64,000 nt of DNA, from assembly GCF_003403315.2 (NCBI RefSeq), contig NZ_CP048407.1, positions 1,736,001-1,800,000 of the forward strand, given 5' to 3'. Position numbers and translations under genes: made by a program. Below, one piece after another: positions 1-64,000 of the stretch (position 1 is the first letter of the stretch; each line of letters starts with the position of its first letter). The stretch comes from Thermaerobacter sp. PB12/4term (GTDB lineage: Bacteria > Bacillota > Sulfobacillia > Thermaerobacterales > Thermaerobacteraceae). The notes below the pieces were generated by a model. The model was not told the origin of the DNA. It made no database searches and worked only from the letters and a program-made list of their open reading frames with translations.

Positions 1-924
1 CAGGCGGCCCAGCCCGACACCGACAGCTTCCGGCTGGTCTTCGCCGAGGCCGACCTGCTGCCCGCCCTGATCGTCGACCGGTTCGCCGGGGTGCTGGTGA
101 TCCAGACCCTGGCCCTGGGCATCGACCGCTGGCAGCCGCTGCTCGTCGAGCTGCTGGACGAGCTGGCGGCGCCCCAGGGAATCTACGAGCGCAACGACGT
201 GCCGGTCCGGGAGCTGGAGGGGTTGCCCCAGCGGGCCGGGTTCCTCAGGGGCCGGTTCGACCCGCGGGTGGTGATCCGGGAAAACGGGCTGCCGCTGGTG
301 GTGGACCTGGCCCGGGGGCATAAGACCGGCTACTTCCTGGACCAGCGGGACAACCGGGCCGCCCTGCGGCGTTACGTCAAGGGGGCCCGGGTCCTGGATG
401 CCTTCTGCCACACCGGGGCCTTCACCTGCCACGCCCTGGCCTACGGCGCCCGGGAGGTGGTGGCGGTGGACATCCAGGAAGAGGTCCTGGCGGTGGCCCG
501 CGAGAACGTGGAGCAGGTGCGCCGGCAGCTGGGCAGCGGCGAGGCCCGGGTGACCTTCCACCACGCCAACGCCTTCGACTTTCTGCGGGCTCGGGCGGCC
601 GAGGGCGACCGCTACGACGTGATCATCCTCGATCCCCCGGCCTTCGCCAAGAACCGCCAGGCGCTGCCCGGTGCTTACCGCGGGTACAAGGAGGTCAACC
701 TGCGGGCGATGAAGATGCTGCCGCCCGGCGGGATCCTGGTCACCTGCTCCTGCTCCTACCACATGACCCGCGACCTGTTCGAAGAGATGCTGCGCGACGC
801 CGCCCGGGATGTGGGCCGGCGGGTCCGGATCCTGGAGCGGCGGGGTGCCGCCCCCGACCACCCCGTCCTGCTGGGGGCGGGGGAAAGCGACTACCTCAAG
901 TGCTACATCGTCGAGGTATGGTAG
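1..924 (+). CDS. RlmI-like class I SAM-dependent rRNA methyltransferase, 5' end missing
   Basis: The reading frame is open from base 1, so the start and probably an N-terminal PUA domain lie outside the window; 307 residues are visible. The protein probably methylates cytosine-5 of 23S rRNA in the cytoplasm. The frame shows the pre-methyltransferase region (PALIVDRFAG), the family signature KTGYFLDQRDNR, SAM-binding motif I in LDAFCHTGAF, the acidic motif II in VVAVDIQ, and the DPPAFAKN motif followed by TCSCSYH. This order is that of the RlmI/YwbD (COG1092) family. The stop is followed by 77 bases before a convergent gene. The exact methylation site cannot be told from sequence. Confidence 0.9.
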   Translation, partial: QAAQPDTDSFRLVFAEADLLPALIVDRFAGVLVIQTLALGIDRWQPLLVELLDELAAPQGIYERNDVPVRELEGLPQRAGFLRGRFDPRVVIRENGLPLVVDLARGHKTGYFLDQRDNRAALRRYVKGARVLDAFCHTGAFTCHALAYGAREVVAVDIQEEVLAVARENVEQVRRQLGSGEARVTFHHANAFDFLRARAAEGDRYDVIILDPPAFAKNRQALPGAYRGYKEVNLRAMKMLPPGGILVTCSCSYHMTRDLFEEMLRDAARDVGRRVRILERRGAAPDHPVLLGAGESDYLKCYIVEVW

Positions 925-1001
925 AGGGGGCTTCCCGCCCAACAGGCACGGGTTGAACGGGCACGGGCTCGACCCGCACGGGCCGGGACCGCCCCCCGGT
1001 G

Positions 1002-1976
1002 CTAGCGGCCTAAGAGATCTTGCAGCGCCGGTTCGACCTCCGGGAACCGGAAGCGGAAGCCTGCTTCCCGGGCCCGGCGCGGCACGGCCCGCTGGCCGCT
1101 CAAGAGCAGGGCGTCGGCCATCTCCCCCAGGGCCAGGCGCAGGGCAACGGCCGGCGCCGGCAGCCAGGACGGCCGGCGCAGCACCCGCCCCAGGGCCCGG
1201 GCGAGGTCCCGGCTGGTCACCGGCTCAGGCGCCGTGCCGTTGAACGGGCCTTCCAGGTCCGGCGTTTCGATGAGGAAGGCGAACAGGGCCACCAGGTCGT
1301 CCAGGTGGATCCAGGGCATCCACTGCCGCCCATGACCCAGCGGTCCGCCGGCGCCCAGCCGGAAGGGAAGAACCAGCCGGGGCAGGGCGCCCCCCTCCCG
1401 GGCCAGGACGAGCCCCGTCCGCACCAGGACCACCCGCACGCCGGCCGCTCCGGCCTTGCGGGCCTCGGCTTCCCAATCCACGCAGACCCGGCTGAGGAAG
1501 TCGTCCCCCGGCGGCGCTTCCTCGTCGATCACCTCGTCGCCTCGGGGCCCGTAGTAGCCCACCGCCGACCCGCTCACCAGCACCGCCGGCCGGGGCTCGG
1601 CCGCCTCGATGGCCTGGACCAGCGCCCGGGTGGCCTGGATGCGGCTTTCCCGGATCCGCTCCTTCTGGCGCGGGGTCCAGCGGCCGGCGGCGATGGACTC
1701 CCCCGCCAGGTTGACCACCGCCCCCGCGCCGGCCACCGCCTCCCACCAGCCCGGCCGGGGGTCCCCGGACGCTACCGGTTTCGCCGTCCAGGACAGGTAG
1801 CGCAACGGCCCTCCGCCGCCATCCGCCCCCTCCCCGGCCGCCGGGCCGGCCGCCGTACCCGCGGGCCCGCCCTTGGCCCCCCGGGTGAGGATCACCACCT
1901 CATGCCCCTGCGCCTGCAGCCGGCGGGCGAGGGCCGATCCGATCAGGCCCGTGCCGCCGCTGATCACCACCCGCAT
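1002..1976 (-). CDS. TIGR01777 family epimerase (SDR39U1/YfcH type)
   Basis: This 324-residue protein is an extended short-chain dehydrogenase-like protein of unknown substrate. The N-terminus has the dinucleotide-binding GGTGLIG at residues 8-14. Family-specific stretches follow: [22 protein letters not shown] and SGSAVGYYG. The C-terminal 50 residues ([19 protein letters not shown] onward) match the DUF1731 tail of this family. A GAGGGAGGGAC ribosome-binding site precedes the ATG. It is convergent with the upstream methyltransferase and divergent from the MFS gene. The family's physiological reaction is not established, so only the fold is claimed. There is a small Gly/Ala-rich insert near residues 40-55. 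Confidence 0.9.
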
Positions 1977-2310
1977 GGTTGTCCCTCCCTCGCGGCCCCT
2001 GACCCTCTAGACGCCCTCTAACGTCGACCGATCCAAACGATCGTCGCGCCGAGATTCCCGCTTCCCACATAACGGCGCGGGTCGTCGCCACAGCCCTTTT
2101 AGGCCCGGCGGCTCACAGGCTGCTGCCGCAACTTCCCAATCCTTCCAGTTCACCGTCTGGACCGAGGGTCCCTGCTCCGCCGTTGCCGCGGCCACCGGGC
2201 GGGACCCTCCTCAGGGTACGTGCTGTCCCTTCGGAGCCGGCGGCGGGGTGCCCCCGGCCGGGCCATCCTCCGGGCACCTGCCAGCCCCTTGAGCCGCGGC
2301 GCGGCATCGG
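1977..2310. other. Gene-free spacer upstream of the MFS operon
   Basis: I see no convincing gene, RNA or terminator in this part of the divergent spacer. Open frames here lack ribosome-binding sites and recognisable protein sequence. The AT-rich block that begins at about 2311 belongs to the promoter described next. Confidence 0.5.
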
Positions 2311-2311
2311 C

Positions 2312-2376
2312 AACGTAAATTAAAAATTTTTATTGTGTGATTGACATATTCGATTATCCCGTTCATCATCGTCATG
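2312..2376 (+). promoter_or_regulatory. Probable promoter of the MFS-DUF2089-DUF4097 operon
   Basis: A consensus -35 TTGACA lies at 2341-2346 and a 4/6 -10 CATCAT at 2364-2369, with a 17-base spacer. The segment 2312-2335 is strikingly AT-rich for this genome and resembles an UP element. The predicted start near 2376 leaves a leader of about 34 bases before the GTG at 2410. Confidence 0.65.
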
Positions 2377-2409
2377 GAAGCCTTCCCAGGAACGGGAGGA
2401 GGAATCCCC

Positions 2410-3882
2410 GTGTCCGCCAGCGGCACCCCCACCGGCGCCCCGGCCCGCGACGCCTCGCCGGCCGGGCCTCCGGCGCGCCAGGCAGCGCCTGCACCCTCAG
2501 CGCGTGGACCTTCCCTCTGGCGCCACCGCCCCTTTGTCGTGCTGTGGCTGGCCCGGATCGTCTCCGTGGCCGGCGGCATGGCCAGCATGATGGCCATCCA
2601 GTGGTGGGTCCTGGAGACCACCGGCTCGGCCCAGCGGATGGCCAGCGTCAACGCGGTGGCCGCCCTGGTCATGGCCGTGGCCGGCCTGCCCGCCGGCGTG
2701 CTGGTTGACCGCTGGCACCGCGGCCGGTTCTTCCTGGTTCTCGAGATCGGGCGCGGCCTGGTGATGGCCGCCCTGGCCGCCCTGCTTTTCACCGGACAGG
2801 CGAGCCTTCCCGCGGTCCTGGTGCTTCTCGCCGTGGACGCCGCGGGCCTGGCGCTCTTCATGCCCCTGAGCAGCGCCATCTGGCCAGAGCTGGTGCCGCC
2901 CCAGCAGCTGGCGGCGGCCAACGGCCTGGTGGCCACCGGCGAGAGCGTGGGCCGCATCGCCGGACCCGCCCTGGGCGGCATGCTGGCCAGCCGGCATGCG
3001 GGCTGGGCCGCCCTGGTCGACGCCGTCTCCTATGCCGTCTCGGCCGTGGCCATCCTGCTGGCGGGGGCCCTGGGCTGGAAGGCGCCTGCGGGGTCTTCGC
3101 CGGCCGAGGGCGCCGCCGGCCGGTCCGTAGCCCCATCGGAGGCCGGTGGTCCAGCGGCGCCCCGGGCAGGCCGTGACGCCGGCAGGCGCCCGGCGGGCCC
3201 GGCCGGGGGCCCCCACGGGTCCTTCGCCGGCCAGTTCCGGGAGGGGTTGGCGGCCGTCTTCGGGCGGCCCGACCTGGGCCCCTTCTTCATCCTGGTGTCG
3301 GTCCTCAACCTGGCGTTCGCCGCTTCCTTCGTCCTGATCCCCGTGGTGGTGCAGCGAGTGCTGCAAGGGGGACCGCAGGTTCTGGGGTGGATCCAGGCAT
3401 CCTTTGCCGTGGGCGCCTTGACCGGCGGCCTGCTGGCGGGAACCGGGCGAGGGCCGCGCCGGGCCCGGGGCTGGATGCAACTGATCGTCCTCCAGGCCCT
3501 CCTTTGCACCGTCCTGGGCTCGAGCCGCTGGCTGCCCGCCAGCATCGCCGCCGGGTGGGTCTTCGGCGTGGTCAACGCCCTGGTCAACGTGGCCGCCACC
3601 ACCATGCTCCAGCAGGCGGTGGCGCCCGGTCTCCGCGGCCGGGTGTTCGGCCTGCTCTACACCGTGGCCATGATCCTGCAACCCCTGGGCCAGATGGCCG
3701 GCGGCACCCTGGCGGACCGGGTTCCCGTCCCCAGCATCTTCGCCGCCACGGCGCTTTTCACCGTGCTCGCCCTGGCCGTAGCCTGGTGGCGGGCCCCGGC
3801 CATGCGCACCCTGCTGGATCGCCCCGCCGCCGGGAACGCCGCCGCGCCCCGGTCCGGGGCTGTGGAGGTGAATCTCGGATGA
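2410..3882 (+). CDS. MFS transporter, probable drug/metabolite exporter
   Basis: This is a membrane transporter of the major facilitator superfamily (490 residues) with about 12 hydrophobic segments. After a roughly 40-residue Ala/Pro-rich cytoplasmic leader, helix 1 starts at RPFVVLWLARIVSVAGG. The loop 2-3 signature reads GVLVDRWHRGRF. A central hydrophilic Gly/Pro/Ala insert near residues 230-275 separates the two six-helix halves. GTG 2410 is chosen because GGGAGGAGGA ends 7 bases upstream; an earlier in-frame ATG lies within the promoter region. The pattern resembles MFS_3/Bcr-type exporters; the substrate is unknown. The stop overlaps the next start as ATGA. Confidence 0.85.
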   Translation: MSASGTPTGAPARDASPAGPPARQAAPAPSARGPSLWRHRPFVVLWLARIVSVAGGMASMMAIQWWVLETTGSAQRMASVNAVAALVMAVAGLPAGVLVDRWHRGRFFLVLEIGRGLVMAALAALLFTGQASLPAVLVLLAVDAAGLALFMPLSSAIWPELVPPQQLAAANGLVATGESVGRIAGPALGGMLASRHAGWAALVDAVSYAVSAVAILLAGALGWKAPAGSSPAEGAAGRSVAPSEAGGPAAPRAGRDAGRRPAGPAGGPHGSFAGQFREGLAAVFGRPDLGPFFILVSVLNLAFAASFVLIPVVVQRVLQGGPQVLGWIQASFAVGALTGGLLAGTGRGPRRARGWMQLIVLQALLCTVLGSSRWLPASIAAGWVFGVVNALVNVAATTMLQQAVAPGLRGRVFGLLYTVAMILQPLGQMAGGTLADRVPVPSIFAATALFTVLALAVAWWRAPAMRTLLDRPAAGNAAAPRSGAVEVNLG

Positions 3883-4400
3883 GACCGCCCTTTGAAGTTC
3901 CCGCCCGCTGCCCCCACTGCGGCCACGGCCTGGAGGTCCGGGAGGTGGTCTGCCCGGTGTGCGCGACCCAGATCCGGTCCCGGTACCGGCTGAGCCCCTT
4001 CGACCTCCTGGATCCGGAGCAGCGGCGGTTTGCCCTGCTCTTCCTGCGGGCGGCCGGCAACCTCCGGGAGATGGAGCGGCTGCTGGGGGTGTCGTACCCC
4101 ACGGTGCGCAAGAAGCTGGACGAGATCATCGAGGCCCTGGGCGGCCCGGCCGCGGCGGGCTCCGGCGCAGGGGGAGCCGGTTCGCCCGGCGCCGATTCCC
4201 CCAGGGCACGAACCCGGCAGGCCATCCTGGAGCGGGTGCGGCGGGGCGAGCTGGCGGTGGACGAGGCGCTGGAACTGTTGAGCGGTGCGGGTCCGGCCAG
4301 CGGCCCGGGGCCCGGCTCCCGCCCGGCAGCCGGCTTCGCCGGCGGCCTGGACCTTGAGGAGCACCCTGTTCGGCCTGGGGAAGGGGAGGAACCGCAATGA
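3879..4400 (+). CDS. DUF2089 family zinc-ribbon/HTH protein
   Basis: A 173-residue probable DNA-binding regulator. The first 30 residues hold a zinc ribbon with two Cys pairs (CPHCGHG and CPVCATQ). A helical region follows, with a helix-turn-helix at about residues 65-88 (NLREMERLLGVSYPTVRKKL), the hallmark of the DUF2089 family. A Gly/Pro linker leads to a short helical element RQAILERVRRGELAVDEALE, which is echoed at the C-terminus of the next protein. Start and stop overlap the flanking genes by 4 bases each (ATGA), implying translational coupling in one operon. A local regulator of this operon is a reasonable inference; no target is known. Confidence 0.8.
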   Translation: MRPPFEVPARCPHCGHGLEVREVVCPVCATQIRSRYRLSPFDLLDPEQRRFALLFLRAAGNLREMERLLGVSYPTVRKKLDEIIEALGGPAAAGSGAGGAGSPGADSPRARTRQAILERVRRGELAVDEALELLSGAGPASGPGPGSRPAAGFAGGLDLEEHPVRPGEGEEPQ

Positions 4401-5665
4401 AGGAGCACACGGCCGGGTCCCGGCTGGTGGAAGGCGTGCGCCGGGTGGAGGTCCACGGCGGGCGGCTGGCGGTGCGGGTTCGTCCGGGTCCCGGGCTGTA
4501 CTGGGAGGGGCCGCCCTCGCTCGTGGCGGAGCGGGAGGGCGAGGCCCTGGTCCTGCGCACCCCCCACCCCCGCCGCTGGACGGGCTGGATCGGGCCCGAG
4601 GAGCAGCTCGGCCTGACCTTGCCGCCGGCGGTCGAGGCCCTTGTGGTGCGCTGCACGGGCGAGGTCGACCTGCGGGATCTGGACCTGGAGGCCGACCTGC
4701 ACGTGCGGGCGGGTGATCTCAGGGCCTCAGGCTGCCGCGGCCGCTGGCGCATCCGCACGGGCGCGGGGGACGTCACCCTGGTGGGCCAGCAGGGGGACCT
4801 GGAGGTGCAGACGGGAGCCGGCGAGGTGGCGGTGCGGGGCGGCCGGCTGCGCAGGGTGCGCATCCGGACCGGAGCCGGCGACGTCTTCTTCGACGCGGAG
4901 GTGGAGGCGGAGGCCGAGGTCACCACCGGGGCCGGCTCCGTCGACCTGCGGCCCCGCAACCAGGGGGCGGCCCGGGTGCAGGCGCGGTCCGGGTTCGGCA
5001 ACGTGGTCCTCGACCTGGCCGGCGTGCGGGGCGGGCGCCTGGAGCTGCAAACCGGGGCGGGGACGATCCACCTGCCCGGGGGGATCCACGTGGGCCGCCG
5101 GGGCGGTCTGGGCCAGCGGGTCGTGGACAGCCTGGGGCCCGGCGAGGGCACCGTGGAGATCACCACGGGAGCGGGGAACATCCGGGTGGTGGGCTACGGC
5201 GCGGCGGACCCCGCCGGCCGGGGTGAGGGCGCCGGATCGGTGCCGGGGCCCTCAACGGCTCCGCCCGCCGGACCGGCCCGGCCGGAGGATCCGGCCCCCA
5301 GACCCGGCCCGGCCGGAGCCGCCTCGCCGCCACCGGGAGCGGAATCCAGTCCTGGGCAGGCCGCGCCGGGGCATCCCGGCCCGGGCGGTGCTGCCATGGG
5401 CTTCGCCTCCGGCTCCGGCACCGGTGCGGCCGCCTCCGGCGGGACTCCGGCCCCCGCAGGAACCCCCGAGGCCCCGGGGGCCCGGGGCGACGCACCCGCA
5501 CCGGCCAGGCCGTCGCCGCCTCCCAAGGGCGGCGGCCGCGGCCCCTACCACCACCCGCGCCAGGTGCTGGAGGCCCTGGCCCGAGGGGAGCTCACGGTGG
5601 AAGAGGCCGACCGCTGGCTCGAGGCCCTCGAGCGCGCCGGTAGGGGTGGCGAAAGAGAGGCCTGA
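4397..5665 (+). CDS. DUF4097-type beta-repeat protein with C-terminal SHOCT-like motif
   Basis: A 422-residue protein of unknown function. Residues about 60-265 are built of repeated short beta strands around the phrase TGAG(D/E/S/T)V, giving at least six repeats such as IRTGAGDV, VQTGAGEV and VTTGAGSV. This fits the adhesin-like DUF4097 solenoid. Residues about 275-385 are a Pro/Gly/Ala-rich linker. The last 35 residues contain RQVLEALARGELTVEEADR, a helical hairpin very like the C-terminus of the DUF2089 protein just upstream. There is no signal peptide or membrane segment, so it is probably cytosolic. Similar DUF4097 proteins occur beside stress/envelope regulators (B. subtilis YvlB type); the role here is unknown. 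Confidence 0.75.
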   Translation: MKEHTAGSRLVEGVRRVEVHGGRLAVRVRPGPGLYWEGPPSLVAEREGEALVLRTPHPRRWTGWIGPEEQLGLTLPPAVEALVVRCTGEVDLRDLDLEADLHVRAGDLRASGCRGRWRIRTGAGDVTLVGQQGDLEVQTGAGEVAVRGGRLRRVRIRTGAGDVFFDAEVEAEAEVTTGAGSVDLRPRNQGAARVQARSGFGNVVLDLAGVRGGRLELQTGAGTIHLPGGIHVGRRGGLGQRVVDSLGPGEGTVEITTGAGNIRVVGYGAADPAGRGEGAGSVPGPSTAPPAGPARPEDPAPRPGPAGAASPPPGAESSPGQAAPGHPGPGGAAMGFASGSGTGAAASGGTPAPAGTPEAPGARGDAPAPARPSPPPKGGGRGPYHHPRQVLEALARGELTVEEADRWLEALERAGRGGEREA

Positions 5666-5822
5666 CGGCCCGGCCGCCTGCCGGTTCAGGACACGCACCG
5701 CGCCCCGCCTGCCGCCTGCGCCATGCATAGTCCTGGAAAGCCGTGGGCACCTTGGAACCGGCGCCCCACCACGGGAGCGGGTCACCCCTGCGGAGGGTGG
5801 GGCGCCGGGGAGGGTTCGTCCC

Positions 5823-6188
5823 GTGCACGTGCTGATGTTCGACCCGGCCAGCACCACCTGGCATTACGGGTACATTCCCGGCGCCTCCCGCACCCCCACC
5901 CAGGGCACCCTGCGACCGGTCAGCGCCACCCTCTGGTTCGGCATCGTGCTGTCGCTGCTGCGGGGGGCGGGGTACGCCCTGCCGTCGCCGCCCTCGGGGG
6001 AGGCGGCGTCGGCGCTGGTCAGCTGGGACCGGGAGGGCAACGCCTCCGTCTTTCCCCTGGGGAAGAACGCCGCCGACCGCTGGACGGAGCTCGGCCACGT
6101 CCTCCACCGCGTGGCCCAGTCGCTGATCGAGGATCCCGAGGCCTGGGAGACGGCCATCATCGAACCCGAGGGCGGGGGCAAGGGCTAG
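5823..6188 (+). CDS. Hypothetical protein, 121 residues
   Basis: No family is recognised. GTG 5823 is chosen because GGGGAGGG lies 8 bases upstream; an ATG four codons later is possible. The product is soluble, with a aromatic N-terminal part (STTWHYGYIPGAS) and a middle LWFGIVLSLLRGAGYALP that could be one short hydrophobic helix. The C-terminal part has the look of a folded alpha/beta protein rather than random high-GC translation. It is separated by 157 bases from the DUF4097 gene and converges on the winged-helix gene. Codon use matches its neighbours, so I treat it as real. Confidence 0.55.
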   Translation: MHVLMFDPASTTWHYGYIPGASRTPTQGTLRPVSATLWFGIVLSLLRGAGYALPSPPSGEAASALVSWDREGNASVFPLGKNAADRWTELGHVLHRVAQSLIEDPEAWETAIIEPEGGGKG

Positions 6189-6294
6189 CCGGCCGTTCCC
6201 CCACCCCCGCGCCCCTTGTCGCGGGCCCCACGACCGGCTTGCCCTTGGCACACGGGTCCTCGGCAAACCGGCGATGCTGCCGCGGGCCCGCCTT

Positions 6295-6843
6295 TCATCC
6301 CCCGCAGCAGGCCCATCCGCTGGTGGCGGGCGGCAGCCCCAGCCGGATCCGGACCTCTGCCAGCAGGGAAGGCACCTGGGGGATACAGGGGCATTCCCTC
6401 AGGATTTCGGACAACCAGAACGCAGCTTCCGCCCACTGCTCGCGTTCCATGGCGACCGCCGCCCGGTCAAAATAGGCGTGGGCGGGATGGACCATCACCC
6501 GCAGGTGGGACCTTCCACCCCGGCCGGGTTGGGGCCGCCAGGCGACGAGGCCCCACCGGGCCAGGCGCCGCAGCATCTGCTGGGCGGCACGGCGAGAACA
6601 TCCCCAGACTCGGGCGATCTCGTCCACGGTGACCAGTGCACCGAACGGCTCCCTTCCAAGCTGACCTTCACCGGCACCGGCGGTCTCGGCACCCCGCTGG
6701 CCCAACCAGTGGGCGAGCGTGATGAACCGGTCGAGGACAAGCCCGGTCTTGCCCGTCGTGCGGGCGGGGGGCTTATCTCGAGCCGCTTCCTTGCTCCGCG
6801 ATTGATTGGGGCTCCGTAATGGATTGCGAGGTCGCGGATTCAT
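6295..6843 (-). CDS. Winged-helix protein resembling the N-terminus of SgrR
   Basis: A 182-residue probable transcription regulator. Residues about 35-110 (LDRFITLAHWL, then VTVDEIARVWGCSRRAAQQM, then RWGLVAWRPQPGRGGRSHL) match the winged helix that opens SgrR-type regulators: helix-turn-helix followed by a Gly/Arg wing. The solute-binding domain of true SgrR is absent. The C-terminal 70 residues form an Ala/Trp-rich helical part ending in GWACCGG. Its start lies three bases after the ArsI stop, so the two are likely co-transcribed; a role in controlling arsI is inference. The ribosome-binding site is weak, and an internal start cannot be excluded. Confidence 0.65.
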   Translation of the reverse strand: MNPRPRNPLRSPNQSRSKEAARDKPPARTTGKTGLVLDRFITLAHWLGQRGAETAGAGEGQLGREPFGALVTVDEIARVWGCSRRAAQQMLRRLARWGLVAWRPQPGRGGRSHLRVMVHPAHAYFDRAAVAMEREQWAEAAFWLSEILRECPCIPQVPSLLAEVRIRLGLPPATSGWACCGG

Positions 6844-6846
6844 CGC

Positions 6847-7311
6847 TCATCCCGCACAGCATCCGGCGCAACAGGCAGAGGCGCCGGCGGGCTCGCAGCA
6901 GCCGGAACCCGGCTCGTCGCTGCTGTAGCGTTCCGCTACGAAGAAGACTTCCCAGCGGTGACCGTCAGGGTCCTCCACCCAGAATTTTTCCTGCCGCGAG
7001 TAGCAACACAGGACATCCGTTTCGGCCTTCGCCTTCAGGCCGCTGTTTTGCACCCTTTGCAAGGCGGACCGGACGGCGGCGACCGATTCCACTTCGATCC
7101 CAAAGTGGTACCCTGGGGTGGCCGGTGGCGCCGCACCTTCGCCGGTTTCTGCCGCCTTCGTTGCGGTCAACGCAAGATTGAGGGCGGGCTCGTCCAGAAG
7201 AAACTGGGCGTAACCGGGTAGCACGCGGCTCGGCGACCGGCCCAGGAAGCGCCGGTAGAAGTCGACGGATGCCGCAAGGTCGGTGACGGGGAGGCCGACG
7301 TGAACCCGCAT
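6847..7311 (-). CDS. arsI: ArsI/CadI-type glyoxalase-fold protein, probable organoarsenical C-As lyase
   Basis: ArsI is a non-haem Fe(II) dioxygenase that cleaves the C-As bond of trivalent methyl- or aryl-arsenicals; CadI is its close relative. The 154-residue protein starts MRVHVGLPVTDL, with GGAGGTGG 5 bases upstream of the ATG. Expected ligands are visible: His4, His69 and Glu121 for iron, and the vicinal pair Cys102-Cys103 (DVLCCYSRQEKFWVEDPDG) for the arsenical. The C-terminus is unusually cysteine-rich, with three further CC pairs in the last 20 residues. The gene lies 151 bases after trpA on the same strand. No ArsR-type regulator or arsenite pump is nearby. Confidence 0.8.
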   Translation of the reverse strand: MRVHVGLPVTDLAASVDFYRRFLGRSPSRVLPGYAQFLLDEPALNLALTATKAAETGEGAAPPATPGYHFGIEVESVAAVRSALQRVQNSGLKAKAETDVLCCYSRQEKFWVEDPDGHRWEVFFVAERYSSDEPGSGCCEPAGASACCAGCCAG

Positions 7312-7462
7312 TCGGACCACCTCCGGGGGATTTCTGTTCCCATGGTGCAAGGCAACGGCCGCAGGGAAAAGTGAGAGTTCTGTTGCCCATCTTGCACGGT
7401 TTAGGACCCCCGGAGGCCTCCGGTGCGGTTGGGCTGCCGCTCGGCGTCCGGTCCCGCCCTCG

Positions 7463-8401
7463 TCAAGGCCGGTTCCCCGTCAGAGCCCGCCGAAGGGTCG
7501 TCACGAAGGCGGTCGCCGCATCCACCACCGCGCGAACCCTCGCCTGTTCGTCTGTGGACGAGCTATCCCGGGCCGCCTCCTCGATCCGCTCCACCAGGGC
7601 GGAGCCCACGATGACGCCGTCGGCATGGGCGGCCAGGGCCCGGGCCTGCTCCGGCCCCGAGACGCCAAAGCCGATGGCCACCGGCCGCGGCCCCGCCGAC
7701 CGGACGCGGTCCAGCCACGCGGGCAGCTCCTCGGGCAGGTTCCTCCGCGCCCCCGTCACCCCCGTCACCGAGACGCAGTAGACGAACCCGCCCCGCCCGG
7801 CTGCGGCCCGCCGCACATGCTCGGGCGAGCTGGTGGGCGCCACCATGGGGATCAGGTGCAGTCCGGCCGCCCGGAAGGCGGCCTCGGCCCGGCCCCGCTC
7901 CACCATGGGCAGGTCGGGGACGATCACCCCGTCCAGGCCGGCGGCGGCCAGGGGGCCGGGGTCGTCCAGCAGGCCACGGACCAAGAGGGGGTTGGCGTAG
8001 GTCAGCAGCACCAGGGCCCCGTCCACGCCCTGGACCCGCAGGTCGCGCACCAGATCCAGGACCCCCGCCAGCCGCACCCCGCGGGCCAGGGCCTTCTGGG
8101 TCGACTGCTGGATGGTGGGCCCGTCGGCCAGGGGATCGGAAAAGGGCATCCCCACCTCCACCACGTCGGCGCCCGCGGCGAACAGCGCGGGCACCAGTTG
8201 CCGGGTGACCGCCAGGTCGGGGTGCCCAGCCGTGACGTACACGATCAGCGCCGCCCGCCCCTCGGAGCGGGCCCGGGCCAGAGCGCCGTCAAGGCGGTTG
8301 ACCGGCTCGGCCACCTCCGCGCCGGCCGCCACCCCACCGGCCGCCGGCCCACCGGCCGCCGCTCCACCCCCTACCGCCCCACCGGCTACCGCTGGATCCA
8401 C
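7463..8401 (-). CDS. trpA: Tryptophan synthase alpha subunit
   Basis: TrpA cleaves indole-3-glycerol phosphate to indole and glyceraldehyde-3-phosphate, passing indole to TrpB. The barrel is complete: the catalytic Glu lies in [17 protein letters not shown], the catalytic Asp in VIVPDLP, and phosphate-binding loops in VTGVTGAR and [12 protein letters not shown] 8401 is chosen because AAGGGGGAG ends 5 bases upstream inside trpB; a TTG at 8449 would add 16 residues. Even so, the first 35 or so residues are an Ala/Gly-rich extension before [14 protein letters not shown], where typical TrpA begins. Last gene of the trp operon; it overlaps the end of trpB by 16 bases. Confidence 0.95.
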
Positions 8402-9885
8402 CGGCTCTCCCCCTTTCCCCGGGACCCCGCCGGGCGGGTGGTCCCGCAAGCCGCTGCAGGCGCCATGGGGCGCGCGGCCCCGGCCGCCGCCGCGGGCGCT
8501 CCGGCCGCGGCAGCCACCGGCGCCGCTCCGGGCATCCCACGCACCACAGGTCCCGCCGTGATCCCGGCTCCCGCTGGGGTGCCGGGCACGGGGCGGCCGG
8601 CGTCGTGGCTCGGCTTGCCGGCAGGACCGCTCCGGTTCACGGCTCGGCCAGCGCGGCCCCGCAGCCGCGCCACCTCGGCCACGTCCTTGTCGCCCCGCCC
8701 CGACAGGCTGACCACCACCACGCTACCCGCCGGCAGCTGGGGCAGCAGGCGCCGCAGGTAGGCGACGGCATGGGCGCTCTCCAGCGCCGGGACGATTCCC
8801 TCCGTCCGGCAGAGCAACTCGAAAGCTTCCAGCGCCTCCTCATCCGTCACCGCCTCGTACCGGGCCCGGCCGCTGGCCTTGAGGTAGGCGTGTTCGGGCC
8901 CGACGCCGGGGTAGTCCAGGCCGGCGGAGACGGAGTGGGCCGGCTGCACCTGGCCGTCCTCGTCCTGCAACAGGTAGCTCAGGGCCCCGTGGAGGATCCC
9001 CGGCCGCCCGGCCGTCAGGGAGGCCGCGTGGCGCCCCGTCTCCAGGCCCTCTCCCGCCGCCTCGACCCCGATCATGGCCACCTTCGCGTCGTCCACAAAG
9101 GGGTAGAACAGGCCCATGGCGTTGCTGCCCCCGCCCACGCAGGCCACCAGCACGTCGGGCAGCCGCCCCTCCTTCTCCAGGACCTGCGCCCGGGCCTCCC
9201 GCCCGATCACCGACTGGAAATCCCGAACCATGCGGGGATAGGGGTGGGGACCCACCACGGACCCGATGATGTAGTGGGTGTCCCGCACGTGGGTCACCCA
9301 GTGGCGGATGGCCTCGTTGGTGGCATCCTTGAGGGTGGCCGTTCCCGAGGTGACCGGCCGCACCCGGGCGCCCAGCAGCTCCATGCGGAAGACGTTCAGC
9401 TCCTGGCGGCGCATGTCCTCGGCGCCCATGAAGACCTCGCACTCCAGCCCCAGCACCGCCGCCGCCGTGGCCGTGGCCACGCCGTGCTGCCCTGCCCCCG
9501 TCTCGGCGATCACCCGCTGCTTGCCCATGCGCCGGGCCAGCAGCGCCTGGCCCAGAGCGTTGTTGATCTTGTGGGCCCCGGTGTGATTCAGGTCTTCCCG
9601 CTTGAGGTAGACCCGCACCCCCGGGTTGCCGCAGGCGGCCGCCAGCCGGTCCGCCCGGTAGAGGGGCGTCGGCCGGCCGCAGAACTCCGCCAGGTAGCCG
9701 TCCAGCTCCGCCCGGAAGGCCGGGTCCGCCGCGGCCTCCGCATAGGCCCGCTCCAGTTCTTCCAGGGCGGGGATCACCGTCTCCGGGACGAACCGGCCCC
9801 CAAAGGGCCCGAAGTAGCCCCGGGCGTCGGGCCCCGTCCCGGGGCCTCCCGGGGCCGCTGCCCGCTGCGCTGCGTGGTCGTGCAT
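8386..9885 (-). CDS. trpB: Tryptophan synthase beta subunit with C-terminal low-complexity tail
   Basis: TrpB condenses indole with serine using pyridoxal phosphate. The PLP lysine sits in [13 protein letters not shown], the phosphate-binding loop is GGGSNAMG, and the substrate region is [11 protein letters not shown] 9885 follows AGGGAGAGGGCG; the upstream in-frame sequence is not TrpB-like. At 499 residues it is about 100 longer than usual. The enzyme proper ends at [19 protein letters not shown], and about 95 residues of Ala/Gly/Pro-rich sequence follow. That tail also carries the trpA ribosome-binding site and start. The tail's function is unknown. Confidence 0.95.
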
Positions 9886-9979
9886 CGCCCTCTCCCTCTT
9901 TTCCTGCCCTGCTCGCTGGCGATAGTTTCCTTCCCTGCATGCTGGCGATGGTTGGTGCTGCCGCCGATCCAGGCGGCGG

Positions 9980-10876
9980 TCACCGCCACGGTCCCTTCCT
10001 ATCCCGGGCCAGCCCATCTCTTGTCCCATGGCTTGCCGGCGGCTTGCCCCGAACCGGCTCGTGGCCGCCGCCGGCCGCAGCCCGGGCGGCGGCGATGAAG
10101 CGGGCGATCCGCTCGGGATCCTTGACCCCGCGGGCCCGTTCCACCCCGCTGGAGACGTCGACGCCCCAGGGGCGCACCACCCGCACCGCCTCGGCCACGT
10201 TCTCGGGGTCAAGCCCCCCGGCCAGGATCAGCGGCCGCCGGCGGGCCAGGCAGGCGGCTGCCGCCCAGTCGGCCCGCTGCCCCGTTCCCCCGCGCCGGCC
10301 GGGCACCGCCGCATCCAGCAGCACGCGGTCGGCCCGGGTGGCCAGGGCCTGCTGCAGGTCGGGGGGCCGCCCTTCCCTGGCCGTGGTCGTAGCTGCGCCG
10401 GGGCGTCCTTCCCCGCCGGCGCCGGCGGCTTCGCGGGGGCCCCCGGCTTCACCGCGGCCCGCGGCTGTCCCGACCGGGGCGTCCCTCGCCGCCGCCGCCA
10501 CCGCCCGGATCACCCGCAGACCCTCGGCCTGGAGGGCAGCCACCAGGTCCTCCGGCTCGTCGCCGTGGAGCTGGACGTGGGTCAGCCCGGCCTGGCGGGC
10601 AGTGGACAGGATCTCGGCCAGCGAGGCGTTGACGAACACCCCCACCAGGGCAGGGCGCGGCCCGAAATCGCCGGCGGAACCGGCCTCGCCGGTCCCCGCC
10701 GGTACCCGCTCCCGCGGCAGCCCGGCCACGATACGGGCCACGGTGGCCGGGTCGACCTGGCGGGGGCTCGGAGCAAAGACGAAGCCTAGGGCGTCGGCGC
10801 CCGCCTCAAGGGCCGCCCGGGCGGTGGCCGCGTCCCGCAGGCCGCAGATCTTGATCCAGAGACCGGCCGTGCTCAC
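9980..10876 (-). CDS. trpF: Phosphoribosylanthranilate isomerase
   Basis: TrpF isomerises phosphoribosylanthranilate to CdRP. The N-terminus IKICGLRD carries the catalytic Cys; HVQLHGDEP, the catalytic Asp region [10 protein letters not shown] and the phosphate site [10 protein letters not shown] follow, ending with [12 protein letters not shown] 10876 is chosen because GGGAGGTGGGG lies just upstream. At 298 residues the protein is about 90 longer than normal: a Gly/Ala/Arg-rich insert of about 40 residues splits the barrel after [11 protein letters not shown], and there is a basic C-terminal tail. A spacer of 148 bases separates it from trpC and 94 bases from trpB. Confidence 0.93.
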
Positions 10877-11024
10877 CGCTCCCCACCTCCCGGCAGCGCC
10901 TTCGGGGCGCGGTCCCTCGCCGCGCCGGGCCACCGGCCCGGCGCCGCGTCCCGCAACCGGACCCGTGCCGCCTCCGGCCACCGGCCCCCGGCGCCCTCCG
11001 GCCGTAAGCCGCCGCGGCCGCGGC

Positions 11025-11867
11025 TCACGGAGCCTCACCCCCTGCCCCGGCCGCCAGCTGGCGAAGCCACCCGGCCGGATGGCCACTGCGCATCAGCGCC
11101 TCACCCACCAGCACGGCGTCGGCTCCCAGGGCGTGCAGCTCCCGGGCCCGCAGGGGGGTGGCGATGCCGCTGGCGGCCACCCGGATGGCCTCCTCCGGCA
11201 GGAGGGGCACCAGTTCCGCAAACCGGCCGGGGTCGAGGGTGAAGGTGTCCAGGTCCCGGTGGTTCACGCCGATCAGCCGCGCCCCCGCGGCGACGGCCGC
11301 CTCCACGTCCCGGCGGTCGTTGACCTCGACGAAGGGCTCGAGGCCCGCCTCTTCGGCCGCCCGCACCAGCCGGGCCAGCGACCGGGGCGGCACGATGCGG
11401 GCGATGAGCAGCACGGCGTCGGCCCCGGCCAGCACGGACTCCAGAAGCTGGTACCGGCTGACGATGAAATCCTTGCGCAGCACCGGCAGCCCCAGGGGCC
11501 GCACCCGCCCGAGATCCGCCACATCGCCCTGGAAGTGATCCGGTTCGGTCACCACGCTCAAGGCCGCCGCACCGCCTTCCACGTAAGCGCGGGCCTGCGC
11601 CTCGGGGTCAAAGCTCCCGCCCCCGGTGCCTGCCAGGCGCCCGGCCGCCGGCGAGGCCCGCTTGATCTCGGCGATCACCGCCGGCGCCGGCCGCCGGCGC
11701 CCTCCGGCCAGGGCCGCCGCCAGGCTGCGGCGGGGTTTCCGGGCCAGCACCTCTTCCACCGCCCGCTCCAGCACGGCCTCGGGCCGCCGGGCCTGCCGCT
11801 CCGCCAGGCGCCGCTCCACGCTGGCCACGATGGCGGCCAGCCGGCCCGCCAGGGCGCCCTGGGTCAT
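11025..11867 (-). CDS. trpC: Indole-3-glycerol phosphate synthase
   Basis: TrpC closes the indole ring, converting CdRP to indole-3-glycerol phosphate with loss of CO2. The 280-residue protein has the catalytic Lys in VIAEIKRASPAAG, the second Lys in PVLRKDFIVSRYQ, the Glu in LEPFVEVND and Asn/Asp in IGVNHRDLDTF. The phosphate site is VAASGI plus VLVGEALMR. ATG 11867 follows GGGAGGTGGCGGG and overlaps the trpD stop by 4 bases. Length and domains are normal, unlike its neighbours that carry inserts. Confidence 0.96.
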   Translation of the reverse strand: MTQGALAGRLAAIVASVERRLAERQARRPEAVLERAVEEVLARKPRRSLAAALAGGRRRPAPAVIAEIKRASPAAGRLAGTGGGSFDPEAQARAYVEGGAAALSVVTEPDHFQGDVADLGRVRPLGLPVLRKDFIVSRYQLLESVLAGADAVLLIARIVPPRSLARLVRAAEEAGLEPFVEVNDRRDVEAAVAAGARLIGVNHRDLDTFTLDPGRFAELVPLLPEEAIRVAASGIATPLRARELHALGADAVLVGEALMRSGHPAGWLRQLAAGAGGEAP

Positions 11868-12919
11868 CCCGCCACCTCCCCTGCCGGCCGGGGGGCCAGC
11901 GCCTGGGCCAGGCGCACCCACTCCTCCAGCTTGGCGGCCGCCGCACCGCTGTCCAGGAGCCGGGCCGCCTCGGCCACCCCTTCCCGCAGGTCGCCCACCC
12001 GGCCGGCGGCCAGCAGGGCGCCGGCGGCGTTGAGCAGCACCGCGTCCCGGTACGGCCCCCGGCGGCCCTCCAGGACCTGGCGGGCGATGGCCGCGTTGCG
12101 GGCGGGGTCGCCGCCGGCAATGGCCTCCAGGGGGTACACCGGCAGCCCGGCGGCGGCCGGTTCCACCGTCACGAGGGACACCTGCTGCCCGTCCACCCGG
12201 CCCACCAGCGTGGGACCGCACACGGACATCTCGTCGAGGCCCGGCGCCCCGTGGACCACCAGGGCCCGTTCCACCCCCAGCTCGGCCAGCACCCGGGCCA
12301 CCGGCTCCACCAGCTCGGCCGCGTAGACGCCCAGCAGCTGGTAGCGGGCCCCGGCCGGGTTCGTCAGCGGGCCCAGCAGGTTGAAGATGGTCCGGATCCC
12401 CAGCTCCCGGCGGGGGCCGGCGGCATGGCGCATGGCCCCGTGGAGCCGGGGCGCGAAGAGGAAGGCGATGCCCACCTCGTCCAGGCAGCGGCCCAGGGCC
12501 GCCGGATCCAGGTCCAGGGGCACGCCCAGGGCCTCCAGCACGTCGGCGCTGCCGCAGCGGCTGGAAACGGACCGGTTGCCGTGCTTGGCCACAGGCACCC
12601 CCGCGGCCGCCGCCACGATGGCCGCCAGGGTGGAGATGTTGAAGGTGTGGCGGCCGTCGCCCCCGGTGCCGCAGGTGTCCATCACCCCTTGGCGCCGGGT
12701 GGGCACCGGGGTGGCGTGGCGCCGCATCGCCCGGGCCGAACCGGCGATCTCCGCCGGCGTCTCCCCCTTCATGCGCAGGGCCACCAGGTAGCCGGCCACC
12801 TGGGCCGGGGTGGCCGCCCCGGACATGATGACGTCCATGGCCGCTTCGGCCTCGGCGGCCGTCAGGTCGCGGCCCGAGAGCACCCGGGCCAGGGCCGCCT
12901 GCAGGGCGTTGCTCTCCAT
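11864..12919 (-). CDS. trpD: Anthranilate phosphoribosyltransferase
   Basis: TrpD transfers the phosphoribosyl group from PRPP to anthranilate. The 351-residue sequence holds the PRPP-binding loop DTCGTGGDGRHTFNIST, the KHGNRSVSSRCGSADVLE segment and the metal-binding region seen in this family. ATG 12919 directly follows the trpG stop with no spacer. Length is normal. It is a separate gene here rather than fused to trpG as in enterobacteria. Confidence 0.96.
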   Translation of the reverse strand: MESNALQAALARVLSGRDLTAAEAEAAMDVIMSGAATPAQVAGYLVALRMKGETPAEIAGSARAMRRHATPVPTRRQGVMDTCGTGGDGRHTFNISTLAAIVAAAAGVPVAKHGNRSVSSRCGSADVLEALGVPLDLDPAALGRCLDEVGIAFLFAPRLHGAMRHAAGPRRELGIRTIFNLLGPLTNPAGARYQLLGVYAAELVEPVARVLAELGVERALVVHGAPGLDEMSVCGPTLVGRVDGQQVSLVTVEPAAAGLPVYPLEAIAGGDPARNAAIARQVLEGRRGPYRDAVLLNAAGALLAAGRVGDLREGVAEAARLLDSGAAAAKLEEWVRLAQALAPRPAGEVAG

Positions 12920-13636
12920 TCAGGACCCCTCCTCCACCCGTGGGGACGAACCGGCCGGCACCGCCTGCGGGTCCGCAGCCGCCGGCACCGCCGCCGGGCG
13001 GCCCTGGGGCCCCGGCGGCGTGGGCCGGGGCTGCACCCGGCGGCGCTCGGCCTGGAGCCGGCCGGCAATGGCGAGGAACTGCTGGAGAATGTCCCGGCCC
13101 TGGGGCGTCAGCACCGACTCGGGATGGAACTGCAGGCCGTAGACCGGCCGGTGCCGGTGCCGCAGGCCCATGATCAGGCCGTCGGCGGTCCAGGCGCAGG
13201 CCTCCAGCTCGGGGGGCAGGCTGGCGGGGTCGACCACCAGGGAGTGGTACCGGCCGGCCTCCAGGGGCGAGGGCAGGCCCGCCAGCAGTCCCGTGCCGTC
13301 GTGGAACACCGCCGACGCCATGCCGTGGACGGGCTCCGGGCCCCGCACCACCCGGCCCCCCAGGGCGGCGGCGATGGCCTGGTGCCCCAGGCACACCCCC
13401 AGCAGGGGGCGACGGGCATCCAGCCGGCGCACCACCTCCATGGAGCAGCCGGCCTCGTGGGGAGTGCAGGGCCCCGGGGAGAGGACCACCGCGTCGGGAT
13501 CCCGGGCCTCCACCCCCTCCCCGTCGATGGCGTCGTTGCGGAAGACCTCCACCCGGGCACCCAGCTCGGCCAGCAGCTGGACCAGGTTGTAGGTAAAGGA
13601 GTCGTAGTTGTCGATCACCAGCACCCGCAGGCTCAC
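12920..13636 (-). CDS. trpG: Anthranilate synthase glutamine amidotransferase subunit
   Basis: TrpG supplies ammonia from glutamine to TrpE. The class I amidotransferase triad is present: the Cys in LLGVCLGHQAI, and His and Glu in GLQFHPESV. VIDNYDSFTYNL opens the protein. GTG 13636 overlaps the trpE stop as GTGA, with AAGGGGGT upstream, so it is translationally coupled to trpE. A Pro/Arg-rich tail of about 45 residues follows the enzyme proper. This is the TrpG/PabA type and could also serve folate synthesis, but the context is tryptophan. Confidence 0.95.
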   Translation of the reverse strand: MSLRVLVIDNYDSFTYNLVQLLAELGARVEVFRNDAIDGEGVEARDPDAVVLSPGPCTPHEAGCSMEVVRRLDARRPLLGVCLGHQAIAAALGGRVVRGPEPVHGMASAVFHDGTGLLAGLPSPLEAGRYHSLVVDPASLPPELEACAWTADGLIMGLRHRHRPVYGLQFHPESVLTPQGRDILQQFLAIAGRLQAERRRVQPRPTPPGPQGRPAAVPAAADPQAVPAGSSPRVEEGS

Positions 13637-15426
13637 GCGGGATGACCCCCTTCCCCTGCCGCCACCGCCGCGGCCGCGGGCCCGGCGGGCGCCCCCTTGG
13701 CGACGGGGCCGGGGGCAAGGGGCCCGGTGACCGGGCCGGAGCCACCGGCCGGGGACGAACCGGCGGCCGGGCCCCCGGCGGCCAGCCCCCGGCCGCCGCC
13801 GGCAACGCGGGCGGACGCCAGCGCCGGGCCGGGTTCGTCCGGCAGACGGGACGTTGCCTTGCCCAGGGCGGCCGCCAGGGCCAGGGCCCGCAGCCCCGAG
13901 CGGGCCTTGGCCTCCGTCTCGGCCCACTCGCCCTCCGGTTGCGAGCCGGCCACCACGCCGGCCCCGACCTGCAGGAACCCCCGGCCGGCATGGAGCACCA
14001 GGGTCCGGATGGCGATGCACATGTCCAGGTCGCCGTCGTAGCCCAGATACCCCACCGCCCCGCCGTAGGGGCCGCGGGCCACCGGTTCCAGCTCGTCGAT
14101 GATCTCCATGGACCGCACCTTGGGTGCCCCGGTCAGGGTGCCGGCGGGAAAGCAGGCGGCCAGGGCGTCCACGGCGTCGCGGCCTTCCGCCAGCTCGCCG
14201 GCCACGTCGGAGGCCAGATGCATCACGTGGGAGTAGCGCTCCACCGCCATGAACCGCTCGACCCGCACGGTGCCCGGGCGGCACACCCGGCCCAGGTCGT
14301 TGCGGCCCAGGTCGACCAGCATGGTGTGCTCGGCCCGCTCCTTGGGATCGGCCAGGAGCTCACGCTCCAGGGCCCGGTCGTCCTCCTCGCCGGCGCCCCG
14401 GGGCCGGGTGCCCGCCAGCGGCCGGGTCAGGGCCCGCCGGCCCTCCACCCGCACCAGGAGCTCGGGCGAGGCGCCGAGCAGTGTGGTCTCCCCGTCAAAG
14501 CGCAGGAAGAACATGTAGGGGGAGGGCGAGATCGCCCGCAGGGCCCGGTAGAGGTCGAGATCCTCCGGGACCGCGCTGCCGGCACCGGCAGGTCCCGCCG
14601 CCGCCGGCACGCCCCCGGCGCCGGCGGGCCCGACCACCGCCGGCCCGTCTCCGGCGCCCGCTGCGGGAGGCCAGGCGAACTCAAGCCGGCGGGAGAGCAC
14701 CACCTGGAACACGTCCCCGGCCCGGATGTACGCCTGGGCCTGGCGCACCGCGGCGAGGAAGTCCTCCGCCGCCATGTTGCTGTGCAGGCCGGCCGGGACC
14801 ACGGCCTGCGACCCGGCGCCGCCGTCCAGGCGAAGAAGGGGCCGGGGCGGCAGGGGCGCTTCCAGGGCGGCCAGGGCTTCCTCCAGCCGGCGCCGGGCGG
14901 CCCGGCGCGCTTCTTCCTCGGACCGTCCGGGAAGGACCAGCACGGGCGCCATAAGGTAGAGCCGGTGGGTGCGGTGATCCAGCACCGCCAGCAGGGCGCA
15001 CTCCATGAACCGGGCGACGGGGAGCAGGGGATCGGCGGGGGGCCGCCCCGGCAGCCGCTCGAGGAAGCGGACGGCATCGTAGCCCAGATATCCCACGGCT
15101 CCGCCGGCGAAGCGGAAGCCGGGGGCGACCGGGCGCCGGGGGACGAACCGGCGCAGGGCGGCGAAGGGGTCGGCCGGCCCGGGCGTGACGTCGAGGACGG
15201 TACCGCCGGGTTCGTCCCGGTGGTAGACCACCGACCCCGAGCCGGTGCAGACCAGTTCCCGGACCGGCCGGGCACCCACGTACGAATAGCGCCCCGACCG
15301 CTCGCCACCGCCCAGGCTTTCGAGGATGAATCCGGGCCCGTCGCCGGCCAGCCGCCGGAACAGGGTCACGGGCGTCTCCTGATCCAGGGCCAGCTCCAGA
15401 ACCAGGGCCGCGGGTGCACTTGCCAT
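13633..15426 (-). CDS. trpE: Anthranilate synthase component I
   Basis: TrpE makes anthranilate from chorismate and ammonia. The 597-residue protein has the tryptophan feedback-binding motif (ILESLGG at about residues 34-40) and a conserved chorismate-binding domain: SPSPYMFFL, RPLAGTRPRG, LVDLGRNDLGRV, FPAGTLTGAPK and GGAVGYLGYDG. ATG 15426 follows GAGAGGAGA. A Gly/Ala-rich insert (about residues 255-290) and a C-terminal tail of about 75 Ala/Gly/Pro residues are unusual. It is the first gene of the operon, controlled by the T-box leader upstream. Confidence 0.96.
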   Translation of the reverse strand: MASAPAALVLELALDQETPVTLFRRLAGDGPGFILESLGGGERSGRYSYVGARPVRELVCTGSGSVVYHRDEPGGTVLDVTPGPADPFAALRRFVPRRPVAPGFRFAGGAVGYLGYDAVRFLERLPGRPPADPLLPVARFMECALLAVLDHRTHRLYLMAPVLVLPGRSEEEARRAARRRLEEALAALEAPLPPRPLLRLDGGAGSQAVVPAGLHSNMAAEDFLAAVRQAQAYIRAGDVFQVVLSRRLEFAWPPAAGAGDGPAVVGPAGAGGVPAAAGPAGAGSAVPEDLDLYRALRAISPSPYMFFLRFDGETTLLGASPELLVRVEGRRALTRPLAGTRPRGAGEEDDRALERELLADPKERAEHTMLVDLGRNDLGRVCRPGTVRVERFMAVERYSHVMHLASDVAGELAEGRDAVDALAACFPAGTLTGAPKVRSMEIIDELEPVARGPYGGAVGYLGYDGDLDMCIAIRTLVLHAGRGFLQVGAGVVAGSQPEGEWAETEAKARSGLRALALAAALGKATSRLPDEPGPALASARVAGGGRGLAAGGPAAGSSPAGGSGPVTGPLAPGPVAKGAPAGPAAAAVAAGEGGHPA

Positions 15427-15473
15427 GGCGGTCTCCTCTCCCTTCCCTTGGCGGCCGCCCGGTGATCGGGGGC

Positions 15474-15516
15474 CCGAAAACAAGCGGCGCCTTCCGTCCG
15501 GGGACGGAAGGCGCCG
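15474..15516 (-). terminator. Second (distal) T-box terminator
   Basis: A GC-rich hairpin with 14-base arms (GGCGCCTTCCGTCC and its complement, loop CCGG) occupies 15486-15515. It is followed on the minus strand by CTTGTTTTCG, a moderate U tract. It directly follows the second T-box sequence, as expected for an attenuator, and lies about 50 bases before trpE. Confidence 0.8.
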
Positions 15517-15518
15517 TT

Positions 15519-15537
15519 CCGTGGTGCCACCCCAATT
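15519..15537 (-). promoter_or_regulatory. Second T-box antiterminator sequence
   Basis: The minus strand reads AATTGGGGTGGCACCACGG, the conserved T-box core. Its TGGC can pair with the GCCA 3' end of uncharged tRNA-Trp. The 148 bases between the first terminator and this element show no AGTA motif and no distal-loop (GAGAGCC-like) motif, so this looks like a second antiterminator/terminator module without its own specifier stem. Confidence 0.8.
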
Positions 15538-15684
15538 AGGTCCACCGGGCGCGCACCCGCCTCGCGGCCGGCTGCCTCGACAGCGGCCGGGAGGCGGCAG
15601 GGTGCCTGTCGGGGACCGCGGTGCCGGCTGAAAGGACCGCGCCGGTGCCTGGGGGTGCCTGGGCAGCGCGATCCAGGCCGGCCC

Positions 15685-15720
15685 AAACAAAAAATCCCTT
15701 TCGCCTTCGGGGCGAAAGGG
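15685..15720 (-). terminator. First (proximal) T-box terminator
   Basis: The hairpin CCCTTTCGCC / GGCGAAAGGG with a CCGAA loop (15696-15720) is followed on the minus strand by ATTTTTTG, a strong U tract. It is the intrinsic terminator of the first T-box module. Confidence 0.9.
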
Positions 15721-15725
15721 TGCTT

Positions 15726-16000
15726 CCGCGGTGCCACCCGAGTTAGGCCGGTGGGCCTCACTCGTTCGGGTACGGGCTTTACGCCGATACCCTCCCCCGG
15801 GTCACGGTGGGGGCTCCGGCAGGGCCTACTGGCGGCCGGGCAGGACGGGCGCCGCGTTCGGCCTGCGGCTTGCGGGTCCATTCAGCGTGCCCTGTGACGG
15901 ACCGGCCTCGCACCATCCCGGATCCCCGGGTCGCCGGCTCGCTGGCCGCCGGTACACGCCTACTCGTCCCGCGCATTGCCTTTGGCGAGCTGAGCTGTTG
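15726..16000 (-). promoter_or_regulatory. trp operon T-box riboswitch (tRNA-Trp), complete first module
   Basis: The leader senses uncharged tRNA-Trp and prevents termination. On the minus strand, in order: the AGTA motif (15964-15961), a distal-loop-like AGCGAGCCGGCGA (15943-15931), a specifier loop GAATGGACC with Trp codon TGG at 15880-15878, and the T-box AACTCGGGTGGCACCGCGG at 15744-15726. The TGGC in the T-box matches a tRNA with discriminator G, as in bacterial tRNA-Trp. The order and spacing fit canonical T-box leaders. Confidence 0.92.
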
Positions 16001-16006
16001 CCTCGG

Positions 16007-16035
16007 ATTGTAGAAGGACCCGCCGCAGATGTCAA
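16007..16035 (-). promoter_or_regulatory. trp operon promoter
   Basis: The minus strand reads TTGACA (16035-16030), a 17-base spacer, then TACAAT (16012-16007). This is a 6/6 -35 and 5/6 -10 match. Transcription would start near 16000 and give a leader of about 575 bases before trpE. It lies in the short gap after the htrA stop. Confidence 0.9.
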
Positions 16036-16045
16036 CTCAGTCGCC

Positions 16046-17518
16046 TCAGTCGCTGCCCAGCTCGTCGGGGAAAGCCCCCAGCACCACAAGGACCTGCAGC
16101 TCCTGCCCGTCCCGGTTGATCCGGAGGGTCACCCGGTCCCCCACCCGCTTCCGGTCCAGGTAGGCCACCAGATCGGGCACATCCCGCACGGCCTGCCCGT
16201 CCACGGCCAGGATCACGTCCCCGCCATAGGGGATCACCGTGCCGCCCAGGCGCCGGGGCTCGGCGGCCCGCAGGCCCGCCCGGTCCGCCGGGCCTCCCGG
16301 CACCACCTCGGCCACCTGGATGCCGTGGTCGACGGCCAGGCCGCGCTCCCGGTAGGAGGCCGGATCCACCGCCACGCCGCCGATGCCCAGCCACGGGTGC
16401 TGGACGGTGCCACCGGCCAGGAAGAGGTCCAGCTCGCGCTTGAGGATGTTGATCGGCACGGCGAACCCGATGCCGATGGACCCGGGCCGCGACTCCACGT
16501 TGGAGAGGATGGCGGTGTTGATCCCCACCACCTCGCCGCGGGCGTTGACCAGCGCTCCGCCCGAGTTGCCGGGGTTGATGGGCGCGTCGGTCTGGATCAC
16601 CTCGCGGATGATCCGGCCGTTGGGCGCCTGCAGGTTGTTGCGGTGCAGGCCGCTGATCACCCCGGTGGTGGCCGTCTTGGGCAGGCCGAAGGGGTAGCCC
16701 ACCGCCATGACGGGCTCGCCCACCGCCAGGGCATCGGAGTCGCCCAACCGGGCCGGGCGCACCTGGCCGGCGGGCAGGTCGGCCTGTAAAAGCGCCAGGT
16801 CGTGGCTGGGGTCCTGGGCCACCAGGCGCGCCTCCACCTGGGTGCCGTCGTCCAGCACGATCCAAAGCCGGGAGGCGTTTTCGACCACGTGGTAGTTGGT
16901 CACCACGTGGCCCTGGTCGTCGATCACCACCCCTGAGCCCGAGCTCTCCTCCTGGACGATGCCGAGCCAGGGGCTCACCCCTCGGGCGGTGCGCACCACC
17001 CGCACCACCGACGGCGCCACCTGGGCGTAGACCTGCGAAAAATCGACGACGGGCGCGCGGGGACCGCCGGACGGGGCAGGCTCCGTCACCGGGGTTTGCA
17101 CGCCGGTGCCCGTCCCCGTTCCGCCGGACCCGGCTTCCGGAGCCCGGCCTGGCGCGGCCGCCAGGGGACCGGCCGTCACGGCATACAGGACGAGCCCGCC
17201 CCCCAGAAGGCCGCCCACCAGGGCGGTCACCAGCCGGGACCACCAGCCATGCCGCTCCTCGGGCCGATGCCGGGCGGCGACATCGCCAGTGTACGGGTCG
17301 TGACCGCCGCCGTCCCCGCTGCCCCCACCGTACCGGTCGCCGCTCCACCCGCCCGCCTGGGAGCGGGCCCAGGCGGGGCCGTCGCTGCCCGAGCGCTCAT
17401 CGCCGCCGCCGGGTCCGGGCTGATCCGGCACCGCCGGCCGGGGTGACTCCGGGTCCGGCCCGGACCGGCCCGGCGGGTTCAGGGGACGGTAAAGCTGGCT
17501 GCCGTCGTTGAGATCCAT
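16046..17518 (-). CDS. HtrA/DegP-type membrane-anchored serine protease with PDZ domain
   Basis: A 490-residue envelope quality-control protease. A hydrophilic Pro/Gly-rich cytoplasmic leader (1-90) is followed by one transmembrane helix at about 96-116, so the catalytic part is extracytoplasmic. The trypsin-like triad is His210 (VVTNYHVV), Asp240 (DPSHDLALL) and Ser319 (NPGNSGGAL). A C-terminal PDZ domain follows (WLGIGGVAV, GGPADRAGL, DVILAVDGQ). ATG 17518 is preceded by GGAAGGAGCC. A TACAAT -10-like hexamer and an upstream 11-base direct repeat suggest control by a response regulator, as known for CssRS-controlled HtrA in Bacillus; the regulator itself is not in the window. Confidence 0.93.
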   Translation of the reverse strand: MDLNDGSQLYRPLNPPGRSGPDPESPRPAVPDQPGPGGGDERSGSDGPAWARSQAGGWSGDRYGGGSGDGGGHDPYTGDVAARHRPEERHGWWSRLVTALVGGLLGGGLVLYAVTAGPLAAAPGRAPEAGSGGTGTGTGVQTPVTEPAPSGGPRAPVVDFSQVYAQVAPSVVRVVRTARGVSPWLGIVQEESSGSGVVIDDQGHVVTNYHVVENASRLWIVLDDGTQVEARLVAQDPSHDLALLQADLPAGQVRPARLGDSDALAVGEPVMAVGYPFGLPKTATTGVISGLHRNNLQAPNGRIIREVIQTDAPINPGNSGGALVNARGEVVGINTAILSNVESRPGSIGIGFAVPINILKRELDLFLAGGTVQHPWLGIGGVAVDPASYRERGLAVDHGIQVAEVVPGGPADRAGLRAAEPRRLGGTVIPYGGDVILAVDGQAVRDVPDLVAYLDRKRVGDRVTLRINRDGQELQVLVVLGAFPDELGSD

Positions 17519-17604
17519 GGCGTCCGGCTCCTTCCCGCGGGCAGCCTGCACTGGGCCGCCCGCCCAGCTTCCCATGCCATGCCACCGCAGCCGTCACCGA
17601 GGTC

Positions 17605-17672
17605 ATTGTAACCCGGCGGCCCGGGCCGGCCGTTGCCGAATGGGCAAGAGGCTGTAAACGTTCTGTAAACGT
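17605..17672 (-). promoter_or_regulatory. htrA promoter with 11-base direct repeat (possible response-regulator site)
   Basis: On the minus strand, TACAAT at 17610-17605 is a good -10, but no -35 is visible at the right distance. Upstream lie two identical 10-base copies ACGTTTACAG (17672-17663 and 17661-17652), period 11. TTTACA-N5-TTTACA is the geometry used by OmpR/PhoP-family regulators. A weak -35 plus direct repeats fits an activator-dependent promoter. Confidence 0.5.
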
Positions 17673-17835
17673 GGAAGCCAGAGAAGACGATGGGGCCGGG
17701 CTTCCGCTCCGGGCCCCACCGCTGCGGGCCGCAGGGCCGGCAGGGCCAGGGCCGCGTGGCCGCCGGCCGGTCCGGCCCCACCGTCCCCTTCCTGTCTCGT
17801 CCGGTCCCGTACCTTCTCTAGCAGATGTCCCCGTC

Positions 17836-18020
17836 CGTCTCGTCAGGGCCGACGATCTGACGACGAACTCCCGCTCCTCCAACAACCTGCGCGGTTTCTG
17901 GCAGCCCATTACCGGCGGAATCAAGGAAGGCGAGACCTCGCGCGAGGCTTGCGTCCAGGAATCTATGAAGAAACGTCCCTGAGGGTGCGGGCTGAGGAGG
18001 TCCACCAAATTCAACCATCG
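17836..18020 (+). pseudogene. Remnant of a Nudix hydrolase gene, frameshifted and truncated
   Basis: One frame reads NNLRGFWQPITGGIKEGE followed by TSREACVQE, then runs into a stop. Shifting frame at about 17961 (one A appears missing after CAGGAA) continues as IYEETSLRVRAEEVHQIQ. Joined, this gives the Nudix box GGIKEGETSREACVQEIYEE, with FWQPITG before it as in NudB-like dATP/dihydroneopterin triphosphate pyrophosphatases. There is no credible start, and the C-terminal half is absent. Base composition is lower in GC than in neighbouring genes. It is a decayed fragment, not a functional gene. Confidence 0.7.
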
Positions 18021-18161
18021 TCTCCAGCCATTCTTCCGGGTGGCGGCCGCGCCCATCGATGGAGCCATTCAAGACGAACCGGCCCCAGGGCCCGGGGCAC
18101 CCCGCCCCCGCCCGCGCGCCCGTTTCCGGTCACCACGGAGGCCGGGCGCCCCCGGCCCCTA

Positions 18162-20513
18162 TCACGGTGCCGCCGGCGTTCCTGCCACCGGTGCCGCCGC
18201 CGCATCCCCCTGGTACAGCGGCACCAGCTCGCAGATGGCGTTGTAATCCGGCTCGCCGCAGTAGGGATCGCAGACGCCCATGGGGATCAACACGTTACCC
18301 TCAGGCCAGTGGACCTGCAGGTTGCCCGGCCGGATGCGGCTGATCCGCACCCGCCCGCGGAACTCGCCGTGGTCCGAACGCAGAAGGACCGGATCCCCGT
18401 CCTTCAGCCCCAGGCGCTCGGCGTCTTCCCGGGCCATGAACACCTGGTCGCGGCGGGCACCCGTCAGCGGGTCCACCTCGTCCCACACCATGCTGTTGAA
18501 CTGCTTGCCCCGGCGGGTGCTGACGCGGAACCGGCCCTCCGGTACGTCCTGTTCGGGCAGCGGCGCCGCCACGAAGCGGGCCTTGCCGTCAGGGGTGTTG
18601 AACCGGTTCCCCGCGCAGAGCAGCGGCCCGCCCCACTGGAACTGGTCGCCCTTCTTCCGCAGGTGCTGGATGCCGTCGTACAGGGGCACCGTGCGGGCGA
18701 TGTCCTCGCGGATCTGCTGGGGGCCTTCGTAACGAATGAGGTGCGCCCGCGCCGGGTCGACCCGCTCGGCGATGCGGACGGGGATCTCCCACTCGGGCCG
18801 GGCCTCGCCGATGCGGCGCCCGGGGATCTCCGGGCTGAAGATCACCCGCCGCTCGGTGGTGGTCTGGGTGACGCCCCCCGGCGTCTCGTAGCGGGTCGCC
18901 CCGGGCAGGATCACGTTCACGTCGGCCGGGTCCAGGAGCATCATGGGGTTGATCACGATGTCCTGGAAGACCCGCACCGGCACCCGCTCCAGGGCGGCCC
19001 GGACGTAGGCGGGGTCGGGCAGCGTCTCCAGGAAGTTGCCGCCCGCCGAGTAGAGCACGTCGATCTCCCCGCGGGACATGGCGTCGATGGCGGCGGTGGC
19101 CGTCAACCCGGGCCGGGCCGGCACCTCGAAGCCCCAGATGGCCTTCATCGCCTCCATGGTGGCCGGATCGCCCACGGGCCGGCCCATGCCGTAGCTGTTG
19201 GGCACGGCGCCCATCTCCGCCCCGCCCTGGACGCCCGAGTGCCCGCGGATGGGCACCAGGCCGCAGTGGGGCTTGCCGATCCGGCCCAGGGCCAGGGCCA
19301 GGTTGGAGATGGCCAGCACGTTGTGGGTGCCGTGGCGGTGCTGGGTGACGCCCATGCTCCAGACGGTGATGGAGGTGCGGGCCGCCGCGTAGAGTTCGGC
19401 GAAGCGGCGCATCTCCGCCACCGTCGTGCCCGCCGACTGCTCCAGTTCCTCCCAGGACAGCTCCCGCAAGAAGGCCGCCAGCTCGTCGAAGCCCGCGGTG
19501 TGCTCCCGGATGAAGGCGTGATCGAGACGGCCCGTCTCGACCAGGTGCTTGAGCGCCCCGTTGAAGAAGGCCACGTCCCCGCCCTGGTTGATCTGGAAGA
19601 ACTCGTCCATGATGCGGGTGCCGAAGAGGGCGCTCTCCACGCTGGAGGGAACCCAGTAGCGCTCCAGCCCCTCCTCCCGGTAGGGGTTGACCACGGCCAC
19701 CCGGGTCCCGGCCTTCTTGGCTTCGTAGAGGTACTTGGTGGTCACGGGCTGGTTGTTGGCCAGGTTCGTCCCCACCAGCACGATCAGGTCGCAGCCGATC
19801 CAGTCCTTGTAGGAGACGGTAGTGGCGCCGTAGCCGATGGTCTTGGCGAGGGCCGAGGTGCTGGGCGCGTGGCAGATGCGGGCGGCGTTGTCGATGTTGT
19901 TGGTTCCGAGGAACCGGGCCACCTTCTGGAACGCGAAGTAGGCCTCGTTGGGCATGCCGCGGGAGGTCATGTAGAAGTAGAGGCGGTCAGGGTCGCGATC
20001 GATGGTGCGCCGGATGCGGCCGGCCACCAGATCCAGGGCCTCGTCCCATGAGACCCGCCGGTAGCCCGGCTCGCCCTTGTGCCACACCATGGGGTAGGGC
20101 AGCCGTCCCAGTTGCCGCAGCTGGCGGCTGGTCAGCCGGCGCAGGGCGGCCGGGTCTTCCAGCACCCGCGGGTCCACGGCCGGCATGGTGTTGAGGCGCA
20201 ACATCTTCAGCCGGATGGTGCACAGGTGGATGCCGTCGATGGTCCAGTCCCGCAGGCCGCTGGTGCCGAGAGAGCAGCCGTCGCAGCAGCCGTCCCGCAG
20301 GATCCGCCAGGCGTAGCCCAGCTGATCGCGGTTCTCCCAGATGGTCCTGAGGATCTCCAGGTAGTGGTTGGGCCGCTGCTGGCCCATGCCGTAGGGCACA
20401 AGCCCGGCCCAGTTCCTGCGGTCGAACCGGCGGCGCCGTCCCTGGCCGGCGCCCGGCCGCTGCTGGGGCTCCTGGCCGGCGGCACCGGAGGCAGGCTCAA
20501 GCTCCGCCGCCAT
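18162..20513 (-). CDS. FdhF/YdeP-family molybdopterin oxidoreductase
   Basis: A 783-residue molybdenum enzyme of the formate-dehydrogenase-alpha-like (TIGR01701, YdeP) family. The N-terminus has Cys76, Cys77 and Cys80 (DGCCDGCSLG) and Cys98, consistent with an Fe-S site. The expected metal-ligand position is Cys214 in RICHAPSTSALAKTIGYGA. The rest follows the DMSO-reductase fold, with the C-terminal molybdopterin-binding barrel (VSTRRGKQFNSMVW onward). There is no twin-arginine signal, so it is cytoplasmic. ATG 20513 follows AAGGGAGGGAC. It lies in an operon with moeA-mobB and fdhD, which supply and sulfurate its cofactor. The substrate of YdeP-type enzymes is uncertain; true formate dehydrogenase activity is not shown. 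Confidence 0.88.
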   Translation of the reverse strand: MAAELEPASGAAGQEPQQRPGAGQGRRRRFDRRNWAGLVPYGMGQQRPNHYLEILRTIWENRDQLGYAWRILRDGCCDGCSLGTSGLRDWTIDGIHLCTIRLKMLRLNTMPAVDPRVLEDPAALRRLTSRQLRQLGRLPYPMVWHKGEPGYRRVSWDEALDLVAGRIRRTIDRDPDRLYFYMTSRGMPNEAYFAFQKVARFLGTNNIDNAARICHAPSTSALAKTIGYGATTVSYKDWIGCDLIVLVGTNLANNQPVTTKYLYEAKKAGTRVAVVNPYREEGLERYWVPSSVESALFGTRIMDEFFQINQGGDVAFFNGALKHLVETGRLDHAFIREHTAGFDELAAFLRELSWEELEQSAGTTVAEMRRFAELYAAARTSITVWSMGVTQHRHGTHNVLAISNLALALGRIGKPHCGLVPIRGHSGVQGGAEMGAVPNSYGMGRPVGDPATMEAMKAIWGFEVPARPGLTATAAIDAMSRGEIDVLYSAGGNFLETLPDPAYVRAALERVPVRVFQDIVINPMMLLDPADVNVILPGATRYETPGGVTQTTTERRVIFSPEIPGRRIGEARPEWEIPVRIAERVDPARAHLIRYEGPQQIREDIARTVPLYDGIQHLRKKGDQFQWGGPLLCAGNRFNTPDGKARFVAAPLPEQDVPEGRFRVSTRRGKQFNSMVWDEVDPLTGARRDQVFMAREDAERLGLKDGDPVLLRSDHGEFRGRVRISRIRPGNLQVHWPEGNVLIPMGVCDPYCGEPDYNAICELVPLYQGDAAAAPVAGTPAAP

Positions 20514-22722
20514 GACCGTCCCTCCCTTCCCGGGGCCCCACCGGCCCCGTTCCATTGCCTGAAGCCGTTCCAACCCGTTCCGTCCCGTCCTGGGCTCCGC
20601 TGCGTGGCCCGGCGACCCCGGCCCCCGGCGGCAAGGCAGTGGCCGCCGTCCCCGACGGTAGAGCGGGGGCCGCCCTCCCCAACGGCAGGGCGGGGGCGCA
20701 GGTGGCGAGCCACCGTTCCAGAGCCGCTGCCGCCGCCACCAGCTCCGCGGAGCCGAATCCCGGTGGCAGCCGGGTGATCACCTCCCCTGCCGGTTCGGTC
20801 TTGGGGTCGCCGGTGACGATCTCGGGCCAGCCGGCTCCGGCGCCCCCTTCCACCAGCACCAGATCGGGCAGTTCCCCGGCCAGTTGCCGGTATGCCGCCA
20901 CCAGCCGGGCAATCCAGCGGGTCCAGCCGGGGGCCGCTCCGGCCGGGCCACCCGGGGTTGCCGTCCCCGGGGCAGGCTGGCCGGCGCCGCCGGCCGGTCC
21001 GGCCTCGACGTCCGGGCCCGTGACGGTGCAGCCTGGGCCCGTGCCCTCAAGGCCCAGCAGCCGCAGGGCGGCCTCGCCGGGCCCCACCAGGGCCACGGCG
21101 GCGGCCCCCGCCTCCGCCAGCCGCTGGCTGTCGCTGCCGGGAACGTCCAGCGCGAAACCATGGGCTGCATGCTTCACCGCGAGGACCCGCAGGCCCCGGG
21201 CGGCCAGCAGGGCGATGAGCCCGGCCGCCGCCTGGGTCTTGCCGCTACCCGAGCGGCCGGTTACGGCCACCACCGGCGGCAGCGCGGGGGCGACGGGCCC
21301 GGCGGCAGGGGCGAGGGCTTGAGGGCGGTCCCGGCCCCCGGCGCTGCCGGGCCAGGCCCGGTGGTCGCGGCCCCCGGCACTGGCGGGCCGGGCCCGGTGG
21401 TCCCGGCTCGCCAGGAACCAGTCCGGCCAGCACCGGTCCTCGGGCGCCTCCAGATCCAGAGCCTCGACCCAATTCCCCGGCTCCGGCACCGGCTGCCCGG
21501 CCCGCCGGTACAGCAGGGCATTGGCCTGGCCCACACCCACCAGCCGCCCCCTGGCGGGCACCAGCGGCTCCACGGTCTCTGCCGCCCGGTCCAGCCGGGC
21601 CCACAGGACCCGGGTCCGGTCGCTTCCCCGGGGCCAGGGACCGGCCAGTTGCACCCCCACCACCGGGCGGGCGATGGCCCGCTGCCCGGCCAGGCGAAGC
21701 AAGAAGGGGCGCACCAGCACCTCGAAGACGGCCAGGCAGGCCGCGGGGCTGCCCGGCAACCCCACCGCCCACACCGGGCCCAGGCGCCCGGCGAAGAAGG
21801 GGCCACCGGGTTTGAGATCGATCCGGCCCAGCACCCGGCGGCAGCCCAGATCCAGCCAGGCGCGGGCCACCCGGTCCCGGGGCCCCACCGACACGCCGCC
21901 GGTGGTGATCACCACGTCGGCGCCCGCGGCGACCGCCCGCTCGAGGGCCGCCCGCAGGGCGGCCGGTTCGTCGGGAAGGATCCCGGCCGCCTCGACCAGA
22001 AAGCCCAGGGATTCCAGGGCGGCGGCCAGGGTGAGGAGGTTGCTGTTGGGCACGGCGGCGGGCTGGGCTGGGGGTGACCAGCGGCCCGCCGGCACCAGCT
22101 CGTCCCCGGTGGCGAAGAGCAACACCCGCGGCCGGCGGCGGACCTTCACCCAGCCCACACCGGCGGCGGCCAGCAGGCCCGCCAGCCGCGGGGTGATGCG
22201 CTCGCCCTCCGCGACCAGCAGCTGGCCGGGCAGCACGTCTTCCCCCGGCGGGGCCACGTGGCGGCCCGCCGGGAGCCAGGTGGCCACTTCCACGAATTCC
22301 CCCGCCCGGCAGGCCTGCTCGATGGGCACCACCACGTCCGCACCCCGCGGCAGCAGGGCGCCGGTGGACACCTGCCAGGCTTGGCCCGCCCCCACCTCCT
22401 GCCCGGCCACCGGACCTGCCGGCTCGTCCCCCGCTCCTTCGCCAGATCCAGCGGGCCCGGGTCCCGGCCCCGCATCCACGCCGGCCCAGCGGCGCCCGGC
22501 CAGCCGCATCCGGGCGGGCCGCCCGGGTGCCGCGCCCGCCAGGTCGGTGGCGCGGCAGGCAAAGCCGTCCATCATCACCCGCGGCGCCACCGGCACCGGC
22601 CAGGGCGCCTTGACGGGCTCGGCGGCGATGCGGCCCGCCGCCCGCACCACCGGCACCTGCTCGCCGGGCACGGGCACGGCGGCATTCAGCAGGATGGCGA
22701 AGGCCTGGTCCAGGGGGATCAC
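20497..22722 (-). CDS. MoeA-MobB fusion: molybdopterin molybdenumtransferase plus guanine-dinucleotide adapter
   Basis: One chain joins two steps of molybdenum cofactor assembly. Residues about 1-400 are MoeA, which inserts molybdate into molybdopterin (MMDGFACRATDL, STGALLPRGADVVVPIE, VVITTGGVSVGPRD, GLPGSPAACL). Residues about 480-680 are MobB, a P-loop protein aiding MGD formation (AVTGRSGSGKTQ, VKHAAHGF, LVLVEGGAGAGWPEI). A linker with a 12-residue tandem repeat (RDHRARPASAGG) joins them, and a Gly-rich tail of about 60 residues ends the chain. GTG 22722 is chosen because GGGAGG lies 7 bases upstream; GTG 22737 is also possible. It overlaps the oxidoreductase start by 17 bases. Confidence 0.88.
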   Translation of the reverse strand: MIPLDQAFAILLNAAVPVPGEQVPVVRAAGRIAAEPVKAPWPVPVAPRVMMDGFACRATDLAGAAPGRPARMRLAGRRWAGVDAGPGPGPAGSGEGAGDEPAGPVAGQEVGAGQAWQVSTGALLPRGADVVVPIEQACRAGEFVEVATWLPAGRHVAPPGEDVLPGQLLVAEGERITPRLAGLLAAAGVGWVKVRRRPRVLLFATGDELVPAGRWSPPAQPAAVPNSNLLTLAAALESLGFLVEAAGILPDEPAALRAALERAVAAGADVVITTGGVSVGPRDRVARAWLDLGCRRVLGRIDLKPGGPFFAGRLGPVWAVGLPGSPAACLAVFEVLVRPFLLRLAGQRAIARPVVGVQLAGPWPRGSDRTRVLWARLDRAAETVEPLVPARGRLVGVGQANALLYRRAGQPVPEPGNWVEALDLEAPEDRCWPDWFLASRDHRARPASAGGRDHRAWPGSAGGRDRPQALAPAAGPVAPALPPVVAVTGRSGSGKTQAAAGLIALLAARGLRVLAVKHAAHGFALDVPGSDSQRLAEAGAAAVALVGPGEAALRLLGLEGTGPGCTVTGPDVEAGPAGGAGQPAPGTATPGGPAGAAPGWTRWIARLVAAYRQLAGELPDLVLVEGGAGAGWPEIVTGDPKTEPAGEVITRLPPGFGSAELVAAAAALERWLATCAPALPLGRAAPALPSGTAATALPPGAGVAGPRSGAQDGTERVGTASGNGTGPVGPREGRDGHGGGA
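21328..21406. repeat. 36-base tandem repeat inside moeA-mobB
   Basis: Two near-identical 36-base units (21328-21363 and 21364-21399) and the start of a third occur in the linker between the MoeA and MobB domains. They encode RDHRARPASAGG and RDHRAWPGSAGG on the minus strand. The repeat keeps the frame, so it is a flexible linker likely to vary in copy number. Confidence 0.85.
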
Positions 22723-22845
22723 GGTCACGCCTCCCACCGGTCCGCGGCCACCTACCGGCAGCCGGTTGTCCCGCCTGGCCCGGCAGACCCTGCCGGGCCG
22801 GCGGACCCGGCCAGCCCGGCCGGTCCGGCCGGTTCCGCCCCCGGC

Positions 22846-23745
22846 CTAGCCCGGGGTGGCGGCGGGATGGCCCACCCGGGCAGCGCCTGTGTAGACGTTG
22901 AACCGGTCGCCCCGGGCAAAGCCGATCAGGGTCAGGCCGAACTCGCGGGCCGCGTCGCAGGCCAGGCTGGACGGGGCGGAGACGGCCACCACCACCGGGA
23001 TGCCGGCCACCACCGCCTTCTGGACGATCTCAAAGCTGGCCCGGCCGCTGACCATGAGGATGGTGTCTGCCAGGGGCGTCCGCCCCTGCAGGAAGAAGTG
23101 GCCGATGAGCTTGTCGGTGGCGTTGTGGCGGCCGACGTCTTCCCGCAGGGCCAGGAGCCGCCCGTCCAGGTCGAAGAGGGCTGCCGCGTGCAGTCCGCCC
23201 GTGCGATCGAACAGCGCCTGCTGCCGGCGCAGGGTCTCGCCCAGGGTGGCCAGGACCTCTGGCCGGACCATGGCGGCCCGGGGCTGCGGCAGGACGCAGG
23301 CCCCCCGGCTGTGGATGGCCTCCAGCGATGCCTTGCCGCAGACGCCGCAACTGGAGGTGGTGTAGAAGTTCCGTTGCAGGGTCCGTGGTTCGACGGTCAC
23401 ACCCGGCCGCAACCAGACGTTGACGATATTGTACTGCTGGTCGCCGTCCACGCCGGGATCGGTGCAATAGGTGATGGCTGCGATCTGGTGGGGGTCGTCC
23501 AGGAGTCCTTCGGTGAAGAGGAACCCGCCCGCCAGCTCGAAATCGTGCCCCGGCGTCCGCATGGTCACGGCCACCCGCACCGGTTCGTCCTGGCCGGCCG
23601 GGCGCAAGCGGATCTCCAGGGGCTCTTCCGTCACCAGCACGTCGTCGGCCCACCGGCAGCGGCCCTGCTGCCACCGCTGCACCCGCCGGCGGACCGTGCT
23701 GGCCCGCACCGCCTCCACCGCCGTTCCCCTCCCCCACAGGTGCAC
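22846..23745 (-). CDS. fdhD: FdhD sulfurtransferase for molybdoenzyme activation
   Basis: FdhD passes sulfur from a cysteine desulfurase to the molybdenum cofactor of formate-dehydrogenase-type enzymes. The 299-residue protein has the functional CxxC in TTSSCGVCGKASLEAI and the conserved RTPGHDFELAGGFLFTEG, EDVGRHNATDKLIG and SGRASFEIVQK segments. The start is uncertain: GTG 23745 gives full length, while GTG 23718 has the better ribosome-binding site (GGGAGGGG, 7 bases away). It heads the operon fdhD, moeA-mobB, oxidoreductase, fitting its role of activating the last-encoded enzyme. Confidence 0.93.
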   Translation of the reverse strand: MHLWGRGTAVEAVRASTVRRRVQRWQQGRCRWADDVLVTEEPLEIRLRPAGQDEPVRVAVTMRTPGHDFELAGGFLFTEGLLDDPHQIAAITYCTDPGVDGDQQYNIVNVWLRPGVTVEPRTLQRNFYTTSSCGVCGKASLEAIHSRGACVLPQPRAAMVRPEVLATLGETLRRQQALFDRTGGLHAAALFDLDGRLLALREDVGRHNATDKLIGHFFLQGRTPLADTILMVSGRASFEIVQKAVVAGIPVVVAVSAPSSLACDAAREFGLTLIGFARGDRFNVYTGAARVGHPAATPG

Positions 23746-23889
23746 GCGGTGTTGCCAGGCATCATTCGACCAGGCCCTGGCACCTCAAGCCGGGCCGGGG
23801 CCGTGGGCCGCCCCCGCTCGGAAAGCGCCGCCCCGCGGTGGGAGCCGCTGGCCCGTGGTTTGAGCGGCCGCCCCGCTACGTTAGACTTG

Positions 23890-23917
23890 ATTCTACCAGA
23901 AGGACCCAGGGGCGCAA
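23890..23917 (-). promoter_or_regulatory. Possible promoter of the fdhD operon
   Basis: Minus strand TAGAAT (23895-23890) is a 5/6 -10, with TTGCGC 16 bases upstream. It lies in the only AT-rich patch of the 360-base gap between fdhD and mobA. Apart from this patch and some short GGGGTC-type repeats near 23990-24030, I see nothing in the gap. Confidence 0.45.
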
Positions 23918-24105
23918 GGTCCTGGCCCCGGGGGTGCCGGACGTCGAAGCCCGGCCGAAGGGTCGGGGGTCCGGCGGGCGGAGGATTGTCAGGGGATCAG
24001 GGGTTCGGGAGTCCGGGGGTCAGGGGTAGGGCGGTCCCGGTACCTGGTATGCCCAGGGAAACGGGCCCGAAGAGGAGCGGAACCGGACCAGGGGGAGAGA
24101 ACTGG

Positions 24106-24822
24106 ATGAACCGGCTCCACCCGCCGCATCCCGGCAGCCAGGAGGATAGGCCGCTGCCCACTGCCGGCGTCAAGGAGACGGGGCCGCTGCCCGCCGCCGG
24201 CGTCATCCTGGCCGGGGGCCTCAGCCGGCGCATGGGCCGGGACAAGGCCCTGCTCCCTACGCCGGACGGCCCCCTGATCCTCCGCATCGCAGGCATCCTG
24301 GCCTCGTTCTGCGCCCAGGTGCTGGTGGTCGACCGGCCCCCCGGCCGTTACGGTGGTCTGGGCCTGCCGCTGGTCCTGGACCGTTACTCGGGCCTGGGGC
24401 CCCTGGCCGGCCTCCACGCGGGCCTGGAGGCCATGGCCTACCCCTACGGCCTGTTCGTCGCCTGCGACATGCCCGGCCTGACCCCTGCCGTGGGTCGCTT
24501 CCTACTAGGTGAGGCGCTGGCGGCCGCTGCCGCCGGCGGCGCGCCCGACGCGGTGGTCCCCCTGCGGGATGGGCGCCCCGAACCGCTCCTGGCCGTCTAC
24601 TCCCGGCGCCTGGCGCCGCGGGTCCGGCGCCGGCTGGAGCAAGGGGGCGGTCCCCTGCGGTCCCTGCTGAACGAACCCGACCTTCGGGTGCTCTGGGTGG
24701 CCGAAAACCGCCTGCGCCAGATCGATGCGGCCCTTTCCGCCCTGACGAACCTGAACACCCCGGACGACTGGGCCGCCTGGACCCGCCGGATGTCCCCTCC
24801 CGCCGGCTCGTCTACCCTGTGA
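24106..24822 (+). CDS. mobA: Molybdenum cofactor guanylyltransferase
   Basis: MobA links GMP from GTP to molybdopterin, making the MGD cofactor used by the divergent FdhF-type enzyme. After a 30-residue leader, the nucleotidyltransferase signature AGVILAGGLSRRMGRDKALL appears, then LGPLAGLHAGLEAM and the metal-binding FVACDMPGLTP. ATG 24106 is preceded by GGGGGAGAGA. The length of 238 residues is normal apart from the leader. It stands alone on the plus strand, back to back with the fdhD operon, so the two units together encode MGD synthesis and use. Confidence 0.92.
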   Translation: MNRLHPPHPGSQEDRPLPTAGVKETGPLPAAGVILAGGLSRRMGRDKALLPTPDGPLILRIAGILASFCAQVLVVDRPPGRYGGLGLPLVLDRYSGLGPLAGLHAGLEAMAYPYGLFVACDMPGLTPAVGRFLLGEALAAAAAGGAPDAVVPLRDGRPEPLLAVYSRRLAPRVRRRLEQGGGPLRSLLNEPDLRVLWVAENRLRQIDAALSALTNLNTPDDWAAWTRRMSPPAGSSTL

Positions 24823-25350
24823 GGGCCTAGTAGGGCCGTGGCGCCGCTACCAGGACCTGGGACATATTGGGAGGAGTGGGGCGGTTGCCGCAGATCCAAC
24901 GAGTTGGTCGCTTGTTGCTGCAGTGATTGTGATGCAGCCCAAAGATGAGGTTCGGCGCCGGAACTTCCTGCTGGTTCAAATCTCGTCATATATCGACGGC
25001 CACATATTCTGCTGCCTCCTTGCCAGCCGACACCACCGTCGGAAAGACGCGCGTTCCATCCCGTAGAGCTCCGGTCCCGCGCTGGCCGGTATGACCTGCT
25101 CGGGCTTCGACCCGTACGGTTCCACAAGCTCCAAATCATAGTAGACAGCTTCCTTAGGTCATGTAGGAACGCCACAGCAGGTGGCGAAGGGGATTAGGGT
25201 AATCGGGGTCAGCCTCATGGCGCTAATGGAGACTGACAAGAAGGCAGCCGATAACCTGTGAACGGAAGGCGTGATGCCCTTGCAAACGATACAGTGAAGA
25301 TGCATCGACGTAATCCCTTGCTGTACGGTCGCGCGCTAAGGAAGGGATGA
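24823..25350. other. Lower-GC, gene-poor region with a possible gene remnant
   Basis: GC content drops visibly here. I find no complete gene. On the minus strand between about 25150 and 24975 there is a stop-bounded stretch that reads YYDLELVEPYGSKPEQVIPA and continues in a protein-like way, but it has no start codon or ribosome-binding site and no family I know. No terminator or RNA was recognised. Together with the truncated lipoprotein gene downstream, it looks like a decay scar. Confidence 0.4.
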
Positions 25351-25698
25351 ATGGTGAAGAAGATGGTGGCCACGGTGATGATCGGAGCGGTCCTGGTCGG
25401 TATGGCCGGATGCACATGGGGCCGATTCGAATCATCGGTGTCGGAACAGCCTTCGGAGCAGGTTGCCGGTGGGAGCCACTCCGAAGAGTCCGAGGCGGTG
25501 GACGCCAAACCGCTGGAGCTTCCTATGTATGACGTTATCGACCAGGAAGAGATGAAGGTTCCCACCGCGAAGCTGGGCGAGGAGCTTCAGGTCGGGCCGG
25601 TGACAGTGATAGCACGGCTGCAATGGGCGACCAATTTCCCAATCGATGAAGACAAGCTTGCCCTATTCCAGATTCGTGTTCGCGTTGAGAATCTATGA
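25351..25698 (+). CDS. Short lipoprotein, probably C-terminally truncated
   Basis: A 115-residue protein with a clear lipoprotein signal: basic start MVKKM, hydrophobic core and lipobox VGMAGC (Cys21). After a Ser/Glu-rich linker, residues about 75-115 (LGEELQVGPVTVIARLQWAT onward) resemble the first strands of a DUF4352/telokinin-like beta domain. The frame ends at RVRVENL, where such domains normally continue for 70-80 residues, and no continuation is found in other frames. AAGGAAGGG precedes the ATG. Lower GC than its surroundings suggests acquisition or relaxed selection. It may be a pseudogene. Confidence 0.55.
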   Translation: MVKKMVATVMIGAVLVGMAGCTWGRFESSVSEQPSEQVAGGSHSEESEAVDAKPLELPMYDVIDQEEMKVPTAKLGEELQVGPVTVIARLQWATNFPIDEDKLALFQIRVRVENL

Positions 25699-26205
25699 TG
25701 GGAAATGATCCCCCGATGCCGTGGATGTCGTTGAAACCAGGAAGTGCGGGGGGCCTCCTCCAGGAACGCGGGGAATTCCGAGCTGGGCACAACCTGATCC
25801 GCCAGTCCCGGGTGGTGCGTAGCGGGTCACCCATTCCATCCCGATGCGACTTCATGTGTGCAACGTCTCACCGGATGAGCCCGTTCCCACCATCCATCAT
25901 CAAGTCAAGCTGTCTCTCCTCCCCTCCGCGCGAGCACGCGAACCGCCCGGCGCACCCCTATGGGCGGAAGGATGAGGGGAGTACAGGCAAAAACGTCGGG
26001 CCGAGCCCAGACATTAAGCACCCCCAGGCCGGGCTGCACCCCCCCGGTAGTCCACCCCACCAGTGCCCCGCCCTCGCCCCACGACGCCCGCCCGTCCCGC
26101 CCCGCCCCGGGCAGGGGCTACCGCCCCGGGCGTTGAAGTCCCCGCCGGGGATCGCCGCCCTCCGGCCTGGGGACGGCGGGCGGCAGCGTCACGGGAGGGA
26201 TCGGC
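25699..26205. other. Gene-free stretch before paaK
   Basis: No gene, RNA or terminator could be supported. The first 230 bases continue the lower-GC composition of the preceding region; from about 25930 the composition returns to the high GC of the genome. The paaK ribosome-binding site GGGAGGG lies at its end. Confidence 0.5.
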
Positions 26206-27531
26206 ATGATCTGGGACCGGGATGGGGAGACCGCGTCCCGGGAGGCGTTGCGGCGCCTGCAGCTGGAGCGGCTCCGGGCCACGGTGGAGCGGGCGTACCA
26301 GCGGGTGGAGCTGGTACGCCGGCGCATGGACGAGCGGGGCCTCACGCCGGCCGACATCCGCCACCTGGAAGACCTGCCCCACCTGCCCTTCATGACCAAG
26401 CAGGACCTGCGGGACCACTACCCCTTCGGCCTCTTCGCCGAGCCCCTGGACCGGGTCGCCCGGATCCACGCCTCCTCGGGAACCCGGGGTAAGCCCACGG
26501 TGGTGGGCTACACCCGCCACGACCTGGAGGTCTGGGCCGAGTGCGTCGCCCGCTGCTTCTGCATGGCCGGCGGCGAGCCGGGCCACATCCTGCACAACGC
26601 CTACGGTTACGGCCTCTTCACCGGGGGCCTGGGCCTGCACGCAGGTGCCGAGCGGGTGGGCGCCACCGTGGTTCCCGCTTCGGGAGGCAACACCGCCCGG
26701 CAGGTTCTTCTGATCCGGGACCTGCAGCCCCACGGCATCGCCTGCACCCCCTCCTACCTGCTCAACCTGGCCGATTACATGGACGAACACGGCCTGGACG
26801 CCCGGGCCACCAGCCTGCGTTACGGCATCCTGGGCGCCGAGCCCTGGTCCGAGTCGCTGCGCCAGGCCCTGGAAGAGCGCCTGGGCATCGACGCCGTGGA
26901 CATCTACGGGCTCAGCGAGGTGATCGGGCCAGGGGTCGCCTGCGAGTGCCGGGAGGCGAAGGACGGCCTGCACATCAACGAGGACCACTTTCTCCCCGAG
27001 GTGGTCGACCCCAGCACCGGCGAGCCCCTTCCCCCCGGCGAGTACGGGGAGCTGGTCTTCACCTCGCTGACCAAGGAAGCCTTCCCGGTGATCCGCTACC
27101 GCACGGGCGACATCGCCGCCCTCTACCCGGAACCCTGCCGTTGCGGCCGTACCCTGGTGCGCATGAGCCGCGTCAAGGGCCGGGTTGACGATATGCTGGT
27201 CGTGCGGGGGGTAAACGTCTTCCCGTCGGAGGTGGAGTACCAGCTCCTCCGGATTCCCGAGCTGGCCCCCCATTACCAGCTGGTCGTCGACCGGGGCCGC
27301 GCCCTGGACCGGATCGAGGTGTGGGTCGAACCGGCGCCCGCCGTCACGGCCGCCTGGGGCGGGTTCGACCCCGAGGCCGAGGCGGCCCGGCGGTTGCAGG
27401 AGCAGGTGGAAGACGTGCTGGGCGGAGCCCTGGGCCTGCAGGTGGCGGTCCGGCTGGTGGCGCCGGGGTCGGTTCCCCGCAGTGAAGGGAAGGCCGTCCG
27501 GGTGGTCGACCGCCGCCAGGTGAGCCGGTGA
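26206..27531 (+). CDS. paaK: Phenylacetate-CoA ligase-type AMP-forming ligase
   Basis: This cytoplasmic enzyme activates an aryl acid, typically phenylacetate, to its CoA thioester via an acyl-adenylate. The 441-residue length is typical. The AMP/phosphate loop reads HASSGTRGKPTVVGYT, the adenine motif IYGLSEVIGPG, the ribose-binding Asp is in VIRYRTGDIAAL, and the C-terminal hinge is VKGRVDDMLVVRGVNVFPSE. A PaaI thioesterase overlaps its end by 4 bases and a quinone oxidoreductase follows. No ring-oxygenase (paaABCDE) is present, so the natural acid may be phenylacetate from amino-acid fermentation or another aryl acid. Confidence 0.92.
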   Translation: MIWDRDGETASREALRRLQLERLRATVERAYQRVELVRRRMDERGLTPADIRHLEDLPHLPFMTKQDLRDHYPFGLFAEPLDRVARIHASSGTRGKPTVVGYTRHDLEVWAECVARCFCMAGGEPGHILHNAYGYGLFTGGLGLHAGAERVGATVVPASGGNTARQVLLIRDLQPHGIACTPSYLLNLADYMDEHGLDARATSLRYGILGAEPWSESLRQALEERLGIDAVDIYGLSEVIGPGVACECREAKDGLHINEDHFLPEVVDPSTGEPLPPGEYGELVFTSLTKEAFPVIRYRTGDIAALYPEPCRCGRTLVRMSRVKGRVDDMLVVRGVNVFPSEVEYQLLRIPELAPHYQLVVDRGRALDRIEVWVEPAPAVTAAWGGFDPEAEAARRLQEQVEDVLGGALGLQVAVRLVAPGSVPRSEGKAVRVVDRRQVSR

Positions 27532-28019
27532 AGTCCGGACCCGCCGGGCCGGCCACGCCGCGGGGCCGGTCCCCCCGGCCGGGTCCGGGTGGGGCCCAGG
27601 TGCCCGCCGGGCTCTGGGACCGGATCGCCGACGATCCCTTCTGCCGGCGGCTGGGCATCCGGCTGGATGACTTGCGGCCGGGATACGCCCGGCTGTCCAT
27701 GACCCTGGGGCCCGACATGGTGAACTTCCATGGGGTGGGCCACGGCGGCGCCGTCTTCGCCCTGGCCGACGCCGCCCATGCGGCGGCGTCCAACAGCCAC
27801 GGCATTCCCGCCGTGGCCCTCCATGTGGCCCTTCACTACGTGGCGCCGGCCCGGCCGGGCGATCGCCTGGTGGCCGAGGCGTGGGAGGAGGACTGCGGCC
27901 GGCGGACGGCCCTTTACCGGCTGGAGGTTCGCCGGGCGCCGGACGGGCGACTGGTGGCGGCCGGACAGGGCCGGGTCTTCCGGCAAGGCGAGGAGGGCGA
28001 TGCGGCCCGCCCGCAGTAG
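27528..28019 (+). CDS. paaI: PaaI-type hotdog thioesterase
   Basis: A 163-residue hotdog-fold acyl-CoA thioesterase that releases CoA from stalled phenylacetate-pathway intermediates. After a 30-residue Pro/Gly-rich leader the fold begins at DDPFCRRLGIRLDDL. The family signature NFHGVGHGGAVFALADAAHAA includes the conserved GH and Asp that bind substrate. The GTG start overlaps the paaK stop as GTGA, so the pair is translationally coupled. Substrate range is inferred from context only. Confidence 0.88.
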   Translation: MKSGPAGPATPRGRSPRPGPGGAQVPAGLWDRIADDPFCRRLGIRLDDLRPGYARLSMTLGPDMVNFHGVGHGGAVFALADAAHAAASNSHGIPAVALHVALHYVAPARPGDRLVAEAWEEDCGRRTALYRLEVRRAPDGRLVAAGQGRVFRQGEEGDAARPQ

Positions 28020-28045
28020 GAGAGGCAGCGTGGGGAGGTTCGGCA

Positions 28046-29029
28046 ATGAAAGCCATCCTGGTGCGACAACCGGGCGGGGTGGAAAACCTGGTGATGGGAG
28101 AAGTGCCCGACCCCGAGCCCGGACCCGGCGAGCTGCTGGTGCGAGTGCGGGCGACGGCCCTGAACCGGGCCGACATCCTGCAGCGGAGGGGTCTGTACCC
28201 GCCACCCCCCGGGGCCAGCCCCCTTTTGGGCCTGGAGGCCGCCGGGGAGGTGGTGGCGCTGGGCACGGGTTCCGAGGGATGGCACCCCGGAGACGGGGTG
28301 TTCGCCCTGCTCCCGGGGGGCGGCTACGCCCAGTACGTCACCATTCCGGCTGCCATGGCCCTGCCCATCCCGCCCAACCTCAGCTTTGAAGAGGCGGCTG
28401 CCATTCCGGAGGCCTTCCTCACCGCTTACCAGTGCCTGTTCTGGATCGGCGGCTTGCAGGCGGGTGAATGGGTCCTCATTCATGCCGGTGCCAGCGGCGT
28501 GGGCACGGCCGCCATCCAGCTGGCCCGGGATGCGGGCGCCCGGGTGGCGGTGACGGCCGGCACCGAGCCGAAGCTGGAGGTCTGCCGGCAGCTGGGCGCC
28601 GAGGTCGCAGTGAACTACAAGCTCGGGCCCTTCGCGCCCGCCATACGCGAAGCGACGGGCCGGGCCGGGGTCCAGCTGATCCTGGACTTCGTCGGCGCAC
28701 CCTACTGGGAGCAGAACCTGGACTGCCTGGGCATGGACGGGCGGCTGGTGCTCATCGCCACCATGGGCGGCGGGGTGATCGACCGCTTCGACCTGCGCCG
28801 GTTGATGGGCAAGCGCCTGCAGGTCACCGGCACCACGCTGCGCTCCCGCAGCCCGGAATACAAGGTGCAGCTGACCCGGGAGTTCGCCGGGCGGTACCTG
28901 CCCAAGCTGGCGTCCGGGGCGATCCGGCCGGTGATCGACCGAATCTTCCCCTGGGACCAGGTCCGCGAAGCCCACCGCTACATGGAGCGCAACCTCAACA
29001 CGGGCAAGATCGTGCTGCGGGTCGAGTGA
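28046..29029 (+). CDS. NAD(P)H:quinone oxidoreductase, zinc-free MDR family (PIG3/QOR type)
   Basis: A 327-residue medium-chain reductase using NADPH to reduce quinones or enals. It lacks the catalytic zinc ligands of alcohol dehydrogenases. The N-terminal domain has TALNRADILQRRGLYPPPPG, typical of the PIG3 branch, and the Rossmann domain has HAGASGVGTAAIQLARDAGA and VTAGTEPKLE. ATG 28046 follows GGGGAGGTTCGG. It is the third gene of the paaK-paaI operon and is followed by a strong terminator. Its role in aryl-acid metabolism is not clear. Confidence 0.9.
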   Translation: MKAILVRQPGGVENLVMGEVPDPEPGPGELLVRVRATALNRADILQRRGLYPPPPGASPLLGLEAAGEVVALGTGSEGWHPGDGVFALLPGGGYAQYVTIPAAMALPIPPNLSFEEAAAIPEAFLTAYQCLFWIGGLQAGEWVLIHAGASGVGTAAIQLARDAGARVAVTAGTEPKLEVCRQLGAEVAVNYKLGPFAPAIREATGRAGVQLILDFVGAPYWEQNLDCLGMDGRLVLIATMGGGVIDRFDLRRLMGKRLQVTGTTLRSRSPEYKVQLTREFAGRYLPKLASGAIRPVIDRIFPWDQVREAHRYMERNLNTGKIVLRVE

Positions 29030-29123
29030 GGCACCGCCGGCAGGCGGCACGTCCCAAGGCGGGGTCCCCCGCACCCCTTTCCGCCGGGACCGTCCCGGCC
29101 CGGGCCGCGGCCCCGCGTTCTAG

Positions 29124-29153
29124 CGGTTCCCGCGCTGGGAACCGTCTTTTTTT
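29124..29153 (+). terminator. Intrinsic terminator after the paaK-paaI-oxidoreductase operon
   Basis: A perfect 8-base stem, CGGTTCCC (29124-29131) and GGGAACCG (29137-29144) with loop GCGCT, is followed directly by TCTTTTTTT. This is the clearest rho-independent terminator in the window outside the trp leader. Confidence 0.92.
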
Positions 29154-29232
29154 GTCGAGAAACCGGGTGGACGAGCAGGAATCGCAGCGAAAGGCGCGAA
29201 TAGGCGAATCCAATCTCCCGGGAGAGAAACAT

Positions 29233-29251
29233 CGTTTCGTATTAGGAAACG
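29233..29251. promoter_or_regulatory. Palindrome upstream of the IclR gene, candidate autoregulatory operator
   Basis: CGTTTC (29233-29238), a 7-base centre GTATTAG, and GAAACG (29246-29251) form a perfect inverted repeat, 28 bases before the iclR start. A second overlapping palindrome, GAAACATCGTTTC, covers 29226-29238. IclR-family proteins bind short palindromes in their own promoters, so this is a good operator candidate. Confidence 0.5.
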
Positions 29252-29279
29252 AAAATCGCCACCGGGCGGTGGCGGGGAG

Positions 29280-30122
29280 GTGAGGGCCGCGCCACGCTCA
29301 ACCATACAGTCGCTGGGGCGTGCCCTGCGCCTGCTGCAGCAGTTCTCCCCCTCGCACCCCGAGTGGAGCGTCGGGGAACTGGCGGCGGCCGCCGGGCTCC
29401 CCAAGGGCACGGTGTCGAAGATCCTGGCCACCTTTCAGGAGCATGGCTACCTGATCCAGGACCCGGTCACCCGCCGGTACCGGCTGGGCCCCGCCCTGCT
29501 GGTGGCCGGGCGGATGGCCGAGAACGGGCTCGACATCGCCCGGCTGGCCCTGCCCTTGCTGCGGCGGGTCACCGAAGCCAGCGGCGAAACGTCGATCCTG
29601 ATGGTCCAGGCCGGATGGCGCAGCATCTGCCTGGCGAAGGTGGATAGCCCCCACCCCGTGCGAATGGCGGCGGAGGTAGGCCGGTTTGCGTCCCTGCACT
29701 CCGGGGCGTCCAACAAGCCCATCCTCGCCTATCTGCCCGAGGAGGCGATCGACGCCTACCTGCGCTCGCCCTACTTCGTGCGGCGGGGGCCCCGCACCAT
29801 CACCGACCGGGAGCAGCTGCTGGCCAACCTGGCCGAGATTCGCCGGCGCGGCTATTCCGAGAGCGATTCCGAGGTGGAAGTAGACATCCAGGCTTTCGGA
29901 GCCGCCGTCTTCGATGCGTACGGGTGGGTGACCGGGGCCATCAGCATTGCCGGGCCCCGGCAGCGGCTGGCGCAGCGACCCGCGTCCGCCATGGTGGCCG
30001 CCGTTCAGGATGCCGCCCGGGAGCTGAGCCGCCTCCTGGGGTGGCAGGGAACCTGGCCGGCCCCCTGGCCACCGGCCCGGCCCGGGCAGCGGAGACGATC
30101 CTCGACCCCATCCTTGCCCTGA
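29280..30122 (+). CDS. IclR-family transcription regulator
   Basis: A 280-residue regulator. The N-terminal winged helix (WSVGELAAAAGLPKGTVSKI, residues about 28-50) is followed by the IclR effector-binding domain with SGETSILMVQAG, SLHSGASNKPILAYL and GYSESDSEVEVDIQAFGAA. The GTG start overlaps a GGGGAGGTGAG, so its ribosome-binding site must be the weaker GGCGGTGG upstream; the start is therefore uncertain by a few codons. It precedes the peptide ABC transporter operon by 85 bases and most likely controls it. A Pro/Arg-rich tail follows the effector domain. Confidence 0.9.
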   Translation: MRAAPRSTIQSLGRALRLLQQFSPSHPEWSVGELAAAAGLPKGTVSKILATFQEHGYLIQDPVTRRYRLGPALLVAGRMAENGLDIARLALPLLRRVTEASGETSILMVQAGWRSICLAKVDSPHPVRMAAEVGRFASLHSGASNKPILAYLPEEAIDAYLRSPYFVRRGPRTITDREQLLANLAEIRRRGYSESDSEVEVDIQAFGAAVFDAYGWVTGAISIAGPRQRLAQRPASAMVAAVQDAARELSRLLGWQGTWPAPWPPARPGQRRRSSTPSLP

Positions 30123-30207
30123 CGTACCCAGCCCGGGCGGGCGGCGGCGCGGCAAACGCCGGCCGCCGTGAACCCCTAACGTCCTTGTCTGGAAAGGAGG
30201 CCCCTTC

Positions 30208-31851
30208 ATGCCTCGGATAGCCCAGATGGTGAGATGGCTGGTGGGCCGTCGGATCCGGACCCTGCGCCAGGCGGCACGGGCCGGCGCGCACGCCCGCGCC
30301 CGGCAGCGGGTGCTGGCTCTCGCAGCGGCCGTACTGATACTGGCGGGATGCGGCGGCGGCGCCACCGGCGGTGGCGGCGAAGGCGCTTCCACGCCGCCGG
30401 CGCAGGGCGGCGCCGGCGGGCCGGTGACCATCACCATCGGCATCAACGCCGACCCGCCCAACCTGGACCCCGCCATGTCCAGCGCCCTGGTCGATCGTTA
30501 CGTGCAGAACAGCATCTTCGACAAGCTGTACGATCTGGACGAAAACCTGCAGGTGGTGCCCGAACTGGCCGAGTCCCTGCCCGAGGTGTCGGAGGACGGC
30601 ACGGTCTATACCATCAAGCTGCGCCAGGGCATCACCTTCCATGACGGCACGCCCTTCAACGCCGACGCCGTGGTGTTCAATCTGCAGCGGTACCTGAACC
30701 CGGATTCGGCCCGCTACAGCGAGCTGTCGGCCGTCGACCGGGTGGAAAAGGTGGACGACTACACCGTCCGCATCGTCCTGAAGCAGCCGTACAGCCCGCT
30801 GCTCTACACCCTGACAGACCGGGCCGGCATGATGGGCTCGCCCAAGGCCATCCAGGAGGCGGGCGACCAGTTCGGCCAGAACCCCGTGGGGACGGGCCCT
30901 TTCAAGTTTGAAAACCGGATCAAGGGCGACCAGATCGTCCTGGTCAAGAACCCGGACTACTGGCGGGAGGGCCTCCCCAAGGCCGACCGGATCGTGTGGA
31001 AGGTGGTCACCGACGACAACATCAAGGTGGTCAACCTGAAGGCCGGCCAGCTGGACATCATCGACACCGTCCCGGCCCAGTCCATCGCCGACCTCCGGTC
31101 GGTCCCCAACCTCAAGGTGGAGATCGGGCCCGGCCTGGGCTTCCAGGGCATCTACCTCAACACCGAGAAGGAGCCCTTCAACAACCCCTACCTGCGCCGC
31201 GCTGTGGACCTGGCCATCGACCGGTCCACCCTGGTGCAGGTGGTCTTCCAGGAGACGGCGGAACCCGGGTACGGTCCCTTCCCGCCGTCCAGTCCCGCCG
31301 CGGCCGCTTCCGGGGAACCGCCCCAGCGCGATCTGGACCAGGTCAAGGCCCTCCTGGCCCAGGGCGGCCACCCCGAGGGCTTCCAGTTCACCCTCAAGAC
31401 GGCCACCGGCCCCGTGACCCAGCAGGTGGCCCAGGTCATCAAGGACATGCTGGCCGACGCGGGGATCCAGATGGAGATCCAGCAGGTCGAGTTCGGCAGC
31501 CTGCTGGACGACACCGATAACGGCAACTTCCAGGCTGCCGCCCTCGGCTGGAGCGGCCGCCCGGACCCTGACGGGAACATCTACCCGTGGCTGTACACCG
31601 GCGGCAGCCAGAACGACTCCCGCTACAGCAACCCCGGCGTCGACCGGTTGCTCGACGAGGCGCGGCGGGTCCTGGACATGAACCAGCGGGTGGAGCTGTA
31701 CCGGCAGGTCATGAAACAGGTTCATCAGGACGCGCCGTACATCTACCTGTACTACCCGAAGAACGTCAAGGCTTACTCGGCCCAGATCCAGGGCTTCGTC
31801 AACTACCCCGACGGGATCATCCGCACGGAGAACCTGACCAAGGTGCGGTGA
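30208..31851 (+). CDS. ABC transporter solute-binding lipoprotein, family 5 (peptide/nickel type)
   Basis: A 547-residue extracellular lipoprotein that captures oligopeptides or related compounds. A long basic n-region leads to the lipobox LILAGC (Cys48) and a Gly-rich linker. The SBP family-5 fold follows: SLPEVSEDGTVYTIKLRQGI, HDGTPFNADAVVFNLQRYL and NPVGTGPFKFENR. ATG 30208 has AAAGGAGG 7 bases upstream. It is the first gene of an operon with two permeases, a chromate-type transporter, a gamma-glutamyltransferase and two ATPases. The peptidase-like partner hints at gamma-glutamyl peptides as cargo, but this is inference. Confidence 0.93.
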   Translation: MPRIAQMVRWLVGRRIRTLRQAARAGAHARARQRVLALAAAVLILAGCGGGATGGGGEGASTPPAQGGAGGPVTITIGINADPPNLDPAMSSALVDRYVQNSIFDKLYDLDENLQVVPELAESLPEVSEDGTVYTIKLRQGITFHDGTPFNADAVVFNLQRYLNPDSARYSELSAVDRVEKVDDYTVRIVLKQPYSPLLYTLTDRAGMMGSPKAIQEAGDQFGQNPVGTGPFKFENRIKGDQIVLVKNPDYWREGLPKADRIVWKVVTDDNIKVVNLKAGQLDIIDTVPAQSIADLRSVPNLKVEIGPGLGFQGIYLNTEKEPFNNPYLRRAVDLAIDRSTLVQVVFQETAEPGYGPFPPSSPAAAASGEPPQRDLDQVKALLAQGGHPEGFQFTLKTATGPVTQQVAQVIKDMLADAGIQMEIQQVEFGSLLDDTDNGNFQAAALGWSGRPDPDGNIYPWLYTGGSQNDSRYSNPGVDRLLDEARRVLDMNQRVELYRQVMKQVHQDAPYIYLYYPKNVKAYSAQIQGFVNYPDGIIRTENLTKVR

Positions 31852-31950
31852 CCGCGGCCCACGCCGACGCCGTCCCAACCGCCCGCGGCCCGGGCCCCGC
31901 AGGGCTGTCCCGGCTGCCCGGGCCATGGCGGTACTCCCAGCACCCGGAGT

Positions 31951-31985
31951 CGCCGGGGCGGGGCGACCTTCGCCCCGCCCCGGCG
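31951..31985 (+). repeat. Perfect intercistronic hairpin between binding protein and permease genes
   Basis: Two 16-base arms, CGCCGGGGCGGGGCGA (31951-31966) and its exact complement (31970-31985), with a 3-base CCT loop, end right at the GGGGAGGTGA ribosome-binding site of the permease gene. There is no U tract, so it is not a simple terminator. It probably stabilises the upstream message and limits permease translation. Confidence 0.85.
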
Positions 31986-32000
31986 AGGGGAGGTGAACCT

Positions 32001-32957
32001 TTGCTTCAGTTTGTGGCTCGCCGGCTGCTGCTGAGCCTTCCCGTCCTCATCCTGGTCACCTTGCTGGTCTTCGTCCTGATCCATGTGGTGCCGGGCAACC
32101 CGGGCCGGGCCATCCTGGGTCCGGAAGCCTCGCCCGAAGCCGTCGCAGCCTTCAACCGTGCCCACGGCCTCGACCGGCCCCTACACGTCCAGTACCTCAC
32201 CTGGCTGGCCGGGGTCCTGCGCGGGGATCTGGGCCGGTCCCTGGTCGACGGGACGCCCGTCACCACCCTGATCGCCCAGCGCCTTCCCGCCACGGTCGAA
32301 CTGGCCGTGGGGGCCATGCTGGTGGCCACCCTGGTCGCCATACCGGCAGGGATCCTGGCCGCCACCCGCCAGGGTACGGCGGTGGACCACACGGGCACGG
32401 TGCTGGCGCTGGCCGGCCTGTCCATGCCCCAGTTCTGGCTCGGGCTGCTGCTGATCATCTTCTTCGCCGTGCGGATGAACTGGCTGCCGGCGTCCGGTTA
32501 CGTGCCCATCACCGTGGATCCGGTGCAAAACCTGAAGACCATGCTCCTCCCCATCGTGGTCACCGGCCTGCGGGAGTCGGCGGTCCTCATGCGCATGATG
32601 CGCTCAAGCCTGCTCGAGGTCCTGCGGCTCGATTTCGTCCGCACCGCCCGGGCCAAGGGATTGGGCGGCTGGGGCGTGATCGTCCGCCATGCCGCCCGCA
32701 ACGCGCTGGTCCCCGTGCTCACCGTCAGCGGACTGCAGCTGGCCGGGCTGCTGGGCGGGCTGGTGATCACCGAGCAGATCTTCGTGATCCCAGGCTTCGG
32801 CCGCCTGATCGTCGACAGCATCTACAGCCGCGACCTGATCACCCTCAAGGGAGCCGTCCTGGTGGCCGCCACGCTGGTGGTCCTGGTCAACCTGGTGGTC
32901 GACATCCTCTACGCATGGCTCGATCCGCGCATCAAGGTCACGGGAGGGAGCCGGTGA
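32001..32957 (+). CDS. ABC transporter permease, DppB/OppB type
   Basis: A 318-residue inner-membrane permease with about six transmembrane helices. It starts LLQFVARRLLLSLPVLIL as usual for DppB, and ends in the EAA loop region (DFVRTARAKGLGGWGVIVRH) and the typical GFGRLIVDSIYSRD. The start is TTG at 32001: GGGGAGGTGA lies 4 bases upstream and no ATG or GTG fits better. The TTG start and the hairpin just upstream would both lower its yield relative to the binding protein. Confidence 0.9.
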   Translation: MLQFVARRLLLSLPVLILVTLLVFVLIHVVPGNPGRAILGPEASPEAVAAFNRAHGLDRPLHVQYLTWLAGVLRGDLGRSLVDGTPVTTLIAQRLPATVELAVGAMLVATLVAIPAGILAATRQGTAVDHTGTVLALAGLSMPQFWLGLLLIIFFAVRMNWLPASGYVPITVDPVQNLKTMLLPIVVTGLRESAVLMRMMRSSLLEVLRLDFVRTARAKGLGGWGVIVRHAARNALVPVLTVSGLQLAGLLGGLVITEQIFVIPGFGRLIVDSIYSRDLITLKGAVLVAATLVVLVNLVVDILYAWLDPRIKVTGGSR

Positions 32958-33883
32958 TGAGCCTGCACCCCGAGCCCCTGCCGGTACCGGAACCCGGCGG
33001 TGCCTCCCCGGCGGCACCGGCGGCCCCCGCCAGCCGCCCGGTCGCCGGCTGGCGGCGGCTGCTGCGCCGGTTCGTCCGCCACCGCCTGGCCGCCCTGGGG
33101 GCCGTGGTCGTCGCCCTGCTGGTGGTGGTGGCCGTCCTGGCCCCGCTGCTGGCTCCTTACGACCCGGCTGAACCCGACTACGGGGCCATCCTCCAGCCGC
33201 CGTCGGCCCAGCACCCCCTGGGCACCGACGAGCTCGGCCGCGACATTCTGTCCAGGCTGATCTACGGCGCCCGGGTGTCGCTGCTGGCCGGGCTCATCTC
33301 CGTCGGGCTGGCCCTGGCCATCGGCCTGCCCATCGGCGTGGTGGCGGGCTACTTCCGCGGCTTCTGGGACGAGTGGTTCATCATGCGCCTGACGGATGCC
33401 TTGATGGCGTTCCCGTCCCTAGTCCTGGCGCTGGCCATCGCCGCCGTGCTGGGTCCGAGCTTCGGCAACGCCATGATCGCCATCGGCATCAGCCTCTCGC
33501 CCACCTTCATCCGGCTGGTCCGCGGGCAGGTGCTGGCCGTGCGGGAACTGGAATACGTGGAAGCGGGGAGGGCGGTGGGCGCCGGCCACCTGTGGCAGAT
33601 CGGGCGCCACATCTTGCCGAACATCCTGAGCCCGGTACTGGTCCAGGCCACCTTGAGCCTGGCCGCCGCAGTGATCAGCGAGGCCAGCCTGAGCTACCTC
33701 GGCCTGGGTACCCAGCCGCCCGATCCCAGCTGGGGGTACGACCTGAGGACCGCCCAGGGGTACCTGCACGTGGCGCCGTGGATGGCGTACTGGCCCGGCC
33801 TGGCCATCTTCGTCACGGTGCTGGCGTTCAACCTGCTGGGCGACGGGCTGCGCGACCTGCTGGATCCGCGCCTCAGGTCCTGA
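32957..33883 (+). CDS. ABC transporter permease, DppC/OppC type
   Basis: The 308-residue partner permease. After a Pro/Ala-rich N-terminus come the OppC_N helix (RHRLAALGAVVVALLVVV) and the conserved QHPLGTDELGRDILSRLIYG. The EAA loop reads EYVEAGRAVGAGHLWQIGRH and the C-terminus EASLSYLGLGTQPPDPSWG. The start overlaps the preceding stop (GTGATG); either the GTG at 32954 or the ATG at 32957 may be used. Confidence 0.92.
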   Translation: MSLHPEPLPVPEPGGASPAAPAAPASRPVAGWRRLLRRFVRHRLAALGAVVVALLVVVAVLAPLLAPYDPAEPDYGAILQPPSAQHPLGTDELGRDILSRLIYGARVSLLAGLISVGLALAIGLPIGVVAGYFRGFWDEWFIMRLTDALMAFPSLVLALAIAAVLGPSFGNAMIAIGISLSPTFIRLVRGQVLAVRELEYVEAGRAVGAGHLWQIGRHILPNILSPVLVQATLSLAAAVISEASLSYLGLGTQPPDPSWGYDLRTAQGYLHVAPWMAYWPGLAIFVTVLAFNLLGDGLRDLLDPRLRS

Positions 33884-33930
33884 TCCGGTCCGGCCCGGTC
33901 CGGCGGCAAGGCCCGGACCACCGGAGGCAC

Positions 33931-33953
33931 GCCGGGCGGTACACCCGCCCGGC
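33931..33953 (+). repeat. Intercistronic hairpin between the second permease and chromate transporter genes
   Basis: GCCGGGCGG (33931-33939) and CCGCCCGGC (33945-33953) form a perfect 9-base stem with a TACAC loop, 46 bases before the chromate transporter start. There is no U tract, so read-through into the rest of the operon is likely. Confidence 0.6.
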
Positions 33954-33999
33954 CGCGCCGGGATGATAGCACGCAAGGATGGCACGAGGAGGGACCCCG

Positions 34000-34527
34000 G
34001 TGTCGTGGGAGCGATTATGGCAACTGGCCGTCGCCTTCGGGCAGAGCGGCCTTCTGGGATTCGGCGGCGGGCCGGGCGTGGTGCCGTTCATCAAGGAGCA
34101 GGTGGTCGATCGCTACCACTGGCTGGATGAAGCGGGCTTCGCCGAGACCCTGGCCCTGGGCAACGCCCTGCCGGGCCCCATCGCCACCAAGCTGGCCGCC
34201 TTCATCGGTTTCAAGGTCGCCGGGCTGCTGGGGCTTCTCGTGGCCGTCACGGCGGCGGTGGCCCCTACGGCCATCGCCATGATCGCCCTGGTAGGCGTCT
34301 TTCAGGCCTACCGCCACTCTCCTGCGGTGGCAGGAGCCCTCAATGCGGTCAAGCCGGTGGCGGTGGCCCTGATGTTGCAGGTGGCATGGGACCTGGGCAC
34401 CCGCTCCTTCCCGGGTGTGGCCACATGGGTGGTCGGCGTCGCCAGCACCGTGCTGCTCTTCGCCGGCGTCAACCCGGCCCTGGTGGTGGCCCTGGCCCTG
34501 GTCGCCGGGGCCGTGTTCCGGATCTAG
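34000..34527 (+). CDS. Single-domain chromate transporter (CHR family, half-size)
   Basis: A 175-residue membrane protein with one CHR domain, of the short-chain type. Family features are FGQSGLLGFGGGPGVVPFIK near the N-terminus and FAETLALGNALPGPIATKLA, then four to five hydrophobic helices. GTG 34000 is chosen because GAGGAGGG ends 6 bases upstream. Short CHR proteins normally occur as adjacent pairs that form one transporter; only one copy is present. In B. subtilis the CHR genes ywrAB lie near the GGT-like ywrD, so the neighbouring gamma-glutamyltransferase may not be chance. Chromate efflux itself is not demonstrated for such single genes. Confidence 0.85.
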   Translation: MSWERLWQLAVAFGQSGLLGFGGGPGVVPFIKEQVVDRYHWLDEAGFAETLALGNALPGPIATKLAAFIGFKVAGLLGLLVAVTAAVAPTAIAMIALVGVFQAYRHSPAVAGALNAVKPVAVALMLQVAWDLGTRSFPGVATWVVGVASTVLLFAGVNPALVVALALVAGAVFRI

Positions 34528-34584
34528 CGGCGCCTGCGCCGCAAAAGCCTTCCATAAACAACAGGCTTGGTGAGGTGAGCTCCC

Positions 34585-36318
34585 GTGATCGATCCCGCCC
34601 TCACGTCGGATCCCGGCCGGCCCGTGTGGGCGACCCGCGGCATGGTGGCGTCCGGCCAGCCCCTGGCCACCGCCGCCGGGCTGGAGATGCTGCTGCGGGG
34701 CGGCAACGCCGTGGACGCCGCCCTGGCCATGGCCGCCGTCACCAGCGTGACCATGCCCGAGATGTGCGGCCTGGGCGGTGACGCCTTTGCCCTGGTGTAC
34801 GACGCCCGCACCCGCACCGTGACGGCCTTCAACGGGAGCGGCCCGGCCCCCCTGGCCGCCAGCGTGGAACGGTACCGGGCCGCCGGCTACACCGAGATGC
34901 CCTTCGAAGGCTGGTGGTCGGTGGCCGTTCCCGGTGCGGTGGGCGTCTACCTGGAGATGCACGCCCGGTACGGCTCGCTGCCCCTGGAAGAGGTCTGGGC
35001 GCCCGCCATCCGCTACGCCCGGGAAGGATTCCCCATCGACGCCCGGCTGGCCGCCAACATCGCCGCCGGGGCGGACAAGCTGGCGCAGGATCCCGCCGCA
35101 GCCGCCGTGTTCCTCGCCGCCGGTTCCCGCCCCCGGCCGGGTACCATCCTGAAGAACCCCGACCTGGCCCGCAGCTTCGAGCAGGTGCTGGCCGAAGGGG
35201 CCGAGGGCTTCTACAAGGGAACCCTGGCCCGCCGCATCGGCGAAGCGTCCCGCGCCGCCGGCGGCCTGCTGACCGCGGAGGACATGGCGGCCTTCGAGGT
35301 GGAGGTCTACCGGCCCCTGGTCACCACCTACCGGGGATACCGGGTCTTCGAAACGGCACCGCCGTCCCAGGGCCTGATCCTCCTGGAAATGCTGAACCTG
35401 GCGGAAGGCTTCGACCTGTCCGGCGGGTCGCCCACCGATCCCGACGTGGTGCACCTGCTGGTCGAGATCAAGAAGCTGGCCTTTGCGGACCGCAACGCCT
35501 ACCTGGGCGACCCCCGCTTCGTGAAGGCGCCGGTGGAGAAGCTGATCAGCAAGGCCTACGCAGCCCGGCGCCGCCAGGATCTCGACCTCCGGCGGGCCAA
35601 CAACGCCCCCTCGGGGGGCGACCTGGACGGGGACACCACGTCCTTCGTCGCCGTCGACGGGGAGGGGAACGCCGTCTCCTTCATCCACAGCATCTCCGCC
35701 CTCTGGGGTGCGGGCGTGATGGTGCCGGGCACCGGCTTTCTGATGAACAACCGGGCCGGGCGCGGCTTCGTCCTCAGCGAGGAACACCCCAACGGCCTCG
35801 CACCCGGCAAGCGGACCATGCACACCCTGAACACCTATCTGGTGACCCGGCCGCAATCCCCCGATCCGGAAGGCCCGGAGGGCGGTCACCCGCAGCCCGC
35901 CGCCGCCCCGGAGCAGGGTGCCGGCAGCTCCCGGCAGGATGCAGGGCGGCCTGCCGGCGACGGCGAGCTGGTCCTGGTGGGCAACACCCCCGGCGGGGAC
36001 GGCCAGCCCCAGTGGAACCTCCAGGTGCTGGTCAACGTGCTGGACTTCGGGCTCAACGCCTACCAGGCGGTGGCGGCGCCCCGCTGGACCAGCTTCCCCG
36101 GGACCGATCCCATCAACCTCAAGGCGCCCCTTGAGCTGCGCCTTGAGTCCCGCTTCCCGGCCGAGACGGCCGCGGAGCTGCTGCAGCGCGGCCACGTCCT
36201 GCGCGGGATTGGCCCCTGGGCGGCCGGCGGCTCGGCCATGCTAATCCGGGTGCTGGAAGGCGGCGTCTACGAGGGCGCTGCGGACCCGCGGGACGGCGGG
36301 GTGGCCCTGGGCTTCTGA
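34585..36318 (+). CDS. Gamma-glutamyltransferase family protein without signal peptide
   Basis: A 577-residue Ntn-hydrolase that removes gamma-glutamyl groups from glutathione or similar amides after self-cleavage. The processing and nucleophile Thr begins TTSFVAVD (preceded by GDLDGD). [18 protein letters not shown] and [12 protein letters not shown] open the large subunit, and [13 protein letters not shown] is family typical. There is no signal peptide, so it should act in the cytosol like YwrD rather than secreted GGT. A Gly/Pro-rich insert lies near residues 430-465. GTG 34585 follows GAGGTGAG. Its position inside a peptide importer operon suggests it processes the imported compound. Confidence 0.9.
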
Positions 36319-36353
36319 CGGAACCAACCTGCACCGGAAGGAGGTGCGGCGGC

Positions 36354-37496
36354 ATGAGGATGCAGGCGGGCCAGACCCCGCCGCCGGGCAGTGCGCCACC
36401 GGACCGGCCGGGCCGGGACACACCGGCCTCCGGAGGCGAGGACCGGCGCCGCGGGGATGCCGGCCGGGAGATAGCGGTGGAACGGCGGGCCGGTTCCACC
36501 GCCCCGGTGCTGGCGGTCGAAGATCTCTGGGTCCGCTTCCGGACCGAGGACGGCCCCTTTGATGCGGTGCGCGGCGTGACCTTCCATGTCAACCCCGGGG
36601 AAACGGTGGCCCTGGTGGGTGAGAGCGGGTGCGGCAAGAGCGTGACGGCCCTGTCCATCATGCGGCTCCTGCCCGAGCCGCAAGCGCAGATCCGGCGCGG
36701 CCGGATCCTCTTCGGCGGCCAGGACCTGGCCCGGGCCACCGAGCGGGCCATGCGCCAGATCCGGGGCAATCGCATCGCCATGATCTTCCAGGAGCCCATG
36801 ACCAGCCTCAACCCCGTGTATACCTGCGGGGAGCAGGTGGCGGAGGCCATCCGCACCCACCGGCGCTGCAGCCGGAAGGAAGCCCGGGAACTGGCCCTGG
36901 AAGCGTTTCGTCAGGTGGGGATCACCGATCCCGAGCGGCGCCTGGACCAGTTCCCCCATGAGCTCTCGGGCGGGCTGCGGCAGCGGGTGATGATCGCCAT
37001 GGCCATCGCGTGCCGGCCGCAGCTCATTATCGCCGACGAGCCCACCACGGCCCTCGATGTGACCATCCAGGCCCAGATCCTGGACCTGCTCCGGGACCTG
37101 CAGGCCCGGCTGGGGACCAGCATCCTGTTCATCACCCACGACCTGGGCGTGGTGGCCGAGATGGCCGACCGGGTGGTGGTGATGTACGCCGGCGAAGTGG
37201 TCGAGCAAGGTCCCGTGCAGGCCATCTTTCGCCGCCCGGGGCACCCCTACACCGCCGGTCTTTTCCGCTCCATCCCCCGGCGGGATACGCCGCGGAAGGC
37301 CCCCCTGCCGGCCATCGAAGGGGTGGTGCCCCACCCGTCCCGGAGGCCTCCGGGCTGCCCCTTCGCGCCGCGCTGCCCTGAAGCCCGCGGCGTGTGCCGG
37401 GAGCAACCGGCGCCCTGGGTGGAGCTGGGCGACGGCCACGGCGCGCGGTGCTGGGTTCATGTCCAGGAGGAGGCTCGGGAGGTGACGGCCCGGTGA
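36354..37496 (+). CDS. ABC transporter ATPase, OppD/DppD type
   Basis: A 380-residue cytoplasmic ATPase. After a 55-residue hydrophilic leader the domain shows Walker A GESGCGKS, the Q-loop [12 protein letters not shown], signature LSGGLRQRV, Walker [13 protein letters not shown] and switch His in ITHDLGVV. The C-terminal oligopeptide extension has the Cys cluster [23 protein letters not shown] precedes ATG 36354. It overlaps the next ATPase by 4 bases. Confidence 0.94.
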
Positions 37497-38536
37497 ACGC
37501 AGTGCTGGCCAGCGCGCCCCAGGAACAACGCTTGCAAGGCTTTGCTGACGGGGAACCGCTCCTCGAGGTGCGCGACCTGAAAAAGTACTACCCCATCCGG
37601 CGGGGGCTCTTCGGACGGGTCGAGGGCTTCATCCGGGCGGTGGACGGCGTCTCCTTCACCCTCCGCCAGGGGGAGACCCTGGGACTGGTCGGCGAGAGCG
37701 GCTGCGGCAAGACCACCCTGGGCCGGACCATCCTGCGCCTGCAGGAACCGACGGCCGGGCAGATCATCTACCGCGGCCAGGACCTGACCCGCCTGCCACC
37801 GGCGTCCATGCGCCGCTTGCGCCGGGAAATGCAGATCATCTTCCAGGACCCCTTCGGCTCCCTGGACCCGCGGATGACGGCGGGCCAGATCGTGGCCGAG
37901 CCCCTGGTGGTCCACGGGGTCCCCCGGGCCGAGCGCCAGCGGCGGGTGGCCGAGCTCCTGGAGCGGGTGGGCCTGTCGCCGCAGGACGCCCGCAGGCTGC
38001 CCCACGAGTTCTCGGGCGGCCAGCGCCAGCGGCTGGGCATCGCCCGGGCCCTGGCCCTCAACCCGCGCCTGGTCGTGTGCGACGAGCCCGTCAGCGCCCT
38101 GGACGTGTCGATCCAGTCCCAGATCCTCAACCTGCTCATGGAACTGCAGCGGGAGCTGGGGCTGACCTATCTGTTCATCGCCCACGACCTCAACGTGGTG
38201 CGCCACGTCAGCGACCGGGTGGGCGTGATGTACCTGGGGCGCCTGGTGGAACTGGCCGGCGCCGACGAGCTGTATGCCTGGCCGGCCCATCCCTACACCC
38301 AGGCCCTGCTGTCGGCCATCCCCGAGCCCGATCCCGAGCGGCGGCGGGAGCGGATCGTCCTCCAGGGGGACGTCCCCAGCCCGGCCAGGCCCCCCAGCGG
38401 CTGCCGCTTCCACACCCGCTGCCCGCTGGCCCGGGAGCATTGCCGACTGGAAGAACCGGCCTGGCGGGCCGTCCGGCCCGGCCACTGGGTGGCCTGCCAC
38501 TTTGCCGAGGAGGCTCTCGGCCGGACAGCCGGGTGA
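37493..38536 (+). CDS. ABC transporter ATPase, OppF/DppF type
   Basis: The 347-residue second ATPase of the importer. It has the OppF-typical [13 protein letters not shown] start, Walker [10 protein letters not shown]-loop [12 protein letters not shown], signature FSGGQRQRL, Walker [13 protein letters not shown], switch His in IAHDLNVV, and the C-terminal Cys motif [17 protein letters not shown] 37493 overlaps the OppD stop (GTGA). It is the last gene of the operon that starts at 30208 and converges with the carbamate kinase gene; no clear terminator lies in the 91-base gap. Confidence 0.94.
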
Positions 38537-38627
38537 GCCCCCGCCCTACCGGGAAGCGCCGCCCTGCCACCGCCGTGAGCTTTCGCCCGCAGGGACGGGC
38601 GGCAGTCGCGCCACCGGCCTTCGGGCC

Positions 38628-39686
38628 TCAGGCCACGGTGGCCGCCGTGGCCGGCACCACCTGGGTGCCGGCCCGCCCGTCCACCACGTCCATCGCCCGC
38701 TCCAGCGGCCCGATGGCCGCCCGGCGGCCCGTGGCCTCGACGAAGCGAAGCACCGCCTCCACCTTGGGGCCCATGCTGCCCGCCGCAAAGTGGCCTGCGT
38801 CGCGGAAGGCAGCCAGCTCGGAGGCGGTGATCCGCTGGAGCGGCCGGGCCCGGGGGGTTCCCCAGTCAAGGGCGACGTGCTCCACGTCCGTCAGGACGAA
38901 CAGGCCCGTCGCATCCAGCGCCACCGCCAGCCGCGCCGCCGCCAGGTCCTTGTCGACCACTGCGTCCACCGGCTCGTCGCCCGCCACGGGCACCCCGCCA
39001 CCGCCGGCGGCCACCACGGTGACACCGGCCGCCACCAGCTGGGCCACCACCGCCACCTCGGCAATGGCCACGGGGTCAGGCGACGGCACCCGGCGCCGCC
39101 AGCCCCGGCCGGCGTCTTCCGCCACCACCCAGCCCCGCTCGCGGGCCAGGGTCCGCGCCACGTCCTCGGGGTAGAAGGGGCCGATGGGCTTGTCCGGACG
39201 GGCGAAGGCCGGGTCGTCCCGATGGACCAGGGCCCGGGTCACCAGCACCGCCGTGGGCCGCCGGATGCCCCGCCGTGCCAGGGCACGCTCCAGCGCTTGC
39301 TGGAGCATGAACCCCAGCAGCCCCTGGGTCATGGCGCCACAGGCATGCAGGGGCAGGGGCGGGACGCGGGCCGCGGCCTCTTCCTGCTGGATCAGCAGGT
39401 TGCCCACCTGGGGGCCGTTGCCATGGGTGATGACCAGGCGGTCCCCCCGGGCGATCAGCGCGGCCAGCTGCCCGGCGGTCGCCGCCAGGTTGGCCGCCTG
39501 CTCTTCATAGGTGCCCCGCTGTCCATGCCGCAGGATGGCGTTTCCGCCCAGGGCCACCACCCAGAGGGGCCCCCCGGCCCCGCACCCGGCCCCACCGTCA
39601 TCGCCCGGCTGCGGCGATTCCATGCCCTTGTCCGTGCCGGAGGCGGGTCCGGCTTCCCCGGCCTGCCTGCCCTTCACGCCTGCCAC
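38628..39686 (-). CDS. Carbamate kinase (catabolic, ArcC/AllK type)
   Basis: The enzyme makes ATP from carbamoyl phosphate and ADP, leaving carbamate that decays to NH3 and CO2. Family motifs are LWVVALGGNAIL, ITHGNGPQVGNLL, FARPDKPIGPFY, VPSPDPVAI, VVAAGGGGVPV with VDKDLAAARLA, and FAAGSMGPKVEAV. GTG 39686 is chosen for its AGGAG 7 bases upstream; an ATG at 39623 would remove a 21-residue leader. It is the last gene of the unit permease, DUF2877, cyclase, carbamate kinase, and would harvest the carbamoyl phosphate produced by the FdrA/DUF1116/DUF2877 proteins. Confidence 0.92.
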   Translation of the reverse strand: MAGVKGRQAGEAGPASGTDKGMESPQPGDDGGAGCGAGGPLWVVALGGNAILRHGQRGTYEEQAANLAATAGQLAALIARGDRLVITHGNGPQVGNLLIQQEEAAARVPPLPLHACGAMTQGLLGFMLQQALERALARRGIRRPTAVLVTRALVHRDDPAFARPDKPIGPFYPEDVARTLARERGWVVAEDAGRGWRRRVPSPDPVAIAEVAVVAQLVAAGVTVVAAGGGGVPVAGDEPVDAVVDKDLAAARLAVALDATGLFVLTDVEHVALDWGTPRARPLQRITASELAAFRDAGHFAAGSMGPKVEAVLRFVEATGRRAAIGPLERAMDVVDGRAGTQVVPATAATVA

Positions 39687-39745
39687 GCCCCTTCTCCTGC
39701 CACGCCCCTTCGTCACCCCGCGAGCCGTGCGGTTGCCGCCGGGTG

Positions 39746-40543
39746 CTACGCCCCATGCTTCTGCACGAAGGCCACCACCCGGCAGAAGGCCGCCTCCCCG
39801 CCCTCGAACTTCCACGGGAAGCAGCCGATCCAGACCCGCTGGTTCAACACCCGGTCGATGTCCCCGCCCACGTTCTCCACGTGGACCAGGTCATGGGGGA
39901 AGAGGAAGTTGTGCATCAGCTGGAACTCGCGGTCGGGGAAGATCTCGTCCAGCGGCCGCCCCAGCTTGCGCTCCGCCTCGCGGGCCAGGTCGGGCCGCAG
40001 CTTGCGGATGATGGTGTTCATCGGGTGGTCGGCCGAGCCGGCGTCGATGCCGATCCACCGCAGTTCCATGGACAGGGCCCACTCGGCAAATTCCCGGGTC
40101 GGGCCGGGGTGCTTACAGAAGTAGCGCTCCTCGTCGGGGCGGTCACCGTGGTTGTAGTAGTGGTGGTAGCCGGTGTGGATGATCAGGATGTCCCCCTTGC
40201 GCACCTCCACCTTGCGGATGATGTGTTCCGGGGTGTAGATGTCGTAGTCCCCCACCTCGTCGCTGATGTCGACCACCACGCCCGGGCCGAACAGGCGGTC
40301 CAGGGGCAGGCTGGCGATGTCCTTTCCCCCGGTGATGAAGTGGATCGGCGCATCCAGGTGGGTGCCCACGTGCAGGGTGGTCTCGATCTTCTGGCCGCCC
40401 ACCCGGTCGAAGGCGGGCCGCTTGATCCACTTCACCACCGGGCCGTCGTAGCCGACGAAGGCCGGGGTGTCCACACCCCAGGGATGGGACAAATCGATGA
40501 GCTCGACGTGACTGAGATCCACGGGCACTACGGGCTGGTTCAT
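39746..40543 (-). CDS. Cyclase-family metal-dependent hydrolase (kynurenine formamidase/isatin hydrolase fold)
   Basis: A 265-residue cytoplasmic amidohydrolase of the PF04199 family. The metal site HVGTHLDAPIHF is intact, as are the opening IDLSHPWG and the later WIGIDAGSADHP. Relatives hydrolyse N-formylkynurenine, isatin or other cyclic and N-acyl amides with Mn or Zn. ATG 40543 has a strong AAAGGAGGCGCG. A 105-base gap upstream holds a palindrome shared with two other promoters of the island, so the gene may have its own promoter. In this setting it probably opens a ring or cleaves an amide on the route to the carbamoyl donor. Confidence 0.87.
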   Translation of the reverse strand: MNQPVVPVDLSHVELIDLSHPWGVDTPAFVGYDGPVVKWIKRPAFDRVGGQKIETTLHVGTHLDAPIHFITGGKDIASLPLDRLFGPGVVVDISDEVGDYDIYTPEHIIRKVEVRKGDILIIHTGYHHYYNHGDRPDEERYFCKHPGPTREFAEWALSMELRWIGIDAGSADHPMNTIIRKLRPDLAREAERKLGRPLDEIFPDREFQLMHNFLFPHDLVHVENVGGDIDRVLNQRVWIGCFPWKFEGGEAAFCRVVAFVQKHGA

Positions 40544-40601
40544 CGGCGCGCCTCCTTTACCCGGTTCGGAGCTGGGTTAGGGTGACGGCGGGGTGAACCC
40601 T

Positions 40602-40618
40602 TTGTGCTGTGTTCACAA
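40602..40618. promoter_or_regulatory. Candidate operator A (TTGTG-N7-CACAA)
   Basis: The 17-base TTGTGCTGTGTTCACAA is an inverted repeat of TTGTG and CACAA, 59 bases upstream of the cyclase gene. Related sites lie at 43419-43435 and 54569-54585; ten of 17 positions are the same in all three. Confidence 0.45.
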
Positions 40619-40648
40619 GGGACAAGCGGCGGGAATGGGTCGAGCTGA

Positions 40649-41716
40649 CTATCTGCCGTTCTCGCCGTGGGCCGGGCCGGCACCCCCCTGGCGGGCGTGG
40701 TCCCCGCCGGCATCCCGGCGGGCGGCCATCCACAGCCCCCAGGCCAGGTCGACCCCCGAGGAGTGGCCGGTGCGGAACAGGCGGCGGGCTGCACGGGGGA
40801 CGGCAGGGGCGTCGCCGGCCCAGAGGGCGGCCAGCAGGCCGGCGGCCGGTTCCGGCAGCTCGCCGTCCAGCGCGGCATCCAGCAGGGCACGGCTGACGGG
40901 ACCCGTCCGGCGGGCCGCCTCGTTGCGGAGCCAGGCCGCCCAGCGGTGAAAGGCGGCGGCCCCGCCACCGCCGCCCGGTCCGCCGGCGGTGGCCGGTTTC
41001 CAGGTCGGGCTTCCCGGCGGATGGGCCGACCTCCCCGGCCGGGCGCCGGCCCGCCAGGCCCAGTAGGCGCTCCAGCCCGCCAGCCAGTCGTCGCCCGACG
41101 GGGTCAGCCCCGGCCCGGCGCCCAGCAGGGCCATGGCAGGTTGAGCCGCCTCTTCCCAGCGTCCCGCTGCCACCGCCCTCTCCAGACGCGCCACTGCTTG
41201 GGCCAGGGGCTTCCAGCCCGGTGGCGGTGCGACCGCCAGCAGGTGGCCCAGCACGGCCGCGGCTCGGCGCCGGGCCTTGGCCGCACCCCGCGCCCCCCCG
41301 GGGGGAGACCACCGCCGCCACAGGCCAGGCGGCGGAATGGCCACGGCCGCGGCGCCCCTGCCCGCCTGCCCACCCCCTCGCCCCCAGCGGACCGGGTCGC
41401 CTACGGCCAGCCACCGCCGCCAGCCGCCGTCATGGGGCGCCGCGCTGCTGCTGCCAAGGGCGGGCATGCGGCCCGGTCCCGAAGGCAAGCGCAGGTGCCA
41501 CGGACCCGGCGGCAAGGAGCCGTCGCCCAGGGCGATGACCGTCACCGGGGCACAGGGGGCCGGGGCGGCCGGGGGAGCCGGGACCCAGGGGCCGGGGGCG
41601 GGTTCGTCCCATCCGGCGACGCCCTCGGCGTACACACCCTGCCGGTGCACCGCGACCACCCGGCCTGTGAAGCGAGGGGGCACCCGGCCGCCGGCTTCGG
41701 CTTTCCTGCCGTCCAC
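40649..41716 (-). CDS. DUF2877 protein, AllH/YlbF-like oxamate carbamoyltransferase component
   Basis: A 355-residue cytoplasmic protein with the DUF2877 hallmark GAGPGLTPSGDDWLAGWSAY at its centre and the C-terminal RRLFRTGHSSGVDLAWGLW. E. coli YlbF (AllH) is required, with FdrA (AllF) and YlbE (AllG), for oxamate carbamoyltransferase activity in allantoin breakdown. All three partners occur in this island, supporting that role. GTG 41716 has AAGGGGGTG upstream. Several Gly/Pro-rich inserts (about residues 40-60, 105-135 and 230-250) make it longer than E. coli AllH. Confidence 0.82.
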   Translation of the reverse strand: MDGRKAEAGGRVPPRFTGRVVAVHRQGVYAEGVAGWDEPAPGPWVPAPPAAPAPCAPVTVIALGDGSLPPGPWHLRLPSGPGRMPALGSSSAAPHDGGWRRWLAVGDPVRWGRGGGQAGRGAAAVAIPPPGLWRRWSPPGGARGAAKARRRAAAVLGHLLAVAPPPGWKPLAQAVARLERAVAAGRWEEAAQPAMALLGAGPGLTPSGDDWLAGWSAYWAWRAGARPGRSAHPPGSPTWKPATAGGPGGGGGAAAFHRWAAWLRNEAARRTGPVSRALLDAALDGELPEPAAGLLAALWAGDAPAVPRAARRLFRTGHSSGVDLAWGLWMAARRDAGGDHARQGGAGPAHGENGR

Positions 41717-41864
41717 CGCCCGGGCACCCCCTTGTCATAGTCCCTGACCGTACCCCGGGGATCGTACCCCGTCGCCAGTTCGGCCGCCTTCATTCGCCGG
41801 TCCGGCCGGCATTCATTGCCACAGCGCGCCGTCGGCCCGAAGGCCGCGCACCGCCCCGCCGCCT

Positions 41865-43208
41865 TCAGTCGTCGCCGCCTGCGGGCGAGGGCGCGGGTTC
41901 CGCTACACCCGCTTCCTGTCCCGCAGCGCGGTTCCGGTCGAAGGCGACGAAGATCAGGTTGAGCAGGATGCCCGCCACGGCCGCCGTGGCGATGGCCGGC
42001 AGCTTCATCCCCCAGATGGGAATGTTGCCGCCCTCGAAGGCGTTGCCGCCCAGGCCCACCACCAGGATCACCGCACCGATGGCCAGCTGCCGCGGGTCAA
42101 AGAGGTTCACGCGCTCGGACATCATCAGGGCGATGCCCTGCATGCCGATGACGCCGAAGAGATAGATGGCCAGCCCACCGGTGACGAACTCGGGCAGCGT
42201 GCCCACCAGGGCCGACAGCTTGCTGAAGAAGCCCAGGATCATGGCAATGGCGCCGGCCGCGATGAGCACCGCCGTGGAATAGTTCCTGGTGATGGCCATC
42301 AGGCTGTTGTTCTCGCCGTAATTGGTGCCCGACGACGCCCCCAGCATGCCATGCACGATGTCCGCCAGGCCGTCAAGGATCAGGTTCAGGCCGATCAGGT
42401 TCTTGATGCGCAGCGGGCGCTGCCGCTTCTCCTCGGCCAGGCGGTCGATGTACAGGCTGATCTGGTACAGGTGGGCCGTGCTCTCGGGAATGGTGGCGAT
42501 GGCGATGGGTGCGATGGCCAGGATGGCCTGCCAGGCGCCGGGCGCCGTGAAGGCCGGCAGCTGGAACCTGGGCAGGGCGAACCACGGGGCCTCCAGCACC
42601 GGGGTGAAGTCCACGTGGCCGGTGGCAGCCGCCACCACGTAGCCGCAGGCGGCGCCCAGCAGAACGGGCAGCATGCCCAGGAGCCCCCGCCCCTGCAGGT
42701 ACACGGAGAACAGGATGGTCAGGACCAGGGTCAGCAGGGCGATGCCCCAGTTCTTCGAGGCCATGTCCATGGCCGTCTTGGCCAGGGCGATGCCGATGAC
42801 GATGGCCACCGCCCCCGTCACCGCCGGCGGCAGCACCCGGTCGAGCCGGGCTTTGCCGGCCCGCTGGATGAGCCACCCGCAGATGGCGTTCAGCACGCCC
42901 GTGGCCACCACGCCCACCTGGGCCACGGCGAGCCCCCAGGTCTGAGCCACCGACTGCACCGGGGCGATGTAGGCGAAACTGCCGCCGTAGTAGAGGGGGA
43001 TCCGGCCCCGGGAACCCACCACGGCCACGATGGTGGCCAGGCCCGAGGCAAACAGCGTGACCCCCACGTCAAACCCCGTCAGGATGGCCACCAGCACGGT
43101 GGCCGGGAACATGGTCAGCACGTGTTGAAAGCCCAGGCTGACCAGTGCGCCGAAGGGCGGCCGGTCCTGGGGGAGATACCCCACCACCCGTTCCCGCTCT
43201 GCCGCCAT
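41865..43208 (-). CDS. NCS2-family nucleobase (uracil/xanthine) permease
   Basis: A 447-residue inner-membrane symporter with 12-14 helices. NCS2 features: HVLTMFPATVLVAIL in helix 1, YYGGSFAYIAPV (helix 3 substrate region), PESTAHLYQIS (the Glu of the signature in helix 8), and GTNYGENNSLMAITRNYS in helix 10. It likely imports a purine or uracil with protons. It heads the minus-strand unit and is divergent from fdrA. A CATAAT -10-like hexamer occurs at 43255-43250. Purine rather than pyrimidine substrate is suggested only by the PucR and molybdenum hydroxylase neighbours. Confidence 0.92.
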   Translation of the reverse strand: MAAERERVVGYLPQDRPPFGALVSLGFQHVLTMFPATVLVAILTGFDVGVTLFASGLATIVAVVGSRGRIPLYYGGSFAYIAPVQSVAQTWGLAVAQVGVVATGVLNAICGWLIQRAGKARLDRVLPPAVTGAVAIVIGIALAKTAMDMASKNWGIALLTLVLTILFSVYLQGRGLLGMLPVLLGAACGYVVAAATGHVDFTPVLEAPWFALPRFQLPAFTAPGAWQAILAIAPIAIATIPESTAHLYQISLYIDRLAEEKRQRPLRIKNLIGLNLILDGLADIVHGMLGASSGTNYGENNSLMAITRNYSTAVLIAAGAIAMILGFFSKLSALVGTLPEFVTGGLAIYLFGVIGMQGIALMMSERVNLFDPRQLAIGAVILVVGLGGNAFEGGNIPIWGMKLPAIATAAVAGILLNLIFVAFDRNRAAGQEAGVAEPAPSPAGGDD

Positions 43209-43418
43209 TACGCAACGCCCCCCTGGGAGATGCCCGGCACCTCCCCTACATTATGGAAGAACCCGCCCGCCCCTGGGCCGCGCCCGCCGCGGGCGCGGCC
43301 CAGGGGCGCACTTCCGGCGCCATTCGGCACCGGGAGGTGACTTCCTCTTGGCGACCATGCGTTCGCCCCGAACGGTTCGCCGCCTTTGTTGCCGTTCCGC
43401 AATCACCTCCATGACAGT
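43209..43418. other. Divergent spacer between permease and fdrA
   Basis: No gene is seen here. It holds the permease ribosome-binding site (GGGGGGCG) and a minus-strand CATAAT at 43255-43250 with no good -35. The spacer continues to the fdrA start at 43541 and contains the operator and hairpin listed next. Confidence 0.5.
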
Positions 43419-43435
43419 TTGTGTGGCTTTCACCA
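43419..43435. promoter_or_regulatory. Candidate operator B (TTGTG-N7-CACCA)
   Basis: TTGTGTGGCTTTCACCA shares its TTGTG half, a central TT and an AC.A half with operators A and C. It lies between the divergent permease and fdrA genes, 106 bases upstream of fdrA. Confidence 0.42.
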
Positions 43436-43475
43436 AAGATCGGACCGCTCCTCCGGGGAAAGGGGATCCCACCAG

Positions 43476-43520
43476 CCCCTGCGGAGGGCGGTCGCCGCGG
43501 CGCACCGCCCTCCGCAGGGG
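43476..43520 (+). repeat. Perfect 17-base-pair hairpin in front of fdrA
   Basis: CCCCTGCGGAGGGCGGT (43476-43492) and its exact complement (43504-43520) flank an 11-base GC-rich centre. The stem ends 20 bases before the fdrA ATG, just ahead of its GGGAGG. No U tract follows. Transcribed, it would be an extremely stable structure next to the ribosome-binding site. Confidence 0.85.
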
Positions 43521-43540
43521 GGCACGGGAGGCGCGTCCCG

Positions 43541-45547
43541 ATGACAACCCTGCCACCGCCCGGGCAGGCCGCGCTCGTCCGCAGCCTGGTCCGCCCGGGA
43601 TCCTACTTCGACTCCATCACCCTGATGCAGCTGCAGCGGCGCTTGCGGGAGATGCCGGGCATCGAGGAAGCCGGAGCCGTCATGGCCACCGCGGCCAACA
43701 AGCAGCTTCTCGCCATGGCCGGCCTGCTGGACGAGGTGGGGGCCGCCGCGGGTCCCGGCGACCTGGTGGTCGCCGTCCGCGGCGCCGACCCGGACCGGCT
43801 GGAGGCGGCGCTGGGCCAGGTCGACACCCTGCTGGGGCAGCGCCCGGGTGCCTGGGGCGCCGCCGGCCGCCCGGCGCAGGCGGCCGGGTTGGTCCCGCCC
43901 GGCCCGGCGGGGGAGGCCACGGGAGTCATGGCCCGGGAACCCGCCGGCCCGCCGCCCCGCACCCTGCGCCAGGCCGTGGCCCTGCTGCCCGGCGCCAACC
44001 TGGCCCTGATCTCGGTGCCCGGCCGGTTCGCCCGATGGGTGGCGGAAGAGGCGCTGGATCTGGGCCTGCACGTTTTCTGTTTCTCGGACAACGTCCCCCT
44101 GGACGACGAGGTGGCCCTCAAGGCGCAGGCCGCCCGCCGGGGGCTGCTCTTCATGGGCCCCGACTGCGGGACCGCCCTGATCGCGGGGACGGGGTTGGGG
44201 TTCGCCAACGCCGTGCGGCCCGGACCCGTCGGCATCGTCGCCGCCTCGGGCACCGGCCTGCAGGAGGTGGCCTGCCAGCTGGATCGCCTGGGCGTGGGGG
44301 TGCGCCACGCCATCGGCACCGGCGGCCGCGACCTGCACGAGGCGGTGGGCGGTGCCACCTTCCGGGCCGCCGTGGCGGCCCTGGCCCGCGACCCCGGTAC
44401 GCGGCTGATTGTGGCTCTATCTAAACCGCCGTCGCCGGCCGTCAAGCAGCAGGTGCTGGAGGCCCTAGCCACCTGCGGCAAGCCGGTGGTGGTTCACTTC
44501 CTGGGTGAGCCGGACCAGCCCTGCCCCACCCTGGCCGCCACGGCCCGGGCGGCGGCGGCCCTGGCGGCTCAGGACGCCCGGACGCGGGATCCGGCCCCCC
44601 GGGCCGCTGGCGGCTCGACGGAGTCGACCGGATCGCCCGGCGCCGGCCGGCAGGCGGAGATCGAAGCCGGGGAACTGCTGGCCCAGGCCCACCGGCTGGC
44701 CTCCCGGCTCCACCCGGACCAGCGCCGGGTCTGGGGCCTGTACGGCGGCGGAACCCTCTGTTACGAGGGACAAGGGCTGGTGGAGCGGCTGGCCGGGCCC
44801 GTGGCCTCCAACGCCCCTCTCCCCGGCCGGGCCGCCTACCGGCCCGGGGAGCCCGTCCCCGCCACCCACCTGCTGCTGGACCTGGGAGCCGACGAGTTCA
44901 CCGCCGGCCGGCTCCACCCCATGCTGGACGCCGAGACCCGGCTGCGCTACCTGGCCATGGCCGCCCGGGATCCGTCCGTGGCCGTGGTCCTCCTGGATGT
45001 GGTCGTGGGCTACGGCGCCCATCCCGACCCCGCGGGCGAGCTGGCCCCGGCCATCGTGGACGCCCGGGCCGCGGCGGCAGCCTCGGGCCGCCACCTGGTG
45101 GTGGCCGTCGCCCTCTGCGGCACGGGCGCGGATCCCCAGGGCCTGGCGGAACAGGCCCGGCGCCTGGAGGCCGCCGGGGCCGTGGTCCTGCCTTCCCACG
45201 CCGAGGCCGCGCTGCTGGCGGGGTGTGTGGCGGCTCTGGCCGCCGGCAGGGCCATCGATCCGGCCGGCCTGCACCGCTGGCTGGTTCCCCGGGGGGATGC
45301 CGTCCTGCCGGCCGCCGCCGGACCGGGCAAGACCCCGCCCACCGGGACCGCCGCCGGCACCGGGACGGCTGGCGGGGACGACCCCTCCGGCGGCCTGCTG
45401 CAGGGCGTGGTGGCCGTCAACATCGGCGTGCCCCTCTTCGCCGAGAGCCTGGCCCAGCAGCAGGTGCCGGTGGTCCACGTGGACTGGCGCCCGCCGGCCG
45501 GGGGCAACCCGCGGCTGCTGGAAGCGCTGCGGCGACTGCGCAGCTGA
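43541..45547 (+). CDS. fdrA: FdrA family protein, AllF-like oxamate carbamoyltransferase component
   Basis: A 668-residue cytoplasmic protein related to the alpha subunit of succinyl-CoA synthetase. The N-terminus matches FdrA (SLVRPGSYFDSITLMQLQ, MATAANKQLL). A CoA-ligase-like part follows with FCFSDNVPLDDEVALK, GPDCGTALIAGTG, GIVAASGTGLQEV and IGTGGRDL, then a second domain with VWGLYGGGTLCYEGQ. E. coli FdrA (AllF) is needed for phosphorolytic release of carbamoyl phosphate from oxalurate. ATG 43541 is preceded by GGGAGG. The linkers near residues 110-130 and 350-375 are Gly/Pro-rich. It leads an operon with the DUF1116 gene. Confidence 0.9.
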   Translation: MTTLPPPGQAALVRSLVRPGSYFDSITLMQLQRRLREMPGIEEAGAVMATAANKQLLAMAGLLDEVGAAAGPGDLVVAVRGADPDRLEAALGQVDTLLGQRPGAWGAAGRPAQAAGLVPPGPAGEATGVMAREPAGPPPRTLRQAVALLPGANLALISVPGRFARWVAEEALDLGLHVFCFSDNVPLDDEVALKAQAARRGLLFMGPDCGTALIAGTGLGFANAVRPGPVGIVAASGTGLQEVACQLDRLGVGVRHAIGTGGRDLHEAVGGATFRAAVAALARDPGTRLIVALSKPPSPAVKQQVLEALATCGKPVVVHFLGEPDQPCPTLAATARAAAALAAQDARTRDPAPRAAGGSTESTGSPGAGRQAEIEAGELLAQAHRLASRLHPDQRRVWGLYGGGTLCYEGQGLVERLAGPVASNAPLPGRAAYRPGEPVPATHLLLDLGADEFTAGRLHPMLDAETRLRYLAMAARDPSVAVVLLDVVVGYGAHPDPAGELAPAIVDARAAAAASGRHLVVAVALCGTGADPQGLAEQARRLEAAGAVVLPSHAEAALLAGCVAALAAGRAIDPAGLHRWLVPRGDAVLPAAAGPGKTPPTGTAAGTGTAGGDDPSGGLLQGVVAVNIGVPLFAESLAQQQVPVVHVDWRPPAGGNPRLLEALRRLRS

Positions 45548-45674
45548 GGAAGCCGGCCTGCCTGGTGCCGGTTCCCGCCTGCTGCGTTACCGCCGCGAGC
45601 CCCCGGCCGCCGGGGACCGGCCGCCACGGGCGTCCTGGGAACCTGCACGGACAATCCACGGGAAGGTGAGCGCC

Positions 45675-46958
45675 GTGTCGCAGGTCGATACTGCCAATGC
45701 CGAGGCCCTGCGCCGTATCCTGGAGGCTCACCCGGTGCTGGTGGGGGTAGCCCCTGCCGGCCGGGTGGTTCCCGGCCTGACGGAAGGCGTGATCCTCCAC
45801 GCCGGCCCGCCCATCACCTGGGACCGGATGTCAGGCCCCCTGCGCGGTGCCGTGATCGGCGGCATCCTCTTCGAAGGCTGGGCCCGGACGGAGGCCGAGG
45901 CCGTCGCCCTGGCCGAAAGCGGCCAGATCCGCTTCGAGCCCTGCCACCACCACCAGGCGGTAGGGCCCATGGCCGGGGTCACCACCCCCTCCATGCCGGT
46001 GTGGGTGGTAGAAAACCGGACCTTCGGCAACCAGGCCTTCTGCAACCTGAACGAGGGGCTGGGCAAGGTCCTGCGCTACGGGGCCTACGGCGAGGAAGTG
46101 CTCCAGCGCCTCGCCTGGATGCGGGACGTGCTGGGCCCTGCCCTGGCGGCGGCCCTGGAGTCCCTGCCCGGCGGCCTGGACCTCAAGATGCTCATCGCCC
46201 AGGCCCTGCACATGGGGGATGAGGGCCATAACCGCAACAAAGCGGGATCGGCCCTGCTGCTGCGGGCCCTGGCGCCCGCCCTGGCCCGGAGCGCCGGGGC
46301 AGGCCGGCCGGGGCTCGGGGACCGGCTGGCGGAGGTGTTCGACTTTCTGGCTGCCAACGAGATGTTTGCCCTGAACCTGGTGATGGCCGCCTGCAAGGCC
46401 ACCATGGACCCCGCCCACGGCATCCCGGCTTGCTCCCTGGTCACCGCCATGGCCCGGAACGGAACGGACTTCGGCATCCGGGTGAGCGGCCTGGGGGACC
46501 GGTGGTTCACCGCTCCCTCCCGCGTGCCCCGGGGCCTGTACTTCCCGGGCTTCAAGGCCGAGGACGCCAACCCCGACATCGGCGACAGCACCATCACCGA
46601 GACCGCCGGCCTGGGCGGTTTCGCCATGGCCGCCGCGCCGGCCATCGTCCAGTTCGTCGGCGGGAGCCCCCGGGACGCCCTGCAGGCGACCCTGGACATG
46701 TACGCCCTCACCGTTGGGGAAAACCCGGCCTTCGGCATCCCCGTGCTGGACTTCCGGGGCACCCCGACCGGCATCGACATCCGCAAGGTGGTGGAAACGG
46801 GCCTCCTGCCCCGCGTCAACACCGGCATCGCTCACAAGGAGGCAGGGGTCGGCCAGATCGGCGCGGGGCTCGTGGAGCCCCCCATGGAGTGTTTCGAGCA
46901 GGCCCTGCTCGCCCTGGCCGACAGCATCGACCCGGAGTCCCAGGCTACGGGATCCTGA
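45675..46958 (+). CDS. DUF1116 protein, AllG/YlbE-like oxamate carbamoyltransferase component
   Basis: A 427-residue protein of the YlbE/DUF1116 family, always found with FdrA. Characteristic parts: GPPITWDRMSGPLRGAVIGG, FEPCHHHQAVGPMAGVTTPS, HMGDEGHNRNKAGSALLLRA, MARNGTDFGIRVSG, and a C-terminal HKEAGVGQIGAGLV. E. coli AllG acts with AllF and AllH. GTG 45675 is chosen because GGAAGGTGAG ends 4 bases upstream. It converges with the molybdenum hydroxylase operon at a GC hairpin. The exact share of catalysis among the three proteins is not known from sequence. Confidence 0.88.
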   Translation: MSQVDTANAEALRRILEAHPVLVGVAPAGRVVPGLTEGVILHAGPPITWDRMSGPLRGAVIGGILFEGWARTEAEAVALAESGQIRFEPCHHHQAVGPMAGVTTPSMPVWVVENRTFGNQAFCNLNEGLGKVLRYGAYGEEVLQRLAWMRDVLGPALAAALESLPGGLDLKMLIAQALHMGDEGHNRNKAGSALLLRALAPALARSAGAGRPGLGDRLAEVFDFLAANEMFALNLVMAACKATMDPAHGIPACSLVTAMARNGTDFGIRVSGLGDRWFTAPSRVPRGLYFPGFKAEDANPDIGDSTITETAGLGGFAMAAAPAIVQFVGGSPRDALQATLDMYALTVGENPAFGIPVLDFRGTPTGIDIRKVVETGLLPRVNTGIAHKEAGVGQIGAGLVEPPMECFEQALLALADSIDPESQATGS

Positions 46959-47019
46959 CGAATCCCTGGCTGGCTCGGAGGGACCGGCAGGTGAGTCGTC
47001 CGGTGGCGCCGGTACAGCA

Positions 47020-47043
47020 AGGGCGGCCCTGAGGGGCCGCCCT
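47020..47043. terminator. Possible bidirectional terminator hairpin between converging operons
   Basis: AGGGCGGCCC (47020-47029) and GGGCCGCCCT (47034-47043) form a 10-base stem with a TGAG loop, midway between the DUF1116 and coxL-like stops. The following sequence is only weakly T-rich in both directions, so termination strength is uncertain. Confidence 0.5.
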
Positions 47044-47083
47044 CCATGCTCGTCTGGGCAATCTAACATGCGGGTCCGGGCCT

Positions 47084-49435
47084 CTAACCCGCCTGTTCCG
47101 CTGGCGGCCTCTCGGCCCGCGCCTCCCGGATCCGCTCCGCCAGCCAGTTGGGGTCGATGGGCATGTGATCGACCCGGATTCCGAAGGGCTTCAGAGCATC
47201 TTCAATGGCGTCGGCGAACAGGGCCGGCACGGGGATCACCCCCGCCTCCCCCGCGCCCTTGATCCCCAGGGGGTTCAAGGGCGAGGGCGTTTCCACATGG
47301 GCCGTCTCGATGGGCGGGATCTCCGCAGCCGTGGGCAAGAGATAGTCCATGAAGGAGGCGTTGAGCAGCTGGCCGTGCTCGTCGTACATGAGCCGCTCGT
47401 AGAAGCAGCCGCCGATGCCCTGGGCTACGCCCCCGTGGATCTGCCCGTCCAGGACCAGGGGGTTGATCACCTTCCCGCAGTCGTGGACCACCACGTAACG
47501 CAGGAAGCGGGCCATGCCCGTTTCCGGATCGACCTCCACCAGCGCCGCGTGGCAGCCAGCGGCAAAGGTGCCGCGGGGCGGGGCGTAGTAGCCGGCGGCT
47601 TCCAGGCCGGGCCCCTCCCACTCCTCCGGAATGGTCCCCCGCAGGGGGTTGGCGGACCGGGCCACGTCCCCCAGGGCCACGGCCCGCTGGGGCGCCCCCT
47701 TGACCCGCACCTTCCCCTCCGCCAGCTCCAGGTCTTCCGGCCGGCACTCCAGAAGCCCCGCCGCCACCTGGAGGGCCTTCTCCCGGACCTTGACCGCCGC
47801 ATTGTAACAGGCGTTGCCCGCCACCACCGCCCCGCGGCTGGCGAAGGTCCCCGTGCCCCAGCCGAACAGGGCCGTATCGCCGGTCACCACGGTGACGTCC
47901 GACGGATCGACCCCCAGCTGCTCGGCCACGATCTGGGCGAAGGTGGTGGCGTGGCTCTGTCCCTGGGTGCCCACGCCCGTGGCTACGAAGACCTTGCCGC
48001 TGGGTTCCACCGTTACCCGGGCGCCCTCGTAGGGGCCGATGCCCGTCCCCTCCACGTAGAAGGCCACGCCCAGGCCCACGTAGCGGCCCTCGGCCCGATA
48101 CCGCTCCCGGACCTCCGGCCAGCGGTCGTATCCGATGAGCTCCAGGCACTTCTCCAGCACCGCGGGGTAGTTGCCGCTGTCGTAGACCAGGGGCGCGTTG
48201 TCCTGGTAGATCAGGCCCACATCGTAGGGGAACTCGTGGGGCTGGATGAAGTTCCGCCGCCGCACCTCGTTGGGGTCGAGGCCCAGGTGCTCGGCGATGC
48301 GCTTGATCACCCGCTCCATGACGAAGACCCCGTGGGGCCGCCCCGCCCCCCGGTAGGGGCTGGTCTGGGTCTTGTTGGTGTAGACCGCCTTGAACTCGGC
48401 CCGGTAGTGGGGGATCTTGTACGGCCCCGGCAGGGTGCACTCGGCCACGATGGGGATGATCAGGCCGTAGGCGGCATAGGCGCCGCAGTCGTGGAGGAAC
48501 ACGGTCTGGAGGGCCAGGATGCGCCCCTGGTCGTCAAAGCCCACCTCCACGTCGTGGATCTGCAGCCGCTCGTGGTTGGTGGCCACGAAGTGCTCCCGGC
48601 GGTCCTCGATCCACTTGACGGGCCGGCCCAGGCGCATGGCCGCCCAGGGGATCAGCACCTCTTCGGGGTAGAACATCATCACCTTGCAGCCGAAGCCGCC
48701 CCCCACGTCGGGGGCCACCACCCGCACCCGCTGCTGGGGCAGGCCCAGCGTCTCCGCCAGCCCGTTGCGGATGGGAATGGGGGCCTGGGTGGAGTCCCAG
48801 ACCGTCAGGCTGCCTTCCTGGCGATCGAAGTGGGCCACCACGCCCCGGGTTTCCAGAGGGGAGGCGGCCCCCCGCTCCAGGGAAAAGCGGGCCCGGATGA
48901 CGTGGGGCGCCCGGCGAATGGCGGCGGCGAAGTCGCCGCGTTCCTGCACGTAGTGGGCGGCTATGTTGTCCCCCAGTTCCGGGTAGATCAGCGGGGCACC
49001 GGGCCGCGTAGCCTCCTCCAGGTCGACCGCCGCCGGCAGGGGCTCGTACTCCACCTCGATCAGGTCCAGGGCGTCTTCGGCGATGTAGCGGCTCTCCGCC
49101 ACCACCAGAGCCACCGGCTCCCCCACGTGGCGGACCACCCCCGGCGCCAGGGCGTACTGGGTCCGGGCCCGCAGGGTGGGATGGGGGATCAAGAGGGGCA
49201 GGGGCCCGGCCAAAGGCCCCAGGTCCTGGTTCGTCCACACGGCATGGACGCCGGGCAGGGCCCGGGCCCGGGAGGTGTCGATGCGGAGGATCCGGGCGTG
49301 GGCGTGGGGGCTCCGCAGGATGGCCGCGTGCAGCATGCCCGGCAGGTGGACGTCATCGACGTACAGGCCCCGGCCGGTCAGCAGGCGGGGGTCCTCGTTG
49401 CGCGGAACCGGCAGGCCGAAGGAACGGGTGGTCAT
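47084..49435 (-). CDS. Molybdenum hydroxylase large subunit (CoxL/xanthine dehydrogenase family, form II-like)
   Basis: A 783-residue molybdenum-binding subunit of an aldehyde oxidase/xanthine dehydrogenase-type enzyme. It starts RNEDPRLLTGRGLYVDD and has MoCo-binding VVAPDVGGGFGCK, an active-site loop SPYRGAGRPHG instead of the AYXCSFR loop of true CO dehydrogenase, GTQGQSH, and the catalytic Glu in GIKGAGEAGV. ATG 49435 follows the small-subunit stop by one base. The sequence alone does not fix the substrate; nucleobase permease and PucR neighbours point to a purine or similar N-heterocycle. It would need MCD or MPT cofactor. Confidence 0.9.
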   Translation of the reverse strand: MTTRSFGLPVPRNEDPRLLTGRGLYVDDVHLPGMLHAAILRSPHAHARILRIDTSRARALPGVHAVWTNQDLGPLAGPLPLLIPHPTLRARTQYALAPGVVRHVGEPVALVVAESRYIAEDALDLIEVEYEPLPAAVDLEEATRPGAPLIYPELGDNIAAHYVQERGDFAAAIRRAPHVIRARFSLERGAASPLETRGVVAHFDRQEGSLTVWDSTQAPIPIRNGLAETLGLPQQRVRVVAPDVGGGFGCKVMMFYPEEVLIPWAAMRLGRPVKWIEDRREHFVATNHERLQIHDVEVGFDDQGRILALQTVFLHDCGAYAAYGLIIPIVAECTLPGPYKIPHYRAEFKAVYTNKTQTSPYRGAGRPHGVFVMERVIKRIAEHLGLDPNEVRRRNFIQPHEFPYDVGLIYQDNAPLVYDSGNYPAVLEKCLELIGYDRWPEVRERYRAEGRYVGLGVAFYVEGTGIGPYEGARVTVEPSGKVFVATGVGTQGQSHATTFAQIVAEQLGVDPSDVTVVTGDTALFGWGTGTFASRGAVVAGNACYNAAVKVREKALQVAAGLLECRPEDLELAEGKVRVKGAPQRAVALGDVARSANPLRGTIPEEWEGPGLEAAGYYAPPRGTFAAGCHAALVEVDPETGMARFLRYVVVHDCGKVINPLVLDGQIHGGVAQGIGGCFYERLMYDEHGQLLNASFMDYLLPTAAEIPPIETAHVETPSPLNPLGIKGAGEAGVIPVPALFADAIEDALKPFGIRVDHMPIDPNWLAERIREARAERPPAEQAG

Positions 49436-49436
49436 C

Positions 49437-50219
49437 TCAGGCGCCCTCCCCTCCCGCGGGCTGGTGCCGCGGCACCGCGGGCACCCCGGTCTCCGCCAGC
49501 AGGCGGGCCGCCCTCTTGACGGCCGCCACGATGTGCTGGTAGCCCGTGCACCGGCACAGGTTGCCCGACAAGGCCTCGCGGATGGCCGCCTCATCGGGGT
49601 CGGGGTCCGGGTGGTCGCGGAGGAACGCGGCCACCGTCAGCAAAAACCCCGGCGTGCAGAACCCGCATTGCAGGCCGTGGGTCTCGCGGAATGCCTCCTG
49701 GACGGGGTGCAGCCTTCCGCCGGGGGAGGCCAGGCCCTCCACGGTGGTCAGGTGGGCGCCGTCGGCCTGGACGGCCAGCAGCAGGCACGACCGCACGGGC
49801 TCCCCGTCCCAGAGCACGGTGCAGGCGCCGCAAACCCCGTGCTCGCAGCCCACGTGGGTGCCGGTCAGCTCCAGCTCGTGGCGGAGGAAGTCGGCCAGGA
49901 GCATCCGCACCGGCACCTGCCGCCGGTAGCGGATCCCGTTGACCCAGACGGTGATCTCCCGCCGGGGTTCGGCGGCCTCCAGGGCCCCGGAGGACTGCGC
50001 CCTGCCGGCTGCAGCCGCCGGCGAGCCGGGTTCCACCTCCCGGACGCCCCCTTCTCCCGCCGCCCGCTCCAGCCCGCCAGGGGCCTGCCCCGGCCGGCCC
50101 CCCGCGTCCGGCCGGGCCTCCGCCGGGCCCGCCGGCTGCCGCGCGGCGCCCGCCGGGTCCATCGCCGCGTGATGCGGCGCCGGTTCGCCGGTCCCGAAAC
50201 CGTACCGTTCTGCCGTCAC
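49437..50219 (-). CDS. Molybdenum hydroxylase 2Fe-2S subunit (CoxS type) with N-terminal extension
   Basis: A 260-residue electron-transfer subunit with two [2Fe-2S] clusters: CEHGVCGAC with a following Cys (VRSCLLL), and CGFCTPG with NLCRCTGYQ. The core begins only at about residue 88 (REITVWVNGIRYRR); the first 87 residues are Ala/Pro/Gly-rich. GTG 50219 overlaps the FAD-subunit stop as GTGA, so this upstream start looks real and the extension is likely made. Typical CoxS proteins are about 160 residues. It shuttles electrons from the Mo site to FAD. Confidence 0.9.
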   Translation of the reverse strand: MTAERYGFGTGEPAPHHAAMDPAGAARQPAGPAEARPDAGGRPGQAPGGLERAAGEGGVREVEPGSPAAAAGRAQSSGALEAAEPRREITVWVNGIRYRRQVPVRMLLADFLRHELELTGTHVGCEHGVCGACTVLWDGEPVRSCLLLAVQADGAHLTTVEGLASPGGRLHPVQEAFRETHGLQCGFCTPGFLLTVAAFLRDHPDPDPDEAAIREALSGNLCRCTGYQHIVAAVKRAARLLAETGVPAVPRHQPAGGEGA

Positions 50220-51112
50220 CGGCCCTCACCTCCGCCGCTCGCCGGCACCACGGCCCGCCGGGCCGCCTGATCCAGGGCCCGGCGCGCCAGCACACCCGCC
50301 AGCTGGCGCCGGTAAGCGGAGCTGGCGTGCAGGTCCGAATCGGGTTCGACCTCGTCTTCCACCAGGGCGGCCGCCTCCTTCCAGGTGGCCTCCCCGGGTT
50401 CCCGGCCGGCCAGGAAGGCCTCGGCCCCGCGGGCCCGGCAGGGGACCGGTCCTACCCCCGCCAGGCCGAGCCGGGCCCGGGCGATCCGGCCCTGGGCGTC
50501 GAGTTCCACCACCGCCGCCACCGCGGCCAGGGCAAAGTCGCCGTGCCGGCGGGCCACCTCCACGAAGGCCCAACCGGCGCCCGGCGGCAGGTGGGGCAGC
50601 CCGGCACCCACCAAAAGCTCGGTGGGCTCCAGGGTGGTGGTGAAGTAGGTCAGGAAGAACTCGGCCGCCGGCACCTCCCGCTCGCCTTGCGGCCCCCGGG
50701 CTCGCACCACGCCGTCCAGGGCCACCCAGACCGCAGGAATCTCGGCGGCCGGGTCGGCGTGGGCCAGGCTGCCGCACAGGGTGCCCCGCTGGCGGATGGC
50801 CGGATGGCCGACCCAGCCCATGGCCTCGGCCAGGAGCGGGCAGTGGCGGCGCACCAGCTCCGACCGCTCCACCTGCCGGTGCCGAACCAGGGCCCCGACC
50901 TCCAGCCGGTCGCCGGCCAGGGTCAGGGAGTCGAGCCCCGGGATGCGGTTGATGTCGATCAGCGCCGCGGGCCGGGCCAGGCGGAAATTCAGGAGGGGAA
51001 TCAGCGACTGCCCCCCCGCCAGGATCTTGGCCTCACCCCCGTACCGGCCCAGCAGTTCCACGGCTTCGTCCAGCGACCGGGGGTCGTGATAAGCAAACCG
51101 CGGCGGCTTCAT
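50216..51112 (-). CDS. Molybdenum hydroxylase FAD subunit (CoxM type)
   Basis: A 298-residue FAD-binding subunit. The two FAD motifs are present: AGGQSLIPLLNFRLARP near residue 32 and QRGTLCGSLAHADPAAE near residue 108. YFTTTLEPTELLVGAGLP and the C-terminal CO_deh_flav_C domain follow. ATG 51112 is preceded by AGAGGGAC. It is first of the M-S-L operon and divergent from pucR. No XdhC-like or MocA-like maturation gene is in the window. Confidence 0.92.
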   Translation of the reverse strand: MKPPRFAYHDPRSLDEAVELLGRYGGEAKILAGGQSLIPLLNFRLARPAALIDINRIPGLDSLTLAGDRLEVGALVRHRQVERSELVRRHCPLLAEAMGWVGHPAIRQRGTLCGSLAHADPAAEIPAVWVALDGVVRARGPQGEREVPAAEFFLTYFTTTLEPTELLVGAGLPHLPPGAGWAFVEVARRHGDFALAAVAAVVELDAQGRIARARLGLAGVGPVPCRARGAEAFLAGREPGEATWKEAAALVEDEVEPDSDLHASSAYRRQLAGVLARRALDQAARRAVVPASGGGEGR

Positions 51113-51377
51113 GGCACGTCCCTCTTTCTCCCGCCCATGGCCGGGCGCGTTCCCGGCCCCTCAGGGTACCGGAGGGTTCGTCCCGCCGGGCGGTCGCCCC
51201 TTTGGTGGGTTTTCCTAAAGACCCTTGAGGAGAGTTAGCGATTTTTTACGAGAACGCCGGGCTTCATGGCAGGAACCCGCCGGTCGCCGGGCCAATGACC
51301 CTCTTCATGCGGGGAAGCCCGCTTTAGGCAGGGCAAGCCGCTTCATCCGAGGTAAGCCGCCTGGGGGAGGGGTGCGG

Positions 51378-53513
51378 ATGACGGGGTTTGCCGGCGGCAG
51401 CCCGGGTCCCGGCGGGGCCGCCGACGCCGTGACCCTGGCCGAGGTGCTGCGCCTGGAGCCGCTGCGCGAGATCAGGGTGCTGGCCGGGAACGGATCACTG
51501 CACCGGCCGGTGCGCCTGGTGAACGTCATCGAGGTGCCCGATATCGTCGACTGGGTGCTGGAAGGCGAACTCCTGCTGACCACCGGCTTCACCTTCCGGG
51601 ACGACCCGGGCCACCTGGCGAAGCTGATTCCCGGCCTCGCGGCCAAGGGAGCGGCGGGCCTGGGCATCAAGCCCCGCCGCTACATGGCCGAGGTCCCGGG
51701 TGAAGCCATCCGCCAGGCCGAGGAGTGCGGCCTTCCCCTGCTGGAGATCCCCTACCATCTCTCCTTTTCCGAGGTCATCGGCCCGGTGATGCAGGCCATC
51801 GCCCACCGCCAGGCGGCGGCCACCCTGGCCGCGGACGGTCTCCAGCGGGAACTGCTCGACCTGGTCCTGCGGGGGGCGAGCCTGGACGACCTTTGTGCCG
51901 CCGTGGCCCGCCACCTGGCTCGCCCGGTGTGGATCGAGGACGCCGCAGGAGCCCTGGTGACCCAGGCCGTGCCGGGGCTGCCGGGCCCGCCCCCGTCCCT
52001 GCAGGAAGGCGGTACCCCAGCGACCGTCACCCCGGACCCCGCGGCCGGCCTTCAGCGCGGCCCGGCCTGGCGGGTTCCCGTCGCCTCCGGCGGCCGGTTC
52101 TTCGGGACCCTGTGCGCGGCGTCGCCCGGCCGCCCTCCCCTGGCCGTGGAGGCCGGCCTGCTGGAGAGGGGGGCCGCCATTCTGGCGCTGCAGTGGGGCA
52201 AGCAGGCCGCGGTGGTGGAAGTCCAGCGCCGCTTCCGGACGGAGTTCCTGGACCGGCTGCTGTCGGGCGATCTCCCCCACCCGGCGGAAATGGCGGAGCG
52301 GTGCCGCGCCCTGGGTTGGGACCTGAACCGCCCCCACACCGTGGTGGTCTTCGGCCCCCTGGCACCCCCCGGCCCCGGACCGGCGGCCGGTCGTCCGGAC
52401 GCGGCCGCCGGGCAGCCGGCCCGCGGGAGCGCCGGTTCGTCCCCCCGGGACGAACCCGGCCCGGACCGGGACCTGCAGCCCCTGCTGCGGGCGGTTGAGA
52501 TGGTGCTCTCCATGGAGGGCGGCGAGCCGGTGGCCGGCATCCGCGACGGCCTGGTGGTGGCCCTGATCCCGGGCGACCCGGCGGATCCGGCCGGGCGCCA
52601 CCGCATCCTGACGGTGGCCAAGGCGGTGCTGCGTTCCTATGCCTCCAGCACCGGTGCCGCCCGGGGGTCGCGCGGCCCGCTGCCCGCCGGCCATGGCCCC
52701 GCGGCCGGCATCCCCCCTGCCACCGGCGGCGCTCCCGGACCCGACGTCCGGCGGCCGGTCCGGGACGGCGGGCCGGCCGGGGCGCCCGGCGGGGGACCGT
52801 CCACCGGCTGGGGGAACGGGACGGCGGCGGCCGCCGCAGGTGTAGGGCGGGTGGCACCCGGCCCCACTGCCCTAGCCCGCAGCTACCGGGAGGCTCGCAC
52901 CGCCCTTCAGGCAGCCCGGGCCACGGCCGCCCACCGGGACGGCAGGGCCGAGCGGACCGGCATCGCCGGGCGGGCCGGCATCCCCGGGCGCACCGCCGCC
53001 GGCACCTCCGGCAGCTCCCCCCGGCGCGCCCCTGCCGGCATCCCGGGCGGCTCTCCCGGGCGCGCCGCCGGACGAGCCCCTGAGGCCGTCCAGTTCTTTG
53101 CCGAACTGGGCATCCTGCGCCTGCTGCACCACCAGCCCCGGGAGGAACTGGCCGGCTTCGTGGCCGACCACCTGGGCGCCCTGCTGGCCTACGACCGCCG
53201 CCATGACGGCAAGCTGCTCGAGACCCTGGAGGCCTACTTCCGTTACGGCGGCAACATGAAGCGGATGGCGCAGGCCCTCTACACCCACTACAACACCGTG
53301 GCCTACCGGCTGGGGCGGATCCGGCAGATCACCGGCCTCAACCTGAAAGACCCCGACCAGCTGTTGAGCCTGCAGGTGGCTCTTCATGCCCTGCCGTTGC
53401 TGGACGGCATGCCGGCATGGGAAGGGCCCGCCCGGGAACCGCGCGACGCCGCAGCCGGCGGCCCGGGTCCCGGCCGGCCCTCCCTGGGACGGAGCGGCCA
53501 GGAAGGTCCGTGA
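51378..53513 (+). CDS. PucR-family transcription regulator
   Basis: A 711-residue regulator of purine or related catabolism. The N-terminal PucR domain (about 15-135) includes LLTTGFTFRDDP. A central GGDEF-like part follows, interrupted by low-complexity stretches (about residues 335-365 and 420-570), and the C-terminal HTH_30 reads LETLEAYFRYGGNMKRMAQA and NTVAYRLGRIRQITG. B. subtilis PucR controls purine catabolism genes. ATG 51378 has GGGGGAGGGG upstream. The divergent 265-base gap to coxM holds an AT-rich patch (51205-51250) with a near-palindrome TTTGG-N9-CTAAA that may be its own site. Typical PucR proteins are about 500-550 residues, so the inserts are unusual. Confidence 0.9.
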   Translation: MTGFAGGSPGPGGAADAVTLAEVLRLEPLREIRVLAGNGSLHRPVRLVNVIEVPDIVDWVLEGELLLTTGFTFRDDPGHLAKLIPGLAAKGAAGLGIKPRRYMAEVPGEAIRQAEECGLPLLEIPYHLSFSEVIGPVMQAIAHRQAAATLAADGLQRELLDLVLRGASLDDLCAAVARHLARPVWIEDAAGALVTQAVPGLPGPPPSLQEGGTPATVTPDPAAGLQRGPAWRVPVASGGRFFGTLCAASPGRPPLAVEAGLLERGAAILALQWGKQAAVVEVQRRFRTEFLDRLLSGDLPHPAEMAERCRALGWDLNRPHTVVVFGPLAPPGPGPAAGRPDAAAGQPARGSAGSSPRDEPGPDRDLQPLLRAVEMVLSMEGGEPVAGIRDGLVVALIPGDPADPAGRHRILTVAKAVLRSYASSTGAARGSRGPLPAGHGPAAGIPPATGGAPGPDVRRPVRDGGPAGAPGGGPSTGWGNGTAAAAAGVGRVAPGPTALARSYREARTALQAARATAAHRDGRAERTGIAGRAGIPGRTAAGTSGSSPRRAPAGIPGGSPGRAAGRAPEAVQFFAELGILRLLHHQPREELAGFVADHLGALLAYDRRHDGKLLETLEAYFRYGGNMKRMAQALYTHYNTVAYRLGRIRQITGLNLKDPDQLLSLQVALHALPLLDGMPAWEGPAREPRDAAAGGPGPGRPSLGRSGQEGP

Positions 53514-53543
53514 GCCGGCGGGCCCCTTGGGTCACCGCGGCGC

Positions 53544-54401
53544 TTAGGGCCGGTGACCGTTGCGCTCCGCCGGATCGGGGGAGCGGGGCGAATCCGGGGA
53601 GCGCGCGGGGCGCGGCGGGCGGGCCGCCCGGTCGAAGCGCGGCGCCCGCTTCTCGAGAAAGGCCCGCACGCCCTCGCGGAAGTCGTCCTCGTCGATGTAA
53701 TAGGGCACCGGCTCGCCGGCCGGATCGGGCGGCGGAGCGGGCTGGGACAGCAGCACCGAGCGCTTGGCTGCCCGGATGGACGAGGGCGAGAGGCGGGCCA
53801 TGTTCTCCGCCAGCCGGCGTGCGAAGGGGTCGACCTCTTCGTGGGGCACCACGTGGGTCACCAGGCCCACCGCCCGTGCCTCGGCGGCGTTCAGCAGGCG
53901 GCCGGTGAAGAGCAGGTCCTTCGCCTGGTTGGGCCCCATCAGGGCCACCAGCCGCCGGGTGAATTCGGGGCTGAGCATGATGCCCAGCCGGGCGACCGGC
54001 ATCCCCACCTGGGCCCGCTCCGAGGCAACCTGGAGGTCGCAGGCACAGGCCAGCTCGAAGGCCGAGCCCAGGGCGTAGCCGCCGATGGCCGCGATCACCG
54101 GGTACGGCAGGCGCTCCACCTTGCTGATGGTCTGCTCCATGGTCAGGAAGCAGCGCCGCACCTCGTCGATGGTCATGGTGGAGAACTCCTTCAGGTCCGA
54201 CCCGGCGGAAAAGGCCCGCCCGCCCTCACCCCGCAGGATCACCACCCGCAGGTCGCTGTACCGGCGGGCTTCCTCCGCCAGCCGGTCCAGGATGCCCCCC
54301 AGATCCCGCCACATGGCGAAACTGATGGCGTTGTGCTGCTCGGGCCGGTCGATGGTGATGGTCACCACGGCACCGTCCTCGTCGACCCGCAAAAACCCCA
54401 T
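53544..54401 (-). CDS. Enoyl-CoA hydratase/isomerase family protein
   Basis: A 285-residue crotonase-fold protein that hydrates or isomerises acyl-CoA. It begins GFLRVDEDGAVVTITIDRPE. The oxyanion-hole motifs AFSAGSDLKEF and IGGYALGSAFELACACD are intact. The second position after GYALG usually carries a catalytic Glu (GGG.E); here the segment reads GSAFELA, so a Glu is available nearby. ATG 54401 is preceded by GGGGGCGAGGGC. It is convergent with pucR and divergent from the CoA ligase at 54708, with which it probably shares regulation. A Pro/Arg-rich tail ends the protein. Confidence 0.88.
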   Translation of the reverse strand: MGFLRVDEDGAVVTITIDRPEQHNAISFAMWRDLGGILDRLAEEARRYSDLRVVILRGEGGRAFSAGSDLKEFSTMTIDEVRRCFLTMEQTISKVERLPYPVIAAIGGYALGSAFELACACDLQVASERAQVGMPVARLGIMLSPEFTRRLVALMGPNQAKDLLFTGRLLNAAEARAVGLVTHVVPHEEVDPFARRLAENMARLSPSSIRAAKRSVLLSQPAPPPDPAGEPVPYYIDEDDFREGVRAFLEKRAPRFDRAARPPRPARSPDSPRSPDPAERNGHRP

Positions 54402-54568
54402 GCCCTCGCCCCCTTCCACGGCCCCGGTGTCCCGCCGCAGCGCCGCGCCGGTCCGGCCGGCGCCGCATCCATGTTCACTCCCGGCGCTTTCATCCTCGGC
54501 GCTGGCCGTCCAGCGCCCGGTGACCGGCGGGACTTCCGAAAGGGTTCCACCAGGGACCCAGCAGACCC

Positions 54569-54585
54569 TTGTGAACCCTTTACAA
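54569..54585. promoter_or_regulatory. Candidate operator C (TTGTG-N7-TACAA)
   Basis: TTGTGAACCCTTTACAA lies in the 306-base divergent spacer between the enoyl-CoA hydratase and CoA ligase genes and resembles operators A and B of the neighbouring island. Outside it, I see only the ligase ribosome-binding site (GGGGGGGAG) in this spacer and no gene. Confidence 0.42.
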
Positions 54586-54707
54586 CCTTGGCGGCACCCC
54601 TTCGGGCCGCCCGGCCCTGGCAGGAAAGGGCAGGCCGGATCCCGAATGGCCGCCGCAGGATGACGCGGGGGCGGGGTGCCGGCCCGCCCCCACCGGGGGG
54701 GAGCGTC

Positions 54708-56663
54708 ATGGACGGGATGCCTTCCGCGGCCGCCCCGGCCCCGGGGCCGGGGCTCAACCCGCTGGTGCGGCGGCGGGTCGAGGAGGGCCTGGCGGACTGG
54801 GAGGGATTCTGGGCCCGCGAAGCCCGCAAGCTGCCCTGGTTCCGCCCGTGGGACCGGGTCTTCCAGCCCGAGCCGCCTTCCTTCCGCTGGTTCGCCGGGG
54901 GCCTGACCAACCTGGCCCACAACGCCCTGGACGTCCACCTGGAACGGGACTGGGGCGGCCACGCGGCCCTCATCGCCCTGAACGAGCGGGGCGAGCGCCG
55001 GGTGTACACCTATGCCCAGCTCTGGCACCAGGTCCGGCAGGTGGCGGCCGCCCTGCGGGGACTGGGCGTGCAGCGCGGCGACCGGGTGGCCCTCTACATG
55101 CCCACCATCCCTGAAGCCATCTGCACCATGCTGGCCTGCGCCCGCATCGGCGCCATCCACATGGTGGTGTTCGCCGGCTTCGGCAGCGCCGCCCTGGCCC
55201 AGCGCATGCAGCTGGCCGGGGCCCGGGTCCTGGTGACGGCCGACGTCACCTGGCGCAAGGGCCGGGAAATCGACCTCTGGGGGCTGGCCGTGGACGCCCT
55301 GGCCACGCCGGGCTGCCCGGTGGAGCGGGTGGTGGTGCTGCCCCGCAGCGGCCGCCACCTCGCCCTGACCCCGGGCCGCGACATGACCTGGGACCAGTTC
55401 CTCTCCCTGGCCGCCGATGGCTCGCCCGAGGTGGAGTTGATGGAGGCCAACGAGCCCGCCTTCATCCTCGCCACGTCGGGCACCACGGCCCAGCCCAAGC
55501 TGGTGGTCCACAGCCAGGGAGCCTACCAGGTGGGGGTCTACAACGCCGCCACCATGGGCTTCGGGCTCCGGCCGGGAGACATCTGGTGGTCGACCTCGGA
55601 CATCGGCTGGATCGTGGGCCACGGGTACATCGTCTACGCTCCGCTGCTGGTGGGATGCACCACCATCGCCTATGAGGGCGCCCTGGATCACCCCGGGCCC
55701 GAGACCTTCTACCGGATTCTGGAGGAGAACCGGGTGACGGGAATCTTCACCGCACCCACCGCCGTGCGGATGCTGATGGCCTACGGCACCGAACCGGCCC
55801 GCCGGTTCGACCTGAGTTCGGTGGAGCGCGTCTTCTGCGCCGGCGAGGTGCTCAATCCCCCGGCCTGGGACTGGCTGCAGAACCGGGTGTTCGGCGGGCG
55901 GGTCCCGGTGATCGACCACTGGTGGCAGACGGAGACCGGGGCACCGGTCACCGGCAACCCCTACGGCATCAGCCTGCTGCCCATCAAGCCCGGTTCGGGG
56001 GGCATCGCCCTGCCGGGGCGGGAGGTGGAGGTGCGGACGCCGGAAGGGGAGCCCTGCGGCCCTGGCGAGAAGGGCGTCCTGGTCATCACCCGGCCTTTCC
56101 CCGGCTTGACGGCAGAGCTGTGGGGTGATCCCGAGCGGTACGCCTCCGATTACTGGGGGCGCATCCCCGGGGTCTATTTCACCGGCGATGCGGCCGCCAT
56201 GGACGAGGACGGCTACGTCTGGTTCAGCGGGCGCAGCGACGAGCTCATCAAGATCGCCGGCCACCGCATCGGCACCATCGAGGTGGAAACGGCCTTCCTG
56301 CGCCATCCGGCCGTGGCCGAAGCGGGGGTGACGGCCCGCCCGGACCCGGTGCGGGGCGAGGTGATCGTCGCCTTCATCGTCCTCAAGAAGGGCCACGAGC
56401 CGTCTGCCGCCCTGCGGGAGGAGCTCATCGCCACCGTCCGGCACCACCTGGGCCCCGTGGCCGTCATCGGCGACCTCCACTTCGTGCCCCTCCTGCCCAA
56501 GACCCGCAGCGGCAAGATCATGCGGCGGGTCCTGGAGGCGGTGGTGCTGGACCGCGACCCCGGCGACATCTCGACCATCGAGGATGAAGGGGCGGTGGAG
56601 CAGGCCCGCCAGGCGTGGCAGGCCATGCGGGCCAGCCTGGAGTCGGACGCGGCCGGGACCTGA
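54708..56663 (+). CDS. Acetyl-CoA synthetase-like AMP-forming acyl-CoA ligase
   Basis: A 651-residue cytoplasmic acyl-CoA ligase. It has the ACS N-terminal region (WFAGGLTNLAHNALDVHL), the AMP loop ILATSGTTAQPKLVVHSQGA, the WWSTSDIGWIVGHGYIVYAP and DHWWQTETGAPVTG motifs, GYVWFSGRSDELIKIAGHRI, and the acetylatable C-terminal Lys in TRSGKIMRR. This is the acetyl/propionyl-CoA synthetase subfamily. ATG 54708 has GGGGGGGAG upstream. Divergent pairing with an enoyl-CoA hydratase suggests short-chain acyl metabolism; whether acetate, propionate or another acid is used is not clear. Confidence 0.9.
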   Translation: MDGMPSAAAPAPGPGLNPLVRRRVEEGLADWEGFWAREARKLPWFRPWDRVFQPEPPSFRWFAGGLTNLAHNALDVHLERDWGGHAALIALNERGERRVYTYAQLWHQVRQVAAALRGLGVQRGDRVALYMPTIPEAICTMLACARIGAIHMVVFAGFGSAALAQRMQLAGARVLVTADVTWRKGREIDLWGLAVDALATPGCPVERVVVLPRSGRHLALTPGRDMTWDQFLSLAADGSPEVELMEANEPAFILATSGTTAQPKLVVHSQGAYQVGVYNAATMGFGLRPGDIWWSTSDIGWIVGHGYIVYAPLLVGCTTIAYEGALDHPGPETFYRILEENRVTGIFTAPTAVRMLMAYGTEPARRFDLSSVERVFCAGEVLNPPAWDWLQNRVFGGRVPVIDHWWQTETGAPVTGNPYGISLLPIKPGSGGIALPGREVEVRTPEGEPCGPGEKGVLVITRPFPGLTAELWGDPERYASDYWGRIPGVYFTGDAAAMDEDGYVWFSGRSDELIKIAGHRIGTIEVETAFLRHPAVAEAGVTARPDPVRGEVIVAFIVLKKGHEPSAALREELIATVRHHLGPVAVIGDLHFVPLLPKTRSGKIMRRVLEAVVLDRDPGDISTIEDEGAVEQARQAWQAMRASLESDAAGT

Positions 56664-56834
56664 CGGGACGAACCGGCCCCTCCGGCCGTGGCACGGGGGG
56701 CGGTATCCGTGGCGCAGGGCCCGGGGAAGGTCCAAAGCCCCCCGGGCCCGGGGACGGCCCAATGCCCCTTGGGGCGTCACTTCCGGGGTGGCCCGAACAG
56801 GGCTTAGCGGGCTTGCGGGCCCGCGCCGGGCGCT

Positions 56835-58343
56835 TCACCGGGCGGCGGGGGCTCCGGCTCCGCCCGCCGCCCGGCCTGCCGGCGCCGGGCCGCAGGTGAT
56901 CCGGGGACGCCGGGCGCCGCCTCCCGCACCCAGGGCCCCAAGGCCAAACACCGCCGCCGCCAGCACGCCCAGGGCGGCCATGGCCGACCAGAGGAGCTCC
57001 GGCCCCCCCTTGCCCAGCAGCGCCCCGCCGATGGCCGGCCCCAGGGTCCAGCCCATCCCGAAGAGCAGGCTGGCCGCCGCCTGATAGCGGCCGCCCTGGC
57101 CGGGCGGGGCCATGGCGGCGACCCCGGCCTGCAGCAGCGGGGTGAACATGATCTCGCCCACCGTCAGCACCGCGAAAGCCACCAGGAACAGGGCGACGGG
57201 CTCGGCCACCAGGATCAGCAGTGCCGCCACCGCATAGAGCAGCGCCGCCAGCACCCGGCGCGGCCGCGGGCTGTATCGCTGCAACCACCGGGTGGCGGGG
57301 TACTGCAGCAGGGCGATCATCGCGCCGTTCAGCGTCCACAGCCAACCATACCAGGAGACTTCGCCGAACCGCTGGTTCAGGTCCAGGGGCAGGTTCGACC
57401 CCATCTGGCTGTAGATCAGGTTCATCACCAGGGCACCGGCGGCCAGCTGCCAGAAGGCCGTGTGGGAAAGGGGCGGGAAGAACGCCAGGAACCCGCGTAG
57501 GACCCGGCGGCTCAGCCCGGTGCCGCCGTCGGTCCGGCCGGAGGAGCGGGATGCGGAAGGCGGTTCGACCGCCTCGGGGCGACCCGGCCCCGTTAGCCCC
57601 ATTTGGGTCCTCGTTGCGACCGCCCGTTCGGATGCCGCTCCGACCGCCCCGCGAGGGTCGCCCCGCGCCGGCGCCGGTTCGGCCTCCCCGAGGCGATCCG
57701 GCCGCGCAGGCGCCGGCGCCGGTTCGGCCGGGGCCGCGTTCGTCCCCGGCGGCTCGGTGGCCGGAACCGGCCGGGTCCCGGTCCCGGCAGCAGCCTCCCG
57801 CAACGCCGGCACCCACCGGGCCACGATGGCGGAAAACGCCAGGAAGGACAGGCCGTCCAGCAGGAAGATCAGCCGGATGTCCCGCTGCACCACGTAGGTG
57901 CCCAGCACCGGCCCGATGGCGATGCCGGCGTTGGACAGCAGGTTCATGATGCTGTAGGCCTCTTCCCGCCGGCGCGGCGGCACCATAAGCCCCGCACCGT
58001 GCAGCAGGGCGGGGAACGATCCCCAGACCATGGCGCTCATCAGGGCGTAGCAGAAGGCGAAGGTCCACGGTCCCGGCGCCCAGCCTGCCAGCGTCACCGC
58101 CACCCCGGCGCCCGCCAGGCCTGCCACCACCACGGGCTTGAAACCCAACCGGTCCGCCAGCCAGCCCGCCGGCATCCGGGCCACCAGGGAGAACAGCCCG
58201 GCCGTGCTCATGATCAGGCCTACCTGCTCCGGGGGAAGGCCGTGGACCCGCTGGAGGAACACGGCGATGAAGGGGAAGAAGAAGCCGTCGCCCAGGGCGC
58301 TGATGAACCGCCCCGCGGCCAGGGCCCAGAAGGCCGGGGTCAT
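56835..58343 (-). CDS. MFS transporter
   Basis: A 502-residue membrane transporter with about 12 helices. It starts MTPAFWALAAGRFISALGDG. The loop 2-3 motif reads GWLADRLGFKPVVV. A hydrophilic Ala/Pro/Glu insert of about 100 residues (about 195-300) separates the two halves and is far longer than usual. The second half runs from AFWQLAAGALVMNLIYSQMG. ATG 58343 follows GGAGACGGAG. The pattern resembles MFS_1 multidrug exporters of the YdeE/MdtH kind. Substrate unknown. It is convergent with the CoA ligase gene and divergent from korA. Confidence 0.87.
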   Translation of the reverse strand: MTPAFWALAAGRFISALGDGFFFPFIAVFLQRVHGLPPEQVGLIMSTAGLFSLVARMPAGWLADRLGFKPVVVAGLAGAGVAVTLAGWAPGPWTFAFCYALMSAMVWGSFPALLHGAGLMVPPRRREEAYSIMNLLSNAGIAIGPVLGTYVVQRDIRLIFLLDGLSFLAFSAIVARWVPALREAAAGTGTRPVPATEPPGTNAAPAEPAPAPARPDRLGEAEPAPARGDPRGAVGAASERAVATRTQMGLTGPGRPEAVEPPSASRSSGRTDGGTGLSRRVLRGFLAFFPPLSHTAFWQLAAGALVMNLIYSQMGSNLPLDLNQRFGEVSWYGWLWTLNGAMIALLQYPATRWLQRYSPRPRRVLAALLYAVAALLILVAEPVALFLVAFAVLTVGEIMFTPLLQAGVAAMAPPGQGGRYQAAASLLFGMGWTLGPAIGGALLGKGGPELLWSAMAALGVLAAAVFGLGALGAGGGARRPRITCGPAPAGRAAGGAGAPAAR

Positions 58344-58547
58344 CCTTCGCTCCGTCTCCTCTCCGCCGGCCGGCGGTGGCCGCGCCGGCAGTCTACGACT
58401 GATGGTAGCCCAGCCGCCCCACCGGACCAATGGGAAGGCCCATCCAGGCAGGAAGGCCCATCCAGCCGGCCGGCGCCCCGTTCCGGCGCCCCGTTCCCCC
58501 ACCCCGCAACGGCAGCCCCGCGCGCCCGGCCGCCGCCCGCAGGCGGG

Positions 58548-58553
58548 TATAAT
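58548..58553 (+). promoter_or_regulatory. Possible korAB promoter -10 element
   Basis: A perfect TATAAT stands in an otherwise GC-rich spacer, 54 bases before the korA start. No matching -35 is visible, so this is a partial promoter call. Confidence 0.4.
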
Positions 58554-58606
58554 CGTCCCCCGTTTCGGCATCCTGACCAGTGCCAGCGCATTGGGGAGGG
58601 TTGCCC

Positions 58607-60520
58607 ATGTCCGCCGATCACGGCCGGACCCAGCGTCACGGATCCACGCCCCGCCTTGCGGCCGGCGGGTCCCTGGCACCAGAGCCCGGACCCCGCGGAG
58701 CCGGCGCGGCCCCGGCCGTGGCGCCCGGGGCGCGCCGGGCCGGCACCCCGGGGGCCGGCACCCTGGACCTGAGCATCACCATCGGCGGCGATGCCGGCCA
58801 GGGCGTGGAGTCCAGCGGCGCCGGCTTCACCAAGGCCCTGGCCCGCAGCGGCCTGCACGTCTTCAGCGTCACGGACTACCGCTCACGGATCCGCGGCGGC
58901 CACAACTTCTACCAGGTCCGGGTGGCGGACCGGCCGCTGTACTCCCACGCGGACCCGGTTCACGTGCTCATCGGCCTGACCGAGGAGACCATCAAGATCC
59001 ACCTGGACAACCTGGCGCCCCGCGCCGCCGTGATCTACGACGAGGAATTCCGCCACGTGGATGCCGATGCGCTGCGGCGGCACCACGTCCAGCCCGTGCC
59101 CCTGCCCCTGAGCGAGGTGGCCAAAAAGCACGGCAGCAAGGTGATGATGAACACCGCCGCCCTGGGCGCCGCCGCAGGGCTGATGAACTACAACATCGAG
59201 TACCTGGAGTCGGTCATCAAGGAGAACTTCGCCAGCAAGGGCGACCGGGTGGTCGAGGCCAACCTCAAGGTGGTGCGGGAAGGCTGGAAGCTGGCCCGGG
59301 ACGCGGCGGGCGACTTCCCCTATACCCTGCCCGACCCGGGAGGCCGGACGCGCCGCATGGTCCTGCACGGCAACCACGCCTTCGCCCTGGGCGCCGTGGC
59401 GGCCGGCTGCCGGTTCGTCGCCGCCTATCCCATGACCCCCGGGACCAGCCTGTTCGAGTGGATGGTCGCCCACGCGGACGAGCTCGGCATCGTCACCAAG
59501 CACGCCGAGGATGAGATCGCCGCCATCTGCATGGCCATCGGCGCCGGCCACGCGGGCGCCCGCAGCATGATCACCACCTCGGGCGGCGGCTTCTCCCTGA
59601 TGGTCGAGGCCCTGGGCATGGCCGGGATGGTCGAGGTCCCCGTGGTGCTGGTCGTCTCCCAGCGCGGCGGCCCCTCCACGGGCCTGCCCACCCGGACGGA
59701 GCAGGGCGACCTGCTCTTCGCGATCCACGCCTCCCAGGGCGAGTTCCCCCGCATCGTCCTGGCCCCGGGCACGGTGGACCAGTGCTTCGAGGCGGCGGTG
59801 CGGGCCTTCAACTTCGCCGAGCACTACCAGACGCCCGTCATCGTCCTGCTGGACCAGTTCCTGTCGAACCACCTGCGCTCGGTGGACCCGGACACCTTCC
59901 GCTGGGAGGACGTCCGCCACGACCGGGCCACCACCCTGACCCACGAACAGCTGGACCGGCTGGACGGGCCCTACCTGCGCTACAAGGACACCGATGACGG
60001 CATCTCGCCCCGGGCCATCCCCGGTCACCCCCGGGCGGTCTACGCCATCACCACCGACGAGCACGACGAGGAAGGCCACATCAGCGAGGAAATCCGCAAC
60101 CGCCGGCAGCAGATGGAAAAGCGCATGCGCAAACTGGACACGGCCCAGGCGGAGATGCGCGGGCCCACCTGGTACGGGCCGGAAGACGCGGACCTGACCT
60201 TGATCTGCTGGGGTTCCACCTACGGGCCCTGCCGGGAGGCGGTCGACCTGTTCAACCGCGACAAGGGCGAGGGGGCCCGCCTGAACCTCTTGCACTTCAC
60301 CGACATCTGGCCCTTCCCGGTGGAGCAGACCCTGGCCGAGCTGCCCAAGATCCGCCGGGCCGTGGCCGTCGAGCAGAACTACACCAGCCAGTTCGCCCGG
60401 CTGCTGCGGATGATGACGGGCTTTGAGGTCCACGCCACGGTGAACAAGTTCGACGGGCGGCCCATCGCACCCCAGGAGATCCTGACCCAGATCGAAGGGG
60501 AGGTGCCGGTCCATGCCTGA
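58607..60520 (+). CDS. korA: 2-oxoacid:ferredoxin oxidoreductase alpha subunit (gamma-alpha fusion, KorA type)
   Basis: The enzyme oxidatively decarboxylates a 2-oxoacid, probably 2-oxoglutarate, to acyl-CoA with reduced ferredoxin. The 637-residue chain starts with a 45-residue low-complexity leader, then the gamma domain (TIGGDAGQGVESSGAGFTKA), then the pyrimidine-binding domain (AAYPMTPGTSLFEWM, TTSGGGFSLMVEALGMAG, QRGGPSTGLPTRTEQGDL) and a C-terminal transketolase-like domain. ATG 58607 has GGGGAGGG upstream. It overlaps korB by 8 bases. The substrate is inferred from subunit architecture; pyruvate or branched 2-oxoacids are alternatives. Confidence 0.92.
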   Translation: MSADHGRTQRHGSTPRLAAGGSLAPEPGPRGAGAAPAVAPGARRAGTPGAGTLDLSITIGGDAGQGVESSGAGFTKALARSGLHVFSVTDYRSRIRGGHNFYQVRVADRPLYSHADPVHVLIGLTEETIKIHLDNLAPRAAVIYDEEFRHVDADALRRHHVQPVPLPLSEVAKKHGSKVMMNTAALGAAAGLMNYNIEYLESVIKENFASKGDRVVEANLKVVREGWKLARDAAGDFPYTLPDPGGRTRRMVLHGNHAFALGAVAAGCRFVAAYPMTPGTSLFEWMVAHADELGIVTKHAEDEIAAICMAIGAGHAGARSMITTSGGGFSLMVEALGMAGMVEVPVVLVVSQRGGPSTGLPTRTEQGDLLFAIHASQGEFPRIVLAPGTVDQCFEAAVRAFNFAEHYQTPVIVLLDQFLSNHLRSVDPDTFRWEDVRHDRATTLTHEQLDRLDGPYLRYKDTDDGISPRAIPGHPRAVYAITTDEHDEEGHISEEIRNRRQQMEKRMRKLDTAQAEMRGPTWYGPEDADLTLICWGSTYGPCREAVDLFNRDKGEGARLNLLHFTDIWPFPVEQTLAELPKIRRAVAVEQNYTSQFARLLRMMTGFEVHATVNKFDGRPIAPQEILTQIEGEVPVHA

Positions 60521-61859
60521 AGACCAGGAACGCGGTACGGGCGGCGGGAGGGCCCGCAGCGTGCCCCCGGCCGGCCCGGCCGGAGAGGGGGGCCAGCCCT
60601 CGCGCGCCCGCCCCGCCGCCAGCGACTTCCACGGGGCGGTGAAGCGGCCGGCCTCGCCCCACGGCGCCGGCTGGGGCAAGACCCAGCGGGTCGACCCCGA
60701 CCTGGGCGGCGGCCGGGGCGGCGACGGAGCGTCGCTGGGTGCCCGTGGCGCCGGCGCGGGCGGGCCGGACGCGGCCCGCAGGGAGGTGCCCGGCGCCCCC
60801 CCAGCCGGCGGGGCGGGCGGAGCCGCCGCGGGGGTCGAGGGCGGGTATGTCCCGGCGGGGGAGGTTCCACCCAGCGCCTTCCGCGGGGGTGAAGCCGGCG
60901 GCACGGGGGCCGGCCTGGGCGGCGCCCGGCCCGCGGCCGGCGGCAGCCGCACCCCCTCCCGGGTGGCCGTGGCCGACCGGGCCGAAAGGCTGACGGTCAA
61001 GGCTTACGCCAGCGACCACCGGCCCACCTGGTGCCCCGGCTGCGGAGACTTCGGCATCCTCACCGCCCTGAAGAAGGCCCTGGTGGATCTGGAGATCTGG
61101 CCCCACGAGGTGATGATCGTCTCCGGGATCGGCTGCGGCAGCAAGCTGCCCGACTACATCAACGCCAACGGCTTTATGACCATCCACGGCCGGCCCCTGG
61201 CGGTGGCCACGGGCATCAAGCTGGCCAACCCCAGGCTGCACGTGATCGTGGTCCACGGCGACGGTGACGGCTACGGCATCGGAGGCAACCACTGGCTGCA
61301 CACCATGCGCCGCAACGTCGATCTGGTGGACATCGTGGAGAACAACCAGATCTACGCCCTGACCAAGGGCCAGTACTCGCCCACCAGCGAGCGGGGGTTC
61401 AAGACCACCACCTCGCCCACCGGGGCGCCGGAAGACCCGATCCTGCCCACCCGGGTGGCCTTTGCCGCCGGCGCCAGCTTCATCGCCCGGGGCTTTGCCG
61501 GCCAGCCCAACCAGCTGGCGGACATCATCGCCGCCGCCATCCGGCACCGCGGCTACGCCCTGATCGACGTGCTCCAGCCCTGCGTGACCTTCAACAAGCT
61601 GAACACCTACGACTGGTACGCCGAGCGGGCCTATTCCGTGGAGGAGGAGGGGCACGACCCCACGGACCCGGAAGCCGCCTGGGCCAAGTGCAACGAGTGG
61701 GGCGACCGCATCCCCATCGGCATCCTCTGGCGCAACGACCAGGCGGTGCCCTATGAAGAGCGGGTGCCCGGCCTGGCCGGCCGGCAGCCCATCGTGGAGC
61801 GGCCCCTGGACGACCTGGGCGCCGAAGGGCTGGAGCGGCTCAAGCAAGCGTTCTTGTAG
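60513..61859 (+). CDS. korB: 2-oxoacid:ferredoxin oxidoreductase beta subunit with 160-residue N-terminal extension
   Basis: The TPP-binding subunit. The core from about residue 160 (LTVKAYASDHRPTWCPGCGD) has the WCPGCGD cluster region, GIGCGSKLPDY, the TPP/Mg motif HGDGDGYGIGGNHWLH ending in NN, and QPCVTFNKLNTYDW. Usual length is about 290; here 448, because the first 155 residues are Gly/Ala/Pro-rich and have no recognised fold. ATG 60513 has an excellent AAGGGGAGGTG and overlaps korA, so the extension is probably translated. No later start has a comparable ribosome-binding site. Confidence 0.92.
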   Translation: MPEDQERGTGGGRARSVPPAGPAGEGGQPSRARPAASDFHGAVKRPASPHGAGWGKTQRVDPDLGGGRGGDGASLGARGAGAGGPDAARREVPGAPPAGGAGGAAAGVEGGYVPAGEVPPSAFRGGEAGGTGAGLGGARPAAGGSRTPSRVAVADRAERLTVKAYASDHRPTWCPGCGDFGILTALKKALVDLEIWPHEVMIVSGIGCGSKLPDYINANGFMTIHGRPLAVATGIKLANPRLHVIVVHGDGDGYGIGGNHWLHTMRRNVDLVDIVENNQIYALTKGQYSPTSERGFKTTTSPTGAPEDPILPTRVAFAAGASFIARGFAGQPNQLADIIAAAIRHRGYALIDVLQPCVTFNKLNTYDWYAERAYSVEEEGHDPTDPEAAWAKCNEWGDRIPIGILWRNDQAVPYEERVPGLAGRQPIVERPLDDLGAEGLERLKQAFL

Positions 61860-61945
61860 TTCGCCTCAGGGCCGCCCCGCGGCGGGCGGTCGTGGCCGTC
61901 CTGCCGGGGTCCGCTGCCCTGCACCGAGAAAGGAGGTTGCCGGCC

Positions 61946-62383
61946 GTGCCCGCCGACGCCGAAGCCATCTACCGCGACGTGCAGCAGCGGGGCCGCCTGG
62001 GTTCCGTGGAGGAAGCGGTCACGGTCACCCGGATGACCCTGCAGAGCCTGGCGGAAGTGCTGGGCCAGGAAGGGGCCCGGGCCCTGGCGGCCGCCCTGCC
62101 GCCGGAGCTGGCCGCCGAGCTGGGCCGAGCTCCCCAGAGGCCGGACCCCCTGATCGACCGGGAGGTCTTCGTCGGCCGGCTCGTCAACCGGATGGACACG
62201 GAATACGGCTACGACCAGACGGTGGGGGGCCTGGACCTGGTGGCCGCCTACATGGACGACGACGCCGCCACCCGCATGCAGGCCGTGTTCGGTGCCCTCA
62301 AGCAGCATCTCGATCCCGGGACCGCCCGGCAGGTAGCGGCGGCCCTGCCGCCGGAGATCCGCGACTGGTGGGAAGCCGGCTAG
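61946..62383 (+). CDS. DUF2267 domain protein
   Basis: A 145-residue soluble helical protein. DUF2267 repeats are visible twice: EEAVTVTRMTLQSLAEVL ending in ALPPELAAEL, and RLVNRMDTEYGYDQTVGG ending in ALPPEIRDWW. GTG 61946 is chosen because AAAGGAGG ends 9 bases upstream. It follows korB by 86 bases and is probably co-transcribed. The domain has no established function; a link to the oxidoreductase is only positional. Confidence 0.8.
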   Translation: MPADAEAIYRDVQQRGRLGSVEEAVTVTRMTLQSLAEVLGQEGARALAAALPPELAAELGRAPQRPDPLIDREVFVGRLVNRMDTEYGYDQTVGGLDLVAAYMDDDAATRMQAVFGALKQHLDPGTARQVAAALPPEIRDWWEAG

Positions 62384-62500
62384 GAAGCCGGCCAGGCGCC
62401 CGGCCGCGGCAGGCCGGGGACCGCTGGGGCCCCCGGGCGGACCCCGGCAGAACCGGTCCGGGGCGCGCCGGGCCGGGCCCGCGCCTGCCGGCCGCCCCCC

Positions 62501-64000
62501 TCACCCGCAGAAGACGCGCATGAACCAGGAGAACAACCGGTACTTGCGCCGGTACGGGTACCAGAGGAGGCTCGAGACCAGCTTGCCCGCCAGCCAGCCG
62601 GGTTCGACCAGCACTGCCGACGGGTAGGTGAAGGCCTCCAGCCCCGCCCGCCCGTGGTAGGCGCCCCAGCCGCTCTCCTTGACACCGCCGAAGGGCAGGG
62701 CCGGATGGGCGAAGTGGATGATCACGTCGTTGATGCACACGCCGCCGGCCTCAAGGCGCGAGGCGATTTCCCGGGCCAGCCGCCCGTTGCGGGTCCAGAC
62801 GCTGGCCCCGAGGCCGAAGGGCGAATCGTTGGCCAGGCGCACCGCCTCGTCGGCCGAGCGGAAGCCGGCGATGGCGATCACGGGACCGAAGGTCTCCTCC
62901 CGCATCACCCGGGCCTGGGGGTCCACGTCGACCAGCACGACGGGCGGGACGAACCGGCCCTCGAAGGAAGGCACCGGGGTCAGCGCCCGGGCGCCCCGGG
63001 CCAGGGCGTCCTGGACGTGTTCGCGGACGATGGCCACCTGGCGCGGGGTGGTCATGAGCCCCAGGTCCAGATCGGGGTCGGCGGCCACCCGGGCGGGGTC
63101 GCCGCCGGTACCCTCGGGCTCGGCCCGGCGGAGGCGGGCCAGTTCGTCCAGCACCCGGTCGACGAACCGGTCCTTCACCGCCTCATGGACATAGATCCGC
63201 TCCACCCCGATGCAGGTCTGGCCGCAGTTGGCCAGGGAGCCCCACACGGCCGCCCGGGCGGCCCGGGCCAGGTCGGCATCGGGGAAGACGATCATGGGGT
63301 CCTTGCCGCCCAGCTCCAGCACGCTGGGCGTCAGCCGCTGGGCCGCGGCGGAAGCGATCCGCCGGCCGGTGGCGGTGCTGCCGGTGAAGAAGACGAAGTC
63401 GGGCCCCGCATCGAGCACCGCCTGGCCCACCTCGGCGCCGCCATGGACGACCTGGACCACTCCCGGCGGAAAGCCGGCCATGAAGAAGGCCTCCTCGATG
63501 GCGCGGCTGATGCCGGGGGTGACCTCCGTGGGCTTGAGGATCACGGTGTTCCCGGCCAGCAGCGCCGTGGCCGCGGGCACCACCGCCAGGTTGAACGGAT
63601 AGTTCCAGGGCGCCACTACCAGCACGCAGCCGTAGGGCTTTCGCTCCACGTAGGGGATCTTGCCGAAGAGGAGAAGCGACATGGGCTGTCGCTGGCGGCG
63701 CAACACCCGGGGCGCCAGCTTCTCCGCCGACTTCAGGGCGTCGGCGGTGGTCAGCAGGTCGTGGACCAGCGCTTCCACCAGGGGCTTGCCGGTACCCGCG
63801 CTGATCACCCGCGCCAGTTCGTCCCGGTGCCGGACGATGTACCGCCGCAACCGGGCCACGCAGGCCACCCGCTCGCGCACGGGCAGCTGCGCCCAGGCCG
63901 GAAAGGCGGCCCGCGCCCGGGCCACCACAGCGGGGATCTCGGCGACGGGCGTCCAGCCGGCGGGCGCCGGGGCGGGCCCTCCCCCCGCGGCACCGGTGGA
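62501..64000 (-). CDS. Aldehyde dehydrogenase (ALDH3/coniferyl-aldehyde type), 5' end outside window
   Basis: The frame is open to the window end, so the true start lies beyond base 64000; 499 residues are visible. The enzyme oxidises aldehydes to acids with NAD(P). Motifs: VVAPWNYPFNLA, ILKPTEVTPG, FFTGSTATGRRI, the catalytic Glu in SVLELGGKDPM, the catalytic Cys in NCGQTCIGVERIYV, and EETFGPVIAIAGF. The C-terminus WYPYRRKYRLFSWFMRVFCG is short and amphipathic. Lack of a longer hydrophobic anchor argues for a soluble or peripheral enzyme. It converges with the DUF2267 gene. Confidence 0.92.
   Translation of the reverse strand, partial: STGAAGGGPAPAPAGWTPVAEIPAVVARARAAFPAWAQLPVRERVACVARLRRYIVRHRDELARVISAGTGKPLVEALVHDLLTTADALKSAEKLAPRVLRRQRQPMSLLLFGKIPYVERKPYGCVLVVAPWNYPFNLAVVPAATALLAGNTVILKPTEVTPGISRAIEEAFFMAGFPPGVVQVVHGGAEVGQAVLDAGPDFVFFTGSTATGRRIASAAAQRLTPSVLELGGKDPMIVFPDADLARAARAAVWGSLANCGQTCIGVERIYVHEAVKDRFVDRVLDELARLRRAEPEGTGGDPARVAADPDLDLGLMTTPRQVAIVREHVQDALARGARALTPVPSFEGRFVPPVVLVDVDPQARVMREETFGPVIAIAGFRSADEAVRLANDSPFGLGASVWTRNGRLAREIASRLEAGGVCINDVIIHFAHPALPFGGVKESGWGAYHGRAGLEAFTYPSAVLVEPGWLAGKLVSSLLWYPYRRKYRLFSWFMRVFCG

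Follow-up and report, generated by a model that had tools for sequence, protein, structure and literature searches.

A tryptophan T-box leader of Thermaerobacter with one tRNA decoder and two antiterminator/terminator modules that may share a Stem III strand

How a single tRNA decoder can serve two terminators placed in series is the question raised by the trpE leader of Thermaerobacter sp. PB12/4term. The window analysed is a stretch of 64,000 nucleotides (contig NZ_CP048407.1, positions 1,736,001 to 1,800,000) of a genome that consists of one contig of 2.82 Mb, and the leader is located on its minus strand at approximately 16000-15485. About 575 nt of leader separate a near-consensus promoter from trpE (ATG at 15426), which is followed by other trp genes according to the list of open reading frames. 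Judged from its sequence, the leader is probably a partially tandem transcriptional T-box, in which one tRNA-Trp decoder precedes two discriminator/terminator modules in series (Table 1).

The RF00230 covariance model matches the leader once (15985-15705, minus strand; full length of the model, 1-219; 36.7 bits, E 2e-6), and the same search of the leader region found no second Stem I. The match falls below the curated RF00230 cutoff of 93 bits, a shortfall that carries little weight because no T-box of the same genome reaches this score. Scanning of the leader predicts one promoter (11/12 consensus matches) and two terminators, compared with 0.4 terminators in shuffled sequences. Exact T-box cores are present at 15738-15727 and 15531-15520, spaced 207 nt from core to core, and these are the only two in the 64 kb; the motif is short enough that its occurrence alone is not improbable. 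Pairing analysis indicates that antiterminator (GGG-UGGCACC-GCGGAAG/CUUUCGC-CCC in module 1, GGG-UGGCACC-ACGGAA/UUCCGU-CCC in module 2) and terminator are mutually exclusive in both modules, the 5' strand of each terminator being the 3' strand of the corresponding antiterminator. The tRNA-Trp of the genome has the anticodon CCA, which pairs with the UGG specifier, and a G-CCA end that fits the UGGC bulges of both modules. The leader therefore displays the AGTA sequence, Trp specifier, UGGN bulge and exclusive antiterminator/terminator pairings of a class I T-box, and agrees with a preliminary description that had recognized AGTA, the TGG specifier at 15880-15878, and one specifier stem followed by two antiterminator/terminator modules.

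Table 1. Features of the trpE leader, with positions in the window and the basis of each assignment
Feature	Position	Strand	Basis
Promoter TTGACA-17-TACAAT	16007..16035	-	consensus matches 11/12; shuffles 0
Stem I, single decoder (limits approximate)	15867..15985	-	RF00230 alignment
AGTA, inside Stem I	15964-15961	-	sequence
Specifier UGG (Trp)	15878..15880	-	sequence and tRNA-Trp anticodon CCA of the same genome
Purine string GAGUG (RRRxG), 5' of Stem III	15759..15763	-	motif as given in passages of PMC7583486
Stem III of module 1, AGGCC-CACC-GGCCU	15745..15758	-	sequence and pairing analysis
Antiterminator 1, T-box bulge UGGCACC at 15736-15730	15709..15739	-	pairing analysis
Terminator 1, 10 bp then AUUUUUUGUU	15696..15720	-	terminator scan
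Variable spacer, without Stem I, AGTA or specifier	15549..15695	-	RF00230 search and relatives
Proposed shared helix III*, 5' strand AGGCCCACCGG	15748..15758	-	pairing with 15548-15538
Proposed shared helix III*, 3' strand CCGGUGGACCU, then AA (15537-15536)	15538..15548	-	pairing compared with shuffles
Antiterminator 2, T-box bulge UGGCACC at 15529-15523	15500..15533	-	pairing analysis and identity in congeners
Terminator 2, 14 bp then CUUGUUUUCG	15485..15516	-	-32.9 kcal/mol, z -4.3
trpE, first gene of the trp operon	13633..15426	-	ORF list; Pfam Chorismate_bind, Anth_synt_I_N

The double arrangement is found before trpE alone among the approximately 13 T-box leaders of this genome. These leaders (G000, L001-L020) are represented by 20 RF00230 matches of 16-91 bits, Stem I and antiterminator often being matched separately. 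Since all matches are below 93 bits, annotation that relies on the cutoff leaves this GC-rich genome without a single T-box.

Relatives were found through the TrpE protein, the leader being ignored in their selection, and all five genus or family members read (the window included) have the same layout. The distance from core to core ranges from 74 to 173 nt in four relatives, compared with 207 nt in the window. Over 58 nt of module 2, these four are identical to the window at 58, 57, 56 and 48 positions, with spacers (counted from one constant position downstream of core 1) of 97, 33, 5 and 104 nt, respectively, compared with 138 nt in the window; three congeners thus match module 2 at 56-58 of 58 nt across spacers of 5-97 nt. 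This conservation rules out the second core as an accident of GC-rich sequence, and the occurrence of the same plan in four other genomes of the genus and family, as well as in many unrelated ones, rules out an assembly artefact or a recent local duplication. Because the cores of one congener are only 74 nt apart, there is no space for a Stem I between them and the leader is not a decayed tandem; together with the RF00230 search, which returned no second match, this congener eliminates both a fully tandem T-box and a degenerate second Stem I in the spacer. The earlier proposal of a partial rather than a full duplication, against which a complete second Stem I in 15540-15690 was to have counted, stands: none was found with RF00230, and the layout is kept in relatives, including the one that lacks room for it.

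Elsewhere in the class, leaders with one core and leaders with two cores both occur, and in one of them (L061) the two cores lie 374 nt apart. This leader (G007, oriented positions 761 and 1135) is an apparent full tandem T-box before trpE, with a second specifier-like stretch between the cores, and a full tandem of this type is a possible ancestor of the partial form.

The wider distribution was surveyed with a pattern of two T-box cores separated by a T-run, the reversed pattern serving as control. The two-core pattern was found in 16 of 154 genomes of the class at the shorter spacing and 11 of 154 at the longer, and in 15 of 398 genomes sampled across the phylum; the reversed pattern had no match in the class and phylum samples. 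A scan of 84,980 species genomes yielded 99 stretches (80 as loci), the majority of which are T-box leaders; many belong to Negativicutes and some to Clostridia and Chloroflexi, and the few chance matches (e.g., L121, L128, L141, L155, L165, L184, L189, L193) were dropped. Genes downstream of double leaders (named by reading the sequences where there was no Pfam match) include trpE, trpD, trpB-like and aroF-type genes, ilvB, and genes for aminotransferases, sodium:solute symporters, ABC binding proteins and a class II synthetase of Asn type. Conservation of the bulge in these leaders is biased by selection, because most of them were gathered with a T-box pattern; the set found through TrpE is free of this bias.

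Several of the leaders gathered have peculiarities of their own. Four aminotransferase leaders of family f24 (L087-L089, L099) are double leaders without AGTA or obvious Stem I landmarks, and apparently carry an extra hairpin between the arms of the second terminator. In L104, L105 and L108-L110 the second modules also copy a CCCGUACC/CCGUAUC segment located after Stem II; the copy could form a further pairing with GGUAUC, which occurs once, in the Stem IIA/B region. L095 (G088), apparently the T-box leader of a leuS-like gene, has at 1654-1729 (minus strand) an entire tRNA-Ala (GGC) gene, located after the Stem I region and before the antiterminator. Bacillota-type double T-box leaders precede peptide-binding protein genes on two contigs labelled as a Candidatus Sumerlaeota MAG (L123, L147), a label that may be wrong because these look like the same loci as those of G176 in the phylum sample.

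Passages of a T-box review (PMC7583486) describe the discriminator as 5'-RRRxG-Stem III-AA-3' plus the antiterminator, and report that the antiterminator alone has no appreciable tRNA binding. The purine string listed in Table 1 is the sole well-placed copy in the leader of the window. In most short-spaced double leaders, module 2 has no Stem III of its own and begins directly after the first U-tract, so that there is no local 5' strand for one. In many double leaders, the bases immediately before the second T-box can pair with the 5' strand and the loop of the module 1 Stem III, in the exact register of Stem III, a pairing designated helix III*: GGUUGUAAAACGAA/UUUGUUUUACAACC in L113 (65 nt from first to second core), GAUUUAUCCUGAAG/UUUCAGGAUAGGUC in L112, AGGCCCACCG/CGGUGGGCCU in G002 and G003 (10/10 pairs) and, in the window, AGGCCCACCGG/CCGGUGGACCU, with 10/11 pairs and one C.A mismatch (p 0.002-0.007 compared with shuffles). 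This shared strand was not part of the preliminary description.

Unanchored duplex energies were dropped as a test of III*, since they are too noisy in GC-rich RNA, where a long window yields other matches; instead, pairing was scored in 71 non-redundant double leaders with its position anchored in the register of Stem III and one defect permitted. The mean anchored score is 16.2, compared with 8.2 when second modules are swapped among the 71 leaders (Z 19.4), and the highest mean with swapped partners in 5000 permutations was 9.9. The signal is strongest where the cores are at most 95 nt apart (Z 17.8, compared with 4.3 for the rest). When the 3' anchor is slid along the leaders, there is one peak, 6 nt upstream of the core 2 GGG, with a score of 14.0 over a background of 5.26 (sd 0.75, maximum 6.97). 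The search pattern did not include the AA that follows Stem III; 60 of the 71 second modules retain it, compared with 14% in nearby 8-nt windows. Pairs with the loop of the module 1 Stem III, beyond its own 5' strand, average 3.55 compared with 0.76 (Z 17.6; n = 71), and because the 3' strand of module 1 itself leaves this loop unpaired, they argue against homology of module 2's 3' strand to module 1 as the whole explanation of the match. Counts of pair types were set aside as independent evidence of covariation, the leaders having been picked for low p.

It seems reasonably likely, from these pairings, that the leader operates as a relay in which the second discriminator is rebuilt on the shared strand of Stem III and the same tRNA is tested twice. 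Stem I would bind tRNA-Trp, as is established for T-boxes. The uncharged 3' GCCA would pair with the UGGC bulge of antiterminator 1 beside Stem III, permitting polymerase to pass terminator 1, and charged tRNA-Trp would lead to termination there. With polymerase past, terminator 1 would fold harmlessly behind it and the tRNA end would be released; the bases 5' of the second T-box could then take the 5' strand and loop of Stem III into the longer helix III*, beside the sole purine string. A second discriminator would thus be built on the same tRNA, which would face a further test at terminator 2. The chief consequence would be far lower read-through with charged tRNA-Trp, resembling two-step proofreading. 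The chances are about even that there is a widespread T-box subtype in which one tRNA-bound decoder and half of the discriminator serve twice, two successively transcribed 3' halves exchanging on one Stem III, and irreversible passage of terminator 1 making possible a kinetic proofreading by RNA only.

Let r_on be the read-through with uncharged tRNA, r_off that with charged tRNA, and f the uncharged fraction. One tRNA tested twice would give f r_on^2 + (1 - f) r_off^2, which changes linearly with f over a squared dynamic range, and independent tRNAs would give (f r_on + (1 - f) r_off)^2, which is steeper. Because two decisions on one tRNA are correlated, read-through would stay linear and only the leak would drop. 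The preliminary description had anticipated a steeper response to uncharged tRNA-Trp, which is unsupported as stated: a steeper curve would require an independent tRNA for each terminator, and module 2 presumably engages the one tRNA rather than a second.

The relay would not account for every double leader. A second module with its own purine string and Stem III is found in 19 of the 71 leaders, so that one shared-strand type for all is ruled out, and the presence of a complete second Stem III in about a quarter (e.g., L068, L073, L098, in which strand exchange is unnecessary) divides double leaders into two types. Shared pairing was scored in 36 of the 52 leaders without their own second Stem III, compared with 4 of the 19 with one (Fisher p 0.0004), counts that are approximate because the rule is mechanical, Stem III being misplaced in some leaders, and because the window itself was counted in the 19 on account of a weak local stem. 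In the other 16 of the 52, the automatic rule scored no shared helix as significant; Stem III is mis-anchored in some of them, and L107, L090 and L077 pair well by eye.

These counts bear on the best-surviving alternative, rather unlikely overall, that module 2 forms a small Stem III of its own from the spacer and that the decoder-bound tRNA swings over to it after terminator 1 folds. Besides the 19 leaders, which include that of a sister genus (G004) possessing both its own second Stem III (AGGTG-AGGTC..GGCCT-AA) and the shared pairing, it is favoured by a local alternative in the window that is predicted to be 1.9 kcal/mol better than III*. The free fold of the window leader does not form III*. 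The cost of 1.9 kcal/mol, obtained with terminator 1 and antiterminator 2 fixed as formed, arises because the long GC-rich spacer supplies other pairings, and module 2 of the window might instead use a local stem of this spacer. Against this stand the short-spaced leaders, most of which have no local 5' strand because module 2 abuts the U-tract, and the scores in the window, where the best local purine-motif stem reaches 11.8 and III* 25.0. In free folds, the shared helix belongs to the best structure in 46 of 77 leaders with short spacing and in 7 of 26 with long spacing. Under the same constraints as above, 10 of the 16 leaders examined accept III* at no cost or with a gain, and the other 6 pay between 1.7 and 7.6 kcal/mol, among them L091 (+4.2 kcal/mol for the extended III*) and L090 (+7.6 kcal/mol). 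The pattern expected of a shared Stem III is found in G002, G003 and the leader set overall, and the window presents 10/11 pairs with a mismatch, a cost of 1.9 kcal/mol and a weak local purine-motif stem.

That antiterminator 2 recruits another tRNA-Trp, contacted only at the 3' end, which would be sampled independently and would steepen the response as in a full tandem T-box, is very improbable: the UGGC bulge of module 2 is intact, but module 2 has no specifier with which to choose tRNA-Trp, and an antiterminator without Stem III is the very element reported to lack appreciable tRNA binding in the passages of PMC7583486 cited above. Also very improbable is a module 2 that acts as a tRNA-independent backup attenuator lowering basal expression, or that is a decaying remnant of a full tandem, despite the strength of terminator 2 and the apparent full tandem of L061, since a plain terminator needs none of the conserved bulge, AA, antiterminator 2 pairing and III*, and identity at 56-58 of 58 nt is unexpected of a remnant while the spacer varies from 5 to 138 nt.

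The leader of the window resembles known class I T-boxes (RF00230) in its AGTA-containing Stem I, UGG specifier, Stem II region, Stem III, UGGN bulge and terminator, and in its placement upstream of an amino-acid operon, but adds a further antiterminator/terminator that has no Stem I of its own; module 2 reuses half of Stem III in many relatives and plausibly also in the window. With fully tandem T-boxes, such as those of Bacillota trp operons (PMC12452182), it shares serial terminators before trpE and the same amino acid, but each unit of those has an aptamer, whereas here the aptamer is single. It is almost certainly of the same general kind as the "partially tandem T-boxes" named by Zhang 2020 (PMC7583486, section 8), whose mode of action is stated there to be unknown; the passage that names them gives no anatomy, mechanism or shared Stem III strand. 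No description of a shared Stem III was found in the literature searched, the likeliest sources (Vitreschak 2008 and Gutierrez-Preciado 2009) being outside its scope, and it is only the shared strand and the relay that appear to be novel. The III* pairing would give partially tandem T-boxes a concrete, testable mechanism, relevant to many leaders, spread over several bacterial groups, that precede genes for tRNA synthetases, transporters and the biosynthesis of amino acids.

Published overviews of tandem riboswitches (PMC9481103, PMC12452182) describe repeated aptamers on one platform or repeated complete riboswitches, and the architectures of PMC9481103 comprise cooperative aptamers, pseudo-cooperative and bi-mechanism arrangements, and logic gates. 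These are similar to the leader of the window in that repeated RNA elements control one operon in series, but none is one aptamer with two expression platforms, a layout missing from the classifications examined. Set beside them, the relay, if true, would be a natural case of an RNA that tests one ligand repeatedly, which would be useful for the design of low-leak switches.
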